Assembly: GCF_002563775.1 (NCBI RefSeq)
Contig: NZ_PDJO01000001.1
Location: 3,350,501 to 3,414,500 of the forward strand
DNA: 64,000 bases
Reading direction: 5' to 3'
Origin: Thioclava sp. ES.031
GTDB taxonomy: Bacteria > Pseudomonadota > Alphaproteobacteria > Rhodobacterales > Rhodobacteraceae
A program made the position numbers and the translations under genes. Positions 1 through 64,000 of this stretch are shown here, piece by piece. The notes beneath the pieces were generated by a model. It did not search any database. It was not told the origin of the DNA and saw only the letters and a program-made list of their open reading frames with translations. Position 1 is the stretch's first letter. Each line of letters begins with the position of its first letter.

Positions 1-1218
1 GTAATCGGACTTGCCGACCCACTGGCCGTCCAGCCGCCCGGGCTTCTCAAAAAGCACGTTCACTTCGCGCCCGATCATGCTCTCCTGACAGGCCCGCTGT
101 TGCGAGGTCAGAAGCGCCTGAAGCTCTTGCAGCCGCGCATCGGCGACCTCTGCAGGCACCGCGCCTTTCGCGCCAGCCGCGGGCGTGCCCGGGCGCGGCG
201 AGTATTTGAACGAATAGGCCATGCCGTAATTGACCTCGCGGATTAGCGCCATCGTGTCCTCGAAATCCTGAACGGTCTCGCCGGGGAAGCCCACGATGAA
301 ATCGCCCGAGATCACGATGTCGGGGCGCGCGGCGCGAATGCGCTCGATCAGGCGGATATAGCTCTCCGCCGTATGCTTGCGGTTCATCGCCTTGAGGATC
401 TTGTCCGAGCCCGATTGCACCGGCAGATGCAGATAGGGCATCAGCTTCGGCTCGTCGCCATGGGCCGCGATCAGATCGTCTTCCATGTCGTTCGGGTGCG
501 AGGTGGTGTAGCGGATGCGCTCAAGCCCATCGATCTTGGCGAGCGACCGGGCCAGCCGCGCGAGCGACCAGTCACCCCCCTCACCTTCCCCGTGATAGGC
601 GTTGACGTTCTGACCCAGCAGCGTGATCTCGCGCACGCCTTTCTCGACCAGCGCCCGCGCCTCGCGCAGGATCTTGTCCGCCGGGCGCGAAACCTCGGCC
701 CCGCGCGTGTAAGGCACCACGCAGAAGGCGCAGAACTTGTCGCAGCCTTCCTGCACCGTCAGGAAGGCGGTCGGGCGCGCCTGCACGGGGCGTGCGGGCA
801 GATGGTCGAACTTGTCTTCCAGAGGAAACTCGGTCTCGACGGGGCGCGCGCCATTATCGGTCCGCGCGACCAGTTCGGGCAGCTTGTGATAGCTTTGCGA
901 GCCCACGACCAGATCCACCAGATCCGAGCGCCGCAGTATCTCGTCCCCCTCGGCCTGCGCGACACAGCCCGCGACACCGATTTTCAGATCGGGCTTGGCC
1001 TCCTTGAAAGGACGCAGACGGCCCAAATCGGAATAGACCTTCTCGGCCGCCTTCTCGCGGATATGGCAGGTGTTGAGCAGCACCATATCCGCCGCGCCCA
1101 CATCGTCGGTCAGCTCATAGCCCTTGGCGCCCATGGCCTCGGCCATGCGCTCACTGTCATAGACATTCATCTGACAGCCATAGGTTTTGATATGCAGCTT
1201 TTTCGGAGCGTCGCTCAT
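1..1218 (-). CDS. miaB: tRNA-2-methylthio-N6-dimethylallyladenosine synthase MiaB (3' end cut by window)
   Basis: Radical-SAM methylthiotransferase that adds a methylthio group to i6A37 of tRNAs reading UNN codons. The N-terminal MTTase domain carries the three cluster cysteines C15 (TYGCQMN), C51 (NTCHIRE) and C85 (AGCVAQ). The radical-SAM CxxxCxxC lies at C159/C163/C166 (GCDKFCAFC). The HIREKAA context and the absence of a RimO-type N-terminus favour MiaB. The frame starts at ATG 1218 and runs off the left edge, so the C-terminal TRAM region is largely missing. A second MTTase, rimO, lies near 46 kb. It is transcribed divergently from the gene at 1370, with about 150 bp between them. Confidence 0.95.
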
Positions 1219-1369
1219 GCCAATCCTCGCGCGTCTTTCCAGCGGGCCTGATACAGCCAAATCACCCTTTCCCGCAAGGTCGCGCATGGCGCGGGCCGTA
1301 AAGGCTTGATTTCATGCGGGCCTTCCCCGATCCTGCGCCCGAAGACCCCGCGAAAGGGCCGCATCGGGC

Positions 1370-2254
1370 ATGAAATATTCCTCGCTGATCGATTTTCTCA
1401 CCCGCAAGAGCGCGGCGCTGTCCAAAGGCCCGGTCGGCGTGATCCTCGCGGAAGACGGGGTCGAGCTGGAGAGCACGATCCGCCACCATGTCGACCTCGG
1501 GTTTCCGGTGCTGCTGGTTCTGGGTCATGCCGCGATGGACCTGCCGGACGATCTGGCCGCCGACAGCCCGACGAAAATCTACCGCATCGATTTCGAGCTG
1601 AATCGCCGCGACGCCGCCCCCCTCGCGATCAACCCGATCATCGCGGCCGTGCCTGCGGGAACGTGGCTCTATTACTGCTTCAACGCCGAGTACCTGTTCT
1701 TCCCCTTCTGCGAGAGCCGCTCGATCGGCGAGGTTCTGAGCTTTCATACCGAAGAACGCCGCGCCTCGATGCTGAGCTATGTGATCGACCTCTATACCGG
1801 CGATCTGGAGGCGCATCCGAACGGCGTCGATACCGAGAACGCGATGTTCGACAAGGCAGGCTATTACGCGCTGGCCCGGCTCGATCCCGAGAACCACGAC
1901 CACCCGAAAGAGCGGCAGCTGGATTTCTTCGGCGGGCTGCGGTGGCGCTTCGAGGAGCATGTCCCCGCCCAGCGTCGCAAGATCGACCGGATCGCCCTGT
2001 TCCGCGCCAAGCCCGGCCTGAAGCTGCGCCCCGACCACACGTTCAACGACGAGGAATACAACACCTATTCCTGCCCGTGGCACCATAACCTGACCTGTGC
2101 CACCGCCTCGTTCCGGGTCGCGAAAGCGCTGAAGTTCAATCCCGGATCGACCTATGACGTGCACAGCTTCACCTGGGTCAATTCCGAACGCTTCAACTGG
2201 TCGAGCCAGCAGCTCATGGATCTGGGCCTCATCGAACCCGGCCAGTGGTTCTGA
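1370..2254 (+). CDS. Conserved hypothetical protein, possibly glycosyltransferase-2-like
   Basis: I do not recognise a named family with certainty. The 294-residue protein has no signal peptide or membrane segment. The N-terminus (GVILAEDGVELESTIRHH then GFPVLLVLGH) resembles the nucleotide-binding start of family 2/92-like glycosyltransferases. The middle is rich in aromatic residues and the C-terminus contains a cysteine pair region (YSCPWHHNLTC). It is followed, after 43 bp, by a perfect 10-bp inverted repeat. The only purine stretch upstream of ATG 1370 is an AAAGGG about 12 bases away, so the start is moderately certain. Confidence 0.6.
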   Translation: MKYSSLIDFLTRKSAALSKGPVGVILAEDGVELESTIRHHVDLGFPVLLVLGHAAMDLPDDLAADSPTKIYRIDFELNRRDAAPLAINPIIAAVPAGTWLYYCFNAEYLFFPFCESRSIGEVLSFHTEERRASMLSYVIDLYTGDLEAHPNGVDTENAMFDKAGYYALARLDPENHDHPKERQLDFFGGLRWRFEEHVPAQRRKIDRIALFRAKPGLKLRPDHTFNDEEYNTYSCPWHHNLTCATASFRVAKALKFNPGSTYDVHSFTWVNSERFNWSSQQLMDLGLIEPGQWF

Positions 2255-2297
2255 TCCACACCGCCAACTGATCCCCCTTCGGTTCCCGAACTATGTC

Positions 2298-2323
2298 TGC
2301 ACAGGTGCAGGGTCACCTGTGCA
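2298..2323. repeat. Perfect 10-bp inverted repeat upstream of the hemP pair
   Basis: TGCACAGGTG (2298-2307) and CACCTGTGCA (2314-2323) are perfect complements around a 6-base loop. No T-run follows, so it is a poor intrinsic terminator. It sits at the start of an AT-richer stretch (2324-2400) that is the only room for a hemP promoter. A second weaker palindrome (GTAAA..TTTAC, about 2332-2356) follows. An operator is as likely as an RNA hairpin ending the preceding gene. Confidence 0.5.
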
Positions 2324-2430
2324 ATTCCTTAGTAAAAGAATCGCCTTTACAATTCCGATCATTTCACTCAGGTTATTTTCATCAGCCAGTCGATCCCCGA
2401 CGAGCCGTTTTCGCGAGATGGAGACCGGAG

Positions 2431-2598
2431 ATGAAACGCCCCTCTTCCCCCGGCCCCCGATACCGGGCCGACACGCATGTTGATATCGATCCGCCGCTGA
2501 GCCTGCGCGACATCGTCGAGGCGCTGTGCAGCGGCTTCCCCCCGGGCCAGAGCGCGCTCGAAGCGACGCTCGACCGGATCGAGGGAGGCCGCAGATGA
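2431..2598 (+). CDS. Small hypothetical protein upstream of hemP
   Basis: A 55-residue reading frame starting at ATG 2431, with GGAGA 6-7 bases upstream. Its stop (TGA 2596-2598) overlaps the hemP start in an ATGA junction, so translational coupling is likely. The product is basic at both ends with a central stretch DPPLSLRDIVEALCSGFPP and no recognisable domain. The frame remains open upstream to 2293, but the earlier start would run through the likely promoter region. The coupling to hemP is the main reason to believe it is expressed. Confidence 0.5.
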   Translation: MKRPSSPGPRYRADTHVDIDPPLSLRDIVEALCSGFPPGQSALEATLDRIEGGRR

Positions 2599-2744
2599 GC
2601 ATCAATGAGAGCTTCGCCAACGCCCTGCCCGTCCATGACGCAGAGGTGCTGACCGGCAAGGGCAACCTCGCCCATATCGTGCTGGACGGTCAGGTCTATA
2701 CGCTGCGCATCACCAAGGCGGGCAAGCTGATCCTGACCAAATGA
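2595..2744 (+). CDS. hemP: Hemin uptake protein HemP
   Basis: A 49-residue protein with the full HemP signature: HDAEVLTGKGNL, then AHIVLDGQVYTLRIT and the terminal KAGKLILTK. Members of the family are small cytosolic proteins encoded with heme uptake genes; in rhizobia the homologue HmuP acts as a co-activator of heme-uptake transcription. Here no heme receptor or ABC transporter is adjacent, so the gene stands apart from its usual operon. It starts at ATG 2595 inside the stop of the preceding small frame and is followed 40 bp later by a clear intrinsic terminator. Confidence 0.93.
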   Translation: MSINESFANALPVHDAEVLTGKGNLAHIVLDGQVYTLRITKAGKLILTK

Positions 2745-2784
2745 GCGCAGTCCTGCGCCACCCACATATCCCGAACGTCTGAAG

Positions 2785-2813
2785 CCGCCCGATCGCCCCT
2801 CGGGCGGATTTTT
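2785..2813 (+). terminator. Intrinsic terminator after hemP
   Basis: CCGCCCGA (2785-2792) pairs with TCGGGCGG (2800-2807) around a 7-base loop and is followed by ATTTTT. The T-run is on the plus strand, so it ends the hemP transcript. Confidence 0.85.
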
Positions 2814-2850
2814 CGTCTCGAAGACGCGTATCGCTGTGATCTTGGGGGAA

Positions 2851-2924
2851 TGGAGCGGGTGATGGGAATCGAACCCACGTCTTCAGCTTGGAAGGCTGCG
2901 GCTCTACCATTGAGCTACACCCGC
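2851..2924 (-). tRNA. tRNA-Gly (anticodon TCC)
   Basis: On the minus strand the acceptor 5' arm GCGGGTG pairs with CACCCGC. The D-arm is GCTC..GAGC, the anticodon loop CTTCCAA gives anticodon TCC, and the T-arm is GTGGG TTCGATT CCCAT. The 3' CCA is encoded (2851-2853), after discriminator T. All stems fold except the outermost anticodon-stem pair. Confidence 0.96.
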
Positions 2925-2960
2925 GCTCTGGCCTCTCCTTAGCGGTCCACGCCGCACCAT

Positions 2961-3629
2961 TCAAGCGGGATCGGCAAGCGGTTCGCGCAAACCCGGCCCC
3001 GAGGCGCGGTTCGAATTGACCTCCTGCCCCACGCGCCACGCCTGCAATATGCCCTCGGGCCTCGGCTGCATCAGGGTCGCCGCGCCATGGCCTTCCTCGC
3101 CCAGCCATTTCGCCCAATCGGCTTGCTCGAGAACCAGCGGCTCGCGGTGATGAATCGGAGCGAGCGTTGGCCCCGCCGGCAAGGTCACGATGGCGCAGGT
3201 GGTCAGCAACTCGCCGCCCTTCTCCCAATCCTGCCAGAGCCCGCCAAACACCATCGGCGCGCCGTCCTTGCGTGAGACGTAGAAAGGTAGCTTCGCCTCC
3301 TCCTCGCGATGCCATTCATAAAACCCGTCCGCCGGGATCAGGCAGCGCCGCGACCGGATCGCCGCGCGGAATGCGGGTTTCTCCGCCACCGTCTCGGACC
3401 GCGCATTGATCAGCAAAGGCCCGTCCGTCGGCGTCTTGTACCAATGTGGGATGAAGCCCCAGCGCATCGCCCGCAACTGCCGCTGCCCCTCACCGGAGAC
3501 ACAGACCGGCAGGCTCTGGGTCGGGCAGATGTTGAACCGCTCGCCACCCGGCACGTCATTGCCCGGCACCGCCTTGAACAGACGCGCCATCGCATCGACG
3601 GGAAGAGTGTTGGCCATACGTCCGCACAT
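2961..3629 (-). CDS. yedK: SRAP-family abasic-site DNA-protein crosslinking protein (YedK/HMCES type)
   Basis: SRAP proteins trap abasic sites in single-stranded DNA by a thiazolidine bond to Cys2. The catalytic set is visible: MCGR at the N-terminus (C2), NARSE at 75-79, PADGFYEW with E105, and the IHHRE stretch with H160, where the family usually has IHDRMP. The length of 222 residues is normal. The initiator must be removed to expose Cys2, which fits ATG 3629 immediately before TGC. It stands alone between tRNA-Gly and the divergent DUF952 gene. Confidence 0.93.
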
Positions 3630-3708
3630 GGCACAAAGCTATGCCGCCACGCGCGCAGCACAAGCCCCACGCTTGACCGGACGGCGCGTTTTCGGGCAAG
3701 GGAAAGCC

Positions 3709-4047
3709 ATGTTGATTTACAAAATCCTCCGCCGCCCCGAATGGGATGCATTTCGCGAAGCCGGGCACACGCTCGGCGCGCCGGTCGACCTCGCGGACGG
3801 CTATATCCATTTCTCCACCGCCGATCAGGTCGTCGAAACGGCTGCGAAACATTTCGCGGGCGAATCCGATCTGGTGCTGGTCGCCTTCGATTCCACCGCG
3901 ATGGGCGCAGATCTGAAATGGGAGCCCTCGCGCCGCGATCAGCTCTTCCCGCATCTCTACCGCCCGCTGCATCTCAGCGAAGTCGTCTGGGACCACGCCC
4001 TGCCCCTCGGCGCTGCGGGCCATATCTTCCCGAAGGAAATGTCGTGA
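3709..4047 (+). CDS. DUF952 family protein
   Basis: A 112-residue protein of the DUF952 family, recognised from the opening [15 protein letters not shown], the block [12 protein letters not shown], and the later [19 protein letters not shown]. The function is unknown; the fold resembles small ADP-ribosyltransferase-like domains in published families, but no catalytic claim can be made here. ATG 3709 was chosen because the family motif begins at it. Its stop overlaps the GTG start of pyrD in a GTGA junction, so the two genes are co-translated. Confidence 0.88.
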
Positions 4048-5105
4048 CCACCCTGATCGAGCGCGCGGGCCTCGCGGTTTTTCACAAGATCGACCCGGAA
4101 AAGGCGCATGGGCTGTCGCTGCGCGCATTGCGGATGGGGCTCGCGCCGCTGCCCGGCCCGATCACTTCGCCGCGGCTGAAGACCGATCTGGCGGGGATGT
4201 CGCTTCTCAATCCGGTGGGTCTCGCCGCAGGTTTCGACAAGAACGCAGAGGCCGTGCCGCAGCTGATGCGCGCAGGCTTCGGCTTTCTCGAAGTGGGCGC
4301 CGCGACGCCCCGCGCACAGGAAGGCAACCTTCCGCCGCGCCTCTGGCGTCTGCCCGCCGACCGCGCCGCGATCAATCGCTTTGGTTTCAACAATCAGGGC
4401 ATGGGACCGATCACCGAGCGGCTGGCAAAGCGCCCGCAAGGCATTCCGGTGGGCCTCAATCTCGGGGCCAACAAGGATGCCGCCGACCGCGCGAAAGATT
4501 TCGCGACCGTGCTGGCCCATGCCGGTCCGCATCTGGATTTCGCGACGGTCAACGTCTCCTCGCCCAACACAGAGAAACTGCGCGACCTGCAGGGCAAAGC
4601 CGCGCTCTCGGCGCTGCTGGCAGGCGTGATCGAGACCCGCGACACCCTCGCACGGCGCATTCCGGTCTTCCTGAAAATCGCCCCCGATCTGAGCGCCGAG
4701 GAGCTGGCCGAGATCGCCGAAGTCGCGCTGGAAAGCGGGATCGACGGGATCATCGCGACCAATACGACGCTCTCGCGCGAGGGCCTGACCTCGCCCAACC
4801 CCTCCGATCAGGGCGGCCTCTCAGGCGCGCCTTTGTTCGAGAAATCGACCCGCGTTCTGGCGCAGCTGTCGCAGCATACCGCAGGTGCGCTGCCGCTGAT
4901 CGGCGTGGGCGGCGTGGGCTCTGCCGAGCAGGCCTACGAGAAAATCCGCGCAGGCGCCTCGGCGGTGCAGCTCTATACCGCAATGGTCTTCGCGGGCCTC
5001 TCGCTCGCGGCAGATATCGCGCGCGGCCTCGATCGGCTTCTGGAACGCGACGGCTTCGCCAGCGCTTCCGAGGCAATCGGCACCGGGAGGGACAAATGGC
5101 TGTAA
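4044..5105 (+). CDS. pyrD: Dihydroorotate dehydrogenase (quinone), class 2
   Basis: Oxidises dihydroorotate to orotate in pyrimidine synthesis and passes electrons to membrane quinone. The 353-residue protein has the class 2 amphipathic N-terminal extension. FMN and substrate motifs follow: [36 protein letters not shown] with the catalytic-base serine, and [16 protein letters not shown] for phosphate binding. The start is GTG 4044, overlapping the DUF952 stop; upstream codons in the same frame lack homology. Its last codons overlap the arsC-like gene by 10 bp, giving a three-gene operon. Confidence 0.96.
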
Positions 5106-5425
5106 CGATCTGGCACAATCCGCGCTGCTCGAAGTCGCGCGAGACGCTGAAGCTGCTCGAAGCGCGCGGGATCACGCCCGAAGTGCGCGACTACCAGAAA
5201 GCGCCGCCAACCATGGCCGAGCTGCAGGACGCGCTGATGAAACTCGGACAGCCCGCCGCCGCGATGATCCGCTGGAAGGATACGGATCTGCCGAAAGACG
5301 CCGATGAGAATGAAATCCTCGCGGCGCTGAGCGCCAATCCGAAACTGATCGAACGCCCGCTCGTGCTGACGGAGACGGCGGCCCGCATCGGTCGCCCGCC
5401 GGAGACGGTTCTCGAAATCCTTTAA
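5096..5425 (+). CDS. arsC: ArsC-family reductase (arsenate reductase, glutaredoxin type)
   Basis: A 109-residue ArsC/Spx-fold protein. The N-terminal [14 protein letters not shown] contains the catalytic cysteine C11, and LIERPLV supplies the conserved arginine region. ArsC enzymes reduce arsenate with glutathione and glutaredoxin, but many chromosomal members outside ars operons have unproven substrates. Nothing related to arsenic lies nearby: the gene overlaps pyrD and is followed by a long inverted repeat. The symbol reflects family, not a tested activity. Confidence 0.85.
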
Positions 5426-5428
5426 GGT

Positions 5429-5572
5429 TGAGGGGCGCTGCCCCTCTCCGGCTCCGCCGAGTTCACCCCGGGATATTTCAATCAAGGAGAAGCAAAACAG
5501 CTTCTTCGCCTTGGCCAAAATATCACGGGGGAATCTCCGGAGGAGATGGGGGCAGCGCCCCCTCTCCCTTAA
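5429..5572. repeat. Two head-to-head copies of an intergenic repeat module forming a long palindrome
   Basis: A module reading GAGGGGCGCTGCCCCTC, then a GC-rich spacer, then CCCCGGGATATTTC and CAAGGAGAAGC is followed by a second copy in inverted orientation. The inner arms are 5466-5493 and about 5500-5531, with a loop of about six bases. The outer arms carry the GGGCGCTGCCCC cores near 5432-5445 and 5548-5562. A further partial core occurs at 5594-5611. The module lies between convergent genes, so it can serve as a bidirectional terminator. A single related copy is at 39267-39310. Confidence 0.8.
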
Positions 5573-5609
5573 GTCTTGTCGCCCTACGGCGACGGGGAGG
5601 CAGCGCCCC

Positions 5610-7706
5610 CTACCCGTTCAGATCCTTGATCAGCCGCCCGTGTTTGCGCAGCTCGGCCACCAATTCGCCGAAGGTGCGCAAGCCCCGCGCCTGAAGCGCC
5701 GGGAGCATTTTCAGGAAGGCATCCGCCGTCGCGACCGTGTCTCCGATCGCGGTGTGGCGCGCTTCCTCGGGGATGGTGATACCGAGGCGATGGGTCAGCG
5801 CGTCGAGCGTGTGGCTCTCGGATTGCCCAAACACCACCGCCGACAGCAGCACCGTATCGAGGATCGGATGGTCGAAACGTTCGCCGATTGCCACCTCCTT
5901 GCGATGCAGGAATTCCATGTCGAAAGGCGCGTTATGCGCGATCAGCACCGCGCCCTCGGCGAAGCGGTGGAAATCGCGCCCCACCTGAGCAATGTCAGGC
6001 GCGCCTTCGACCATCGCGTTCGAGATGCCATGCACCTCGGTCGAGCCGGGCGGGATCGGGCGTTTGGGATCGACAAGCGTGTCGAAGACCTCGGTATCGA
6101 TCCGCCGACCGTTGACGATGCGCACGGCGGCGATCTGCACGATCTCGTCGCCCTCGGTGGGCAGCAGGCCCGTCGTCTCGGTATCGAAGACCACATAGGT
6201 CAGATCGGTCAGCGGCGTGTCGGCGATCTCGGCCACGCGCTCGCGCGAGAGCAGGTCGAAATCATAGACCACCGCGCGCGGCACCGGTTTCGGGCGCTTG
6301 GTGACATGGCGCGCCTCGCGCAGCGGGATGCAGAGCCGCGCCCGCGTGTCGCCCAGCTTCTCGGGCCAGATTTCGGCGGCATGGGTGGTCAGCACGCGAT
6401 GCCCGGTGACGTCCTCCAGCCCCACATCGAGCGGCTGCTCGAGCCAGCCCTCCAGCTCCGCGATAGGCACCGGCGCGCCTTCCCATTCCAGCGCGATCAG
6501 CGCGCCGGGGCCGTCCTCGGTGATCTCCAGCCGGAAGTCGCGGCGCCCCGTCAGCTTGCGCACCAGCCCCGCCAGCAGGGCCACCATCTCGAAGCCCTCG
6601 CAGCGCAGCATCAGCCCTGCGGTCACCGGCAGGATCGCCCCGCCCTCGGCGGCCACCCGCGCGGCCACCGCCTGCCCCAGATCGGAGGCGCGGATCATCG
6701 CGAGCGGCCACCAATCGGCGCGGTTGGCCTCGTGGCGCTCGAAGAATTCATGGATCGCGGCGGAGAGGTGATGCGCCTCGGAATTGGCGGCCTCGCGCAC
6801 CCGGTCCCGCTCGGGGCCCGGCGCGGGGCCGTCATCGGCGGTCAGCACCCCGATCAGCGATTGCAGGGCTGCGGCAGGGCGGCGGATGCGGTCGAACAGC
6901 TCGTCCATCAACTGTTCGCGCTGCGCATGAGAGGCCATGTCGCCCGAGACATCGCGCAGCGTCAGCACATAGCCCGGGCGCGCGCTCAGATGATGATCTT
7001 CGCCCTCCGACAGCAGACGCATCCGCGCGGCGAGCACCCGGCCCTCCGCCTTGGTCGAGCAGAGCAGGTCGGAGGCGGCGTCGGGATCTTCCGTCGCCAG
7101 AAGGCGATCATAGGCATGGGCGATGGGCGGCTGGTTGAGATAGTCGAAGACGCGCCGATCCAGCCCCGGCGCATGGGCCGAGCCCAAGAGCTCCACCGCC
7201 TGCCCGTTATAGAAAGCCAGCTGATGATCGGCGGTGCAGAGCAGCACGCCCACCGGCACATCCGACAAGAGCGCCTCGAGCCTTTCCTTCTCCTGCGCGA
7301 GCCGCGTCGTCTCGCGCTGCACGGCTTCGGTCAGGGCGTTGCGGGTCTCCGACAGGTGGCGCGTAACCGAGGCGGCGGCAGGCGCCAGATCGCCCAGATA
7401 GCGCGCGATATCGGCGTCCATATCGCCCTCGATCTCGGCCGTCGTGCGGGCGCGCAACATCCCCGAGAGCCGCTCGATCGGCTTGGCCACGTTCTCGTCG
7501 AAGAGAAACCAGATCCAGGCGATCAGCCCGAGGATCACGAAGCCCGCGACCGCGCCGCCGATCACCATAGCATTCAGAAGCTCAGGGTCGCCCAGACGGG
7601 AGAAGCCGAACCACAGCCCCGCCACCAGCGCCACCAGATTGCCGAGCGCCAAGGCGGCGAAGAACAGAAACACCCGGGTGCGCAGGGAAAGCCGGGTGAG
7701 ATCCAT
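5610..7706 (-). CDS. Membrane PAS/pseudo-histidine-kinase fused to a DEDDh 3'-5' exonuclease
   Basis: A 698-residue fusion. Two membrane helices (about 10-32 and 45-69) lead into a HAMP-like linker, a PAS-like domain (about 145-250), a histidine-kinase-like region (about 262-465) and a DnaQ/PolC-type exonuclease (about 500-690). The exonuclease is complete: D508-x-E510 (FDTETTG), D596 (HNAPFD), H651 and D656 (HTAIGD). The kinase half looks dead: where the H-box histidine should be, the sequence reads FDRIRRPAA, and I see no N-box asparagine or G-box aspartate. It is last in the acetate operon and overlaps the receiver gene in ATGA. The substrate of the exonuclease is unknown. Confidence 0.85.
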   Translation of the reverse strand: MDLTRLSLRTRVFLFFAALALGNLVALVAGLWFGFSRLGDPELLNAMVIGGAVAGFVILGLIAWIWFLFDENVAKPIERLSGMLRARTTAEIEGDMDADIARYLGDLAPAAASVTRHLSETRNALTEAVQRETTRLAQEKERLEALLSDVPVGVLLCTADHQLAFYNGQAVELLGSAHAPGLDRRVFDYLNQPPIAHAYDRLLATEDPDAASDLLCSTKAEGRVLAARMRLLSEGEDHHLSARPGYVLTLRDVSGDMASHAQREQLMDELFDRIRRPAAALQSLIGVLTADDGPAPGPERDRVREAANSEAHHLSAAIHEFFERHEANRADWWPLAMIRASDLGQAVAARVAAEGGAILPVTAGLMLRCEGFEMVALLAGLVRKLTGRRDFRLEITEDGPGALIALEWEGAPVPIAELEGWLEQPLDVGLEDVTGHRVLTTHAAEIWPEKLGDTRARLCIPLREARHVTKRPKPVPRAVVYDFDLLSRERVAEIADTPLTDLTYVVFDTETTGLLPTEGDEIVQIAAVRIVNGRRIDTEVFDTLVDPKRPIPPGSTEVHGISNAMVEGAPDIAQVGRDFHRFAEGAVLIAHNAPFDMEFLHRKEVAIGERFDHPILDTVLLSAVVFGQSESHTLDALTHRLGITIPEEARHTAIGDTVATADAFLKMLPALQARGLRTFGELVAELRKHGRLIKDLNG

Positions 7707-8095
7707 CAGGCCGTCTCCCCGTCGAGGATGCGGTGGACCTCCTCGCGCAATTCGCGCAGCTCGAAGGGTTTGGCGATGAAACCGTCGGCACCGAGCGCGA
7801 GGCCCTTGCGGCGCTCCATCGCGGAGCCGCGCGCGGTCATCATCAGGATCTTCACATCGCCAAGGCCCTTGTCGGCGCGCACGCCTTCGCAGATCTCGTA
7901 GCCCGAGACCTCGGGCAGCATCACGTCAAGGAGCACCAGATCGGGGCGGGTCTCGCGGATTTTCTCCAGCGCGCCGCGCCCGGTATCGATCCGGTCATGC
8001 TCGAACCCCTCGCGGCTCATCAGATAGTCGAGCGCGATGGCGATATTGTCCTCATCCTCCACGATCAGGACGCGATGTTTCCTCCCCCCCGGCAT
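7706..8095 (-). CDS. Single-domain response regulator (receiver only)
   Basis: A 129-residue CheY-like protein with no output domain. The acidic pocket is at VEDED, the phospho-acceptor aspartate is in LLDVMLP, the switch threonine region is MMTARG, and the conserved lysine is in IAKPF, so phosphorylation chemistry should be intact. The stop overlaps the start of the pseudo-kinase/exonuclease gene. That neighbour lacks a phospho-acceptor histidine, so the phosphate must come from another kinase or the receiver acts by binding. Confidence 0.9.
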   Translation of the reverse strand: MPGGRKHRVLIVEDEDNIAIALDYLMSREGFEHDRIDTGRGALEKIRETRPDLVLLDVMLPEVSGYEICEGVRADKGLGDVKILMMTARGSAMERRKGLALGADGFIAKPFELRELREEVHRILDGETA

Positions 8096-8099
8096 GGTC

Positions 8100-8636
8100 T
8101 CATCCTCCTGCGCATACCGCTTTCAGCCCCGGGTCGTCGGGCGTGAGTTTCAGCCAACCGCCGCCCGACAGCTCTCCGTCTTTCGTCAGCGTGGCCCCGT
8201 TCACCAGATCGGCGCGGCTGTCGGTCTTGCAGTCATAGACCGTCGGCACCGTCTGCAAATTCTGCCAGCGGCCGATCAGCAGCAGATCGGTCTCGGCCAG
8301 CTCCGGCTTGCCCGCCACCGGATGCTCCACTTTGCCCGCATCGACCGCCATGAAGCGGGTGACCATCGGCACAAGATAGGTCCAGGGCCGCCAGCCGACG
8401 CTTTCGTCGATCTTCTGCAAGACGACGACCGTGTCGGGCATGTCCGCGCGCATCTTGGGATACCACGAATACTCGCTCCAGACCGTGTAGCCGATAAGCG
8501 CCGCCCCGACCGCTGCGGGCATCACCCATTTCGGCAGCTTCTCGCCGCGGAACTTCTTGCTCAGATGAGAGAGCAGGAAGACCACGAGAGCGGCAAGCGC
8601 GCCGGCAGCAAGGGTCGAGATGTAATCGTTCGTCAT
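8100..8636 (-). CDS. Conserved hypothetical membrane-anchored protein in acetate operon
   Basis: A 178-residue protein with two hydrophobic segments near the N-terminus (about 7-24 and 36-54) and a soluble C-terminal half ending in a cysteine pair (VYDCKTD and KAVCAGG). I recognise no domain. It lies 9 bp downstream of the DUF294 nucleotidyltransferase gene and 4 bp upstream of the receiver gene, so it is almost certainly co-transcribed. By position it may anchor or tune the signalling set, but this is inference. Confidence 0.75.
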   Translation of the reverse strand: MTNDYISTLAAGALAALVVFLLSHLSKKFRGEKLPKWVMPAAVGAALIGYTVWSEYSWYPKMRADMPDTVVVLQKIDESVGWRPWTYLVPMVTRFMAVDAGKVEHPVAGKPELAETDLLLIGRWQNLQTVPTVYDCKTDSRADLVNGATLTKDGELSGGGWLKLTPDDPGLKAVCAGG

Positions 8637-8645
8637 AAGCTCTCC

Positions 8646-10475
8646 TCAGCTCATCGCGCCTTTGCCATGTCCGGCGGCCGATTGCATGGTCCGCACCACG
8701 ACGAACGCGTCCCGCAGGTGGGAGCGTTCGAAGTCGGACAGGTCCGACGGTGCGAGATAATTGTCAGGTTTGCGCCCCGAACGGGCCAGATGCGCCTGGT
8801 TCTCCAGCCGCATCGACGCGATCAGGTCATAGGCCTCGACCAGATCGCGCGCGCCGGAATGGCTCAGCACGCCGGCATGCTCGGCCTCGATCAGACGGGC
8901 GCGGGTGTTCACTTCGGGCAAGCGGCCCTGAAGCGCATAGATGCGGGCCAGATCGGTCACCGGGACCACGCCGTTATGCTTCATGTCGATATGGTTGCGA
9001 TGCTCGCCCGAGCGGATCGTGGCGAAGCCCCGGATCAGGCCCAGCGGCGGATGATGCTTGAGGCTGTTGGCAATCATATGGGCCACGAAGATCGAGTTCT
9101 TCGACGCCTTCGCCAGGGTCTCTTCCTGCAACTGCTGGAACAGCCCCGCCCCGTTGCCGCCGATCGCGCGCAGATCGAACATCACCGAGGCGAGCATCTG
9201 CGCCTCGGGGTTGGGCTTGGCGATCCAGCCGTTGAAATAGTCCCGCCAGACGCGGACCGGCTGACACCAGCGCGGGTTCGTCGCCATCATGTCGCCCGGG
9301 CAATAGACGTAGCCGCAGGCATCCAGCCCGTCCGAGACGATCTTCGCGAGCTGGCGGAAATACTCCATATCCGCCTCGGTCACGGCATCATCGAGGATCA
9401 GGCAATTGTCCTGATCGGAGACCCCGGTCTGCTCTTGGCGCCCCTGCGAGCCGCAGGCCAGCCACAGATAGGGCACCGGCGGCGGCCCCAGCGCCTCCTC
9501 GGCCATCTTCAGCAGGCGGCGCGTGACCGCATCGGCGATATCGGTGATCAGACGGGTGATGACCTCATGCGCGTGATGCCCGCCCACGAGCTGCACCAGA
9601 AGCTGCGGGATGCGCGCGGTGACGGCGGCCATTTCCGGCACGGTCTCGGCGCCCGCCACATCGCGGATCAGCACGGCCGAGCTGACCGCCTGAAAGCGGG
9701 TCAGATCGGTCTGGGTGATCATGCCTACGAAGCGCCCGCGATCGGTGATCGGCAGGTGACCGACGCGCTTTTCCAGCATGACATGCAGAAGGTCCGTGCC
9801 CAGCCCCTCGGGGGTCAGCGTCACCGGATCGGGCGTCATCACCTCGCCCACGGGCGTATCGGGCGCGCGGCCTTCGGCCAGAACCTTGTTCGACAGATCG
9901 CGCACCGTGACGATGCCCAACAGCCCACCCTCGCCATCGGTCACGCCGAGCGAGGAAATATGCGCATCGCGCATCTGCCGCGCAGCCTCGGTCACGGTGG
10001 TCTCGGGCGCGCAGCCCATCGGCTCCTGCGCCAGCAGGTCAGCGATCTTCATCGTCGCGATGGAATTGGTGCGGGTCTCGCCACCGCGCACCCGGTTGAA
10101 GAAGCGCGCGAAGGCGGGGGTGTTTTGCGACAGCTCGCGGAACTCTTCGACCGGCAGCTCCAGCAGCACGGTCTCGGCGGTCGTGCGCGCGGTGGTCGCG
10201 GCCAGACCGTCGCGCATCAGCCCGCGCTCGCCAAAGGTGTTGCGCGCGCCGAGGATCGAGACCAGCGCCCCGTTCTGATCGGTGACTTCGACCGCTCCGC
10301 GCTTGATCAGGTAGATGCCCTTGAGCGGCTCGCGATAGGAATAGACGGTTTCGCCTGCGGGCAATTCTCTGCGGCGGAAGGAACTGGCGACATGCTCCAG
10401 CTCGTTGCGCGACAGATTGTCGTAAGGGTGGACGCCTTCGAGAAATGCGAGGATCGGGGTCAGATCGGCGGCCAT
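8646..10475 (-). CDS. cNMP-binding/CBS-pair/DUF294 putative nucleotidyltransferase
   Basis: A 609-residue regulator of the COG2905 type. The order is a cyclic-nucleotide-binding-like domain (about 10-120), a CBS pair (about 142-265), a DUF294 GlnD-like nucleotidyltransferase (about 290-430) and a DUF294 C-terminal helical domain (about 450-600). The nucleotidyltransferase active site is preserved: GSQGRQE (342-348) and SDQD with D354 and D356, plus a candidate third acidic residue in MFDLR (D434). Family members commonly sit beside acs and acetate-type symporters, as here. CBS domains usually bind adenine nucleotides, so the protein could sense AMP made by Acs. The target of nucleotidyl transfer is not known. 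Confidence 0.88.
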   Translation of the reverse strand: MAADLTPILAFLEGVHPYDNLSRNELEHVASSFRRRELPAGETVYSYREPLKGIYLIKRGAVEVTDQNGALVSILGARNTFGERGLMRDGLAATTARTTAETVLLELPVEEFRELSQNTPAFARFFNRVRGGETRTNSIATMKIADLLAQEPMGCAPETTVTEAARQMRDAHISSLGVTDGEGGLLGIVTVRDLSNKVLAEGRAPDTPVGEVMTPDPVTLTPEGLGTDLLHVMLEKRVGHLPITDRGRFVGMITQTDLTRFQAVSSAVLIRDVAGAETVPEMAAVTARIPQLLVQLVGGHHAHEVITRLITDIADAVTRRLLKMAEEALGPPPVPYLWLACGSQGRQEQTGVSDQDNCLILDDAVTEADMEYFRQLAKIVSDGLDACGYVYCPGDMMATNPRWCQPVRVWRDYFNGWIAKPNPEAQMLASVMFDLRAIGGNGAGLFQQLQEETLAKASKNSIFVAHMIANSLKHHPPLGLIRGFATIRSGEHRNHIDMKHNGVVPVTDLARIYALQGRLPEVNTRARLIEAEHAGVLSHSGARDLVEAYDLIASMRLENQAHLARSGRKPDNYLAPSDLSDFERSHLRDAFVVVRTMQSAAGHGKGAMS

Positions 10476-10498
10476 GATCTTGTCCTTTGGGTGGTGGC

Positions 10499-10559
10499 GG
10501 CGCCCCGAGGGGCGCCTGCCGAAGATTCAGAGGTCGGGACGAGGTTACCCCCCGTCCCG
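10499..10559 (-). other. Two hairpins between symporter and DUF294 genes
   Basis: GGCGCCCC (10499-10506) pairs with GGGGCGCC (10509-10516). CGGGACG (10535-10541) pairs with CGTCCCG (10553-10559). No strong T-run follows on the minus strand. They probably stabilise the upstream symporter transcript or reduce read-through into the regulatory genes. Confidence 0.5.
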
Positions 10560-10569
10560 CGCCGCTGTC

Positions 10570-12309
10570 TTAGTGGTCGACTGCCGCACCGGCGCCTTTC
10601 GGCACGCGGATCGACTCGACGAGTTCCTGGATATCTTCCGGGGTCTCCTTGGTCGCGTTCGACACGAAGTAGGCCACGATGAAGTTCAGGACCGCGCCGA
10701 TCACCCCGAAGGAGGTCGACTTGATCGAGAGGATCATCGGCTGGGCATCCGTGAACGTGTTGGTGCCCGGGATGAAGAACCAGCCCTTGTGCAGGAAGAT
10801 GTAGATCAGCGTGGTCGCGAGACCCGTGAGCATACCTGCAACAGCCCCGGTGTTGTTGATGCGCTTCGTGAAGATGCCCATCATCAGTGCCGGGAAGATC
10901 GACGACGCTGCCAGACCGAAGGCCAGAGCCACCGTCTGTGCCGCGAAGCCGGGCGGGTTCAGACCCAGATAGGTCGCCACGACGATCGCCACGGCCATCG
11001 AGATACGGGCGGCCAGAAGCTCGCCTTTTTCCGAGATGCCCGGGTTGATCTGCGACTTGATCAGGTCGTGCGAGACCGCCGACGAGATCGCCATCAGAAG
11101 ACCAGCCGCCGTCGACAGAGCCGCAGCCAGACCACCGGCCGCCACCAGCGCGATCACCCAACCCGGCAGGTTGGCGATCTCGGGGTTGGCGAGCGTGATG
11201 ATGTCGCGGTTCACGGTCAGTTCGTTTGCGTCGCTCGCATTGTACTCGATGCGGCCGTCGCCGTTCTTGTCGTCGAAGGACAGAAGACCGGTCTGGGCCC
11301 AGTTACGCACCCAAGCGAGGTTCTGGTCGTTCTCGATCGCGGTCATTTCCACGGCCGGCTCGGTCACGCCATTCGGGTAGAAGGTCGAAACGAGGTTCAG
11401 ACGCGCCATTGCACCCACAGCCGGAGCGGTCAGGTAGAGAAGCGCGATGAACACCAGCGCCCAGCCCGCCGAGGAACGCGCGTCGGCGACCTTCGGAACG
11501 GTGAAGAAGCGCACGATGACGTGCGGCAGACCGGCGGTACCGATCATCAGCGTCATGGTGAACAGGAACATGTTCAGCGTGGTGTCATGCTGACCCGTGT
11601 AGGACTTGAAGCCCAGTGCCTCGACGGTGTCGTTCAGCGTCGACAGGATCGGCGCGCCGGTGTTGACGTCGTTCGAGAACAGGCCAAGACCCGGGATCGG
11701 GTTGCCGGTCAGCTGCAGCGAGATGAAGATCGCCGGGATGGTGTAGGCGATGATCAGCACGACGTACTGAGCCACCTGCGTGTAGGTGATGCCCTTCATG
11801 CCGCCCAGAACCGCGTAGAGGAACACGATCGCCGCGCCGATGAACAGGCCGGTGGTGTTGTCCACTTCGAGGAAGCGCGAGAACGCAACGCCCACACCGG
11901 TCATCTGACCGATAACGTAGGTGATCGACGCAACGATGAGGCAGATAACGGCCACGGTGCGCGCGGTTTGCGAATAGAAACGGTCGCCGATGAATTCCGG
12001 CACGGTGAACTTGCCAAACTTGCGCAGATAGGGCGCAAGCAGCATGGCCAGAAGCACGTAGCCACCGGTCCAGCCCATCAGGTAGACCGAGGTGTCGTAG
12101 CCGCCGAAGGCGATGAGGCCAGCCATCGAGATGAACGACGCGGCCGACATCCAGTCAGCGCCCGTAGCCATACCGTTGACGACCGGGTGAACGCCGCGAC
12201 CCGCGGCGTAGAATTCCGACGTGGAACCCGCACGGGCCCAGATCGCGATGCCGATGTAGAGCACGAAAGTCGCGCCGACCACCAGCAGGTTGAGGGTAAA
12301 CTGATCCAT
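10570..12309 (-). CDS. Sodium:solute symporter, VC_2705/ActP-like (acetate-type)
   Basis: A 579-residue SSS-family transporter with about 13 hydrophobic segments. The signature blocks are the N-terminal FYAAGRGVHPVVNGMATGADWMSAASF and the later GLAAALSTAAGLLMAISSAV Na+-site region. A hydrophilic loop contains a calcium-type motif DDKNGDGRI (346-354). The adjacent DUF4212 protein is the usual small partner of this subfamily. With acs in the same operon, uptake of acetate or another short monocarboxylate is likely. ATG 12309 has GGGAGGAGAGAGGGA just upstream. Confidence 0.9.
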   Translation of the reverse strand: MDQFTLNLLVVGATFVLYIGIAIWARAGSTSEFYAAGRGVHPVVNGMATGADWMSAASFISMAGLIAFGGYDTSVYLMGWTGGYVLLAMLLAPYLRKFGKFTVPEFIGDRFYSQTARTVAVICLIVASITYVIGQMTGVGVAFSRFLEVDNTTGLFIGAAIVFLYAVLGGMKGITYTQVAQYVVLIIAYTIPAIFISLQLTGNPIPGLGLFSNDVNTGAPILSTLNDTVEALGFKSYTGQHDTTLNMFLFTMTLMIGTAGLPHVIVRFFTVPKVADARSSAGWALVFIALLYLTAPAVGAMARLNLVSTFYPNGVTEPAVEMTAIENDQNLAWVRNWAQTGLLSFDDKNGDGRIEYNASDANELTVNRDIITLANPEIANLPGWVIALVAAGGLAAALSTAAGLLMAISSAVSHDLIKSQINPGISEKGELLAARISMAVAIVVATYLGLNPPGFAAQTVALAFGLAASSIFPALMMGIFTKRINNTGAVAGMLTGLATTLIYIFLHKGWFFIPGTNTFTDAQPMILSIKSTSFGVIGAVLNFIVAYFVSNATKETPEDIQELVESIRVPKGAGAAVDH

Positions 12310-12330
12310 GTCCCTCTCTCCTCCCTGAGA

Positions 12331-12588
12331 TTATTCTTCGACGCCGTGCTCGCGGTCCAGTTTGTTCATCCGCCACGCATAGGTGAAGATGAGCACCAGG
12401 AACACGAGGATCGAACCTTGCTGGGCGAACCAGAAGCCAAGATCAGTGCCACCAATTTTGATGCCTGCCAGCATCGGGCGCAGCAGGATGCCGAAGCCGA
12501 AGGACACGATGAACCAGATCACCAGAGAAATCTGGATGGTCCGGATATTCGCCTTCCAATAGGCGTTGGACGAGGATTTGTCCGCCAT
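12331..12588 (-). CDS. DUF4212 small membrane subunit of the symporter
   Basis: An 85-residue protein with two membrane helices (about 18-40 and 52-73). The family-typical opening YWKANIRTIQISLVIWF is present, as is the GFWFAQQGSILVFLVLIF helix. DUF4212 proteins are encoded directly upstream of VC_2705-type symporters and are thought to form part of the transporter, in analogy to YjcH with ActP. ATG 12588 was chosen because AGGGAG lies about nine bases upstream; the longer frame has no homology. It is separated from the symporter by 21 bp. Confidence 0.88.
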   Translation of the reverse strand: MADKSSSNAYWKANIRTIQISLVIWFIVSFGFGILLRPMLAGIKIGGTDLGFWFAQQGSILVFLVLIFTYAWRMNKLDREHGVEE

Positions 12589-12618
12589 GAGACTAACTCC
12601 CTTTAGTTTCTCTCCAGA

Positions 12619-12637
12619 CGGGCCCCTCATGGGCCCG
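12619..12637 (-). other. Palindrome between adk and DUF4212
   Basis: CGGGCCC (12619-12625) and GGGCCCG (12631-12637) form a 7-bp hairpin with a short loop in the 63-bp gap between adk and the transporter genes. No T-run follows, so it more likely affects mRNA stability than termination. Confidence 0.4.
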
Positions 12638-12651
12638 CCCCTCCCCAAAAT

Positions 12652-13347
12652 TCAGGCCGAGACGCGCTTTACGATCGACCCAAGGCCCGAGGCGATCTCG
12701 TCGATGGAGCCCATCGCGTCGATCTCCTCGAGAACACCGAGCGCCTTGTAATGGGCGATCAGCGGTGCCGTTTGCGCGTGGTAGGCCTCCAGCCTCGCGC
12801 GCGCCGTCTCGGCATTGTCGTCGGCCCGGCGTTTGAATTCCGTGCCGCCGCATTTGTCGCAAACACCCGCAACTTCGGGCTGTTTGAACTCGTCGTGATA
12901 CCCCTCGCCGCATTTGGCGCAGGTGTATCGGCCGGCGACGCGGGCGATCATCGCCTCGTCATCGACCTCCAGACTGATCGCTGCGGTCACCGACTGGCCA
13001 TTCTCCTCCAGAAGACCGTCGAGCGCCGCAGCCTGACCGGCGGTGCGCGGGAACCCGTCGAGGATCACCCCTTTCGCAACATCCGGTTCAGCCATGCGAT
13101 CTTGCAGGATCGCCAGAACGATCTCGTCCGAGACGAGACCGCCCTCCTCCATCACCGCTTTCGCGGCGAGACCGGCCTCGGTGCCCTGAGACACCGCGGC
13201 CCGCAGAAGATCGCCCGTCGAGAGCTGCACGAGGCCGAAGGTCTCTTCGAGCATCCGCGCCTGCGTGCCCTTGCCCGCACCCGGAGGGCCGAGAAGGATA
13301 AGAACGGCAGGCTTGGTCTGCGTCATCGTCGTGCTGTCCGACATCAT
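12652..13347 (-). CDS. adk: Adenylate kinase (long form with cysteine LID) in the acs operon
   Basis: Interconverts AMP plus ATP with two ADP. The P-loop GPPGAGKGT is at 20-28, and STGDLLR and DGFPRT form the AMP site. The LID carries four cysteines as CAKC and CDKC, the zinc-binding arrangement. The 231-residue length fits the long form. It overlaps the acs stop (ATGATG start cluster), so it is made together with acetyl-CoA synthetase, which releases AMP. In related genomes the housekeeping adk lies in the ribosomal-protein operon, so this is probably a second, acetate-linked copy; that needs the whole genome to confirm. Confidence 0.93.
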
Positions 13348-15311
13348 TTGTTCCCGCGATTTTCGATCAGATCATCGACGACCGACGGATCGGCCAGCGT
13401 CGAGGTGTCCCCAAGGCTGCCGAAATCGTTCTCGGCGATCTTGCGCAGGATGCGGCGCATGATCTTGCCCGAACGGGTCTTCGGCAGGCCCGGCGCCCAT
13501 TGGATGATATCGGGCTTGGCGATCGGACCGATCTCGGTGCGGACCCACTTCTCGAGCTCCTTGCGAAGCTCATCGGACGGTTCGACATCGTTCATCAGCG
13601 TGACATAGGCATAGATGCCCTGACCCTTCAGCTCGTGCGGGTAGCCCACCACGGCAGCCTCGGCCACGGCCTGATGCGCGACCAGCGCGGATTCGACTTC
13701 CGCCGTGCCCATGCGGTGACCCGAGACGTTGATCACGTCATCGACGCGGCCGGTGATCCAGTAGTAGCCATCGCTGTCGCGGCGGCAGCCGTCACCGGTG
13801 AAGTAATAGCCCTTGTACTGGCTGAAATAGGTCTCCTGGAAACGCTCGTGGTCGCCCCAGATGGTGCGCATCTGGCCCGGCCAGCTGTCCGAGATGCAGA
13901 GTACGCCTTCGGTCTCGGTCTCGTCCTGCTTCACCGCGGTCTGCGGATCGAGCACGACCGGCTTCACGCCGAAGAATGGACGGGTCGCCGAGCCGGGCTT
14001 CGTGGGCGTCGCCCCCGGAAGCGGGGTCAGCATGTGGCCGCCGGTCTCGGTCTGCCAGAACGTGTCGACGATCGGGCATTTGCCCTTTCCGACGTATTTG
14101 TCGTACCAGGCCCAGGCTTCGGGGTTGATCGGCTCACCGACCGAGCCCAGCACCTTGAGATCGGACAGATCGTATTTCTCGACCCATTCCGGCCCTTGGC
14201 CCATCAGCGAGCGGATCGCGGTGGGCGCGGTGTAGAACTGGTTGACCTTGTGCTTTTCGCATACGGCCCAGAACCGGCCCGCATCCGGATAGGTCGGCAC
14301 GCCTTCGAACATGATCGTGGTCGCGCCATTCGCGAGCGGCCCGTAGACGATGTAGCTGTGGCCGGTGACCCAGCCCACATCGGCGGTGCACCAGAACACG
14401 TCGCCATCGTGGTAGTCGAACGTGTATTGCATCGTCATCGCGGCGTAGACGAGATAGCCGCCGGTGGTATGCACGACGCCCTTCGGCTTGCCGGTCGAGC
14501 CCGAGGTGTAAAGGATGAACAGCGGATCTTCCGCATTCATCGGACGCGGCGGACATTCGGGCGAGACGTTCTCCATCATCGCCTTCACGTCGACATCGCG
14601 ACCGTCGATCCACGAGGTCTGGTCGCCAGTGTGCTTCACGACGAGGCAACGCACCTTGTCCGAGCAGTGCAGCAGCGCGGCGTCGGCATTCGCCTTGAGC
14701 GGCGTGCGGCGGCCACCGCGCGGGGCGGTGTCGGCGGTGATGACGACCTTGGCGCCCGAGTCGTTGACCCGGTTGGCCAGCGCGTCGGGCGAGAAGCCCG
14801 CGAAGACGATCGAGTGGATCGCGCCGATACGCGCACAGGCGAGCATCGCGTAAGCCGCTTCCGGGATCATCGGCAGATAGATCACGACGCGGTCGCCGCG
14901 CATCACGCCCTGGCTCGAAAGCACGTTGGCGAAGCGGTTCACCTTCTCGGACAGCTCCTTATAGGTGATGTGCTGCGCCGGGGTTTCCGGATCGTCGGGC
15001 TCGAAGATGATCGCGGTCTGGTCGCCGCGCGTGGCGAGGTGACGGTCGATACAGTTCACGCTGGCGTTCAGCACGCCGTCCTCGAACCATTTGATATCGA
15101 CATGGCCGAAGGTGAAATCGGTGTTCTTCACCTTGGTATACGGCGTGATCCAGTCGAGGCGCTTGCCCTCGCGGCCCCAGAACTTCTCCGGATCGGTGAT
15201 CGATTCCTGATACATCTCGCGATATTTCGCGGCGTCGGCATGGGCGTTCTCGAAGCCCGGCGGGACCTCTTTGACCTCTGGAACCTGAGTCACCTTGTCT
15301 TGCGCAGTCAT
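13344..15311 (-). CDS. acs: Acetyl-CoA synthetase (AMP-forming)
   Basis: Activates acetate to acetyl-CoA through acetyl-AMP. The 655-residue ANL-family enzyme shows the P-loop-like [12 protein letters not shown], the adenylate motif [10 protein letters not shown], the hinge region YYITGR-like [11 protein letters not shown], and the C-terminal [12 protein letters not shown] with the lysine that is regulated by acetylation in known Acs proteins. ATG 15311 is preceded by GGGAGGAAG at a proper distance, which favours it over the extended frame. It heads the operon continuing with adk, DUF4212 and the symporter. Confidence 0.97.
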
Positions 15312-15734
15312 GAGCTTCCTCCCAGCAATTTCGCATTGCGGCACGGCGTGTCCGCATGTCGCCCGCGTGATAGTGCAGGCCCTCTACCCCGCGCCACTGT
15401 AACTCAAAGGTTAAGATTCATGTAACCCCCTTTATACACTACATATTTCTGTAAATTTTTTGACACCGATTGCGCTAACGCTGTAAATGCACGGAAATGA
15501 GGCAGAAAATAGGCGAGCTAATTCAAGTGCTTGCCTGTAGCGTTTCCGCTCGGACCCAACTGAATTTGAAAATCGACCGCACGGTTAAAATCATGCCGCA
15601 ACCGCGATGAGGCGAATCGGAGGCTCCGAATGATTCGGCGCGCGGCCTGCCGTAACGGCATCCTGTGGATAACTTCGGCGATTGTCGCCCGCAGGCCCGC
15701 GCCCTACCATCGCGCCGCCTTGAAGGAGCCACCC
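15312..15734 (-). promoter_or_regulatory. acs: acs upstream region with AT-rich core and phased direct repeats
   Basis: About 420 bases with no credible gene. The stretch 15410-15490 is far more AT-rich than its surroundings. It contains two exact copies of CTGTAAAT (15449-15456 and 15481-15488) starting 32 bp apart, about three helical turns. A GCGCTAACGC palindrome-like element lies between them. This is the likely activator and promoter region for acs on the minus strand. I cannot assign -35/-10 boxes with confidence. The right end also serves the divergent gene at 15735. Confidence 0.5.
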
Positions 15735-16232
15735 ATGCCGCAGCCGACGCCAACCACCAACCCGATCCGCCCCACGGATGCCGAGGCCCGTGCCTTGGCG
15801 CAAAGCCTGATCCGTGAAGCCCGGTTCGGGGCGCTTGGCACGCTCGACCCGGATACAGGCGCGCCGGTCGTAACGCGCGTCGCCCTCGGCCCCGGCCCTC
15901 AGGGAGAGCTGTTAACCTTCGTTTCCAGCCTCGCGGCGCACACGACAGCCCTGCTCCGGGACCGCCGGGCCGGGTTGCTGCTGGGCGAGCCCGGCGCGAA
16001 AGGCGACCCGCTCACTCATCCCCGCCTCTCGCTGCAGGTAGAGGCGCATGCCATCCACCGCGACGCCCCCGCCTTCCCGGCGATGCGCGAGCGCTGGCTC
16101 TCGGATCATCCGAAATCGAAGCTCTATATCGACCTGCCCGATTTCTTCTTCTTCGATCTCCGCGCGACCTCGGCGACTCTCAATGGCGGCTTCGGCCGCG
16201 CCTTTCGCCTGACGCCCGCAGACCTGACATAA
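15735..16232 (+). CDS. Pyridoxamine 5'-phosphate oxidase-like split-barrel protein (HugZ-type)
   Basis: A 165-residue flavin-type split-barrel protein. The N-terminal block ALAQSLIREARFGALGTLDPDTG is the standard opening, followed by PVVTRVAL and a SLQVEAHAI strand. The family includes FMN-binding oxidoreductases and HugZ heme oxygenases; this short form lacks the C-terminal HugZ extension, so heme degradation cannot be claimed. ATG 15735 has AAGGAG seven bases upstream and is preferred over a longer frame from 15630. It is a single gene, divergent from acs. Confidence 0.8.
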   Translation: MPQPTPTTNPIRPTDAEARALAQSLIREARFGALGTLDPDTGAPVVTRVALGPGPQGELLTFVSSLAAHTTALLRDRRAGLLLGEPGAKGDPLTHPRLSLQVEAHAIHRDAPAFPAMRERWLSDHPKSKLYIDLPDFFFFDLRATSATLNGGFGRAFRLTPADLT

Positions 16233-16316
16233 AAACAGCGCGCGGGACTTTCGCCCCACGCGCCGCCTTGCCGATCCGCCCGCCCCGGCCCGGATCGACC
16301 CCGCCCTTGCATCCCG

Positions 16317-18608
16317 TCAGATCGGATTATCCATCCGCAGCGTGACCTGCAGCCGGCCCTTCGCCGCCTCCGGCCAGTTCACCGTAATCTGGTTCTTGGC
16401 CGCGCCCTGTTCCACCGCGACATAGGGCATCGCCTCGATCCGCGCCCCCGAGCCGTCGCGCACCATGCCCTCGGCGATCAGGCTCTGGACATTGCGCGCC
16501 CAGCCCCCGAACGGCAGGTATTCGCTCGCATCCACCGTCCAGACCGATTGCGCCGTGGACTGGTTCACCTCGACCATCACCGGATTCTGCGAGATGTCGT
16601 TGATCGCGTTGAACATATTCGCCTCGAAGACCACGTTGCGCACCCGCGAGCGGTCGATATCCGCGAAACTCGTGTCGATCTTCTCGATCCGGTCGACACT
16701 GCCGTTGAGCGACTTGAACACGTTATTCGTCACGCTCAGCCCTTGGATGAAATGGCCCGGCCCGTAGGGCTTGATCGAGAGCCACGTGAACCACGGCGCG
16801 ACATTGATGCACACACAGGTATTGCCCGTCACCGTCAGCCCGCCAAAGCTGTATTCGCTCGCGAAATCCGGCTCGGCGTCATGCTCGTTGGTCCACTCGA
16901 TCACCGAGTTGTCGATGTAATTACCCGTCACCGCCGACTGCACATTGGTCTGGGTGAAGACCAGCCCCGCCACGCGCACGCCGTTGCTTTCCTCATCGCC
17001 CTGAAACCAGTGATTGCCGACGATCAGGTGCCTCGAGCCATTCAGCACGAAGCTCGTCCCGAAGCGCACAAAGCGCGAGTCGCGGATCTTGCTGTCATTG
17101 GCATTGACGTTGAGCACCATAGACTTGCGATCCTGCGCGGGCACCAGCATCTCGTCCGACAGGAACTGACAACCGTCGATCAGCAGATCCTGACAGCCGC
17201 GCCCGATCGAGGTGATCACCCGATCCTTGGGCCGCACCACATAGCTGTCGCGGATCTGGAACATCTGCCCGTCAGGCGCCAGCATGATGCAGCTCGCCGC
17301 GCCGTTGCAGAGGAATTCCACATTGGCAATGTTGAACCGGTCGAGCTTCTCCATCCCGGAAAAATCCAGCACATATTGATGACGCGTGAACGTGTAGGTT
17401 CGCGTGCCAGACCCACCGTAAAGCGGCTGCGACAGGTAAAGCGTCTGTGCCCCGATATTCTTCGACTTCACATAGACCTCGCGCCCGACCCCAGTGCCGG
17501 TGATCCGCGCGCCCACCGGGATGTTCGCGATATTGGCGACCGAGGTCAGCTGCATCGACTGGCTCACCGAATAGGTCGCCTGCGACGTCACCACCTCATC
17601 GTCCCAGGCAGAGCCCGCGATCACATTGATCTGCCCGTTTTGGAGAACCCGGCGGTTGGAAAAGCTCGTAAGGTCCGGCGCGATCTCCTCGATGCGGATC
17701 GGTTCGGTCACCTCGACGCGGCGCCCTTTCAGGTCGAGCACATTATGATCGGTATAGCCGAACAGCGCCTGCAGCGCCTTCTTGAAGCCCGCCAGCTCAT
17801 CGCCGAAAGCCGCCGCATAGGTCGGAAAGTCGAAGGACGACATCAGCGCCAGCTTCGCCGCGACCGGCATCACAAGCGTGCCCACGAACTCGACCGGCGA
17901 CGAGATCGAGATCGTGCTGCCCAGGTAATACACCCCCTCCGAGACGAGAACCTTGCGCCCGTTCGCCGCCTGATCGGCCGCGTTGAACGCCGCGACATTG
18001 TCGGTGACGCCATCCCCGACCGCGCCGTAATCGCGCACATCGACCCAGCCCATCAGGTCGCGCAGGAAGGCCTCGGTCACATCCTCGATCTCGATATCGT
18101 CGATGCGCACCACGCCGCCATTGGCGCCGGTCAGGTCCAGCCCGAAATGCCCATAAGCCGCATCCAGCCCCCACGGCATATCGACACCGTCGCGCGAACC
18201 GGTCCCGATGATCGCCGACACTTCGACCACCGCGCCATAGCTTTGCAGCGCGACCGTCGGGCCGACTTCGACCACACCGGTCACATGGGCACCCGACCCC
18301 GTTACCGCATAGCCCGCGACGCGCACCTCCGGCAGGTTGCCGCTGACCGCCTTCACCCGCGCCCGGATGCGCAGATAGGTGCCCGGCAGGATCGGCGTGT
18401 CGCCCATGTAGCGCAGCTTCTGCACTGTCTGCGTCTTGAGCATCTCCAGACAACCGCCGAAATCCGCATCCGCCGGAACCAGCACGGCATTGCCCGTGCT
18501 CTCATAGGTCGTGGAGCCCGGCGTGCCATCCTCGCTCGACCATTGATCCAGCCCTTCGGCGAATGCGGGCGGGGTCAGCACCAGCCCTTCGGTAATCGCG
18601 ACGTTCAT
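16317..18608 (-). CDS. Large right-handed beta-helix protein (pectate-lyase-3/GH28-related)
   Basis: A 763-residue protein. An N-terminal carbohydrate-binding-like beta-sandwich (about 1-190) is followed by the pectate-lyase-superfamily block VDVRDYGAVGDGVTDNVAAF and a long parallel beta-helix with many short N- and G-rich turns. There is no signal peptide or anchor. Proteins of this kind occur in Rhodobacteraceae as GH28-related proteins of unknown role; the plan also resembles phage-type tailspikes. ATG 18608 has AGAGGA upstream and starts the conserved N-terminus. No capsule or phage genes flank it. Confidence 0.75.
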   Translation of the reverse strand: MNVAITEGLVLTPPAFAEGLDQWSSEDGTPGSTTYESTGNAVLVPADADFGGCLEMLKTQTVQKLRYMGDTPILPGTYLRIRARVKAVSGNLPEVRVAGYAVTGSGAHVTGVVEVGPTVALQSYGAVVEVSAIIGTGSRDGVDMPWGLDAAYGHFGLDLTGANGGVVRIDDIEIEDVTEAFLRDLMGWVDVRDYGAVGDGVTDNVAAFNAADQAANGRKVLVSEGVYYLGSTISISSPVEFVGTLVMPVAAKLALMSSFDFPTYAAAFGDELAGFKKALQALFGYTDHNVLDLKGRRVEVTEPIRIEEIAPDLTSFSNRRVLQNGQINVIAGSAWDDEVVTSQATYSVSQSMQLTSVANIANIPVGARITGTGVGREVYVKSKNIGAQTLYLSQPLYGGSGTRTYTFTRHQYVLDFSGMEKLDRFNIANVEFLCNGAASCIMLAPDGQMFQIRDSYVVRPKDRVITSIGRGCQDLLIDGCQFLSDEMLVPAQDRKSMVLNVNANDSKIRDSRFVRFGTSFVLNGSRHLIVGNHWFQGDEESNGVRVAGLVFTQTNVQSAVTGNYIDNSVIEWTNEHDAEPDFASEYSFGGLTVTGNTCVCINVAPWFTWLSIKPYGPGHFIQGLSVTNNVFKSLNGSVDRIEKIDTSFADIDRSRVRNVVFEANMFNAINDISQNPVMVEVNQSTAQSVWTVDASEYLPFGGWARNVQSLIAEGMVRDGSGARIEAMPYVAVEQGAAKNQITVNWPEAAKGRLQVTLRMDNPI

Positions 18609-18861
18609 CTGCAATCCTCTTGTCCATGTTCCCACCCGCGCGCCCCTTGCCGTGCCAATTGCGCGCCGGGACCGACCGAAAGCGCCCGCGCTTCGGCCCG
18701 AACAGAGCTAGAAGGAAAGGCTAAAGAAGACCTGAGAGGGCCGTGCGCAGCCTCCGGTCACGGCCTGCTTTCCCGGTGCCCGTCCCGCTTCGCAGGTGAC
18801 AGCGTCATGCGCCTGACATATCCTCGCGCCACATCGGGTGTGCAGCCAAGAGGAGCCGCAG

Positions 18862-19716
18862 ATGGTTTACGCCATATCCCCCGACGACAAGACCCCGACG
18901 AAAGCCCTGCGCCGCATCGCGCGCAGCGAGCTTGGAACGGCCGTCAAACTGGCCGGAAAATCCGACCCTTCGGTTCACGCCCTGCGCAAGGCGATCAAGA
19001 AGACCCGCGGCCTGATCCGTCTCTTCGCGCCGCATTTCTCCGATTTTCACAAGGAAAACGATGCTTTGGCCGAAGCGGCCCGGGGCATTTCCGGCCTGCG
19101 CGACGACGAGGTGATGCGCGCCTCGTTAATTCGGCTCGGGCGCGAAGGGCCCGATCTCGACGGTGCGTCTGCCGCCCGTGCCATGCTCGACCCGCTGCCC
19201 GCGACCCCGCCCCCAAAGGAAGGCGACATCTCGACATTCGCGAAACGCGTCACGGAAATCCGCAAACGCGCGAAGGATTGGGAGGTCACCGAAAAGGGCT
19301 GGCCCGCCTATGAGGCAGGGTTGCACGCGACGCTGAAAGATTGCCGCAAGCGTCTGAAAACCGCTCAGAAATCAAGGGCTGGCTTAGACCTGCACCATTG
19401 GCGGACGCGGGTGAAGCAGCACTGGTATCACACCCGCCTGCTCGCCCCGATCTGGCCCGAGATGCTGCATCCGCGTGAAGACGCGCTCGACACTTTGGGG
19501 GAGTTGATCGGCGACCATCACGATCTGCATGTGCTCGAGACGAAGGTGCCTGAGCATCTCGACCCCGAAAGGACCGAGGCTTTGCTTGCACTGATCCGCA
19601 CCGAATCCGCCCGGCTGGAGGCCGAAGCCTTCACCCTCGGCGCCAGAATATTCGCCGAGCCCCCCGAGCCGCTCTGCGACCGCTGGGGGGCTTGGTTCGA
19701 TCTCTGGAGAGCTTAG
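18862..19716 (+). CDS. CHAD domain protein
   Basis: A 284-residue helical protein with two repeats rich in conserved histidines and basic residues: [17 protein letters not shown] near the N-terminus and [17 protein letters not shown] with LIGDHHDL later. CHAD domains bind inorganic polyphosphate through such basic and histidine surfaces. The usual CYTH (triphosphatase) partner domain is absent. ATG 18862 follows AGAGGAG. The gene ends four bases into the convergent lysS stop. Confidence 0.88.
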
Positions 19717-21359
19717 TCGACCAGTTCGCCAGCCAGCGCCCGCTCGATCAGGGCGACCGTTTCATCGACACCGTAAAGCGCGATGAACCCGCCGAAACGC
19801 GGCCCTTGGCTCTGGCCCAGCAGCACCTCGTAGAGCGCCTTGAACCAGTCGCGCAGGTTGGCGAATTCGTGGTTCTTGCCCACCGCGAAAACGACCGATT
19901 GCAGGAACTCGTCGCTGTGGAAATCGGCCTCCGGCAGCGGCTCTTCGTTGCCTGCCGCCGCGTTCTTGCGCGCGATCTGATCGAGCGCAGCCTCTTCCGA
20001 TTTCAGCGCCTTGGCCAGATCTTCCAGCGCGGCGCGTTCGGACGCGTCGGGCGCGCGGAAGACCAGCGTGGGCTTCACGAAATCCTCGAAATACTTCAGC
20101 GCGAAGCCTGCCGCCTGATCGAGATCGGGATTGCCTTCCGGGCTCGCCTCGGGTGCGTAGCGCTTGATGAAACCCCACAGCCCTTCCTTCTCGGTCGCGC
20201 CCGCGACGCTCGCGAGATTGAGCAGCATCGCGAAAGGCACCACCATCCGGCTCTCGGGCGGATTGCCGCCGTGGATGTGCCAGACCGGGTTGTTCACTTG
20301 CTGCTCGATCGGCTGATCGGGATAGGCGCGCAGCTGCTGGTGATACTCGTCCACCGCCTTCGGGATCACGTCGAAATGCATCCGCTTCGCGGTCTTCGGC
20401 TTGAGGTACATGAAGTAGCTCAAGGATTCCGTCGCCGCATAGGTCAGCCACTCGTCGATCGACAGGCCATTGCCCTTCGACTTCGAGATCTTCTCGCCAT
20501 TCGCGTCGAGGAACAGCTCGTAGGTGAAATGCTCCGGAGCACGCCCACCCAGCACGCGGCAGATGCCGTCATAGATCGGCGTGTTGGTCGAATGGTCCTT
20601 GCCATACATCTCGAAATCGACGCCGAGCGCGGCCCAACGCATCCCGAAATCGGGTTTCCACTGCAGCTTCACATTGCCGCCCGTGACCGGCAGTGTCCAT
20701 TCGCGCCCGTCATCGTCGTCGAAGGTCACGGTGCCGTCGCGCGCATTGACCTCCTTCATCGGGACATACAGCACGCGGCCCGTCTCGGGATGGATCGGCA
20801 GGAAGCACGAATAGGTCTGCTGACGCTCTTCGCGCAGCGACTTCAGCATGATTTCCATGATCTGATCGTATTCGTAAGCCGATTTGATCAGCATCTCGTC
20901 GAACCGACCCGACTTGTAGTAATCGGTCGCGCTCGCGAATTCATACTCGAACCCGAACGTGTCGAGGAAGCGGCGCAGCATCGCGTTGTTGTGGTTGCCG
21001 AAGCTGTCGAACTCGCCGAACGGATCGGGCACCGAGGTTAGCGGCTTCTGCTCATGCTGGCGCAGCATGTCCTGATTGGGGACGTTGCTCGGCACCTTCC
21101 GCATCCCGTCCATATCGTCCGAGAAGCACAGAAGTTTCGTCGGAATATCCGAGATCACCTCGAAAGCGCGGCGGATCATCGTCGTGCGCGCAACTTCGCC
21201 AAACGTGCCGATATGCGGCAGACCCGACGGCCCATAGCCCGTCTCGAACAGGACGTAACCCTTCTCCGGGTCCCGTTTCTCGTAACGCTTGAGCACCCGG
21301 CGGGCTTCCTCGAAGGGCCAGGCCTTGGATTTCATCGCAGCGTCACGCAAGCTCGTCAT
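19713..21359 (-). CDS. lysS: Lysyl-tRNA synthetase, class I
   Basis: Charges tRNA-Lys. This is the class I, archaeal-type enzyme, found in alphaproteobacteria instead of the class II LysS. Rossmann signatures are [11 protein letters not shown] (HIGH-type) and KISKSKGNG (KMSKS). The product is 548 residues from ATG 21359, where TGAGGT precedes the start; ATG 21371 is possible but has a poorer context. It is convergent with the CHAD gene and divergent from the TerB-like gene. Confidence 0.96.
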
Positions 21360-21464
21360 TGCATACCTCATGAAGGCGCCCCGTGCGCCCAGTCGCGCCT
21401 GACCTATTGAAGCGGAGGGGGACAGTCAATAATTAGCACTCGAACACTATCAAGGAGCTCCGAC

Positions 21465-21887
21465 TTGCCCGACGTTCTCGCCTCGCTTTCGCCCCAAGAC
21501 GCGCTCGTCGCCGTGATGGTCGCGATTTCCGCCGCCGATGAGGACGTGCCGACCTCCGAACTCGTCGCAATCGAGCGGATAGTGAACCACATGCCGATCT
21601 TCGCGGGCTACGATTTCGACCGCGTCTCGCGGGTCTCCCGCTCGGTCTTCACTTTGTTCGAAGAGGAAGACGGGCTCGAGGCGCTGTTTGGCCTGATCCG
21701 CGACGCGCTGCCCGAGCATCTTTTCGAAACCGCTTATGCGCTGGCCTGCGACGTGGCCTCCGCCGACGGTACGATCCGCCAGACCGAACTGCGCCTTTTG
21801 GAAGAGATCCGCGGCGAGTTGGCGATCGACCGGCTGCACGCCGTCGCCATCGAATGGGGTGCGAAGGTGCGCCACGCCACGCTCTGA
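21465..21887 (+). CDS. TerB-like (tellurite-resistance B fold) protein
   Basis: A 140-residue all-helical TerB-family protein. Two acidic metal-type segments are visible: AISAADEDVPTSELVAIE and ASADGTIRQTELRLLEEI. Such stand-alone TerB proteins are widespread and mostly unrelated to tellurite. Translation probably starts at TTG 21465, with AAGGAG eight bases upstream. No other ter genes are near, so the physiological role is open. Confidence 0.82.
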   Translation: MPDVLASLSPQDALVAVMVAISAADEDVPTSELVAIERIVNHMPIFAGYDFDRVSRVSRSVFTLFEEEDGLEALFGLIRDALPEHLFETAYALACDVASADGTIRQTELRLLEEIRGELAIDRLHAVAIEWGAKVRHATL

Positions 21888-21950
21888 TCGGACGCCAGAG
21901 TCCCGGCGAAAAACCTGACGATCGCCCCGCCGTCCGGGCGGAGCCACCCC

Positions 21951-23378
21951 TCAGCCGTAAATCCCGGCCCAACGCTCCAACAGCTGGCTTTGCAGGATTT
22001 TCGACGCCCGCACCCATTGGACCTGCCGCGGCGGGCGTGGCGCGGAACCCGCACGACGACGCCGGTTTAGATCGGCGGTGAAGATCGCGAAGACAAGCTC
22101 GGTGCCATCCGGCGCGGTCATGTAGCCCGCCAGAGTTGAGACGAAATTCAGCGTCCCGGTCTTGGCATCGACGCGGAATGGCTGGGCTTGCATGTGCTTG
22201 CCCGTCGCATCCCGCAGCTTGAAAGGCTTCATCAAACCGCGCAGCCCCATCGGCGCGCCAAGATTGCGCAGCGCCGCCACCATGTCCTGTGGCGAAAGCT
22301 CGGCATCGGCCCGCAGCCCGGAATGGTCGGTGAACTGGGCCGAGCGCGCGCCCGTGCGCTGCTGCAGCCATTGGGTCATCGTCTGCCCCGACTGCTTCAG
22401 GGAATTGCCTGCACCCAACCGCTTGCTGACCGTCATGCCCACCGCCTCGGCGGTGATATTCGTCGAATATTTCATCATCGCGCGCAGAACAGGCACCAGC
22501 GGATCGCTGCCATGGCTTACCAGAACCGTGCCGCCGGGCAGGTTGCGCACCTCTTCCGGCGCGGGCAGTGGCGTGCCCTGTGCGCGGGCCAGGGTCTGGA
22601 ACACGTCGCCTGCATAGGCTGCGGGATGGCGCACCGGCAACCACCGGCTTCCGCCCCGCCCCAAGGCCGCCGAGGCGACCGTCCAATGCTCGACCCCACC
22701 GCGATCGGAATAGGTAAACGTCGGCGAGGACCGCTTCGCAATCGAGGCTTTCGCGGTGTAGGCGCGCGGCTGCACGTCGCGCCCGCGCGCATCCATGCTC
22801 AGCGCCCAACCGCCCCCGGAGCGGCGCCATTGGAAATGCACGCGATTGAAATTCAGCATCAGCCCCGAGATCGACGGGTTGTAGCCCGCGAAGATCGGCT
22901 GATCATTCGCGATCTCGTTCTTGTAGGGCAGCGCCCCGGCCCAAGTCAGGAAACGCCCCGTGATGCCCTGCACGCCCTTCGCCGCCAACGACTTCGCCAT
23001 CGCGTTCAAATCGTCGGTCGTCAGCGTCGGATCGCCCCCGCCCGCGAGGATCAGATCCCCCTGAATGCGCCCGCCAGAGATCGGGCCGGTCGCGATCAAC
23101 TGCGTGCCAAAACGGAAATCGCCGCCGAGCTGCTCCATCGCATAGAGCGAGGTGATCGACTTGAGCGCGGAGGCGGGCGGCATCGCTTTGCCCGCATTGC
23201 GCTGTTCGAGGATCTGGCCGCTCTTCAGGTCCGCGACGACATAGCCCACATCGCCGCTGAGCCCGGCCATCCGGACCAATTCGGCTGCCGCAGCCGTCTG
23301 GCCGAAGCCCGTTTTCGGAGTGGCGAAAAGCGCGGCGCCACCCAGCAATGCGAAGCGGCGCGATATCGATAGCGGCAT
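21951..23378 (-). CDS. dacB: D-alanyl-D-alanine carboxypeptidase/endopeptidase (PBP4 family, S13)
   Basis: Periplasmic low-molecular-weight penicillin-binding protein that trims or cuts peptidoglycan cross-links. Catalytic motifs are S70-x-x-K73 (PPASALK), STN within KYSTNIT, and KTG in DAKTGTL. The N-terminus MPLSISRRFALLGGAA contains a twin-arginine-type SRRFALL followed by a hydrophobic stretch, so export may use Tat. The length of 475 residues is normal for S13. It lies 51 bp downstream of nadD on the same strand. Confidence 0.93.
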   Translation of the reverse strand: MPLSISRRFALLGGAALFATPKTGFGQTAAAAELVRMAGLSGDVGYVVADLKSGQILEQRNAGKAMPPASALKSITSLYAMEQLGGDFRFGTQLIATGPISGGRIQGDLILAGGGDPTLTTDDLNAMAKSLAAKGVQGITGRFLTWAGALPYKNEIANDQPIFAGYNPSISGLMLNFNRVHFQWRRSGGGWALSMDARGRDVQPRAYTAKASIAKRSSPTFTYSDRGGVEHWTVASAALGRGGSRWLPVRHPAAYAGDVFQTLARAQGTPLPAPEEVRNLPGGTVLVSHGSDPLVPVLRAMMKYSTNITAEAVGMTVSKRLGAGNSLKQSGQTMTQWLQQRTGARSAQFTDHSGLRADAELSPQDMVAALRNLGAPMGLRGLMKPFKLRDATGKHMQAQPFRVDAKTGTLNFVSTLAGYMTAPDGTELVFAIFTADLNRRRRAGSAPRPPRQVQWVRASKILQSQLLERWAGIYG

Positions 23379-23429
23379 GGCGATTCCTCCCTCGGCGTCA
23401 CCCCGAGCGTAGCGCGCCCCGCACCGTCT

Positions 23430-24047
23430 TCAAACGGGTGTCGATGCTCGCCAGTCACCTTTCTCGCGAATTTCCGTGGAGGAAAGAGAGGACATCGGAA
23501 TGTTGACGAAGCACCAGCGCGGCGCAGGACCGTCGAGGAGGCGCTGCGAGGCGACCGCGGGCAATTCGGCCCCCGCATAAATGCGCGCCGCGCGCGCCCA
23601 GCGCCCCGGCATCCGCCAGCCCGGACGCGCCAGCACACCGACCGGCACGCTCTCCACGATCGTGCGCCAATGATCCCAGCGGTCGAATTGCACGAGGTTA
23701 TCGGCCCCCATCAGCCACGCAAAATCCACGCCGGGATAGAGCGCGCGCAGACGCGTTATCGTGTCCGCGGTGTACCGCGTGCCGAGCCGCGCTTCGAGGT
23801 CAGTCACCACCACGCGCGGATCGCCCCCAAGGCTCGCCCGCGCACTCGCGATCCGCTGATCGAGCGGTGCGGGGCCATGCGCCTTGAGCGGGTTGCCGGG
23901 GCTCACGATCCACCAGACCCGATCGAGATTGAAACGGCGCAGCGCCTCGCGCGTGATCAGGACGTGACCTTCATGCGCCGGATCGAACGACCCGCCCAGA
24001 AGTCCGATGCGCTGTGCGGCGCGGGCGTAGGGAAATCCTTGTCTCAT
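23430..24047 (-). CDS. nadD: Nicotinate-nucleotide adenylyltransferase
   Basis: Makes deamido-NAD from nicotinate mononucleotide and ATP. The 205-residue protein shows the nucleotidyltransferase signature [15 protein letters not shown] with the HxGH-like pair, [11 protein letters not shown], the MGADN turn, and [10 protein letters not shown] near the C-terminus (the SSTxIR motif). It precedes dacB and is not beside rsfS or proA, where it lies in some bacteria. Confidence 0.94.
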
Positions 24048-24097
24048 GCGCTGCCCTTACCCGAAGGCGACCGGTCAGGAAAAGAGCGTTTGTGCGG

Positions 24098-25321
24098 CTA
24101 AGGCGCGGAGCCGGGTGAGGCCCCCGGCCCATCCTCGACGTTTTCGACAGGCCCGGAGCCGAAACGAAGGCATCCGCGCCCTGCGGTCTTCGCGGCATAG
24201 GTCGCCCGGTCGACATCATTCTGCAGCGCCTCGATCTCGAGGTTCTCGTAGTCGCGCGACGACACGGCGCCGAGCGATCCGGACACCAGACATTCCTGCC
24301 CCCGATACCATTTCGGCGCTTCGAGCTGTTCGATGATGCGTGCGGCGAGCGCACCGATCTCCGCGCGGCTCGGGTCGCCACGCAAGAGAACGAGGAACTC
24401 GTCGCCACCTATGCGCGCAACCAGATCACCGCCGCGCACGCTCTCGCACAGATTGCGGGCCACCAGTTGCAACACGTAATCGCCCGCCGCATGGCCTTGC
24501 GTATCATTGATCGTCTTGAAGTGATCGAGGTCGATCTGCAGCAAAGCGAAATTCGCCAGCCCGTTTGTCGCGTGGTCGACGGCCCGCGCAAGCGCCTGCG
24601 CCATTGCCCGGCGGTTGGCGAGTTTCGTCAGCGGATCGCTCAACGCCTGATCTTCCGCCGCTTTGCGCGCCTGATCAAGGCGCCCGGTCAGAGCCCGCAA
24701 CTCCTCCAGCACGAGCGATTTCGCTTCCTGCAGATAGAGCATTTCCATCGCGAGATCGGCGGCGGAAAAATCATGTTCGGTCAGGTCGAATTCCGCCACG
24801 AGTTCGCGCAGGTGAATACCGAAGCTGAAATTGAGGAGCATATCGCCCCCCGCCAGCGTCGGCGTCCCTCCCTGAAGTGGCGGACCGGCGTGGCTCACCA
24901 GCGCGCCGCGCAGGCTCACCAGCGCGCCGCGCAGGCTTACCTGTGGGCGCATGCGAAGGGTGACATGCAGCATCTCCTCCGCCGTCATAGCCCCGAGGGA
25001 GCGCCCGCAGCGCCCGATCTGGCTATCGCAATCAACAGCCCCGCAACTTGAGCGCAGCTCTTTCGGGCACATCCGCACCGCCCCGCCGCGCCGCGCGACC
25101 GAGAAAAACCGCGAGAACGGCGCGCCGACGATCTGGGCTTCCGGCACCCCCAGAACCTTGCGCAACGTGCGCCCGACCCCAAGGATGCAGGCCCGCTCGT
25201 CGAGCCAGAGAAACATCGGCAAGAGCCCGGTCAACAGCGTCAGCCAATAGGCTTGCGCGCCCCGATCAGGGGGAGGCTGTGCGGCCAGTCTCGTGACAGT
25301 GTTCTCGCCCGGCATGCTCAT
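24098..25321 (-). CDS. Diguanylate cyclase with H-NOX-associated (HNOBA-like) domain and a Cys cluster
   Basis: A 407-residue GGDEF protein. The N-terminal half resembles the H-NOX-associated domain (VLGVPEAQIVG.. and LLNFSFGIHLRELV), followed by a signalling helix and a GGDEF domain with GGDEF at 305-309. The inhibitory I-site RGGD (296-299) lies five residues before, so product inhibition by c-di-GMP is expected. Four cysteines in spacing CX7CX4CX6C (85, 93, 98, 105) sit in the middle of the sensor domain. A 7-residue tandem repeat SLRGALV follows. ATG 25321 overlaps the stop of the H-NOX-like gene (TGATG) with GGTGAGG upstream. Confidence 0.9.
   Translation of the reverse strand: MSMPGENTVTRLAAQPPPDRGAQAYWLTLLTGLLPMFLWLDERACILGVGRTLRKVLGVPEAQIVGAPFSRFFSVARRGGAVRMCPKELRSSCGAVDCDSQIGRCGRSLGAMTAEEMLHVTLRMRPQVSLRGALVSLRGALVSHAGPPLQGGTPTLAGGDMLLNFSFGIHLRELVAEFDLTEHDFSAADLAMEMLYLQEAKSLVLEELRALTGRLDQARKAAEDQALSDPLTKLANRRAMAQALARAVDHATNGLANFALLQIDLDHFKTINDTQGHAAGDYVLQLVARNLCESVRGGDLVARIGGDEFLVLLRGDPSRAEIGALAARIIEQLEAPKWYRGQECLVSGSLGAVSSRDYENLEIEALQNDVDRATYAAKTAGRGCLRFGSGPVENVEDGPGASPGSAP
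24894..24935. repeat. Two tandem 21-bp units inside the diguanylate cyclase gene
   Basis: Two identical 21-bp units (24894-24914 and 24915-24935) encode SLRGALV twice in frame. The repeat lies in the linker after the cysteine cluster. Slippage here would add or remove seven residues without a frameshift. Confidence 0.9.
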
Positions 25322-25932
25322 CACACCTCACCAATCATGCGCGCGAGGGCGAACTGGCGCGCCTCGGCGTGGGTGGCGTCGAGCAGCTGGATCGTCACGG
25401 TCTCCGCCATCGGGTCGGGGTCGCGCAGATCGCACTCGGCGACACGCGGCGGCACGTCGATCAGCGCGAGGCTGCCATAGTCATCCGCCATCGCACGCAG
25501 GATCCCCGCCAGCACCGCCCCCCAGCCCGGCAGATCCGCAGCGACACGCAGACGGAACTGCCCCGGCTGGGTTGCGACCAGATGCAGGTCTGGCAGCTTG
25601 AGATCGGGAACCGCCATGCGCGCGCGGTCATTCAACTCGTTGAGCGAGTTCAGAAAACCGCGATAATCGCAGCCGCCGTAACGCAACAGGCGGCGCACCG
25701 CTTCGCGGCTGCACAGATGCGCCCCAAGGTCTTCCAGAAACTCGGATCGTGCCCGCCCCAACTCGTCGCAGGCGGCATCGATCAGCCGCAAGGTCTGCGC
25801 ATCGTCATATTGCAGCAGGGGCTCATAGCTCTCGCCCGGCAAATCCGCGCGCCGCCGCACACGCGCACAGAGCGCCGCCCCGTGGGTGTCGGTCAAAAAC
25901 GTCTCGATAGAGCGGTTGATCAAGCCGAGCAT
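25321..25932 (-). CDS. H-NOX-fold (HNOB) protein lacking the heme ligand
   Basis: A 203-residue HNOB-family protein recognised by MLGLINRSIETFLTDTHG, the LLQYDDAQTLRLIDAA helix, RRLLRYGG and ILRAMADDYGSLALI. Aligned by eye to soluble guanylate cyclase (LxxLHDH), the proximal histidine position reads LNELND, so N101 replaces it. The heme-propionate YxSxR motif is also missing (LRVAADL in its place). It is co-translated with a diguanylate cyclase bearing the partner domain. The expected nitric-oxide sensing through heme is therefore doubtful. Confidence 0.85.
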   Translation of the reverse strand: MLGLINRSIETFLTDTHGAALCARVRRRADLPGESYEPLLQYDDAQTLRLIDAACDELGRARSEFLEDLGAHLCSREAVRRLLRYGGCDYRGFLNSLNELNDRARMAVPDLKLPDLHLVATQPGQFRLRVAADLPGWGAVLAGILRAMADDYGSLALIDVPPRVAECDLRDPDPMAETVTIQLLDATHAEARQFALARMIGEV

Positions 25933-25992
25933 GTGTCCTCCTGACCGCCACGCTAGCGGTCAGAAGTTAACAAAGCTCCAAATTCGCCCGGC

Positions 25993-27726
25993 TCAGCGCG
26001 ACAGCGGCAAAAGACGCAGCCCACCGGCCTCAAGCGCCATGATCCCGCTTGGGGCCAGCTGCATCTCACCGCGCTTGATCGCGGTGATGACAGGGGCCAG
26101 ATCGACGCGGAAGCGCGGCTCGCCCTGCGCATCGACGACGCTGCCCCAACCGATCGAATCCCACGCGCCGTTCGACTGCCGCAGCACATAGATCGCATCG
26201 CGGTCAGGCAGATGCAGCAGCACCATCGCCTCGTCACCGGGCACATCCGACAGGAAGTCGGCCTCGATCAAGGCGCAATTCGCCGCCGCCCCCTCGGCCG
26301 AGGCGCAAAGCCCCGCCGCAACCTCGGGCGCGCGCGCGCGGATCGCATCGAGCAACGCATCCTCGGGCACTTTCGCACCGGGCGGCAGCACGAGATCCCG
26401 GCGCAGCTGGGCGCGCGCGGCACTGGCACCCTCTGCCCCATCCGCAGACGGGCTCAGACGCGCCAAGGCCGTTGCGAGCGCGCGGTCATCACCGGCTTGC
26501 GTCTCCAACTCCGCGAAGGCGGCCTGCCCGGCAAGCCCCCAGTGGTTCTTCAAAGCGTAAAGCGGCAAGGCGCCCGCCGTAATGCGCCCCTCGCGATACA
26601 GCGCCAGTTGCGAGCGCGCAGCCACCCCGTTCGCATCCAGCACCGGCGTCAGCCATGCCAAAGCGGCAAGCAGGACGACACCCGCCATGGCGATATTGAT
26701 CCGCCGCAGACGCGCCATCCATCCGCGCCCCAGCAGCACCGACCCGGCATATCCCAGCGCATAGCCCGCCAGAAGCACGATCAGCACCGCCTGCGCCACG
26801 CGTCCCGGGGTCCAGCCTTGCGCGGTGACGCTTTGCCATCCGGTCCAGGCCGCCGCCCCGACCAGCACGGGCAGCACCAGCGCCAAGCCTTGAGCCGACA
26901 CGCGCAAGACCCGCGCCCGGACGGCACTTTCATCGTCGCGCTCAATGCCGATCGAGATCAGCGTCACCGCCGCCGCGGCCATCGCCAGCAGCGTCTCGAT
27001 CTGCGAGAACCCGATCAGCGAGACCTCCCCTCGGCGCGCAATGAACCCGGCCACGAAGATCACCGCGACCAGCAGAACGGGGGGCAGCAACAGCCTCAGA
27101 AGCCGCAGGATCAGGGTCGGAGAGATCATCTCCTCCAGCTCGGTCACCACGGCGAGCCCAAGCCCGAGAATGCCGCCCGACAAGGCAAAGGCGAACAGCT
27201 TCTCCCGCAGAAGCTGGCGCAGGAAATCGAGGTCCACGCTCTCGAGCAGGCGCGCCGAGAGGTACAGCACGAGCCAGACCATCCCGAGGAAAATAAACGC
27301 AGCCGCATAGCGCACCACGATATTCCACGCATGCAGGAACAGCGCCGGATAGTCGTTCCAGGCGCGCGTCCCGCCCTGCGCCACGGCCATCGCGAAGGGC
27401 ATCGGCAACAACGCCAGAACGGAGAGCGCGAGCAGCTCGTAAGGCATGTATCCCGCCAGCGTCTCGCTCGCAGCATAGCCAAGCGACGCCCACCATCCGA
27501 GCAGCGCGACCGGAACCGCAATCAGCGCCGCCGCCCCGAAGGCCCTGCGCCAGCCGATCTCGCCCAGCATCGCAAGCGCGGTCGCGAAGAACACCGTGCC
27601 CAGAACCGACACGCCGAATTGCCCATGCGCGTCAATCGGAAGCCGTTGCTGCAACTGGTTATCGAGCGCCCAGAAGAACATGCCCGCCAGCAGCCCAAGC
27701 AGAATATGTTGCAAACGTAGTTGCAT
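25993..27726 (-). CDS. DUF4153 multi-pass membrane protein
   Basis: A 577-residue protein with about ten to twelve hydrophobic segments in the first 370 residues and a soluble C-terminal region of about 200 residues rich in Ala/Asp/Glu. The N-terminal pattern (LLAGMFFWALDN, GEIGWRRAFGAAALIAVP, RYAAAFIFLGMVWLVLYLSARLL) fits DUF4153. Function unknown. ATG 27726 is preceded by GGAGAGG. It is followed by the H-NOX-like gene after 60 bp, so a shared transcript is possible. Confidence 0.75.
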   Translation of the reverse strand: MQLRLQHILLGLLAGMFFWALDNQLQQRLPIDAHGQFGVSVLGTVFFATALAMLGEIGWRRAFGAAALIAVPVALLGWWASLGYAASETLAGYMPYELLALSVLALLPMPFAMAVAQGGTRAWNDYPALFLHAWNIVVRYAAAFIFLGMVWLVLYLSARLLESVDLDFLRQLLREKLFAFALSGGILGLGLAVVTELEEMISPTLILRLLRLLLPPVLLVAVIFVAGFIARRGEVSLIGFSQIETLLAMAAAAVTLISIGIERDDESAVRARVLRVSAQGLALVLPVLVGAAAWTGWQSVTAQGWTPGRVAQAVLIVLLAGYALGYAGSVLLGRGWMARLRRINIAMAGVVLLAALAWLTPVLDANGVAARSQLALYREGRITAGALPLYALKNHWGLAGQAAFAELETQAGDDRALATALARLSPSADGAEGASAARAQLRRDLVLPPGAKVPEDALLDAIRARAPEVAAGLCASAEGAAANCALIEADFLSDVPGDEAMVLLHLPDRDAIYVLRQSNGAWDSIGWGSVVDAQGEPRFRVDLAPVITAIKRGEMQLAPSGIMALEAGGLRLLPLSR

Positions 27727-27777
27727 GCGTCCCTCTCCAGTCTTGCGCGAGGCTCCTCGCGCGTCTGACGCGCCTTG

Positions 27778-28482
27778 CTAGCCCGCGCGCTGTGCGAGCC
27801 AGTCGGGAAGCCCCCCGATATGATCGAGCACCGCATCGGCGAGCGGGGCCAGATCGGCCCGCTCCGCCGGTCCGCTCAGCACGCCGATCGCAATCATCCC
27901 CGCTGCGCGCGCCGCGTGCAGGTCATGCTGGCTGTCGCCGACCATCACGACCTCGGCCGGGTCCAGCCCCAGCGAATCCGCGAAGGCCAGAAGCGGCCGC
28001 GCCGTGGGTTTCGCCCCATGCCCGCTGTCATAGCCGATAATCCGGTCGAAAAGATCGGTGATGCCCGCCTGCGCGGCATGCGCCCGCGCCGAAGACTCGG
28101 CATCGTTCGTGCAAATGCCCAGCTGCAATCCGCGGCCGCGCAGATCGGACAGAAGCGCTGCAAGCGGCACCGGCTCTACCAGTGGCACGTCATGCGCCGC
28201 CTGCTCCAGTTCGAGCACCAGATCGTCGAGCGACCGTCCCGGAAGATGCGGCAACAGCAGTTCCGCCGCCTCCCGAACCGTGCCCGCGATCACCGGCGAA
28301 TGCGGCTCGAATTCTATCCGATCGAGGTCGAACCCGATCGCCGCGGCAAGCCTGCTGGCCTGCTCGGCATCCTTCGCCAACGCCTCGATCTGCAGCTTCG
28401 CCCACGCGCCCCATGTCGCGTCGAAGTCGAAAAGCGTACCGTCCTTGTCGAACAGCACTGCCCGTATCTTGCCGCCTGCCAT
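27778..28482 (-). CDS. HAD-family phosphatase, phosphoglycolate-phosphatase-like
   Basis: A 234-residue haloacid-dehalogenase hydrolase with a helical cap. The nucleophile motif is LFDKDGTLFDF, motif II is ICTND, motif III the lysine in GAKPTARPLL, and motif IV VGDSQHDLHAARAAG. The substrate cannot be told from the motifs; family members act on 2-phosphoglycolate or other small phosphoesters. No Calvin-cycle genes are near. It lies between DUF4153 and DUF3572 on the same strand. Confidence 0.87.
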   Translation of the reverse strand: MAGGKIRAVLFDKDGTLFDFDATWGAWAKLQIEALAKDAEQASRLAAAIGFDLDRIEFEPHSPVIAGTVREAAELLLPHLPGRSLDDLVLELEQAAHDVPLVEPVPLAALLSDLRGRGLQLGICTNDAESSARAHAAQAGITDLFDRIIGYDSGHGAKPTARPLLAFADSLGLDPAEVVMVGDSQHDLHAARAAGMIAIGVLSGPAERADLAPLADAVLDHIGGLPDWLAQRAG

Positions 28483-28527
28483 CTGCGATCTGCCTCCCTT
28501 TGCGGGCAGATTGCCTAAAGCTGAGCG

Positions 28528-28806
28528 TCAGGTCCAGTGGCGCAGATCGCCGCGCCCGAGAACCGCGCGCGCCTGCATCAGCGCCTCGGGCTGCACACCA
28601 AGGTCCTGCGCGCAATCCAGCACCACCTGATCGTCCTGCAGTACATGGTCGAGAACCCCTGCGAGGAAGTCCGGATCGCTCGCCTGCGCCCGCAAATCGT
28701 CCACGCTCGCCCCGGAATTGGCGAGGAACGCGCCGATCAGATCTTCGCGACCGGCAAGCCAGCCAAGGGTCTGCAACGCGAGCGTATGAGCGTTTTCTTG
28801 CCGCAT
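28528..28806 (-). CDS. DUF3572 family protein
   Basis: A 92-residue helical protein with the DUF3572 pattern ALQTLGWLAGREDLIGAFLANSG, then DPDFLAGVLDHVLQDDQVVLD. The family is restricted mainly to alphaproteobacteria and its function is unknown. The gene is divergent from the PleD-like regulator, with 143 bp between them; the shared promoter region may mean linked expression. Confidence 0.85.
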   Translation of the reverse strand: MRQENAHTLALQTLGWLAGREDLIGAFLANSGASVDDLRAQASDPDFLAGVLDHVLQDDQVVLDCAQDLGVQPEALMQARAVLGRGDLRHWT

Positions 28807-28949
28807 GACGGGTCCTTCTCTGCCGGGGGGAAACGCTTTGTTAACCTATCGACCGCTAAGGTCAAGAAAAGGCGCGATGAGAAGCTGGCGCAGTCGGGAA
28901 CCGCCCGATGCAAGCCGCACCGCGTCGGAGGTTGAAGGAGTAGCGTTAT

Positions 28950-30344
28950 ATGCCGGGATCGATCCTCATCGTGGATGATGTGGCGACCAATCGCATTGTG
29001 CTTAAGGCGAAGCTGACCGGCGCGCGCTACAACACTCTGCAAGCCGCAAGCGCGGCGGAGGCGCTCGCCCTCGCGGCCGCGCAACGGCCCGGGCTGATCC
29101 TGCTCGACGTCACCTTGCCCGACATGACCGGAGAGGGCCTTATCGCCCGGCTGCGGGCGGACCCGCGGACCCGGCGCATCCCGATCATCGCGATGACGGG
29201 GCGCGACACGCCGGAGCTGCGCGTGACGCTGCTGCAGGCCGGGGCGAATGAGGTGCTGGCCAAACCCTTCGACGAACTTGTGCTCCTCGCCCGTTTGCGC
29301 AGCCTGATACGCGCCCATGTCGGCGACGAGGATTCGGCGCTGCGCGAGCAGACCTGCCGGGAACTCGGCTTCGCAGAAGCCGCGAGCGACTTCGTCCCTC
29401 TCGCACGGATCGCTCTGATCGCGCCCAACCCGTCCGAGGGACTGCGCTGGAAATCCGCGCTTGCGCCCCTGCTGACGACAAATCGGATCCTGCTGACCAG
29501 TTACGATCAGCCCTGCGGCGACGATCCCACGCGTCGCGCCCCCGATCTATTCGTGATCGGCGCGGACCTCGCGCATCGCGGCGATGGGCTAAGGCTGATG
29601 TCGGAATTGCGCTCGCATCCGGAAACACGCCATGCGGCAATCCTGATCGCCAGCCAACCCGACGCGCGCGAGACGCAAGCCAGCGCGCTCGATCTGGGCG
29701 CGGATGACCTGCTGCCCGCCGAGATGTCCACACCGCTCGCAGCAAAGGAAGCCGCACTTCGGATCGGCGCGCAGCTGCGCCGCAAGCGCCTCTCGGATCA
29801 GTTGCGTCTCTCGGTCGATGAAGGTCTGCGTCTTGCGCTGGTCGATCCGCTGACCGGGCTGCATAATCGTCGCTACGTGAATGCGCATCTGTCGCGCATG
29901 TCCGACCGCGCGCGCCGCACCGGCCACGGCTATGCGGTGATGCTGCTCGACCTCGACCGTTTCAAATCAGTGAACGACACCTATGGCCACGGCGCGGGCG
30001 ACGAAGTGCTGGCGAGTATCGCCCGCCATCTGCGCCAAAGCCTGCGCGACGTCGATCTCATCGGCCGCATCGGCGGCGAGGAGTTTCTCGTGGCGCTGCC
30101 CGACAGCTCTCTGGTCGAGAGCTGCCGAATCTCGGAACGGCTCCGGCACGAAATCGCACAGAGCAAGATCACGCTGCCCGACGGACAAATGACGCAGGTC
30201 ACCATTTCGATCGGCCTCGCCTTCGGCGGCACACGCCATGACGACCCTCAGCATCTTATCGACGAAGCCGATGCAGCGCTTCTCTGCGCCAAGGGAAGCG
30301 GTCGAAACCAAGTCTCCCTCGCCCAGCACACAAACGCGGCCTGA
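28950..30344 (+). CDS. pleD: PleD-like response regulator diguanylate cyclase
   Basis: A 464-residue protein with a receiver (phospho-acceptor D53 in LLDVTLP, lysine in LAKPF), a second degenerate receiver (about 150-275) and a GGDEF domain. The active site reads GGEEF (375-379) with I-site RDVD (366-369) five residues before. This is the architecture of Caulobacter PleD, which makes c-di-GMP when phosphorylated during the swarmer-to-stalked transition. Divergent DUF3572 is its neighbour. It is the second GGDEF protein within 7 kb. The name is given by domain order; the kinase partner is not in the window. Confidence 0.9.
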   Translation: MPGSILIVDDVATNRIVLKAKLTGARYNTLQAASAAEALALAAAQRPGLILLDVTLPDMTGEGLIARLRADPRTRRIPIIAMTGRDTPELRVTLLQAGANEVLAKPFDELVLLARLRSLIRAHVGDEDSALREQTCRELGFAEAASDFVPLARIALIAPNPSEGLRWKSALAPLLTTNRILLTSYDQPCGDDPTRRAPDLFVIGADLAHRGDGLRLMSELRSHPETRHAAILIASQPDARETQASALDLGADDLLPAEMSTPLAAKEAALRIGAQLRRKRLSDQLRLSVDEGLRLALVDPLTGLHNRRYVNAHLSRMSDRARRTGHGYAVMLLDLDRFKSVNDTYGHGAGDEVLASIARHLRQSLRDVDLIGRIGGEEFLVALPDSSLVESCRISERLRHEIAQSKITLPDGQMTQVTISIGLAFGGTRHDDPQHLIDEADAALLCAKGSGRNQVSLAQHTNAA

Positions 30345-30454
30345 CCCGAAATAGAAGGGTCACGCCGCGCTTGGGCAGGTGATCAGACTGAGGGTTGGCG
30401 AATTTTCAAACGGCAAACGGCCGCGCCCCCTTGGGCGCGCCCACCCACCTGACC

Positions 30455-30961
30455 TCACGGCTTGGGCTTTGGGGCGTCCTCGCGGTCCTTCTTGCGCTTG
30501 TCGAACCGCGCAGCCCCCTCGCGAAGACGCTCGGCAAAGCTGTGCCGCGACTCGGCGCTCATCGCGTCGAGCCGGTCGAGGATCAGCTGCTCGCCGATAT
30601 CGACCCGCTGCACCGTCCGCGCCTTGTGCCGCTCGAGCAGCTCGGCCACCTGCGCGCGGTCCCATGGCTCCGCATCGATCGCAGCGATCAGCGCCGTCAT
30701 ATCGCTGCGCGCCTGCCGCCGCATATCGCGGAACTCCGAGCCGCGCGCCTGCGCCGCCTTGCGCAGCGCATCGCGATCTTCCGGACTCAGCGCCCCGGTG
30801 AACGCGCCGAGGCTGACATCGCCCACGACCGGGCGCGGCGGATGCCGCTCATGCGCAATCCAGCCGCCGATGAAGAACCCCAGCAAAAGCAGGTTCAGCA
30901 CCGCCGACCCTATCAGCGCCCAGCGCAATCCCCGGCCATTTCGCGTCTCGGCAGCCGACAT
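30455..30961 (-). CDS. Periplasmic heavy-metal-sensor-like protein (Spy/CpxP-type, membrane anchored)
   Basis: A 168-residue protein with one N-terminal membrane helix (about 13-36) and a helical periplasmic part with LSPEDRDALRKAAQARG and a second related helix block. This fits the Metal_resist/periplasmic heavy metal sensor family. Its start (ATG 30961) overlaps the stop of the putative anti-sigma gene (TGATG). Third gene of an ECF sigma operon, so it may modulate sigma release in response to envelope or metal stress. Confidence 0.75.
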   Translation of the reverse strand: MSAAETRNGRGLRWALIGSAVLNLLLLGFFIGGWIAHERHPPRPVVGDVSLGAFTGALSPEDRDALRKAAQARGSEFRDMRRQARSDMTALIAAIDAEPWDRAQVAELLERHKARTVQRVDIGEQLILDRLDAMSAESRHSFAERLREGAARFDKRKKDREDAPKPKP

Positions 30962-31383
30962 CAGAACCCTCCTTCATCGGCGAAGGCGAAGGTTTCGCCC
31001 TCGGGCAGCAGGTTGACCGTGCCGAGGCTCTCGGTCGTGCTGCTGGCGTAAAACGGGCTGAGCGCGCCGATCTCGTCGGCCCCCACGAAGCCGATCCAGA
31101 CACCGGCCAGAGCGGCCGTGACCAGACCGCCCATCGGAGCCCAGCCGCCGAACGCGCCGCGAAGCGCGTCCCAGATACCGGCCAAGACGTCAGGCCTGTC
31201 GGGCGCTGCAGCCGGGGCGGAACGTGCAAATTCCGCTTGCTCCGCCTCCGCATCGGCCAGAACCCGGGCGAGGAACCCCGCCTCGGGCTCGGGCCCGCCC
31301 GCCGCGCGCGCCTCGCCGAAAAGCGTCTCCAGCGCCGCGTCGTCCAACGCGTCCGTCTCGCGATCCATGCGTTTGTCAGTCAT
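30961..31383 (-). CDS. Putative anti-sigma factor, membrane-anchored
   Basis: A 140-residue protein with an acidic helical N-terminal half and a single membrane segment (about 95-112, MGGLVTAALAGVWIGFVGA), then a short periplasmic tail. No zinc-binding HxxxCxxC motif is visible, so it is not a ZAS-type anti-sigma. The call rests on topology and on position: ATG 31383 overlaps the end of the ECF sigma gene by eight bases (ATGACTGA), the classic sigma/anti-sigma junction. Confidence 0.65.
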   Translation of the reverse strand: MTDKRMDRETDALDDAALETLFGEARAAGGPEPEAGFLARVLADAEAEQAEFARSAPAAAPDRPDVLAGIWDALRGAFGGWAPMGGLVTAALAGVWIGFVGADEIGALSPFYASSTTESLGTVNLLPEGETFAFADEGGF

Positions 31384-31960
31384 CGCCAAACCCCAATTTC
31401 TCTCGCTGCCCCCGAAGCAGCTTGCTCAAAGCGCGTTTTCCACGCGCTGTCAGACTTTCTACGGCCTCGACGCCAGTTTCCATCGCGGCAGCGATCTCGG
31501 GATTGGACAAACCGTCGATATGTCGCAGTGTCACCGCGATCCGCTGCCGTTCCGGCAATTGCTCCAGCGCCGCTTCCAGCGCGGCCACACGGTCGCGCGC
31601 GATCAACTCGTCCAGCGCGCTCGCGCGGTCATCGGCCACCTCGGGCGCTTCATCCAGCCCCACGCCGCGGCGCTTGCGCAGCCGGTCCGTCGCGAGGTTG
31701 GCCACCACCCGGTAAAGCCATGTCGAGACCTTCGCCTCGCCGGCGCGCCACTCCGGCGCGATCTTCCAGAGCCGCAAAAGCCCTTCCTGCGCGACATCCT
31801 CGGCCTCGGCCGCATCGCGCAGATAGCGATAGGCGAGCCGGTAGGCCAAGGGCCCGAAGCGCAGCGTCAATGCCCGCGCCGCCGCCGGGTCGCCCTGCGC
31901 GTAAAGCTCCAACAGAGCCTCGTCCGAAGCCTCGTTCATCGCATCCAGTGCCATCGTCAT
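31376..31960 (-). CDS. ECF RNA polymerase sigma factor
   Basis: A 194-residue sigma-70 family protein of ECF type. Region 2 contains RLAYRYLRDAAEAEDVAQEGLLRLWK and VSTWLYRVVANLATDRLRKRR; region 4 contains LPERQRIAVTLRHIDGLSNPEIAAAM. Regions 1 and 3 are absent as usual. It heads a three-gene operon with the putative anti-sigma and the metal-sensor-like protein. An EF-hand protein gene lies just upstream on the same strand and may be part of the same response. Confidence 0.92.
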   Translation of the reverse strand: MTMALDAMNEASDEALLELYAQGDPAAARALTLRFGPLAYRLAYRYLRDAAEAEDVAQEGLLRLWKIAPEWRAGEAKVSTWLYRVVANLATDRLRKRRGVGLDEAPEVADDRASALDELIARDRVAALEAALEQLPERQRIAVTLRHIDGLSNPEIAAAMETGVEAVESLTARGKRALSKLLRGQREKLGFGDD

Positions 31961-32008
31961 TCCGTCAAAGGCCTAGCCTGCTTTCCCTGCGCATGCAATT
32001 TGACATGC

Positions 32009-32041
32009 AGCCGGGGCGCTTTGCCGCGCCCCGGCTCTTTT
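32009..32041. terminator. Strong hairpin between EF-hand gene and ECF sigma operon
   Basis: AGCCGGGGCGC (32009-32019) pairs perfectly with GCGCCCCGGCT (32026-32036) around a 6-base loop. The T-rich side (CTTTT) is on the plus strand, although both flanking genes are on the minus strand. It may still separate the EF-hand transcript from the sigma operon, or stabilise a 3' end. Confidence 0.5.
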
Positions 32042-32054
32042 CACTGCTCGAAAC

Positions 32055-32897
32055 TCAGTTCGTGGATCGGCCCGAGCCATCCGCCGGACCGTTGCCCGGA
32101 CCTTGACCTTGGCCAGCCCCGGTGCCCGGCTGCATCGGCGGCGTGCCCATCGGACCCTGACCCATCGGGCCGTCACCTTGCATCATCCGCCCGTAGCCGT
32201 CGCGGTCGCCGTTCCACCCCATACGGTCATGGCCATGGCGATCCCCTTTGCCCATGCGGTCATGGCCGTGGTAATCGCCCTTGCCCATCCGGCCATGGTC
32301 GCGGCGGTCGCTCATCCGCTGCATGAAACGTTTGGCCATCTGCATCTCGTCGGCACTGATCGCCCCGTCATTGTTGCGATCCATCCGGTCGAACATGCGC
32401 GTCGGCATCGGATGCGCCATCAGTTCGGCGGCCGACAGCTCGCCATCGCCATTGCTGTCCTGCGCGGCGAAGCGCGCTTTCACGCGGGCCTCGATGCGGG
32501 CTTTCACCTTGGCCATCTCGGAATTGACGAGCTCTTCCTGCGAGATCATCCCGTCGCCATTGGCGTCGAGCGCCTCAGCGTCGGCGGCCCGCTTGGCCTG
32601 GATTTCGTCCATCGTCACCTGACCGTCGCCATTGGTGTCGAAGCGGCTGATGTCGAAGCCGAAGCCGCGCCCGTCTTGATCGCGCATCGCGCCGGGCTGC
32701 ATGTTCTGCCCCATACCATTGGCGGGGCCATTGCCAGCACCGTTGCCCGGTCCGTTGCCCGGCCCATTCCCGGGCATGACCTGCTGTCCCTGCATCTGGC
32801 TGCCGTTCTGGTTTTGCGCCACCACCGGCATCGCGAGGGTGATCGCGCTGCCTGCGAGGATTGCCGCGACGAGGGTCTGCCTGTTCATGACTTTCAT
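32055..32897 (-). CDS. Secreted EF-hand protein
   Basis: A 280-residue exported protein. A signal peptide (about 1-27, ending MPVVAQ) precedes an Asn/Gly/Pro low-complexity segment (GNGPGNGPGNGAGNG), then four EF-hand loops: DTNGDGQVTMDE, DANGDGMISQEE, DSNGDGELSAAE and DRNNDGAISADE. The C-terminal third repeats HGHDRMGKGD-like units rich in His, Met and Asp, suited to binding soft metals as well as calcium. ATG 32897 follows AGGAG. It lies just upstream of the ECF sigma operon. Confidence 0.88.
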   Translation of the reverse strand: MKVMNRQTLVAAILAGSAITLAMPVVAQNQNGSQMQGQQVMPGNGPGNGPGNGAGNGPANGMGQNMQPGAMRDQDGRGFGFDISRFDTNGDGQVTMDEIQAKRAADAEALDANGDGMISQEELVNSEMAKVKARIEARVKARFAAQDSNGDGELSAAELMAHPMPTRMFDRMDRNNDGAISADEMQMAKRFMQRMSDRRDHGRMGKGDYHGHDRMGKGDRHGHDRMGWNGDRDGYGRMMQGDGPMGQGPMGTPPMQPGTGAGQGQGPGNGPADGSGRSTN

Positions 32898-33085
32898 TCG
32901 AAACTCCTGTTCTCGCTGCCACGGCACGTCTCGCGCCGTCGATGTCTGTCCAAACGGCGCATGCGCAGCATTCCGTCGCTAAATTCACGCATCCGTGATA
33001 GACCCGCCGGACTTTCCATCCGCCCCGGCTGCCGCCATACTGCCCCGCGAACGGGCGGAGAGAGACCGCCACAAGGGAGAGCGCA

Positions 33086-33487
33086 ATGCAGTCGCATGAC
33101 GAGTATCACGATGACCGCCCGCTGGGCCGCTCGATCGGGCGGGGCCTGCGCTGCCGCTGCCCGGCTTGCGGCAAGGGGCGGATTTTGCACAGTTATCTCA
33201 AAGTGCGCGATACCTGCCCGTCCTGCGGCGAGGACCTCTCGCATCAGCGCGCCGATGACGGCCCGGCCTATCTGACGATCCTGATCGTCGGCCATCTCGC
33301 GATTCCGATGATGGCGGCCTATTTCATCGCCTTCCGCCCCGGCCCGTGGGAGATGATCTGGATTTTCGGCATCGGCTCGATGGTGCTCTCGGCGGTGCTT
33401 TTGCCGCTGATGAAGGGGATGCTGGTGGGCATCCAATGGTCGCGCCGGATGCATGGTTTTGGCGAAGGCGAAATCGTCCATGAATGA
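33086..33487 (+). CDS. DUF983 membrane protein with zinc-ribbon
   Basis: A 133-residue protein. The N-terminus has two CxxC pairs (CPACGKGRI and CPSCGEDL), forming a likely zinc ribbon, followed by two membrane helices (about 60-80 and 88-108). This is the DUF983 pattern, common in alphaproteobacteria; function unknown. The NUDIX gene start overlaps its end by eight bases. Confidence 0.88.
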   Translation: MQSHDEYHDDRPLGRSIGRGLRCRCPACGKGRILHSYLKVRDTCPSCGEDLSHQRADDGPAYLTILIVGHLAIPMMAAYFIAFRPGPWEMIWIFGIGSMVLSAVLLPLMKGMLVGIQWSRRMHGFGEGEIVHE

Positions 33488-34187
33488 CACGAGCCCCCCG
33501 GCCGACAAAACCGCGCTACGTGACGCGGCCAGCGTGATCGTCCTGCGCCGTGACGCGAATACGACCCCGAGCGTGCTGATGGGCCAGCGCGGTGCGGGGG
33601 CGGCCTTCATGCCGTCGAAATACGTCTTTCCGGGCGGCGCGCTCGACGCCACGGATTGGGAGGTGCCCTTCGCCTCTCCCCTGCCCGCGCCCGATCACGC
33701 GCGGCTCGAGGCCGATGCGCCCGAGGGGATCGGCGCGGCTCTGGCCGCCGCCGCTCTTCGCGAGCTGTGGGAAGAGACCGGACTGGTGCTGGGCGAGAAA
33801 TCCGTCTGGCCCGGCGCGGTGCCGACCGATTGGCAGGGCTTTGCCGATCTGGGCTTTCTGCCCTCGGCGGCCAATCTGCATTTCGTGTTCCGCGCGATCA
33901 CGCCGCCGGGCCGCCCGCGCCGCTTCGATGCGCGGTTCTTCCTGATCGATGCGGGTGCGATCCAGGGCGATCTCGACGATTTCTCGCGCGCCTGCGACGA
34001 GCTTTCGCATCTGCATTGGGTGCCCCTGCCCGAGGCGCGAGCGCTGAACCTGCCCTTCATCACCGAAGTGGTTCTGGCCGAAATCGCCGCCCTCATCACC
34101 ACCAAACACGCGCTTGGCACGCCGCATTCGGTGCCGTTCTTCGACAATCGTGGGCCGCGATCGGAGTTCCGGCGGATCGGGCTTTAA
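33480..34187 (+). CDS. NUDIX hydrolase
   Basis: A 235-residue NUDIX-family protein. The Nudix box is recognisable around AALRELWEETGLVLG, with an insertion between the usual G and the box; the region FPGGALDATD precedes it. Substrates of this longer class include CoA or nucleotide diphosphates, which cannot be separated by eye. ATG 33480 overlaps the DUF983 gene, so translation is coupled. The 3' end overlaps the convergent DMT gene by four bases. Confidence 0.85.
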   Translation: MNDTSPPADKTALRDAASVIVLRRDANTTPSVLMGQRGAGAAFMPSKYVFPGGALDATDWEVPFASPLPAPDHARLEADAPEGIGAALAAAALRELWEETGLVLGEKSVWPGAVPTDWQGFADLGFLPSAANLHFVFRAITPPGRPRRFDARFFLIDAGAIQGDLDDFSRACDELSHLHWVPLPEARALNLPFITEVVLAEIAALITTKHALGTPHSVPFFDNRGPRSEFRRIGL

Positions 34188-35086
34188 CGTCCGGCCAGCA
34201 CGATCACGATCAGCGACACCACGACGAGCGCGATGCCCACCCCTTCGCGCTTGTGCAGCCGCTCGTGGAAGACCAGCGCCGAGGCGAGCAGCGTGAAGAC
34301 GATCTCCACCTGGCCCAGCGCGCGCACGAAGGCCGCGTTTTGCAGCGAAAACGCGGTGAACCAGCCCGCCGAGCCCAGAACGCCGGTGATCCCCACCAGC
34401 ACCGTGCGCCGCCACGCGCCGAACACGCGGGTCAATTCGCCCGGCTCGCGCAGTCGCAGGTAAAGCCCCATGCCGAGCGATTGCGCGAATGTCGCGCAAG
34501 CCAGCGCGACGATGGCGCGGGCGAAGAAGTCGAGCGGTTCCAACTCCAGCGTCGCGCCGCGATAGAAGATCGACGACAGGCCGAACAGCGCCCCCGCCCC
34601 GACGCCGTAGAGCGCCGCACGCGGGTTGAAGCCGCCTTCGGGCGGCTTGGTCAGGAACAGCACCCCCGCCAGTCCGATCGCGATCCCGATCCAGCCGATG
34701 GGGCCCACGAATTCGCCAAGGATGATCGCGGAGAACAGCGCGACCTGCACCGTCTCGGTCTTGGTGAAGGCCACGCCCACCGCGAAATTGCGCAAGCCGA
34801 ACAGCGCCACCGTCAGGAAGGTCGCCGCCACCTGCGCCGCCCCGCCCGCGATAACGAAGCCCCAGAAGGGGCCGCTCAGATGCGGCCATGGCGTGCCGGT
34901 CGCAGCCAGAAAGCCCAGCGCCGTCACCGCTGCGAGCGGGAAGCCAAACAGAAAGCGTGAAAACGTCGCGCCGCCCACCGAGAGCTGCGCCCCCGCCAGC
35001 AGCTTTTGCAGCATGAAGCGGATGGTCTGAACGGCCGCCGCGAACAGCGTCACCCAGACCCAGAGATGCACCGGCGCGTCGCTCAC
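34184..35086 (-). CDS. EamA/DMT-family transporter
   Basis: A 300-residue inner-membrane protein with ten predicted helices in two EamA-like halves. The N-terminal half has the GGATFSRFLFGFPLAAV region and the second half shows SIFYRGATLELEP and GVLGSAGWFTAFSLQNAA. Members export small metabolites; the substrate is unknown. It starts at GTG 35086, overlapping the lipocalin stop (GTGA), and belongs to a chain with the lipocalin, a cysteine-rich lipoprotein and an aldo/keto reductase. Confidence 0.85.
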   Translation of the reverse strand: MSDAPVHLWVWVTLFAAAVQTIRFMLQKLLAGAQLSVGGATFSRFLFGFPLAAVTALGFLAATGTPWPHLSGPFWGFVIAGGAAQVAATFLTVALFGLRNFAVGVAFTKTETVQVALFSAIILGEFVGPIGWIGIAIGLAGVLFLTKPPEGGFNPRAALYGVGAGALFGLSSIFYRGATLELEPLDFFARAIVALACATFAQSLGMGLYLRLREPGELTRVFGAWRRTVLVGITGVLGSAGWFTAFSLQNAAFVRALGQVEIVFTLLASALVFHERLHKREGVGIALVVVSLIVIVLAGR

Positions 35087-35589
35087 TTACCGACCCGCGT
35101 CATGTCATAGCCGTTGAAATCCATGACATCGCGCGCCGCCTTGATCAGATCGGGCCGTGGCGAGGTCTGCCGAGACAGGATCATCCCCCAACGGCCCGAA
35201 GGCGTGCCGAGCACCGCCACCCGATAATCGAAATCGACCCAGAGCACCCAGATCGGCTCGCCACCGAAGGCGTCCTTCGCCAGCAGCCGCCCGCCCGGTC
35301 CGGTCAGCGTCACGGTCTCGTCGATGGCGGCAGGCTTGATCGCACAGTTGGTGCCGCGCAGCCGGTAGGCGCTCTTGCCGTCCCACGCCCAGTTCTGCGT
35401 GCCCGAACATCCCGGAATGCCGCTTTCAACGACATGCCATTCGCCGCCGAAACGCTGCGGATCGAAGAGCGACGCCGAAGAAATCAGCGCGCCCGGCTTG
35501 AGCAGCGACTGGGTCTGCGGTTGCAGCGCGCAGCCCGCGAGGGTCAGCGCGAGCATCCCGCCCAGCACGCCAATCTTCGCCCGGCTCAT
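35083..35589 (-). CDS. Lipocalin-family lipoprotein (Blc-like)
   Basis: A 168-residue lipoprotein. The signal ends in the lipobox LAGC. The lipocalin GxW motif is in FGGEWHVVESG, and the beta-barrel strands follow, with YRVAVLGTPSGRWGMILSR near the end. Bacterial lipocalins of this kind are membrane-anchored and bind lipids. ATG 35589 was chosen because it overlaps the upstream stop (ATGA); an earlier ATG is less likely. Operon member with the genes on both sides. Confidence 0.85.
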   Translation of the reverse strand: MSRAKIGVLGGMLALTLAGCALQPQTQSLLKPGALISSASLFDPQRFGGEWHVVESGIPGCSGTQNWAWDGKSAYRLRGTNCAIKPAAIDETVTLTGPGGRLLAKDAFGGEPIWVLWVDFDYRVAVLGTPSGRWGMILSRQTSPRPDLIKAARDVMDFNGYDMTRVGK

Positions 35590-35936
35590 TGCACGCATAG
35601 CTGCATCGGGTAGCCCGCCTCGCTCATCACCTCGTTGCAGCCCAGAAGCGGCGTCACCGGCGCGCAGGTTTTCGAGCGCGCGAGGCATTCGCCCTCGCAT
35701 TCGCTGCCCGCCTGACAGCTTTTTCCGCTATCGGAGGTCATCTTAACGCAGATGAACGCCCCGTCGCGCGCGAGCCATTTGCCGCCGCGCGCGACGCATT
35801 CGAATTTCCCGGCATCGATCTTCTCCTGCCCGACCAGCGGCAGTTGCTCTGCCGTATCGGTCCCGTCAGCAGGGCCGAAGGGCTGGCAGCCCGCCAAGGC
35901 GAGCACCGCACATAGAAGGATCGACGCCCCGCGCAT
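35586..35936 (-). CDS. Cysteine-rich hypothetical lipoprotein
   Basis: A 116-residue lipoprotein with lipobox LAGC (C17). The mature part has eight further cysteines (47, 63, 74, 80, 84, 91, 100, 114), enough for four disulfide bonds. I recognise no domain. It overlaps the aldo/keto reductase stop (TGATG) upstream and the lipocalin start downstream, so it is translated with both. Confidence 0.8.
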   Translation of the reverse strand: MRGASILLCAVLALAGCQPFGPADGTDTAEQLPLVGQEKIDAGKFECVARGGKWLARDGAFICVKMTSDSGKSCQAGSECEGECLARSKTCAPVTPLLGCNEVMSEAGYPMQLCVQ

Positions 35937-36982
35937 CAGTAGGGCATCGGGGAATGCTTGTGGAGTTCCGCGATCTTGTCGAGCAGCTCCTTCGGCAGTT
36001 CCACCCCTTCGGCGTCGAGGTTCGGCTTGAGCTGGTCAACCGAGGTCGCGCCGACGATCGGGATCACCGGGAACGGACGGCTCATCACCCACGCAATCGC
36101 CATCGTCACCGGATCGAGGTCGAACTCCTTGGCGAGCGCGACATAGCCATCCGCGATCTCGAAAGCCCGCGGATTGGCCCGCCCGCCGAGATTGTTCACC
36201 AGCGAGCGCCGGGTGTTGTCGGGGATTACGTCGCCCGAATATTTGCCCGTCAGGATACCCGCGGCCAGCGGCGAATAGGCCAGCAGCGTGACCTTCTCGT
36301 GATAGCCCAGCTCCCCCAGATCGAGGTCGTAGTAGCGGCACATCAGCGAATATTCGTTTTGGATCGACTGCACGCGCGGCCCTTTGCCCGCCTCGGCCAG
36401 CGCCAGCCATTGCGCAGTACCCCATGCAGTCTCGTTCGACAGGCCGAATTCGCGGATCTTGCCCTCTTTACGCAGGTCTTCGAGCGTCTCGAGACAGGCG
36501 CTCATATCGTCGAGCACCTCCTGCTTCGAGGGCTGCTTCGACGGATCGTAGCGCCACGTCTTGCGGAAGTGATACGAGCCGCGATTGGGCCAGTGGAACT
36601 GGTAAACATCGATGTAATCCGTCTGAAGACGGGTCAGCGAATCCGTGACCGCCTGGCGGATCCGGGTCGGGCTGATTTCGGGGCCGCCTTCGACCGCGTT
36701 CGAGCCCTCGCCGGTGATCTTGGTGGCCACCACCAGATCGTCGCGCTTGCCGCGCTTGGCCAGATAAGTGCCCACGATCTGCTCGGTCCGGCCCATCGTC
36801 TCGGCTTTCACCGGGTTCACCGGGTACATCTCGGCCGTGTCGAGGAAATTGACCCCGCGATCGAGCGCGAAATCTATCTGGTCATGGCCCTCGGCCTCGG
36901 TGTTCTGGCTGCCCCAGGTCATCGTCCCGAGACAAATCTCGGACACCATGATCCCGCTTTGACCAAGTTCCAGCTTGCGCAT
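35936..36982 (-). CDS. Aldo/keto reductase
   Basis: A 348-residue NADPH-dependent reductase of the AKR fold. Motifs are GVNFLDTAEMYP (catalytic Asp and Tyr), VVATKITG with the catalytic Lys, YQFHWPNRG with the His, and the C-terminal IPIVGATSVDQLKPNL nucleotide site. The closest type is the Tas/YghZ-like class. ATG 36982 begins the conserved MRKLELGQSGIMVS. First gene of a chain with two lipoproteins and a DMT transporter. Confidence 0.92.
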   Translation of the reverse strand: MRKLELGQSGIMVSEICLGTMTWGSQNTEAEGHDQIDFALDRGVNFLDTAEMYPVNPVKAETMGRTEQIVGTYLAKRGKRDDLVVATKITGEGSNAVEGGPEISPTRIRQAVTDSLTRLQTDYIDVYQFHWPNRGSYHFRKTWRYDPSKQPSKQEVLDDMSACLETLEDLRKEGKIREFGLSNETAWGTAQWLALAEAGKGPRVQSIQNEYSLMCRYYDLDLGELGYHEKVTLLAYSPLAAGILTGKYSGDVIPDNTRRSLVNNLGGRANPRAFEIADGYVALAKEFDLDPVTMAIAWVMSRPFPVIPIVGATSVDQLKPNLDAEGVELPKELLDKIAELHKHSPMPY

Positions 36983-37079
36983 GCCCGCGCCCCCTTTGTC
37001 ATATGATGTTGCGCGGACCCTGCCACCGGGCCGCGGGAAGGTAAAGGCCCCTGACCCGGTGCTTCGCTTGACGTCGTGC

Positions 37080-37520
37080 TTACTCGACCCGGTCCATGTA
37101 GTCGCCGTAGCCCTCGGCCTCCATCTCCTCGTAAGGCACGAAGCGCAGCGAGGCGGAGTTGATGCAATAGCGCAGACCGCCCTGATCGCGCGGCCCGTCG
37201 GGGAAGACATGGCCCAGATGGCTATCACCATGTTTCGAGCGCACCTCGACCCGGGTCATCCCGTGGCTGGTATCGGTCAATTCCACGACATGATCGTCGA
37301 TCAGCGGCTTGGTGAAGGACGGCCAGCCGCAGCCCGCGTTGTATTTGGTCGATGAGGCGAAAAGCGGCTCGCCCGAGACCACGTCGACATAGATGCCCTT
37401 GGCGGCGTGGTTGTCATATTCGCCGGTGAAGGCCCGTTCGGTGCCGTTTTGCTGGGTGACGCGATATTGCTCGGGGGTGAGCTTCGCGATCGCCTCGTCG
37501 GATTTCTGCCAGTTGCTCAT
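37080..37520 (-). CDS. msrB: Peptide-methionine (R)-S-oxide reductase MsrB, zinc-less form
   Basis: Repairs the R-epimer of methionine sulfoxide. The catalytic cysteine is in RYCINSASL and the resolving cysteine in [19 protein letters not shown] is intact. The two CxxC zinc pairs of many MsrB proteins are replaced ([10 protein letters not shown] and SKHGDSHL), giving the zinc-less form. Length 146 is normal. It stands alone, 98 bp from the aldo/keto reductase gene. Confidence 0.95.
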
Positions 37521-37640
37521 GATGGGTCTCCCTTTCGCGCCTGATCTAGGCGGCGCGCGGGCTTAGAAAACCCCTGCCGCCGCGTTTCGCTCGCATGTTC
37601 TACGGCGCAAGCCTACCATCCGGATCAGGAGGAGCCGACC

Positions 37641-39263
37641 ATGACCACACCCGATCCCCGCGCCGATCTACCCACCCACCGCGTCGAGAACCAGCCGTCC
37701 GCACGTGGCGACGTCGATCTCTACGCCACGGACGCGCCGCTGCGCGAGGCGGTTTCGCGCGCGGGCGGTCAGATCGAGGCGCTGTCGGATTACGGCCAGA
37801 CGCTCGGCACCGTGGAGATGCGCGAGGCGGGCCGCGACGCGAACCGCTACCTGCCGGAGCTGCGCCTCTTCGATATGGGCGGGCGGCGGCTCGACGAGGT
37901 GCGCTTTCATCCTGCCTATCATCGTTTCATGGAGGCAGGTATCGGGGCAGGCTACGCCGCGCTGCCGTGGGAGGGCGCGAAGGGCGGTCATGCCACCCAT
38001 GCCGCGATGGTCTATCTCGCAAGCCAGATCGAACCCGGCAGCTGCTGCCCGATGACGATGACCTATGCCGCCGTGCCCGCGCTCGACGCCACGCCCGAGA
38101 CCGCCGCGCTCTGGCGCCCGAAACTGACCGCGCGCAGCTATGACCCCCGCGTGCTGCCGGTGGGCGAGAAGACCGGCGCGACGCTCGGCATGGCGATGAC
38201 CGAGAAGCAGGGCGGCTCGGACGTGCGTGCCAACAGCACGCGAACCGAGCGCGCCGACGGGCATTGGCGGCTGACCGGGCATAAGTGGTTCTGCTCTGCG
38301 CCGATGTCGGACGGGTTCCTGACGCTGGCGCAGACCGACAACGGGCTCAGTTGCTTCCTCGTGCCGCGATGGCTGGAAGGCGAGCGCAACGCGATCCGTA
38401 TTCAGCGGCTGAAGGACAAGCTGGGCAATCGCTCCAACGCGTCCTCCGAGATCGAATATGAGGGCGCTGTGGCCGATCTTCTGGGCGAGGAAGGTCGGGG
38501 CGTCGCCACGATCATCGAGATGGTGCATCACACCCGGCTCGACACGGCGCTGGCCCCTGCGGGCCTGATGCGCGCCGCGATTTCCGGAGCGCATCACTGG
38601 GCGACACATCGCTCCGCCTTCCAGCGCCGCCTGATCGATCAGCCGCTGATGCGCGCGGTTCTGGCCGATCTGACGCTGGATTGGGAAGGCGCGCTGACGC
38701 TGGGGATGCGGGTGGCGGAGGCCTTCGACAGCACGCGCCCCGAGGATCGCGCCTTCGCCCGGATCGGCGTGGCGCTCGCGAAATACTACGGCAACAAGCG
38801 CTGCCCCATCGTGACCTACGAGGCGATGGAGGTGCTGGGCGGCATTGGATATGTCGAGGACACGCCGATGCCGATGCTCTACCGCGAAGCCCCGTTGAAC
38901 GGCATCTGGGAAGGCTCGGGCAATGTGATCTGTCTCGACATCCTGCGGACCTTGGCCAAGGAGCCGCTGGCGGCGGAGATGCTGCGCGCGGAACTGGACG
39001 CCGCGCGCGGCACCGATCCGCGCTATGACGCGGCGCTGGCCGATCACCTCGCCCGCTGGCCCGCCCTGCCGCCCGAGGCCGAGGCGCGCTGGTTCGCGGA
39101 ACGGCTGGCATTGCTCCTGACCGCGTCGCTGCTGATCCGAAATGCACCTGCGGCGGTGAGCGACGCCTTCGTCGCGACGCGGCTCGCGGGCGAGGCGGGC
39201 CGGACCACGGGGGCGATGGCGGGCAGCGATGTCTCTGCTATTCTGGATCGGATCGCTGGCTGA
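37641..39263 (+). CDS. aidB: Acyl-CoA dehydrogenase, AidB-like
   Basis: A 540-residue flavoprotein of the AidB branch. Signatures: MTEKQGGSDVRANSTRTE and HKWFCSAPMSDGFL for flavin binding, and the C-terminal helix with YEAMEVLGGIGYVED and LNGIWEGSGNV. The N-terminal extension and the conserved MTEKQGGSD are typical of AidB, which protects DNA during alkylation stress, while some homologues act on branched-chain acyl-CoA. No adaptive-response genes are near. ATG 37641 has AGGAGGAG upstream. Confidence 0.87.
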   Translation: MTTPDPRADLPTHRVENQPSARGDVDLYATDAPLREAVSRAGGQIEALSDYGQTLGTVEMREAGRDANRYLPELRLFDMGGRRLDEVRFHPAYHRFMEAGIGAGYAALPWEGAKGGHATHAAMVYLASQIEPGSCCPMTMTYAAVPALDATPETAALWRPKLTARSYDPRVLPVGEKTGATLGMAMTEKQGGSDVRANSTRTERADGHWRLTGHKWFCSAPMSDGFLTLAQTDNGLSCFLVPRWLEGERNAIRIQRLKDKLGNRSNASSEIEYEGAVADLLGEEGRGVATIIEMVHHTRLDTALAPAGLMRAAISGAHHWATHRSAFQRRLIDQPLMRAVLADLTLDWEGALTLGMRVAEAFDSTRPEDRAFARIGVALAKYYGNKRCPIVTYEAMEVLGGIGYVEDTPMPMLYREAPLNGIWEGSGNVICLDILRTLAKEPLAAEMLRAELDAARGTDPRYDAALADHLARWPALPPEAEARWFAERLALLLTASLLIRNAPAAVSDAFVATRLAGEAGRTTGAMAGSDVSAILDRIAG

Positions 39264-39266
39264 GAC

Positions 39267-39310
39267 GGCGGAAGCCTCCGGCGGGGATATTTGGATCAAG
39301 GAGAAGGAGG
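39267..39310 (+). repeat. Intergenic repeat copy (GGGGATATTT..AAGGAGAAG)
   Basis: GCCTCCGGCGGGGATATTTGG followed by ATCAAGGAGAAGGAGG repeats the module described at 5429-5572. Its purine-rich tail lies six to twenty bases before the cupin ATG and doubles as that gene's ribosome binding site. Confidence 0.75.
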
Positions 39311-39316
39311 GGCGCG

Positions 39317-39805
39317 ATGAGCGAAGACCGGTATTTGATCCGGGCCGATGAGATCGCGGCGATGGAAGGGCTGGCGAAGACGCATTTTCTCAACCCGAAT
39401 GCGCGGCGGATCAACAAGAGCCTTGGCGATGCGACGGGGCTGACCGGGATCGGGGTGCATATCATCGAGGTCGAGCCCGGCTGCGAGAGTACCGAGTTTC
39501 ACCGCCACCACCATGAGGACGAGGCGATCTTCGTCCTCAGCGGCGAGGCGACCGCGCGGATCGGCGAAGAGCGTCACGCGATCGGTCCGGGCGATTTCAT
39601 CGGCTACCGGGCGGGCGGCGCGGCCCATACGATCGAGAATACCGGATCGGAGATGTTGCGGCTTCTCGTGATGGGTCAGCGCTTGGCCCATGACGTCGGC
39701 GATTATCCCGACTTGGGTAAACGGCTTTACCGCAATGCGGGAATGGCGTGGCAGATGGTGGATGCCGACGCGATCACGGAGGTCACGGCGGGGGCGAAGA
39801 AGTAA
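39317..39805 (+). CDS. Cupin-domain protein
   Basis: A 162-residue single-cupin protein. Metal ligands are in FHRHHHEDEAIFVLSGEAT (motif 1) and GAAHTIENTG (motif 2), so a mononuclear metal site is likely. Substrate unknown; related proteins act on sugars or small acids. The start at ATG 39317 uses purines supplied by the tail of the intergenic repeat. It ends 16 bp before the convergent ychF gene. Confidence 0.85.
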   Translation: MSEDRYLIRADEIAAMEGLAKTHFLNPNARRINKSLGDATGLTGIGVHIIEVEPGCESTEFHRHHHEDEAIFVLSGEATARIGEERHAIGPGDFIGYRAGGAAHTIENTGSEMLRLLVMGQRLAHDVGDYPDLGKRLYRNAGMAWQMVDADAITEVTAGAKK

Positions 39806-39821
39806 CGCCCCCAGCCGAGGT

Positions 39822-40919
39822 TCACGCGTTGAACAGGAAGTGCAGGACGTCGCCGTCTTTCACTTCGTAGGTCTTGCCTTCGACGCGGAACTTGCCCGCC
39901 TCTTTCGCGCCCGCTTCGCCCTTGTTGGCGACGTAGTCATCGTAGGAGACCGTCTCGGCGCGGATGAAGCCGCGCTCGAAATCGCCGTGGATGACGCCCG
40001 CCGCCGCCGGGGCCAGCGTGCCCTTGCGGATCGTCCAGGCGCGGGCCTCCTTCGGGCCGACGGTGAAATAGGTCTGCAGGCCGAGCAGGTCGTAGCCCGC
40101 GCGGATCAGGCGGTCGAGACCGGCCTCTTCCAGACCCATCTCTTCGAGGAACATCTCGGCTTCCTCGGCGTCGAGCTGCGAGATTTCCTCTTCGATCTTG
40201 GCCGAGATCACGACGGTCCCGGCGCCTTGCTCGGCGGCCATCTTCGCCACGGCCTCGGATTTCGAGTTGCCGGTCGCGGCGGAGCCTTCCTCGACATTGC
40301 AGACATAGAGAACCGGCTTGGCGGTCAGCAGCTGCAGCATGTTCCACGCCTTGCGGTCGTCCTCGGACACCTCGACGGTGCGCGCGGGGCGGCCAGCTTC
40401 CAGTGCTTCCTTCGCCTGCTCGAGAAGACGCATCGCCTCCTTCGCTTCCTTGTCGCCGGATTTCACCTTGCGGGCGAGGTTCGCGATGCGCTTCTCGAGG
40501 CTTTCGAGATCGGCGATCATCAGCTCGGTCTCGATGGTCTCGGCATCTGCCACCGGATCGACGCGGCCCTCCACATGGGTCACATCGCCGTCCTCAAAGC
40601 AGCGCAGCACATGGGCGATCGCATCGACCTCGCGGATATTGGCGAGGAACTGATTGCCCAGACCTTCCCCTTTCGAGGCGCCTTTCACGAGGCCCGCGAT
40701 ATCGACGAAGGTCATGCGGGTCGGGATGACCTCTTTCGAGCCGGCGATCTGCGCCAGCGTGTCGATCCGCTCATCGGGAACGGCCACTTCGCCGACATTC
40801 GGCTCGATCGTGCAGAAGGGGAAATTCGCCGCCTGCGCGGCCGCCGTTTTGGTCAGCGCGTTGAAGAGGGTGGATTTGCCCACGTTCGGCAGACCCACGA
40901 TACCCATCTTGAAACCCAT
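39822..40919 (-). CDS. ychF: Redox-regulated ATPase YchF (Obg family)
   Basis: A 365-residue Obg-like P-loop protein that prefers ATP. G1 is GLPNVGKST, G3 is DIAGLVKG, and the G4 region reads NVEEGS rather than the GTP-specific NKxD, which explains the ATP preference. A coiled-coil hairpin follows the core and a TGS domain is at the C-terminus. YchF binds the ribosome and proteasome-like factors and is linked to oxidative stress in E. coli. Single gene. Confidence 0.95.
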   Translation of the reverse strand: MGFKMGIVGLPNVGKSTLFNALTKTAAAQAANFPFCTIEPNVGEVAVPDERIDTLAQIAGSKEVIPTRMTFVDIAGLVKGASKGEGLGNQFLANIREVDAIAHVLRCFEDGDVTHVEGRVDPVADAETIETELMIADLESLEKRIANLARKVKSGDKEAKEAMRLLEQAKEALEAGRPARTVEVSEDDRKAWNMLQLLTAKPVLYVCNVEEGSAATGNSKSEAVAKMAAEQGAGTVVISAKIEEEISQLDAEEAEMFLEEMGLEEAGLDRLIRAGYDLLGLQTYFTVGPKEARAWTIRKGTLAPAAAGVIHGDFERGFIRAETVSYDDYVANKGEAGAKEAGKFRVEGKTYEVKDGDVLHFLFNA

Positions 40920-41034
40920 TTCGCCCTCCTGTTTGTGGCTGCGCGCTTCTTATTCATTGGCCGCCCCCGGTGCAAGCGCGCGCGAGGGCCGGAATCGTGA
41001 TAGGCTGGCCTTCTTGTTCAGGGAGGCGACCGCG

Positions 41035-41451
41035 ATGGGTTTCGAACCCTACATTCACTTTCAAGGAAACTGCGAAGAGGCGATGCGTTTCTATGCCGAG
41101 CTCTTCGGCACCGAGTCGCCCTTCATCATGCGCTATGGCGACATGCCCGAGGCGAGCGAAGGCATGAGCGAGGCAGGCAAGGCGCGGATCATGCATGCGC
41201 TGATCAAGCTCGGCGACGGCGCGCTGATGGCCTCGGATTGGCCCGAGGGGCGCGATCGTCCGCAAAGTTCGGTCTCGATCTCGCATGTCTCGGACAGCCG
41301 GGAGGACGCGAAGGCGATCTTCGAGCGGCTGATGGATGGGGCCGAGGAGGTCATGATGCCTTTCGACGACACGTTCTGGGCCGACGGGTTCGGAATGCTG
41401 CGCGACCGTTTCGGCACGGCGTGGATGATCAACGGCCCCTCGAAGATGTAG
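41035..41451 (+). CDS. VOC-family protein, PhnB-like
   Basis: A 138-residue glyoxalase/bleomycin-resistance-fold protein. Typical PhnB-like pattern: YIHFQGNCEEAMRFYAELFG, then LMASDWPEG, DDTFWADGFGMLRDRFGTAWMIN. Most members have no proven substrate. ATG 41035 has GGGAGG ten bases upstream. It is divergent from ychF and precedes trpA by 104 bp. Confidence 0.88.
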   Translation: MGFEPYIHFQGNCEEAMRFYAELFGTESPFIMRYGDMPEASEGMSEAGKARIMHALIKLGDGALMASDWPEGRDRPQSSVSISHVSDSREDAKAIFERLMDGAEEVMMPFDDTFWADGFGMLRDRFGTAWMINGPSKM

Positions 41452-41555
41452 GCGCAGGCCGTCTGGGACGTCGCTACAACACTACACCGCGCGCGAGGCA
41501 TTGATTTTCCCGCCCTCTTCGCGCAAACCGCTTCGGGACCAGCCGGAGGGACGCC

Positions 41556-42347
41556 ATGACTCGCATCGACGCCAAATTCGCCAGCCTCAAGGAAGAGGGC
41601 AAGAAAGCCTTCGTCTCCTACATCATGGCGGGCGACCCGGATCTGGAAACCTCGCTCGAGGTTATGAAGGGCCTGCCGGCGGCAGGCGTCGACATCATCG
41701 AACTGGGCGTGCCCTTCACCGATCCGATGGCCGACGGTCCGACGATCCAGCTGGCGGGCCAGCGCGCGCTCGACGGTGGGCAGACGCTGCAGAAGACGCT
41801 CGATATGGCGGCGGAGTTCCGCAAGACCGACGACACCACGCCGATCGTGCTGATGGGCTATTACAACCCGATCTATTCGCGCGGCGTCGATCGCTTCTTG
41901 GAGGATGCGAAGGCTGCCGGGATCGACGGGCTGATCGTGGTCGACCTGCCGCCCGAGGAAGATGTCGAGCTTTGCATCCCCGCGCAGGCCGCCGGGATCA
42001 ACTTCATCCGCCTCGCGACGCCGACGACCGATGACAAGCGTCTGCCGAAAGTGCTGCAGAACACCTCGGGCTTCGTCTATTACGTCTCGGTGACGGGGAT
42101 TACCGGTTCTCAGGCCGCGCAGGCGACCGAGGTCGGCCCGGAAGTCGCCCGGATCAAGGCGAAGACCGATCTGCCGGTGATCGTGGGCTTCGGCATCACG
42201 ACGCCCGAAGCCGCGAAGACCATCGCGGGCGTGGCCGATGGCTGCGTCGTGGGCTCGGCCATCGTGAAAGAGATCGCGGAGGGCAAGCCGGTGGCGGAGG
42301 TGCTGGACTTCGTGAAGGGCCTCGCGGGCGGCGCGCATTCGGCCTGA
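41556..42347 (+). CDS. trpA: Tryptophan synthase alpha chain
   Basis: Cleaves indole-3-glycerol phosphate to indole, which channels to TrpB. The catalytic glutamate and aspartate are in [19 protein letters not shown]; the phosphate loop is [12 protein letters not shown] with VVGSAIV. The length of 263 is standard. TrpB and the other trp genes are not in the window, so trpA is separated from them here. ATG 41556 has GGAGG upstream. Confidence 0.96.
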
Positions 42348-42373
42348 ACGGCCACGCGCCGCTTAAGCGCGGC

Positions 42374-43168
42374 TCACGGCTTCATGCGATAGCCGATGCG
42401 CAGCCAGTACCAGCCAAGCCCCAGAACCACGACCAGCGCGGCGCAGATCACGGCCAACCCGTGCCACGGCGAGGCGTCGGACACGCCCAGGAACCCGAAG
42501 CGTGCCATGTCGATCAGGTAGAAGACCGGGTTGTAATGGGTCAGGATCTGGAACGCCGGCGGCAGCGCCTTGGCCGAGTAGAACGTGCCTGACAGGAACG
42601 ACAGCGGCGTGATGATGAAGTTGGTGATCGCCGCCATCTGGTCGAACTTGTCGGCGAAGACCGCAGCCAGAATGCCCAGACCGCCAAGGAAGGCCGCGCC
42701 GAGCACAACCGCCGCAATCGCCCAGAGCGGATGCGCAATCCCCTGCCCCAGCACGGCAAACAGCCCGAGCCAGATCACGACCGCCACGATCAGCGCCCGC
42801 GCCACCGCGCCGGTTAGATAACCCACGAGGATTTCCCACGGCGCAAGCGGCGGCATCAGCGTGTCGACGATATTGCCCTGCACCTTCGCGATCACGATCG
42901 AGCTAGATGTGTTGGCGAAAGCGTTCTGGATCACCGTCATCATCAGGATGCCCGGCGCGATGAAATGCAGGAAATCGACGCCCAGAACATCGGCGCGGTT
43001 GCGCCCGAAAGCCAGCGCAAAGACGGTCAGGAACAGACCGGCGGTGATCAGCGGCGCCAGCACCGTCTGCTGCCAGACCGCGAGAAAGCGGCGAATCTCG
43101 CGCCACCCCAGCATCCGCAGGCCCATCCAGTTCACCGCGCCAAAACGGCGCACGCCGATCTCGTACAT
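42374..43168 (-). CDS. ABC-2 type transporter permease
   Basis: A 264-residue inner-membrane permease with six helices. The family motif NPVFYLIDMARFGFLG and the block KVQGNIVDTLMPPLAPWEI identify the ABC-2 export class used for polysaccharides, lipids or drugs. No ATPase gene is adjacent, so the partner is encoded elsewhere. It is convergent with trpA and divergent from gcrA. Confidence 0.88.
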   Translation of the reverse strand: MYEIGVRRFGAVNWMGLRMLGWREIRRFLAVWQQTVLAPLITAGLFLTVFALAFGRNRADVLGVDFLHFIAPGILMMTVIQNAFANTSSSIVIAKVQGNIVDTLMPPLAPWEILVGYLTGAVARALIVAVVIWLGLFAVLGQGIAHPLWAIAAVVLGAAFLGGLGILAAVFADKFDQMAAITNFIITPLSFLSGTFYSAKALPPAFQILTHYNPVFYLIDMARFGFLGVSDASPWHGLAVICAALVVVLGLGWYWLRIGYRMKP

Positions 43169-43348
43169 CCTGATACTCCCGTTGTTGCCCGCTCCCTACA
43201 CGCTTGCGGCCCGCAGCTCAACGCAGCCCGCGCACAGCTGGTTTCCCGCTTGCGCACTGCTCCGGACGTCCTCGCGGGCCTTGAAAAGCGGGCCTCGCGA
43301 TTGTATCTCTGCGCTCTCCCGCTAAAATAGGGATAGAAACTGGAATGG

Positions 43349-43369
43349 CCTGCAAGACGGACTTGCAGG
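43349..43369. repeat. gcrA: Inverted repeat in the gcrA leader
   Basis: CCTGCAAG (43349-43356) and CTTGCAGG (43362-43369) form a perfect 8-bp palindrome with a 5-base centre, ending just before the AAGGAAGG ribosome binding site. It could be an operator or a leader hairpin controlling gcrA translation. Confidence 0.55.
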
Positions 43370-43388
43370 AAACCAAGGAAGGATGCCC

Positions 43389-43991
43389 ATGTCCTGGACC
43401 GATGAACGCGTCGAATTGCTCAAGAAGATGTGGACCGAAGGCCAATCGGCCAGCCAGATCGCGAAAGAGCTGGGCGGTGTGACGCGCAACGCGGTGATCG
43501 GCAAGGTGCATCGCCTCGGCCTGTCGAACCGCACCGGCGGCGCAGCAGAGCCCGCGAAACCCGAGCCGAAAGCCAAGCCCGAGAAGGTCGAGGCGAAGGC
43601 AGAGAAGCCCGCCGCGCAGCCCGCAGCCGAGGCGCCCGAGCCCAAGCCCGCCGCGAAACCGGCAAGCCCCGCGCCCGCTCAGGCCGCAGCCCCGTCGGCC
43701 GCGCCCGCGCGCAAGGCGATCATCCCCGCCGGTCAGCCGCTGCCGCCGCAGCCCTCCGCCAACGAGATCGACCCGGCCGCGCTGGCCAAGGTCGGTGAGG
43801 TCGAGAAACACGCCAAGAAGCTTGGCCTGATGGAACTGACCGAGCGCACCTGCAAATGGCCGATCGGCGACCCCGCGACCGAAGAATTCTGGTTCTGCGG
43901 CCTGCCGAGCCAATCCGGCAAGCCCTATTGCGAGGCCCATGTCGGCGTCGCCTTCCAGCCGATGAGCTCGCGCCGCGACCGTCGCCGCTGA
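43389..43991 (+). CDS. gcrA: Cell-cycle regulator GcrA
   Basis: A 200-residue GcrA-family protein. The N-terminal helix-turn-helix MSWTDERVELLKKMWTEGQSASQIA and the TRNAVIGKVHRLGLS block bind methylated GANTC promoters and sigma-70 in Caulobacter. An Ala/Pro/Lys-rich linker (about 48-120) leads to the conserved C-terminal domain with CKWPIGDPATEEFWFCG and YCEAH. ATG 43389 is six bases from AAGGAAGG. Followed by a good terminator. Its DNA-methylation logic links it to the cell-cycle genes pleD and mipZ in the same window. Confidence 0.95.
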   Translation: MSWTDERVELLKKMWTEGQSASQIAKELGGVTRNAVIGKVHRLGLSNRTGGAAEPAKPEPKAKPEKVEAKAEKPAAQPAAEAPEPKPAAKPASPAPAQAAAPSAAPARKAIIPAGQPLPPQPSANEIDPAALAKVGEVEKHAKKLGLMELTERTCKWPIGDPATEEFWFCGLPSQSGKPYCEAHVGVAFQPMSSRRDRRR

Positions 43992-44015
43992 GGCAACCGC
44001 GATACCAATTTCAAA

Positions 44016-44041
44016 GGGCGCCCCGCGAGGCGCCCTTTTTC
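44016..44041 (+). terminator. Terminator after gcrA
   Basis: GGGCGCC (44016-44022) pairs with GGCGCCC (44029-44035) and is followed by a run of T. The plus-strand T-run ends gcrA; the reverse orientation has AAA and may also help the convergent FadL-like gene. Confidence 0.88.
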
Positions 44042-44061
44042 TTTGGTCGATGGCCGGAGGG

Positions 44062-45312
44062 TCAGAACCGCCGGGTCCAGCCGACCGAGGCCGAGAATTG
44101 GTGCATGTCCAATTCGACATCGCCATTGAACATGCCCGGCCCTTTGACCTTATGCGGCGCGACATAGTTGATCGCGAAATCGAACGTGTCGCGCTCGTTG
44201 AGCTTCTTCGCCCCGCCGAAGCTGAAATGATGCTCGACCACACCGGGTGCGAGCACGCCCAGCATCACGTCTTCCTTGCCGATCGGGTTCGTCGCGTAGG
44301 CATAGCCCGCGCGCCACGTCATATCCGGCGTCTGCTGCCATTCCGCGCCGATCCGGACGACATCCACATCGTCCCAGCCAAAGCCCGCGCCGCCCTTGGC
44401 CCCGAAAAGCCCGTTGGTATTGGAATTTCCGACCGCAGCGATATTGCTGTAGAAGATCCGCTGATAATCGAGCATCAACGCCACATCGCTGCGCGGCTTG
44501 AAGGTGACGCCCGCGCTGATCGAGGCGGGAATGTCGAAGCTGCCCGCATCTTCGAAGAGCCCGGCATATTTGTCGAATTTCGACATCTTGAAGCGGGTCT
44601 GCCCCGCGAGGCCTACCGTGACCTGCGGCGAGATCTCGTATTTCAGACCGGCGCGCAGGCCGAACCCGGTGGAGATGTCGTAGCCTCTGCCCGAGAAATT
44701 CGTTGGATCGACCGAGCTTCCCGAGAGAGATGAAATACCGCGTGCCGCGAAGCGCTGCACGGCAAAGGTCGGTGCGACACCCCAACTGAGATTTCCGTCC
44801 TTGCGCCCGTAACCGACCGAGACGAACATCTGCATCAGATCGACGCCCGCCTTGCCATCGCAGAAAATTCCGGTTGCTACCCCGCAGTTCGGGTTCGCGA
44901 CATCGGGGTAGCTCGTATTCATCCCGCCATTGCCATAGACCATGACGTTCAGCGCGCCGCCGCCTTCCAGCGGGCGGTTATAGCCGAAATTCGGGATCGC
45001 AAACCAGTCATGCCCCGAATCTGCCCCACCATTGGGCAAAGGGGGGGACTCGTTCGCATCGAACCCCCGCCGCGGCGAGAAGGCCTCGAGCCCGAAGGTC
45101 ATCGCGTGGCCGATATCGGCGATATTCGCGGGGTTGATCGCCGCCGACATAGGGTCGACCGAATAGGCCACCCCCGCCCCGGCGACACCGCGCTGCGCGG
45201 GCCCGTAGGCAAGGGCGAAGTAGCCCTCGGTCGCGCTTGCGACACCCGGAACGCCCAACGCCAGGCACAACGAAACCGCCCCCGCAAAACGGGGTATTCC
45301 AAACTTCTGCAT
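44062..45312 (-). CDS. Outer-membrane protein, OmpP1/FadL family
   Basis: A 416-residue outer-membrane beta-barrel. After a signal peptide (about 1-28, ending GVASATE) the FadL-type N-terminus [25 protein letters not shown] and NPANIADIG is present; the protein ends with aromatic strand residues VGWTRRF. FadL channels import long-chain fatty acids and other hydrophobic compounds. Single gene, convergent with gcrA and divergent from rimO. Confidence 0.9.
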
Positions 45313-45546
45313 TATATTCCTCCCTCTGAGCCGGTTGTCGCGCAGGCAGGCTCTCCCTTCCCCCCTACGCCTCGGCTGTGCCGTTTCGAAAACAGCTTCA
45401 AATATTCAACTTTAAATATACCTGATCTGGCAAGCGTTTTCTCGTTTGCCGTGTGTCGGGCCGAAATCCGCCCCTCACGCCATGGGAATGCCGTCCGTCA
45501 CGCGGGGGGCTTTTCGGAACGCTCTGCAAGGGCTATATCGCGCGCC

Positions 45547-46932
45547 ATGAGCACAAACCCTCCGAACCTGCGTCCCGATCTCGCGCCCCGCGCGCGCATC
45601 TCGGATGCCCCCCGCCCCGGTCAGCCGCTGATCGGGATGGTCTCGCTTGGCTGCCCCAAGGCACTGGTCGACAGCGAACGCATCCTGACGCGGCTGCGCG
45701 CCGAGGGTTACGCGATCTCGCCCGATTACGCGGGTGCGGATGCGGTGATCGTGAATACCTGCGGGTTTCTTGACAGCGCCAAGGCGGAAAGCCTCGAGGC
45801 GATCGGCGAGGCGCTGAATGAAAACGGCCGGGTCATCGTGACCGGCTGCCTGGGTGCGGAGCCCGAATATATCACCGGCACGCACCCTTCCGTGCTCGCC
45901 GTGACCGGACCGCATCAATACGAGCAGGTGCTGGACGCGGTCCATGCCGCCGTACCGCCCGATCCCGATCCTTTCGTCGATCTGCTGCCCGCGGCGGGCG
46001 TGAAGCTGACGCCACGCCATTACAGCTATCTGAAGATTTCCGAAGGCTGTAACCACAAGTGCAAGTTCTGCATCATCCCCGACATGCGCGGCCGCCTCGT
46101 CAGCCGCCCGGCCCATGCGATCGTGCGCGAGGCCGAGAAGCTCGTCGGCGCGGGCGTGCGTGAATTGCTGGTGATCAGCCAAGACACGTCCGCTTACGGC
46201 GTCGATATCAAACATGCCGAAGAGCGGGGCCACCGCGCGCATATCACCGATCTCGCGCGTGATCTGGGATCGCTCGGCGCGTGGGTGCGGCTGCATTACG
46301 TCTACCCCTACCCGCATGTGCGCAACCTGATCCCGCTGATGGCGGAGGCTCAGGAAAACGGCGGCGGCGTACTGCCCTACCTCGACATTCCGTTCCAGCA
46401 CGCCCACCCGGATGTGCTCAAGCGGATGGCACGGCCCGCGGCCTCGGCCAAGACGCTCGACGAGATCGCGGCATGGCGCGCGGCCTGCCCGGATATCACG
46501 CTGCGCTCGACCTTCATCGTGGGCTATCCCGGCGAGACCGAGGACGAGTTCCAGTACCTGCTCGACTGGATGGACGAGGCGCAGCTCGATCGCGTCGGCT
46601 GCTTCCAATATGAAAACGTCGAGGGCGCGCGCTCCAACACCCTGCCCGATCACGTGCCCGACGAGGTGAAGCAGGACCGCTGGAACCGCTTCATGGAGAA
46701 GGCGCAGGCGATTTCCGAAGCGAAGCTGCAAGCCAAGGTCGGCAGCGTCCAGCAGGTGATCGTCGATGCGGTCGATGCCGAAGGCGCCACCTGCCGCACT
46801 AAGGCGGACGCGCCCGAGATCGACGGCAACCTCTTCATCGATGAGGATTTCGAGAATCTCAGCCCCGGTGATATCGTGACGGTCGAGGTCGATGAGGCCT
46901 CGGAATACGATCTCTGGGGAAGGCTCGTTTGA
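45547..46932 (+). CDS. rimO: Ribosomal protein S12 methylthiotransferase RimO
   Basis: Adds a methylthio group to Asp88 of ribosomal protein S12. The 461-residue MTTase has the N-terminal cluster cysteines C36 ([12 protein letters not shown]), C72 (NTCGFLD) and C101 (TGCLGAE), and the radical-SAM C168/C172/C175 (GCNHKCKFC). The SLGCPKxxVDSE opening is specific to RimO rather than MiaB. A TRAM-like tail follows. ATG 45547 begins the conserved N-terminus. Its stop overlaps the next gene (TTGA). Confidence 0.96.
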
Positions 46933-47399
46933 TCCGCATACTCGCTCTGCTCGCATTGCTTGCCGGCCTGCTGCCCGTCGCGGCGCAGGCCAACGGGTGC
47001 TACATCAATGACGGGCTGGGCTGGGTGATCGCGAAAGCAGCCTCGCAGCAGCGTCAGGTGAACGGGCTGAACCCGGTCGAGATGGACCCGCGCCTGATCG
47101 CCACTGCCGAGGCGCAGGCCTGCGACATGGCGCGCAAGGGCTTCTTCGACCATAAGGGCTCGGACGGCTCGGACGTGCTGACCCGGGCCAAACGCGAAGG
47201 CTTCCGCGCCTGCCTGATCGCCGAGAATATCGCGATGGGCCAGCGCAACCCGCGTATCACCTTCGACGACTGGATGCACTCGCCCGGCCATCGCCGCAAC
47301 ATCCTGCTGCGTGGGATCACCCATATCGGCGTGGCGGTCGTGCCCCAGCGCGACGGCAAGGGTCCGTGGTATGTGATGGTGCTCGCGAAGCCCTGCTGA
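46929..47399 (+). CDS. Secreted CAP-domain (SCP-like) protein
   Basis: A 156-residue exported protein with a signal peptide (about 1-22) and a CAP domain (about 32-155). Visible elements are [12 protein letters not shown] with the conserved His, ENIAMGQR with the Glu, and [13 protein letters not shown], the typical family motif. CAP proteins in bacteria are secreted and mostly uncharacterised. It begins at TTG 46929, overlapping the rimO stop, so it is co-translated with rimO. Confidence 0.87.
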
Positions 47400-47402
47400 A
47401 GC

Positions 47403-48164
47403 TCAGGTCAGCCCTTCGGTGTCGATGTGGATGACCTCGCCGCAATGCTTGCAGTGGATCGCATCGGCGTCGTGCAGGCTCAGGCCGCAGGTCGGGCATT
47501 CATGGCGCACCTTCGTGGGTCGGAACAGCACCTGCGCGAGCCGCAAGAACAGCGTGACGCCGAAGATCATGATGGCGACCGAGATCATCCGCCCCCATTC
47601 GCCCTTGGGCGTAATGTCCCCGAACCCCGTCGTGGTTAGCGTGGTCACGGTGAAATAGAGCGCGTCGGCATAGTTCGAAATCTGCGGATTGATCCGCACC
47701 TGCGTGGCATAGATCAGCCCGGTCATCACGAAGAGGAACACGCCCAGATTGATGGCGGCGATGATGATTTCTTGATGATGGCGGAAGAATTTGAAGTCGT
47801 GACGCAGCCGCGCCATGAGCTGATAGGTATGTAGCAGTCGCAACGTCCGCAGGATCCGCAGGAAGCCCAGCCCCTCCCCTGCGATCGGCGCGAGGAACGA
47901 CCCGATCGCGATGATGTCCGCCCATGTCGCCGCACGGGTCCAGAAGCGGACCTTCTCGTCCGAGATCGCGTAGCGGGCGAGGAAATCCGCCACGATCACG
48001 ACGCCGATCACCGCATCGATGACTTCGATCGTGACCGTGTGCGGGAAGAAGGAGGTGACGATGACGAAGAGGATCGTGGCAAGATCGAAGGCCAGAAGCG
48101 CGTAGCGAAACGCATGGGCACGGCGGGAATCCTCCTCGTAGTAATGGTGCAGCGTCTTGAGCAT
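47403..48164 (-). CDS. Voltage-gated-type potassium channel with C-terminal zinc-ribbon tail
   Basis: A 253-residue ion channel with S1-S6. The S4-like segment is RILRTLRLLHTYQLMARLRH and the selectivity filter is TTTGFGD in the pore loop, the form of K+ channels. After S6 the tail has two CxxC pairs (CPTCGLSL and CKHCGEVI), which looks like a zinc ribbon. ATG 48164 has GGGAG five bases upstream; ATG 48176 is an alternative. Convergent with the CAP gene. Confidence 0.88.
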   Translation of the reverse strand: MLKTLHHYYEEDSRRAHAFRYALLAFDLATILFVIVTSFFPHTVTIEVIDAVIGVVIVADFLARYAISDEKVRFWTRAATWADIIAIGSFLAPIAGEGLGFLRILRTLRLLHTYQLMARLRHDFKFFRHHQEIIIAAINLGVFLFVMTGLIYATQVRINPQISNYADALYFTVTTLTTTGFGDITPKGEWGRMISVAIMIFGVTLFLRLAQVLFRPTKVRHECPTCGLSLHDADAIHCKHCGEVIHIDTEGLT

Positions 48165-48223
48165 CGTCTCTCCCATCGTCTTCGCTCAGGGATACAGGCT
48201 TTGAACGCCCTGTCAAAGCGCAT

Positions 48224-48255
48224 GAAAAAGGCGGCCCCGGAGGACCGCCCTTTTC
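48224..48255. terminator. Terminator between K+ channel gene and small secreted gene
   Basis: AAAAAGGCGG (48225-48234) pairs with CCGCCCTTTT (48245-48254). Both ends are A/T-rich, so it can act in both directions, but it lies downstream of the minus-strand gene at 48277. Confidence 0.8.
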
Positions 48256-48276
48256 GTGGAGACAGCTCATATCAGC

Positions 48277-48828
48277 TCATTGCGCACTGGGCGCGAACAG
48301 CATCATCGCGGGCTGCGACGAGGCGCCTTGGGTCACGATGTAATTGGCGTCGCCGTAACGTCCGCGCTGCACGTCATGCTGGATGCGCTGGAGCTGGGCC
48401 ACGGTGTAGTCATCTGGGTTGAGCCCAAGCTGCTCGGCCATCTGGGTCTTGCCCGGCGTGGTCTCGCCAAGGCCGGGACCGCCCAACTGCCGGTCCGCGT
48501 GGCTGCGGTAATAGGCGAGCTTGGCGACATCGCCGTTACGGGCCGCGTGCAACATCTTCTGCAACTCACCCACCGAATATTGCGTGGGATCGACATTGTT
48601 CAGACCGGCGAAGGTTTGCAGCTGCGCCGCGATCTGGGTCTTGCCCTGATTGGTGGCGTTGACGACCATCGACGACGCTTGGGGTTGCGGCGTCATCGAA
48701 GGGGCGATGACACCCAAATCCGTACCATTGTCGGCCCCGGCTTGGGTCGTGGCGGCCGAGGCGATCCCGGCGGAGCCAGCGGTCAGTGCGAGGGCTGCGA
48801 TAGCAGTGGTCAGAAGATTGCGGGTCAT
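48277..48828 (-). CDS. Small secreted protein with two GK..QLGLNP-type repeats
   Basis: A 183-residue exported protein with a signal peptide (about 1-26). Two repeats of about 45 residues follow: one near GKTQIAAQLQTF with DPTQYSVGELQKM, and one GKTQMAEQLGLNPDDYTVAQLQRI ending in a GDANYIV-like stretch. An APSM motif precedes them. The same unit occurs once in the small protein at 49105. I recognise no named domain; function unknown. A terminator lies just downstream. Confidence 0.78.
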   Translation of the reverse strand: MTRNLLTTAIAALALTAGSAGIASAATTQAGADNGTDLGVIAPSMTPQPQASSMVVNATNQGKTQIAAQLQTFAGLNNVDPTQYSVGELQKMLHAARNGDVAKLAYYRSHADRQLGGPGLGETTPGKTQMAEQLGLNPDDYTVAQLQRIQHDVQRGRYGDANYIVTQGASSQPAMMLFAPSAQ

Positions 48829-49057
48829 GATGAAGTCCTTTCATCAGCAGGTTAATTTCCAGCGGCACCATCTGGCGCCGATGACCCCGACATATGACCT
48901 CACCCGTCGCACAAAAGGCCGTTTTGGCCCCGCCCCGTGTTCACTCAAACACATACACACAGGGAACTCTCATCCAGTCCGGATTCCGTGAAGTGACTGG
49001 AATACAAAAGGAAACCGTATTTCTCGAAAGAAACCGGCACGATGGGCCGGATATAGA

Positions 49058-49083
49058 AACGGCCCCCTGAGGGGGCCGTTTTC
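49058..49083 (-). terminator. Terminator downstream of the second small secreted gene
   Basis: AACGGCCCCC (49059-49068 region) pairs with GGGGGCCGTT around a 2-4 base loop, with A-rich and T-rich flanks on the two sides. It ends the minus-strand gene that finishes at 49105. Confidence 0.85.
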
Positions 49084-49104
49084 GGTCAGAAGACTGCGTC
49101 GATC

Positions 49105-49437
49105 TTACGCGTCACGGCCCATCACGGGCTGCGGCGCCACGTCAACCGGCTGACGGTTGGTGTGGTCGATGACGTATTTCGCCTCTTCGCGGTTACCGTT
49201 GCGCAGCGCGTTCTGGATGCGGAACAGTTCAGCGGTGGTGTATTCAGCCGGGTTCAGGCCGAGCTGGGCTGCGATCTGCGCTTTGCCGGGGGTCACTTCA
49301 CCAACAGCCGAGCCTTTGCTGGCCGAGGAGCTTTGCGACATCGACGGTGCGATGGAGCCGTAGCCGTCACCGCCAGCAGCGGCCAGCGAGGTGCTCAGGG
49401 CGAGGGCGAGGACCGAAGTCGTGATCAGCGTTTTCAT
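49105..49437 (-). CDS. Small secreted protein with one GK..QLGLNP-type repeat
   Basis: A 110-residue exported protein with a signal peptide (about 1-20, ending SLAAAGG). It has an IAPSM stretch, a Ser-rich linker and one repeat, GKAQIAAQLGLNPAEYTTAELFRI followed by a basic helix. It is a paralogue of the protein at 48277, which has two copies. No known domain; function unknown. Confidence 0.8.
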   Translation of the reverse strand: MKTLITTSVLALALSTSLAAAGGDGYGSIAPSMSQSSSASKGSAVGEVTPGKAQIAAQLGLNPAEYTTAELFRIQNALRNGNREEAKYVIDHTNRQPVDVAPQPVMGRDA

Positions 49438-49719
49438 TGTTACTCTCCTATACGAATACGCGTGTTGTGCTTCTCACCGAGAGCGAAGCGACAGGGGGAA
49501 GCGTCTGTGCCCTCGGCGATGAGGGGGATTTAGGACCGTTCGCATTCGCAGAAAACCACACTTTTCACACACAGTTCTGCGCATTTGCGCACGTTGAAAA
49601 ATGACAGTTAAACGACAGAAGCGGCAGGCTCGCCCGTAGGCCCCCGCCACGCCCCCTTTCCCTATGCCGGCTTTCCGCATAGAAGGCGCCCAAACCCCTT
49701 ATTCCAAACGAGGTCGACC

Positions 49720-51375
<1,656 letters not shown>

Positions 51376-51386
51376 GCGAATGACGG

Positions 51387-51419
51387 TTCGCGCAAGATCA
51401 CTTTTTGTTCTTGCGCGAA
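51387..51419 (+). terminator. Long perfect hairpin after ettA
   Basis: TTCGCGCAAGA (51387-51397) pairs perfectly with TCTTGCGCGAA (51409-51419) around an 11-base T-rich loop. Only ATCGATTTT follows, so termination would be weak; it probably marks or protects the ettA 3' end. Confidence 0.65.
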
Positions 51420-51479
51420 TCGATTTTCCGCCTAAACCTAGTGGCACCCAATACCGTGGCGCACACGATGTGGATGCCC

Positions 51480-51700
51480 GTCTTGGTTAGCCCTTAGCGG
51501 GGCTGTGTGGGGCGCTAGCAGCGCCGCGCTAAGGCCGTCCGGCGGAACTCACGGCAATGCCGTGAACGATCCGAGCGGGGAGCGGTCGAACTGGCGAGCC
51601 GAGTGGCCATAACGCACGCCAAACCGCCATAAAGGGCGGTATAAAAATGCAGAGCGTGTTTTTCACGCTCACCCGGGTGAGCATCGCGCGAGGGATACCC
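51480..51700 (+). other. Structured intergenic region (possible leader RNA or sRNA)
   Basis: Contains no credible gene but at least five hairpins: CCTTAGC/GCTAAGG (51492-51498, 51528-51534), GGCGCT/AGCGCC (51511-51525), TCACGGC/GCCGTGA (51549-51565), ACCGCC/GGCGGT (51623-51640) and GAGCGTG/CACGCTC (51652-51670). The last overlaps GCTCACCCGGGTGAGC (51667-51682), so the two cannot form together. They lie just before the ribosome binding site of the 31-codon peptide at 51702. The region may be a regulatory leader or an independent small RNA; no known Rfam family is recognised by eye. Confidence 0.45.
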
Positions 51701-51701
51701 C

Positions 51702-51797
51702 ATGCGATTTTCATTCAAGATTGAGGGACGAGTTTCATATGCTGATGTAATCGGCACCATTTCTCTCGCCCTGACAATCATCGCACTTCTGGTGTAA
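51702..51797 (+). CDS. Hydrophobic 31-residue micropeptide
   Basis: A short frame with AGGGA (51691-51695) before ATG 51702 and stop TAA at 51795. The first 15 residues are charged (MRFSFKIEGRVSYAD); the rest is one hydrophobic helix ending IIALLV. Codons (TTT, TCA, ATT, GTA, TAT) are more AT-rich than in neighbours, which suggests acquired DNA or a regulatory peptide. A GGCTTCGGCC hairpin follows. Similar size and form occur in type I toxins and small membrane regulators, but homology cannot be tested here. Confidence 0.5.
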   Translation: MRFSFKIEGRVSYADVIGTISLALTIIALLV

Positions 51798-51800
51798 GCG

Positions 51801-51822
51801 TCAGGCGGCTTCGGCCGCCTGA
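51801..51822 (+). terminator. Hairpin with TTCG tetraloop after the micropeptide
   Basis: TCAGGCGGC (51801-51809) and GCCGCCTGA (51814-51822) close a TTCG tetraloop, a very stable RNA hairpin. It follows the stop codon by four bases. The trailing TTG is short, so termination strength is uncertain. Confidence 0.7.
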
Positions 51823-51956
51823 TTGCACCCCCCAACCAAAACCACACACACCAGCCTCATCTCACCTCGCCCCTTGCGCGCCACCTTCCCCAGTTCCCCA
51901 TTGCCATCTATAGTGTCTGGTAAGGGACAAGACACAAGACAAAGCGGGGATGGGAC

Positions 51957-52766
51957 TTGGCGCATATCATCGTGATGGGCAACGAAAAGGGTGGGTCGGG
52001 GAAGTCCACCACCTCGATGCATGTGGCGACCGCCTTGGCGCGGATGGGATGGAAGGTGGGGGCGCTCGATCTCGATCTGCGGCAGCGCAGTTTCGGGCGC
52101 TATGTCGAGAACCGGCTGGCCTATATGGATCGCGAGGGGCTCGACCTGCCCTGCCCCGATTATCGCGAACTGCCCGAGGTGGACGCCTCGACGCTGGGTC
52201 CGGGCGAGAACCCCTATGACCACCGGCTGTCGACCGCCGTGGCCGAGATGGAGCCGTCCTGCGACTTCATCCTGATCGACTGCCCCGGCTCGCATACGCG
52301 GCTGTCTCAGGTCGCGCATTCGCTGGCCGATACGCTGGTCACGCCGCTCAATGACAGTTTCATCGATTTCGACCTGCTGGCGCGGATCGATCCGGTGACC
52401 TCGAAGGTAATCGGCCCCTCGATCTATTCCGAGATGGTCTGGTCGGCGCGGCAGCTGCGCGCAAAGGCGGGGCTGAAGCCGATCGACTGGATCGTGCTGC
52501 GCAACCGCGTGGGCGCTCAGCAAATGCATAACAAGCGCAAGGTGGGCGCGGCACTGGAGCAGCTCTCGAAGCGCATCGGCTTCCGCGTCTCGCCCGGCTT
52601 CTCCGAGCGGGTGATCTTCCGCGAGCTGTTCCCGCGCGGGCTGACGCTTCTGGACCTCAAGGACCTCGGCGTCGAGAGCCTCAATATCTCCAATGTGGCA
52701 GCCCGTCAGGAAGTGCGCGACCTGATGAAGGAGCTGGACCTGCCCGGCGTCGCGGTCGACTTCTGA
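51957..52766 (+). CDS. mipZ: Division-plane positioning ATPase MipZ
   Basis: A 269-residue ParA/MinD-type ATPase. The deviant Walker A EKGGSGKST is at 10-18 and a switch motif DLDLRQRSF follows; DCPGSHT is the Walker B region. The conserved C-terminal block RVSPGFSERVIFRELFPRGLTLLD fits MipZ, which forms polar gradients that keep FtsZ at mid-cell in Caulobacter and relatives. It starts at TTG 51957 (first residues MAHIIVMGNEKGG). Single gene, ended by a hairpin at 52803. Confidence 0.92.
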   Translation: MAHIIVMGNEKGGSGKSTTSMHVATALARMGWKVGALDLDLRQRSFGRYVENRLAYMDREGLDLPCPDYRELPEVDASTLGPGENPYDHRLSTAVAEMEPSCDFILIDCPGSHTRLSQVAHSLADTLVTPLNDSFIDFDLLARIDPVTSKVIGPSIYSEMVWSARQLRAKAGLKPIDWIVLRNRVGAQQMHNKRKVGAALEQLSKRIGFRVSPGFSERVIFRELFPRGLTLLDLKDLGVESLNISNVAARQEVRDLMKELDLPGVAVDF

Positions 52767-52802
52767 GCCTCTCTCACGGCGCGACAGACCCCTGAGACAA
52801 AC

Positions 52803-52834
52803 AAACGCCCGCTGGGAGTGACCCTCGGGCGTTT
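52803..52834 (+). terminator. Terminator after mipZ
   Basis: AAACGCCCG (52803-52811) pairs with CGGGCGTTT (52826-52834). The A/T-rich ends make it bidirectional. Confidence 0.8.
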
Positions 52835-53136
52835 CGTTACTGGTACCGGTAGGCTGACTAAAGCGCGTGCTTTTACTGAGGCTTCGGCATCTCAGCGAAA
52901 GGCGATACGCGTCTGCGGCACGGTGCGGGCAACGAGCCGAGTTCTTTCATCCGCAGGTCGATCCGATCCTCGCGGCGCTTAAAGAGGCAAAAAAGGGCAG
53001 TCAGACAGCGCATTCCGTGTCTCCTTTGTATCGACGCCGTTTTGGCGTCACCCTTCGAGATTTCCGGCCAATTGAGGCGCTTCCGTGGCGCACTGTGGAT
53101 ATGTCAGTGGCGTTGTCGGGACGCTTTCACGGCCTC
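52835..53136. other. Intergenic stretch without a recognisable gene
   Basis: About 300 bases between mipZ and the VPLPA-tail gene. A GACGCC/GGCGTC hairpin with a TTTT loop lies at about 53033-53048. An open frame on the plus strand is not supported by any protein similarity I can see. I find no RNA gene. Confidence 0.5.
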
Positions 53137-53853
53137 TTACGCGGCGATAGGACCATCGCAGTTTGCGATATCCGCGCCATTACGGGTCTTGCGCGACCAG
53201 CCAAGCGCTACGAAAAGTCCCAGCCCCGCCAGCATCATCCAGACCGAGGCCGGCAGCGGCACGGTGGCGGGCGTTTCCACCAACATCGCGATATCGTCGA
53301 GCGTCACATCGCTGCTGAACCCGACGAAGCCGCTCGCAGGCTCGAACGAGAATTGAAGCCCCAGCGTCGCGCCCTGGTTCGACTGCAGCAAGCTGGACAG
53401 GTCCAGGCTGACGGGCGTCGCGACCGTATTGAAAGAGTTCGAGTAGGCCGCATAGATCACATTGTTCAGGCTATCGAAGACCGAAAGCTGGAACAGCGGC
53501 GAGTTCGTCGAAAAGAACGTGTTACCGATCTGCGCCGTGAACGAGAACGTCGCGGCCAGCACCTGATCGGGCACGTCGAAATACTGGGTCAGCGAGGCCG
53601 TGCCCGCATATCGCGGATCGAAGGACACGTCGTAGGCGCCGCCAAGTGCCGGATGCCCGCGATTGCCCCGGTCGATCTCGAAGGTTTCGCCCCCGCTGTT
53701 CGCGCTGGTGCTCCAGCCCGACAGGTCGCCGGTCTCGAAATCCCCGTTGGTGATCAGATCGACCGTCACCGCCTGCGCGGCAGAGGCATAAAGGACGCTC
53801 GCCACCACAAGGGCGAGACAGCGTTTCGCAAAACTGGCAATCGGTAACAACAT
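53137..53853 (-). CDS. VPLPA-CTERM sorting domain-containing secreted protein
   Basis: A 238-residue exported protein. The signal peptide (about 1-28) is followed by a beta-sandwich starting LITNGDFETGDLSGWST, as in PEP-CTERM-type proteins, and ending in the sorting tail VPLPASVWMMLAGLGLFVAL with SRKTR after it. The VPLPA variant is typical of Rhodobacterales and is thought to be processed by an exosortase-like system during exopolysaccharide-linked export. Twelve further residues follow the basic cluster. The cargo role is unknown. Confidence 0.85.
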   Translation of the reverse strand: MLLPIASFAKRCLALVVASVLYASAAQAVTVDLITNGDFETGDLSGWSTSANSGGETFEIDRGNRGHPALGGAYDVSFDPRYAGTASLTQYFDVPDQVLAATFSFTAQIGNTFFSTNSPLFQLSVFDSLNNVIYAAYSNSFNTVATPVSLDLSSLLQSNQGATLGLQFSFEPASGFVGFSSDVTLDDIAMLVETPATVPLPASVWMMLAGLGLFVALGWSRKTRNGADIANCDGPIAA

Positions 53854-53997
53854 GACACGCTCGATCTCGATGGCGTCGCCCCGTTCTTGATGCGGAGACG
53901 ACTTCGATACCTTTCATTAACCATCGGAATCGGGACGCACTGGGGCTCCACCGGGGCAATTTCACGATGGGCCGCCATGATGTCTCCACAATCGAAA

Positions 53998-54017
53998 CGC
54001 CGCCCCGGAGGGCGGCG
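53998..54017 (-). terminator. Terminator downstream of acyl-CoA synthetase gene
   Basis: CGCCGCCC (53998-54005) pairs with GGGCGGCG (54010-54017). On the minus strand it is followed by TTTCGATT, fitting the end of the gene finishing at 54047. Confidence 0.7.
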
Positions 54018-54046
54018 CGATTGTTGCTAGTAATGTGGGGGATGGG

Positions 54047-55936
54047 TTACCGGGCCCAGTCCCACGGCACGGTAAACTCGCCCAGCTTATGGGTCAGCGC
54101 ATCCTGATCGCAGTCTCCCGTGGTCGCCAGATGCGCCACCAGACCGCGCTTCTTGTCCTCGGTGACCGAGATGACATGCGCCTTGATGCCCGCCGTCTCC
54201 AGCTCGGCATTGAGCACCCGAATGATCGCCTTCTTGCGCAGGTCGGGCTTGAAGATCTTGCCCACCGCCGTCTTCGGCAGCTCGTCCATCACCTCGAGAT
54301 GTTTCGGAACCGCGGCACGCTCGTGGATATTGGCGCGCGCATGCTCCATCAGCTCCTCGTTGGTGACCTCGGCATCGGCCACCAGTTCGACATAGGCGCA
54401 GGGCAGCTCGCCCGCGAAACTGTCAGGCTGGCCGATCGCGCCCGCGAAAGCCACCGCCGGGTGGCTCAGCAACGCGTCCTCGATCTCCGCCGGGTCGAGA
54501 TTGTGCCCGCCGCGGATGATCAGGTCCTTCGCGCGGCCCGTGATCCAGAGATAGCCGTCCTCGTCGATACGGCCCAGATCGCCGGTACGCAGGAAACGCT
54601 CCTCGGCGAACAGGTCGTGGTTCTTGTCCGGTTCGGTATAGGTCGAGCCCTCGAAGACACCCGGATTGGCGACGCAGATCTCGCCGACCTCGTCGCGCGC
54701 GCATTCGTCGAACGTGCCGTTGCGCTTCTTGAGAATGCGCACATGGGTATAGGGCATCGGGATCCCGACGGAGCCCACCTTCTTCATCCCGTCCACCGGG
54801 TTGACCGACACCAGACAGGTCGCCTCGGTCAGGCCGTAGCCTTCCGCGATCTCGACCCCGGTTGCCGCCTTGAAGCGGTTGTAAAGCTCGATCGGCAGCG
54901 GCGCCGAGCCCGAGAGCGCGATCCGCAGCGAGGAGATATCGGCATCGACCTTGCGCTGCACCATCGCGGACACAGCGGTCGGCACGGTGATCAGGAAAGT
55001 CACCTGCCAGCGCTCGATCAGCTTCCAGAAATTGTCGAACACCCCTTCCCCGCGATAGCCCGCAGGGGTCGGGAAGATGACATGCGCGCCACTCGCGATG
55101 GCCGACATCAGGATCGGATAGGCCGCGAAGACATGGAACAGCGGCAGCGGGCACATCATCACGTCGTCTTGCTTGAACAAGAGCCGCCCGCCGAGCCAGC
55201 CGTTATAGATCATGCCGGAATACTTGTGCTGCGCGACCTTGGGCATCCCCGTCGTGCCGCCGGTGTGGAAATAGGCTGCGACGCGATCCTCGTTGGGATC
55301 GTCGAACATCAGCCGGTCGCCGGGCATCTTGCTGGCTTCGCCGTTGAAGCTCATCACCTTCGCGTTGTGCTTCACCTCGGTCTTGGGGCGAATGAAGGGC
55401 ACGATCCAGCTTTTCGGCGGCGAGAGGTAGCGATTGAGATCGACCTCCAGCACGGCCTCGACATTGGGCGCAAGCCGCACGGCTTCAGCCGCCTTCTGCG
55501 CCACGTCGGTCTTCGGGAACGCCTTCAGCGTCACCAGAACCTTCGCCTTCGTCTCGCGCAGGATCGCGCCGATCTGCTCGGCGTCGAGAAGCGGGTTGAT
55601 CGGATTCACGATCCCGGCCGTCGCGCCCGCCAGAAGCACCGTCGCGGTCTCGAGCGAGTTCGGCAGCAGATAGGCCACCGTGTCGGTCGGCCCCACGCCC
55701 AGATGGCGCAGCAGGTTCGCCGCCTGCGTGACCTTGCCGTGCAATTGCGACCAGCTCAGCGTCTCCGCCTTGTCGGTCGGGCCGGACATGATCTGGAATG
55801 ACAGGGCCGGCCGATCGCCATGGGCCTTGGCGGTCTCGCTCAGAAAGCCGTAAAGCGTTTCGGGGCGGTTGCGCGCCTCCCAGGGTTTCTCGGCCTCGAC
55901 CGCATCACGGTCGGCAACTGTCGCGAATTTCTGCAT
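54047..55936 (-). CDS. Acyl-CoA synthetase (AMP-dependent)
   Basis: A 629-residue ANL-family ligase. The P-loop is YFHTGGTTGMPKVAQ, the adenylate motif EGYGLTEATC, the hinge YLWITGRAKDLIIRGG, and the C-terminal lysine is in LPKTAVGKIFKP. The product is likely a medium- or long-chain acyl-CoA ligase; the substrate is not readable. ATG 55936 has GGGAGGAG upstream, better than the longer frame. It lies beside the lipid-type ABC exporter, with a possible link to lipid metabolism. Confidence 0.9.
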   Translation of the reverse strand: MQKFATVADRDAVEAEKPWEARNRPETLYGFLSETAKAHGDRPALSFQIMSGPTDKAETLSWSQLHGKVTQAANLLRHLGVGPTDTVAYLLPNSLETATVLLAGATAGIVNPINPLLDAEQIGAILRETKAKVLVTLKAFPKTDVAQKAAEAVRLAPNVEAVLEVDLNRYLSPPKSWIVPFIRPKTEVKHNAKVMSFNGEASKMPGDRLMFDDPNEDRVAAYFHTGGTTGMPKVAQHKYSGMIYNGWLGGRLLFKQDDVMMCPLPLFHVFAAYPILMSAIASGAHVIFPTPAGYRGEGVFDNFWKLIERWQVTFLITVPTAVSAMVQRKVDADISSLRIALSGSAPLPIELYNRFKAATGVEIAEGYGLTEATCLVSVNPVDGMKKVGSVGIPMPYTHVRILKKRNGTFDECARDEVGEICVANPGVFEGSTYTEPDKNHDLFAEERFLRTGDLGRIDEDGYLWITGRAKDLIIRGGHNLDPAEIEDALLSHPAVAFAGAIGQPDSFAGELPCAYVELVADAEVTNEELMEHARANIHERAAVPKHLEVMDELPKTAVGKIFKPDLRKKAIIRVLNAELETAGIKAHVISVTEDKKRGLVAHLATTGDCDQDALTHKLGEFTVPWDWAR

Positions 55937-56106
55937 TATTCTCCTCCCGGGGCCGCCGCGTTCCTCCACTGACGGGCCATGCGCAGGATGCGGCAAAAGC
56001 GCCCGCCACGGCAAGAGTTACGCCGCCGCCAAAACGTCACGTCACGCAAATTCTGACGTGGGGAAACAAGCGTCCGGGTTCAAGGTGCAAAGGCGTGAAC
56101 GCCCCG

Positions 56107-57888
56107 TCACGCCCCTTCGGTGAATTGCAGCCTCGCGAGTTCGGCATAAAGACCGCCCTCGGAGACGAGGCTGTCATGCGTGCCCTGCGCGACGATCTTG
56201 CCGTCCTCGAAGACGACGATCCGGTCGGCCTTCTTAACGGTGGCCAGACGGTGCGCCACGATCACCGTGGTGCGGGTCTTGGCCAGCTGATCGACGGCCG
56301 CCTGCACTTCGCGTTCGGAGGCTGCGTCCAGCGCCGAAGTCGCCTCGTCCAGCAGCAGGATCGGCGCGTCGCGCAGGATCGCCCGCGCAATCGCGATACG
56401 CTGCTTCTGACCGCCCGAAAGCATCACGCCGCGCTCGCCGACATAGGTGTCGAACCCTTCGGGCAACGCTTCGAGGAAGTCATAGGCATGGGCCGCGCGC
56501 GCGGCCTCTTCGACTTCGCGGTCGCTCGCATCGGGACGGCCGAAGCGGATGTTTTCGCGCGCCGAGGCTGCGAAGACGACCGGGTCCTGCGGCACCAGCG
56601 CGATCGCCTGACGGAAATCGTGCCGCGCCATGTCGCGCAGGTCGTAGCCGTCGATCGTCACCTTGCCGGTCTCGGGGTCCCAGAACCGCTGGATCAGCTG
56701 CACGACGGTCGTCTTGCCCGCGCCCGAAGGGCCGACCAGCGCCACCGTCTCGCCCGGCGCGATGTCGAGATCGACATGATCGAGCGCCGAGGCCTGCGGC
56801 CGCGACGGGTAATGGAAGCTCACATCCTCGAACCGGATCGCGCCGGTTGCGGGCAGCGGCAGCGGCACCGGATGCTCGGGGTCTTTCACCGAATCCTCGC
56901 TTTGCAGCAGCTCCACCAGACGCTCGGTCGCGCCTGCGGCCCGCTGCAATTCGGACCAGATTTCCGACAGCGCGCCGACAGAGCCCGCCACCATCACCGC
57001 GTAGATCACGAATTGCACCAATTCGCCCACGCTCATTTCGCCACCGCGCACGTCGCGCGCGCCGATCCACAGGACGCCCACGACGCCTGCGAAGACAAGG
57101 AAGATCACGATCACGGTCATCACCGCGCGCGTGCCGATCCGCTTCTTTGCGGACTGGTAAGCTTTCTCGGTGACGTCGGAGAATTTCTCGCGGGTGATCG
57201 CCTCATGGGTGAAGGCCTGCACGGTCTGCGCGGCCAGAAGCGACTCCGAAGCCGAGCCCGACGAATTCGCGATCCAGTCCTGGTTCTCGCGGCCCAGCAC
57301 CCGCAGGCGACGGCCCAGAACCACGATCGGGACCACGACCACCGGCACGACCAAAAGCACCAGCCCGGTCAGCTTTGCCGAGGTAAAGAGCAGCATGATC
57401 AGGCCGCCGATCAGGATCAACACGTTGCGCAGCGCCACCGAGACCGAGGAGCCGATCACCGACAGGATCAGCGTCGTGTCGGTCGTGATGCGCGAGATGA
57501 TCTCGCCGGTCAGGATCCGTTCGAAGAAGGCCGGGCTCATCGAGATCACCCGGTCGAACACCGCCTTGCGGATATCGGCCACGACCCGTTCGCCGAAGCG
57601 CGTCACGAGGTAGTAGCGCAGCCCCGTCCCGAGCGCGAGCAGCCCCGCGATGACCAGAGCGGCGAAGAAATACTGATCGAGCAGCGCCGCGCCTTGCTGG
57701 AACCCGTCCACCACGCGGCGCACCGCGAGCGGCAGGATCAGCGAGATCGAAGCGGTGGCGATCAGCGCCAGCAACGCCCCGAAGGCAAGTCCCTTGTAAG
57801 GTGCGATGAAGGGGCCGAGCCCCTTGAGCGCGCCGATCTTCTTCGTCTTCGGCCGGTCATCGGCCGGTCCCGTCGGTCTGCGAGCCAT
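56107..57888 (-). CDS. ABC exporter, fused permease and ATPase (MsbA/lipid type)
   Basis: A 593-residue half-transporter: six membrane helices (about 30-320) and one ATPase. Walker A is GPSGAGKTT, the signature LSGGQKQRIAIAR, Walker B ILLLDEATSALD, and the H-loop VAHRLAT. The ATG start is preceded by an AAGGGAG-like purine stretch. Such exporters move lipids, lipid A or drugs; the neighbour acyl-CoA synthetase gives weak support for a lipid role. Confidence 0.92.
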   Translation of the reverse strand: MARRPTGPADDRPKTKKIGALKGLGPFIAPYKGLAFGALLALIATASISLILPLAVRRVVDGFQQGAALLDQYFFAALVIAGLLALGTGLRYYLVTRFGERVVADIRKAVFDRVISMSPAFFERILTGEIISRITTDTTLILSVIGSSVSVALRNVLILIGGLIMLLFTSAKLTGLVLLVVPVVVVPIVVLGRRLRVLGRENQDWIANSSGSASESLLAAQTVQAFTHEAITREKFSDVTEKAYQSAKKRIGTRAVMTVIVIFLVFAGVVGVLWIGARDVRGGEMSVGELVQFVIYAVMVAGSVGALSEIWSELQRAAGATERLVELLQSEDSVKDPEHPVPLPLPATGAIRFEDVSFHYPSRPQASALDHVDLDIAPGETVALVGPSGAGKTTVVQLIQRFWDPETGKVTIDGYDLRDMARHDFRQAIALVPQDPVVFAASARENIRFGRPDASDREVEEAARAAHAYDFLEALPEGFDTYVGERGVMLSGGQKQRIAIARAILRDAPILLLDEATSALDAASEREVQAAVDQLAKTRTTVIVAHRLATVKKADRIVVFEDGKIVAQGTHDSLVSEGGLYAELARLQFTEGA

Positions 57889-58015
57889 GAATTCTCCCTT
57901 GCTTGGTTCAAGGGTTTAGGGGGCGGGAGGTCAGCGGGCAAGCCTCGATTGGCAAAGCGGTGGCACGCCCATGCCCGGACAGCCTCACGATAGCTCACAT
58001 TTTCGCCGAAAAGGC

Positions 58016-58097
58016 TACGGGCGGCCGGACTCGAACCGGCACGGGCAATGCCCAAGGGATTTTAAGTCCCCTGCGTCTACCATTTCGCCACGCCCGC
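58016..58097 (-). tRNA. tRNA-Leu (anticodon TAA)
   Basis: On the minus strand GCGGGCG pairs with CGCCCGT (G-U at the end). The anticodon stem-loop GGGA CTTAAAA TCCC gives anticodon TAA, and the long variable arm is typical of tRNA-Leu. The T-arm reads GCCGG TTCGAGT CCGGC. The 3' CCA is not encoded. Confidence 0.94.
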
Positions 58098-58148
58098 AGC
58101 GCGCTCTGGCTAGCGCGGGCGCGGCGACTTGGCAAGGCCGCGAGGCGC

Positions 58149-58925
58149 TCAGCGCCCCTCGAATTTCGGCGCGCGCTTCTCGAGGAACGCGGTCACGCCT
58201 TCGCGGAAATCATGGCTCTGGCCGAGGCTGCCCTGCAGCTCCGCTTCCAGTTCCAGCTGGGTCGACAGATCATTGCTGTAGCCCTCACGCAGCGACCGCT
58301 TCACCGCGCGATAGGCCGCCGTCGGGCCATTGGCCAGATGCGCCGCACGGGCGCGCCAGTGATGGTCGAAATCGACCTCGGCAATCGCTTCCCAGATCAT
58401 GCCCCAGCCAGCCGCCTGCCGCGCCGAGACCTTGTCGGCGAACAGCGCCATGCCCATCGCGCGGGCAAAGCCCACCTGACGCGGCAGCCAATAGGTGCCG
58501 CCCGCATCCGGCATCAGCCCGATCCGCGTGAAGGCCTGAATGAAGCTCGCCGCTTCCGAGGCGATGACCACGTCGGCGGCCAGCGCGAGGTTCGCCCCCG
58601 CCCCTGCCGCAGGTCCGTTCACCGCGGAGACCACCGGCAGCGGGCTCTCGTAGATCGCCTTGAGCATCGGCTCGTATTCATCGCGCAGCACGCGCTCCAG
58701 ATCGAGCCCGGCCGCCGCGACCCCGTCGCCCAGATCCTGCCCCGAGCAGAAGGCCCGCCCCGCACCGGTCAGCACGATCACCCGTGCCTCATCCTCGGCG
58801 CGTTTCACCGCCTCGAGGATTTCCGCGCGCATCTGCGCGTTGAGCGCGTTCATCACATCGGGTCGGTTGAGCGTGATCACCGCGACCTGCTCTTCGACCT
58901 CGTACCGGATAACCTTGAACACCAT
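58149..58925 (-). CDS. paaG: Enoyl-CoA hydratase/isomerase (PaaG-like)
   Basis: A 258-residue crotonase-fold enzyme. The oxyanion loops are AFCSGQDLGDG and GPAAGAGANLALAAD; SFIQAFTRIGLMPDAGGTYWLPR is the region typical of PaaG-like 1,2-epoxyphenylacetyl-CoA isomerases. No other paa gene lies nearby, so the precise reaction is uncertain. The start at ATG 58925 begins the conserved MVFKVIRYEVEEQVAVITLNRP-type opening. It precedes tRNA-Leu on the same strand and follows the thiolase operon. Confidence 0.85.
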   Translation of the reverse strand: MVFKVIRYEVEEQVAVITLNRPDVMNALNAQMRAEILEAVKRAEDEARVIVLTGAGRAFCSGQDLGDGVAAAGLDLERVLRDEYEPMLKAIYESPLPVVSAVNGPAAGAGANLALAADVVIASEAASFIQAFTRIGLMPDAGGTYWLPRQVGFARAMGMALFADKVSARQAAGWGMIWEAIAEVDFDHHWRARAAHLANGPTAAYRAVKRSLREGYSNDLSTQLELEAELQGSLGQSHDFREGVTAFLEKRAPKFEGR

Positions 58926-59027
58926 CTGGAAAACGCGCCTCCCTCTTTGTCGCGCGCCCACGATAACGCGGGTCACGCGAAGGGAAAGCGGAACGGGGCG
59001 TCACGAAGGACGCCCGCCTCGTTTTCT

Positions 59028-60203
59028 TCAGAAGATCTCGAACAGGCCCGCAGCCCCCTGCCCGCCGCCGATGCACATCGACACGACACCGTAGCGCGCG
59101 CCGCGGCGCTTGCCTTCCAGCAGGATATGGCCCGCCATGCGCGCACCCGACATGCCATAGGGGTGGCCGATCGAGATCGCGCCGCCATTGACGTTGAGCT
59201 TGTCGTCGGGAATGCCCAACCGGTCGCGGCAATAGAGAAGTTGCGAGGCGAAGGCCTCGTTGATCTCCCACAGATCGATATCGTCGATGGAGAGCCCCGC
59301 GCGCTCCAGCAGGCGCGGGATCGCGAAGACCGGGCCGATGCCCATCTCGTCAGGCGCACAGCCCGCAACCGCCATGCCCCGGAACGCGCCCAGCGGCTCC
59401 AGCCCACGCCGCGCGGCTTCCTCGGCGGACATCACCACGCAGGCGGACGCGCCGTCGGAGAGCTGGCTCGCATTGCCTGCGGTCACGCATTTGTCGGGGC
59501 CCAGCACCGGCTTGAGCCCTTGAAGCCCCTCCAGCGTGGTCTGCGGACGGTTGCACTCGTCGCGCTCGAGCCGCACCGACTGCTCCGAGACCTCGCCCGT
59601 GGCCTTGTCCTTCACCAGTTTCACCGCCTCGACCGGAACGATCTCGGCGTCGAAGCGGCCCGCCTCCTGCGCGGCGACGGTGCGGGCCTGACTTTGCAGC
59701 GCGTAGATGTCCTGCGCCTCGCGGGTCACGCCATAGCGCTCGGCTACGACCTCCGCAGTCTCGATCATCGACATGTAATAGGCGTCGGGCACACCGGGGC
59801 TGCGATAGCGATAGCCGTTCCAATGCTCGTTCTGCACCAGTGAGATCGAGTCGAGCCCGCCCGCAAGCGCCACGTCCATCTCGCCCGTCATCACGCCATG
59901 GGCCGCCGCCGCGATGGCGTTGAGGCCCGAGGCGCATTGCCGGTCCAGCGTGGCACCCGCCACGGAGTCGGGCAGGCCCGAAGCCTGCGCGATATGACGC
60001 GCGACGTTGACGCCGGTGGAGCCCTGCGTGAGGGCGGAGCCGAAGATCGCATCGGCGATCTCGCCGCCCTCAAGTCCGGCACGGGAGACGGCCGCGCGCA
60101 CGGCATGGGCGGCCAGCGCCGGACCTTCGAGATTGTTGAACGCCCCGCGATAAGCCTTGCCGATAGGCGTGCGGGCGGTGGAGACGATGACAGCGTCGCG
60201 CAT
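59028..60203 (-). CDS. Acetyl-CoA acyltransferase (thiolase)
   Basis: A 391-residue thiolase. The nucleophile cysteine is in [11 protein letters not shown], the catalytic His is in [17 protein letters not shown] and the second cysteine in [13 protein letters not shown]. Degradative thiolases cleave 3-ketoacyl-CoA, releasing acetyl-CoA. The gene follows the deacylase gene by 8 bp and closes the operon that begins with the aminotransferase. Confidence 0.93.
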
Positions 60204-60211
60204 GAGAATCC

Positions 60212-61504
60212 TCAGATGGTTTCGAGCCCGCACCAGTCCGCGATGAACAGGGCGGTGCTCTGGGTGATGCGACGGATGCTTTCCAGCTCGACGCGCTCGT
60301 TGAAGCCGTGGATCGCCTCGGCGCGCGGCCCGTAGACCAGCGCGGGCGTGTCGGCATAGAGCCCGAAGAAGCGGGCATCGGTGGTCGCGGTGATCGCCAC
60401 GCGGTCGAGATCGCTCTCGTTGACGCTGCGATGCGCCCCTTCGAGGGCACCGATCGCGGCCTTCGCGGTGGCGGAGTGGTCGTCGGAAAGCGCGTAGCCC
60501 TCGGCCATGAACCCGTGCCAGACGATCTCGGGCAGCGAGTTCTTCAGGAAAGCGTTGGAGCGCGCGGCATCCATGATGGTCTCGGTGATCTCGGCGCGCG
60601 CGGCGGCGATATCCTGACCCGGATAGATCGCGATGCGCATGTCGAAGATGCACCAGGCCGGGACGGAGGACGCCCAGTCGCCGCCCTGGATCTTCCCGAT
60701 ATTGAGGTTGATCGGGTGATGCACGTGACCGAAGTCGGAATGCCGGCAGCCCGGTTCGTTCCAGCGTTCTTCCAGCCCGTGCAGCGCCTCGATCAGCGGG
60801 ATCGCGGCCTCGATCGCATTGGCGCCAGTGCCAGCATAGGCCACATGCGTGGGCAGGCCTTTCAGGTGCACCTGCGCCCAGACCACGCCGAGTTGCGCGC
60901 CGACCAGCTTTTCCTCGAACGGTTCGGGGATCAGCGCGGCGTCGGCGCGGTAGCCGCGTTCAAGGCAGGCCAGCGCGCCGTTGCCGGTGCATTCCTCTTC
61001 CACGACGGATTGGAAGAACACGTCCGCACCGGGGGCGAAGCCTGCCTTGCGCAGCGCATCGAGCGCGAAGAGGTTCGACACCAGCCCCGCCTTCATGTCG
61101 CCCGCACCGCGCCCGTAAAGCCAGCCATCGGCGACATGCGGCTCGAACGGCGGCGCGTCCCACATATCCAGAGGGCCCGCGGGCACCACGTCGATATGAC
61201 CGTTGAGGATGAGCGAGCGGCCCTTTTGCGATTGGCTGCGATGGGTGCCCACCACATTCACCGCGTCCTCGTAATCGCCGATCACCGGCGAGAAACCGGG
61301 CATGTCGCGAATCTTGTCGACGTCGATCTGCCAGCGGTCCACCTCGTAGCCGCGCTCATCGAGGGCGGCGGCCATGAAGTCCTGCGCGCTCTGCTCCTGC
61401 CCACGGGTGGACGGGTGCGAGGTCAGCTCGGAGAGAAACGCGGTCTCGTCGTCGAATGCGGCGTCGACCGCCGAGAGGATGCGGGTTTTCAGCTCGGTAT
61501 CCAT
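60212..61504 (-). CDS. ArgE/DapE-family deacylase
   Basis: A 430-residue M20 metallohydrolase. Metal ligands are in [13 protein letters not shown] (His, Asp), [10 protein letters not shown] (Asp), [11 protein letters not shown] (Glu pair) and the C-terminal IHGFNERV. A lid domain separates the halves. The family removes acyl groups from amino acids such as N-acetylornithine or N-succinyl-diaminopimelate. With the surrounding CoA-transferase, aminotransferase and thiolase genes, a catabolic N-acyl amino-acid role is plausible. Confidence 0.9.
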
Positions 61505-61512
61505 GTGGTGCC

Positions 61513-62172
61513 TCAGAATCTGGGAATGTCGCCTTGCGGCAGTGCAAGGGGGGCGCCGGTCGCCTCGCGGATCTCCGTCTCGGAGATGCCCTCGGCCAGT
61601 TCGACCAGCGCGAAGCCCTGCGCGGTCACGTCCACGACCGCCATGTCGGTATAGATCCGCGCCACCCGCGCCTTCGCGGTCAGCGGCAGCGAGCAGGTCT
61701 TGAGCAGCTTCGGATTGCCCTTGCGGTCGCAATGGGTGGTCATCACGACGACCCGGCGCGCCTTCTGCGCCAGTTCGATCGCGCCGCCCGCGCCGGGGGA
61801 GAACTTGCCCGGGATCTTCCAGTTCGCCAGATCGCCGTTCTGCGCGACCTCGAAGGCGCCCAGCAGCGTCAGGTCGAGCCGCCCGGAGCGCACCAGCGCG
61901 AAGCTCACCGCGCTGTCGAAAAAGGCCGAGCCGGGGATCGTCGAGACATAGGCCCCGCCCGCGTCGATCAGGTTGCGGTCGGCGCGCTCGAGCGGCAGCG
62001 TCGGCCCGATCCCGGTCAGCCCGTTTTCCGAATGCAGGCAGACGGGGAAGTCGGCGGGCAGATGGTTGACCACCTTGGTGGGCAGGCCGATGCCCAGGTT
62101 CACGACCATGCCGGGCGCGATTTCGCGCGCGGCACGGGCCACCATGCGGGATCTAGCGTCTGACAATGCCAT
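61513..62172 (-). CDS. 3-oxoacid CoA-transferase subunit B
   Basis: A 219-residue family I CoA-transferase beta subunit. NLGIGLPTKVVNHLP and the SENGLTGIGP segment containing the catalytic glutamate are visible. GAGGAGT precedes ATG 62172, which overlaps the alpha-subunit end by 20 bp, so the two are produced together. Substrate unclear: acetoacetate, 3-oxoadipate or a related keto acid. Confidence 0.92.
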   Translation of the reverse strand: MALSDARSRMVARAAREIAPGMVVNLGIGLPTKVVNHLPADFPVCLHSENGLTGIGPTLPLERADRNLIDAGGAYVSTIPGSAFFDSAVSFALVRSGRLDLTLLGAFEVAQNGDLANWKIPGKFSPGAGGAIELAQKARRVVVMTTHCDRKGNPKLLKTCSLPLTAKARVARIYTDMAVVDVTAQGFALVELAEGISETEIREATGAPLALPQGDIPRF

Positions 62173-62845
62173 ACTCCTCGGAAATCTCGTCGAGTTTCAC
62201 GACGTGGTCGATGAAAGCGCCGGGGCTCTCGGCCGCGTCCGGGTCGATCCCGCCCAGCGGCAGAAGCTCTTCGGTCTCGGCGATCACGCGGGTCGCGGCC
62301 ATCGCCATGAGCGGGTTGAAATTGCGCGCGGTGGCGGCATAGGCGAGGTTGCCGAAGCAATCGGCGCGCGCGGCATGGACCAGCGCCACATCGCCACGCA
62401 GAGCCGGTTCGACCAGCATCGGGCGGCCATTCATCTCGACCACCTGCTTGCCCTGCGCCAATTCGGTGTCGATGCCGATATCGGTCAGGATCGCGCCAAG
62501 CCCCGCGCCACCGGCACGGATACGTTCGGCGAGGATGCCCTGCGCGCAGAACTCAACCTCCATACGGCCCTCGTTCATCGCCGCGATGGCGTTGGCGTTG
62601 AGGCCGAGATGGGTGACGATCAGCTTGCGCACCTGACCGCCTGCGATCAGGTGGTCGATGCCCATGCCCGCCTCGTTGGCGTCGTTCTTGACCAGAACGA
62701 GGTCGCGCTGCCCCTGACGGGCCAGCTCGCGCAGCAGCGCGAAGGGGGTGCCGGGCACGCCGAAGCCGCCCACCAGCACCGTGGCGCCATCGGGGATCTG
62801 CGCGACCACCTCTTCCATCGCGATGGATTTGTCGGGCAGCTTCAT
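62153..62845 (-). CDS. 3-oxoacid CoA-transferase subunit A
   Basis: A 230-residue alpha subunit. The glycine-rich GGFGVPGTPFALLRELA and the VGGFG loop bind CoA; GDVALVHAARADCFGNLAYAATARNFNP is the typical middle. The ATG at 62845 overlaps the aminotransferase stop (ATGA), and the end overlaps subunit B. Confidence 0.92.
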   Translation of the reverse strand: MKLPDKSIAMEEVVAQIPDGATVLVGGFGVPGTPFALLRELARQGQRDLVLVKNDANEAGMGIDHLIAGGQVRKLIVTHLGLNANAIAAMNEGRMEVEFCAQGILAERIRAGGAGLGAILTDIGIDTELAQGKQVVEMNGRPMLVEPALRGDVALVHAARADCFGNLAYAATARNFNPLMAMAATRVIAETEELLPLGGIDPDAAESPGAFIDHVVKLDEISEEYGIVRR

Positions 62846-64000
62846 GCGCTGACCTCCTCGACCACCGGCAGGTCGTGATTGGCGGCGAAGGCATCGAGCG
62901 CGTCGATGAGGATCGCCATGATCTCGTCGATCTGCGCCTCGGTCACGATCAGCGGCGGGCAGACGAGGAAATGGTCGCCCTCGTAGCCGCCCCGCGTGCG
63001 ACGCGAATAGATGATGAGGCCGCGCTCATAGGCCAGTTCGACCAGCTCGGTATGGGCGTTCCACTCTTTCGGCAGGACCTCCATCGTGTCGCGGTCCGAG
63101 ACCAGCTCGAAGGCCAGCAGCAAGCCCTTGCCGCGCACATCGCCGATGAAGGGATAGCGGTCCATCAGACCGGTCAGCCGAGCCTTGAGAACATCGCCCA
63201 TCCGCGCGGCATTGCCGATCAGGTCCTGTTCTTCCATCTCGTCGAGCACCGCGAGACCGGCCGCGCAGGCCAGCGGGTTGCCCGCATAGGTGAAGCCGTG
63301 CAGGAAGCCGCCCGCGTCGAGCAGCGCCTCGACCATGTCGTTGCGCGCGACCACCGCGCCCAGCGGCGCGTAGCCCGCCCCGAACCCTTTCGAGAGCGCG
63401 ACGATGTCGGGGGTGATCCCCCAATGCTCGGCCGCGAGGAACTTGCCGGTGCGCCCGGCCCCGGTCATCACCTCATCGTAGATCAGCAGGATGCCGTATT
63501 CGCGGCAGATCTCGGCCACGCGGGTATAGTAGCTGTCAGGCGCCACGAGCGCGCCGGTCGAGGCCCCGCCCACCGGCTCCATCAGGAAGGCGAGCACCGT
63601 CTCGGGGCCCTCCGCCTCGATCTTCTCGCGCAGCATCTCGGCATATTTGATGCCGCGCTCTTCCTCGGTGAGGTTGTCGCGGTCGAGGTAGCAGGTCGGC
63701 GCCGGAACTTTCGGCATCTCCGTGAACATCGGCGCGAATTTCCCGGTGAAGAGCGGGCTGCCGGTGACGCCCAGCGCGCCCATCGTCGCGCCGTGATAGG
63801 AGGGCAGCCGCGAGATCACCTTGTAGCGGCTCTCCTCACCCTGCGTGACCGCATATTGCCGTGCGAGCTTGATCGCGGTCTCGACGGCCTCGGAGCCGCC
63901 GGAGACGAAGAACACCTTGTCGAGCCCTTCGGGCATCCGCGCGGCGACCCGTGCGGCGAGATCCTCGGACGGGTGCGTGCGGAAATGCAGCCGGTAGCCG
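62842..64000 (-). CDS. Class III aminotransferase (start outside window)
   Basis: A PLP-dependent omega-aminotransferase, 5' end cut by the right edge. In frame with the upstream edge the sequence reads YRLHFRTHPSEDLA before FVSGGSEAVETAIKLARQ. The PLP-binding region is LLIYDEVMTGAGRTG (catalytic Asp), and the lysine is in VALSKGFGAGYAPLGAV. It heads the operon of CoA-transferase, deacylase and thiolase genes. The amino donor cannot be told. Confidence 0.92.
   Translation of the reverse strand, partial: GYRLHFRTHPSEDLAARVAARMPEGLDKVFFVSGGSEAVETAIKLARQYAVTQGEESRYKVISRLPSYHGATMGALGVTGSPLFTGKFAPMFTEMPKVPAPTCYLDRDNLTEEERGIKYAEMLREKIEAEGPETVLAFLMEPVGGASTGALVAPDSYYTRVAEICREYGILLIYDEVMTGAGRTGKFLAAEHWGITPDIVALSKGFGAGYAPLGAVVARNDMVEALLDAGGFLHGFTYAGNPLACAAGLAVLDEMEEQDLIGNAARMGDVLKARLTGLMDRYPFIGDVRGKGLLLAFELVSDRDTMEVLPKEWNAHTELVELAYERGLIIYSRRTRGGYEGDHFLVCPPLIVTEAQIDEIMAILIDALDAFAANHDLPVVEEVSA

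Follow-up and report, generated by a model that had tools for sequence, protein, structure and literature searches.

The middle of a 698-residue exonuclease protein of Thioclava sp. ES.031 is a histidine-kinase DHp and CA module that lacks the motifs of a kinase, and related proteins have a lone receiver as gene neighbour only when they carry this module. The exonuclease gene belongs to a run of eight closely packed minus-strand genes (acs, adk, DUF4212, symporter, CBS-DUF294 nucleotidyltransferase, membrane protein, receiver and PAS-"kinase"-exonuclease) in the window analysed, a DNA stretch of 64,000 nucleotides (Table 1). The open reading frame list and family searches confirmed the run where an earlier note, made from the sequence alone, had placed it; the successive gaps from acs to the exonuclease gene are -4, 60, 21, 94, 9, 4 and -1 bases. 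The symporter and its small subunit belong to the VC_2705 family (TIGR03648, 821.7 bits against a cut-off of 320.75; TIGR03647, 115.6 against 26.05), and the operon adk is 51% identical to the other adenylate kinase gene of the genome. A promoter and terminator scan, of which we made no use, counted 3 sites resembling promoters against 1.6 ± 1.3 in shuffles, and 9 resembling terminators against 5.6 ± 2.6.

Table 1. Features of the locus, in window coordinates
Feature	Position	Strand	Basis
acs, acetyl-CoA synthetase	13344..15311	-	TIGR02188 1033.7 bits
adk, second adenylate kinase gene of the genome	12652..13347	-	family search
DUF4212 small subunit of symporter	12331..12591	-	PF13937 119.1 bits, TIGR03647 115.6 bits
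VC_2705-family sodium/solute symporter	10570..12309	-	TIGR03648 821.7 bits
cNMP-CBS-CBS-DUF294-DUF294_C nucleotidyltransferase	8646..10475	-	Pfam and alignment
cNMP-binding-like domain, residues 35-118	10122..10373	-	PF00027 57.3 bits
Nucleotidyltransferase motif GSQGRQE...DxD, residues 342-356	9408..9452	-	alignment of 81 proteins
178-aa membrane protein	8100..8636	-	sequence; homologues at related loci
Stand-alone receiver	7706..8095	-	PF00072 90.9 bits
698-aa PAS-pseudo-histidine-kinase-DEDDh exonuclease, hydrophobic N-terminal helices	5610..7706	-	ORF, Pfam, profile, model
Two N-terminal helices, residues 8-89	7440..7685	-	AlphaFold2 model
PAS domain, residues 153-252	6951..7250	-	weak Pfam matches; fold matches to PAS chains
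DHp-like helical hairpin, residues 254-329	6720..6947	-	alignment profile and predicted fold
Asp272 codon, H-box histidine position	6891..6893	-	alignment of 246 relatives
CA-like domain, residues 336-467, without G1/G2 or conserved N-box Asn	6306..6701	-	profile and fold
DEDDh exonuclease domain, residues 503-690	5637..6200	-	RNase_T 127.8 bits

Single-sequence Pfam searches of the 698-residue protein returned RNase_T at 127.8 bits, weak PAS matches under the cut-off and no HisKA or HATPase_c match at E<=10. An alignment profile of the middle region, however, matched solved histidine kinases; the kinase module is visible by alignment profile only, and a one-protein scan would therefore have missed it. 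Because the full-length AlphaFold2 model had a pTM of 0.46, its domain arrangement was not relied on. A fold search with the full length gave exonuclease chains only among the 50 matches listed. When the PAS and middle parts were folded alone, the fold search matched kinase CA domains, the evidence being limited to those CA-domain matches since the rmsd values of 13-21 Å reflect inter-domain angles. Profile and predicted fold thus both contain the DHp hairpin and CA fold of a HisKA-type kinase.

The catalytic residues of a kinase are missing from this fold. We aligned 246 relatives (240 listed of the 1520 and 378 found, plus 6) and found that, among these listed matches, the phospho-acceptor position, Asp272, is Asp in 127, Glu in 106 and another residue in 13; it is therefore acidic in 233 of 246, with no His in these or in a second set of 66. 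R275 is kept in 245 of the same 246 relatives. The G1 motif DxGxG occurs in none of the 246 and a G2-like motif in 3. Across residues 371-387, Asn reaches at most 23 of the 246 listed relatives in any one column, and the N-box pattern we used was too strict, recognizing just 2 of 11 true SLC5-type kinases. The earlier note's reading of a kinase-like region without H-, N- or G-box residues therefore stands: profile search and structure prediction supplied the kinase fold, and the motifs are still missing. By sequence comparison, the closest relatives of the module are SLC5-linked sensor kinases.

Both enzymes of the operon appear catalytically intact, as the earlier note had seen. D508, E510, D596, H651 and D656 of the exonuclease are kept in 246 of 246 relatives among the matches listed, which identifies a DEDDh enzyme; its nearest solved relatives among the matches listed are PolC/DnaQ exonucleases, with RNase T lower. 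The hydrophobic N-terminal helices, judged by eye, are taken as a membrane anchor. Family members occur among the Alpha-, Beta- and Gammaproteobacteria, and others come from records that carry the names Desulfuromonadales, Nitrospirota or Acidobacteriota (best 80 of 479). The nucleotidyltransferase carries GSQGRQE at residues 342-348, D354 and D356 as its DxD, and a DUF294_C domain; across 81 aligned DUF294 proteins Gly342, Ser343 and Arg346 are invariant, and Asp354 and Asp356 are each present in 80. Its cNMP phosphate-binding cassette is poorly kept among relatives (Glu83 in 8 of 81). The literature we found reports no substrate of CBS-DUF294 proteins; the available text on PXO_RS20535 mentions DUF294, and this mention did not lead to the Thioclava locus.

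The two enzymes are near-inseparable across genomes. An RNase_T-type exonuclease lies near DUF294_C in 77 of 80 loci (from 76 of 109 positive genomes) versus 0 of 40 control stretches, which lie some 200-300 kb off in the Thioclava genome and in 39 of the 76; the 33 positive genomes left out were the Thioclava genome itself and, for the rest, mostly many-contig assemblies. Five chains fuse the nucleotidyltransferase and exonuclease in a single polypeptide. Transporters are commoner neighbours than acs: SSF was found near the pair in 49 of 80 loci and BCCT in 11 (assigned by Pfam on one member, with the others joined by BLAST clustering), compared with 16 of 80 for acs. Neither SSF nor BCCT was recognized in 21 of 80, and in a further 3 the sole SSF match was long, weak and of sensor-kinase type. 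We therefore rejected Acs as a constant partner of the pair. The earlier note had proposed that the enzymes add and remove a nucleotide modification controlling Acs or the transporter, and these counts do not favour Acs as the main target.

A lone receiver adjoins the exonuclease gene at 76 of 101 loci with the pseudo-kinase and at 0 of 102 without it, counts that pool three partly overlapping sets and represent few independent events. The pseudo-kinase loci without a receiver number 19 of 66, 2 of 9 and 4 of 26 in the three sets, some of them on short contigs. On a tree of 68 rows (72 before removal of L273, L298, L303 and L317, which had partial exonuclease matches), the short form of the exonuclease needs 2 changes and a pseudo-kinase without receiver 4; with so few changes, the counts are not independent. 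This gene association is consistent with the suggestion, made in the earlier note, that the receiver may act as a docking switch. Receivers of this type (n = 48) have the acid pair, phospho-Asp, Thr/Ser and Lys of Response_reg: D14, D57 and K109 and a T or S at 87 are present in all 48, and E15 in 46. The 178-residue membrane protein had no Pfam match over cut-off and no NCBIfam (E<=0.1) or PHROGs (E<=0.01) match; at 45 of the 46 family loci taken from 63 positive genomes, a homologue of it adjoins the exonuclease gene. In Rhodobacter capsulatus a locus has the genes for DUF4212, symporter, DUF294, membrane protein, receiver and exonuclease arranged as in Thioclava. The short-form exonuclease still adjoins DUF294 in 20 of 20 family loci.

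The SLC5-type kinase is unlinked to the locus in the Thioclava genome and is an operon neighbour in many other bacteria. It is kept in 20 of 20 long-form genomes and in 18 of 20 short-form genomes, which have no receiver beside the exonuclease gene; joint loss with the receiver and pseudo-kinase was therefore rejected, and this kinase must have other partners. Of the receiver-contact positions, H+11 and H+14 are similar in the pseudo-kinase and the SLC5-type kinase, and H+8 and H+12 are not.

Several parts of this arrangement are already in print. In the available text on Pseudomonas putida, PP_0354 and PP_0353 are targets of CrbS/R (= MxtR/ErdR), and, as in Thioclava, the gene of a CBS-domain protein precedes that of an RNase_T exonuclease in a single operon linked to acetate/pyruvate use; that text describes PP_0353 just as an RNase_T protein and, unlike the Thioclava case, mentions no PAS, pseudo-kinase or receiver partner. 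Nucleotidylation by Pflu5625, a PP_0354-type protein of P. fluorescens, is predicted in the portion of PMC5715377 we consulted. The pair, its connection to CrbS/R and the idea of nucleotidylation are thus not new; the near-inseparability of the pair, the predominance of transporters over acs as neighbours, the kinship of the pseudo-kinase with SLC5-linked kinases and the confinement of the receiver to pseudo-kinase loci are. Among the matches listed in open-licence literature we found no paper on a receiver plus pseudo-kinase-exonuclease, which is weak evidence of absence. CrbS/CbrA-type SLC5-STAC kinases, the closest relatives of the module, differ from it in keeping the H-box and kinase domains and carrying no exonuclease. 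Like DivL, which reads the phosphorylation state of the receiver DivK in Caulobacter and whose structure (4q20) was among the fold matches of the PAS and middle parts, the module has a kinase fold without a phospho-acceptor His. However, DivL has Tyr at this position and keeps the N, G1, F and G2 boxes, whereas the pseudo-kinase has Asp or Glu (here Asp272), has lost the G boxes and has its output, an exonuclease, in the same chain.

Our leading, still tentative reading, which we place somewhat short of probable, is that a receiver-gated pseudo-kinase exonuclease opposes the DUF294 nucleotidyltransferase, probably on a transporter, in a reversed two-component branch resembling that of DivL. 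The symporter, Acs and Adk would together take up and activate a short-chain acid, and the remaining genes would form a regulatory module. The DUF294 enzyme would attach one or more nucleotides to a partner, for which the symporter or its small subunit is the likeliest candidate; the exonuclease, membrane-tethered and fused in this lineage to PAS and the dead kinase module, would remove them. An active SLC5-type kinase would phosphorylate the stand-alone receiver, which may dock on the pseudo-kinase as on a kinase and so switch the exonuclease. We infer the phosphotransfer, the docking, which way the switch works, the nucleotide mark and the partner that bears it. The complete chain, from SLC5-type kinase through lone receiver and dead paralogue to a membrane-bound DEDDh exonuclease that strips DUF294-added nucleotides from a Na+-coupled transporter, with an output other than transcription, is doubtful as a whole.

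Writer and eraser roles for the nucleotidyltransferase and exonuclease are plausible, given the near-obligate pairing, the single-chain fusions and the P. putida pyruvate phenotype: deletion of the exonuclease gene impairs growth on pyruvate and deletion of the nucleotidyltransferase gene does not (PMC9927547, available sections). An eraser of this type is chemically plausible because the bond protein-O-PO2-O-5'-nucleoside with a free 3'-OH is of the chemical type that 3'-5' exonucleases cleave. GlnD erases through an HD domain and GlnE through a second transferase domain, whereas the presumed eraser at the Thioclava locus is a DEDDh exonuclease. The fused chains resemble GlnD/GlnE in possibly holding adding and removing parts together. 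All are Pol-beta nucleotidyltransferases, and the accessible part of PMC3710099 classes the DUF294 C-terminal domain together with those of GlnD/GlnE. Several observations count against the mechanism. An exonuclease that works by itself would also explain why the nucleotidyltransferase deletion is neutral; H+8 and H+12 differ, the receiver is missing at some pseudo-kinase loci and the SLC5-type kinase is unlinked; and there are loci with no recognized SSF or BCCT. The sections of PMC9927547 available also report no defect of the P. putida single deletions on 20 mM acetate; the earlier note had named absence of an acetate phenotype among the findings that would speak against its idea, and this part of it was found, which further argues against Acs as main target.

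The pair may instead act on RNA, the exonuclease trimming and the nucleotidyltransferase extending the 3' ends of certain transcripts or tRNAs; the receiver branch would then control turnover of carbon-use mRNA or tRNA. Nucleic acid is the usual substrate of DEDDh exonucleases of this type, the PolC/DnaQ kinship among the matches listed fits this, and mRNA decay is suggested for PP_0353 in the available text of Henriquez et al.; the transporter linkage, the CBS domains and the grouping of the C-terminal domain with GlnD/GlnE (PMC3710099, in part) point instead to protein modification, and we regard action on RNA as unlikely. That same grouping with protein-modifying enzymes, together with the unconserved cNMP cassette, speaks against a small nucleotide signal that the DUF294 enzyme would make, CBS or PAS domains would sense and the exonuclease would destroy. 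CBS and cNMP-like domains in DUF294 proteins and the five fused chains would suit such a signal, which we nevertheless consider very improbable.

A different question is whether the pseudo-kinase is a mere dimerizing spacer between PAS and exonuclease, with the receiver there for historical reasons. The short forms that keep their DUF294 neighbour, the few independent losses on the tree and the pseudo-kinase loci without a receiver would all accord with a spacer, but the confinement of the receiver to loci with the module, in the three overlapping sets, and the retention of R275 and of an acidic H position among the listed relatives make a mere spacer improbable.

For the receiver-gated exonuclease that we favour, DivL is a studied example of a kinase turned reader of its own receiver, and in this widespread family the protein presumed to do the reading has an enzyme built into the same chain. 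Should the exonuclease indeed remove a nucleotide mark, it would represent a new class of eraser, and CBS-DUF294 proteins would gain a testable function in transporter control. Such an arrangement could couple nutrient sensing straight to the control of transporters.

Eight consecutive minus-strand genes, running from 15311 to 5610 and separated by successive gaps of -4, 60, 21, 94, 9, 4 and -1 bases, make up the operon in the window, which bears out the minus-strand run with short gaps described in the earlier note. The genome is 4.02 Mb and carries another adk copy elsewhere, 51% identical to that of the operon; the product of the operon copy would recycle the AMP made by Acs. Among named relatives, those of Thioclava indica and T. 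atlantica come closest to the exonuclease protein (82-83% identity). In Rhodobacteraceae the 178-aa membrane protein is conserved alongside the exonuclease and DUF294 genes, and 12 of the 80 DUF294 loci had a match to it close to the pair.

Genes of the operon and the ORF next to it
Gene	Product	Position	Strand	Remark
1	acs		-	
2	second adk	12652-13347	-	overlaps acs
3	DUF4212		-	
4	VC_2705-family symporter		-	
5	cNMP-CBS-CBS-DUF294-DUF294_C protein		-	
6	178-aa membrane protein	8100-8636	-	no family assigned
7	stand-alone receiver		-	
8	698-aa protein, C-terminal DEDDh exonuclease	ends 5610	-	
Directly upstream of operon	772-aa ORF	16317-18635	-	parallel beta-helix look by eye

DUF294_C was detected in 109 of 299 sampled genomes of the phylum, and we analysed 80 loci drawn from 76 genomes. 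An exonuclease of the window type was present in 77 of these loci and in none of 40 control stretches; 70 lay within 700 bases on the same strand, 1 within 700 bases on the opposite strand, 3 farther away and 3 were fused. The nucleotidyltransferase and exonuclease thus form a near-obligate pair. Across two samples, five chains joined both as RNase_T-CBS-CBS-DUF294-DUF294_C (L016, L028, L136, L137 and L141), and three of them (L016, L028 and L137) had SSF (sodium/solute symporter family) and DUF4212 genes nearby. Elsewhere the exonuclease half is bare, is extended at the N terminus (by TM-PAS, for example) or has the form TM-PAS-pseudo-kinase, which indicates that the two enzymes are the core and the pseudo-kinase an added part. 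In the cNMP domain of 81 proteins, the cassette Glu was present in 8 and the column that we take to be the usual Arg site was not conserved, making the 'cAMP-binding' label appear doubtful.

After the pair's own members, transporters are the steadiest neighbours. SSF proteins occurred in 49/80 loci versus 1/40 controls, DUF4212 in 32/80 versus 0/40, acs in 16/80 versus 1/40, adk in 7/80 versus 0/40 and receivers of any kind in 36/80 versus 6/40. The SSF match was transporter-type in 46 of the 49; at L100, L128 and L141 the sole match was weak, to a long sensor-kinase-type ORF. BCCT transporters (PF02028, E 2.1e-196 in the one member tested) were found in 11/80 loci versus 0/40 controls, with 10 of the 11 among the 31 loci that had no SSF; neither family was found in 21/80. 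BCCT genes lay near the pair at L083, L097, L105, L106, L116 and other loci, 8 of 13 no more than 1 kb away from the DUF294 ORF and 5 of those 8 on the opposite strand.

The pseudo-kinase tracks with a stand-alone, same-strand receiver beside the exonuclease gene: with and without the domain, such receivers numbered 47/66 versus 0/14 in a first set, 7/9 versus 0/68 in a second and 22/26 versus 0/20 in the window's own family. In that family, short-form loci have neither the domain nor the receiver gene and retain the membrane-protein and DUF294 genes (20/20). The counts are non-independent: on the exonuclease-domain tree, the short form required two changes, pseudo-kinase without receiver four, and all states together six, and some genomes occur in more than one of the three sets. 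The receivers look phosphorylatable, as 48/48 keep D14, D57 and K109 and 48/48 have T or S at position 87. The pseudo-kinase, having lost its His and G boxes, should be unable to phosphorylate them.

The likely kinase for the receiver is an SLC5-type sensor kinase, which carries an SSF match. Of the 66 pseudo-kinase loci, 24 had an SSF ORF of more than 850 aa no farther than 1.5 kb from the exonuclease ORF and on its strand; all 24 ORFs (874-1005 aa) had an intact H-box, and the one scanned (L165) contained HisKA and HATPase_c. In the window's genome there is a single gene of this type, at C1:1278284-1280926, unlinked to the operon; upstream of it (L268, 4589-5977) is a gene for a ScfR-type short-chain acyl-CoA regulator. 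This kinase gene was the best match after self to the pseudo-kinase profile (51.4 bits; next 39.2). Of 20 other genomes, 19 had an ORF of 839-1041 aa as the top match other than self, the lone exception being a 68%-complete genome, and all 11 best-match loci opened (10 from other genomes and one from the window's genome) had SSF and HELRTP. The kinase was kept in 20/20 long-form and 18/20 short-form genomes, a pattern that counts against a strictly three-part system.

Earlier publications already cover the pair, its regulation by CrbS/R, the actP neighbourhood and the guess of nucleotidylation. Among the papers listed in literature searches, none was found to describe the pseudo-kinase, the acidic residue at its H position, its association with a lone receiver or its similarity to SLC5-type kinases, nor the single-chain fusions or the BCCT link. 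In P. putida, normal growth on pyruvate needs the exonuclease gene PP_0353 and actP-I, the nucleotidyltransferase-type gene PP_0354 is dispensable for it, and both PP_0353 and PP_0354 are dispensable on 20 mM acetate (PMC9927547). Harm from losing the exonuclease and none from losing the nucleotidyltransferase would be expected if the latter inhibits uptake, but these phenotypes also fit an exonuclease acting alone. In a P. fluorescens study, deleting pflu5625, the PP_0354 counterpart, had negligible effect on acetate, and nucleotidylation was already predicted as the mode of action of its protein (PMC5715377). DUF294_C is classed together with the GlnD/GlnE C-terminal domains (PMC3710099), and work on DivL shows that a kinase fold can come to sense a receiver in its phosphorylated state (PMC4211667), the role we propose for the pseudo-kinase. 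On these grounds we favour a reading in which the phosphorylated receiver would gate the exonuclease through the pseudo-kinase, and the exonuclease would oppose a nucleotide mark on a transporter; chemistry, target and direction are all inferred.
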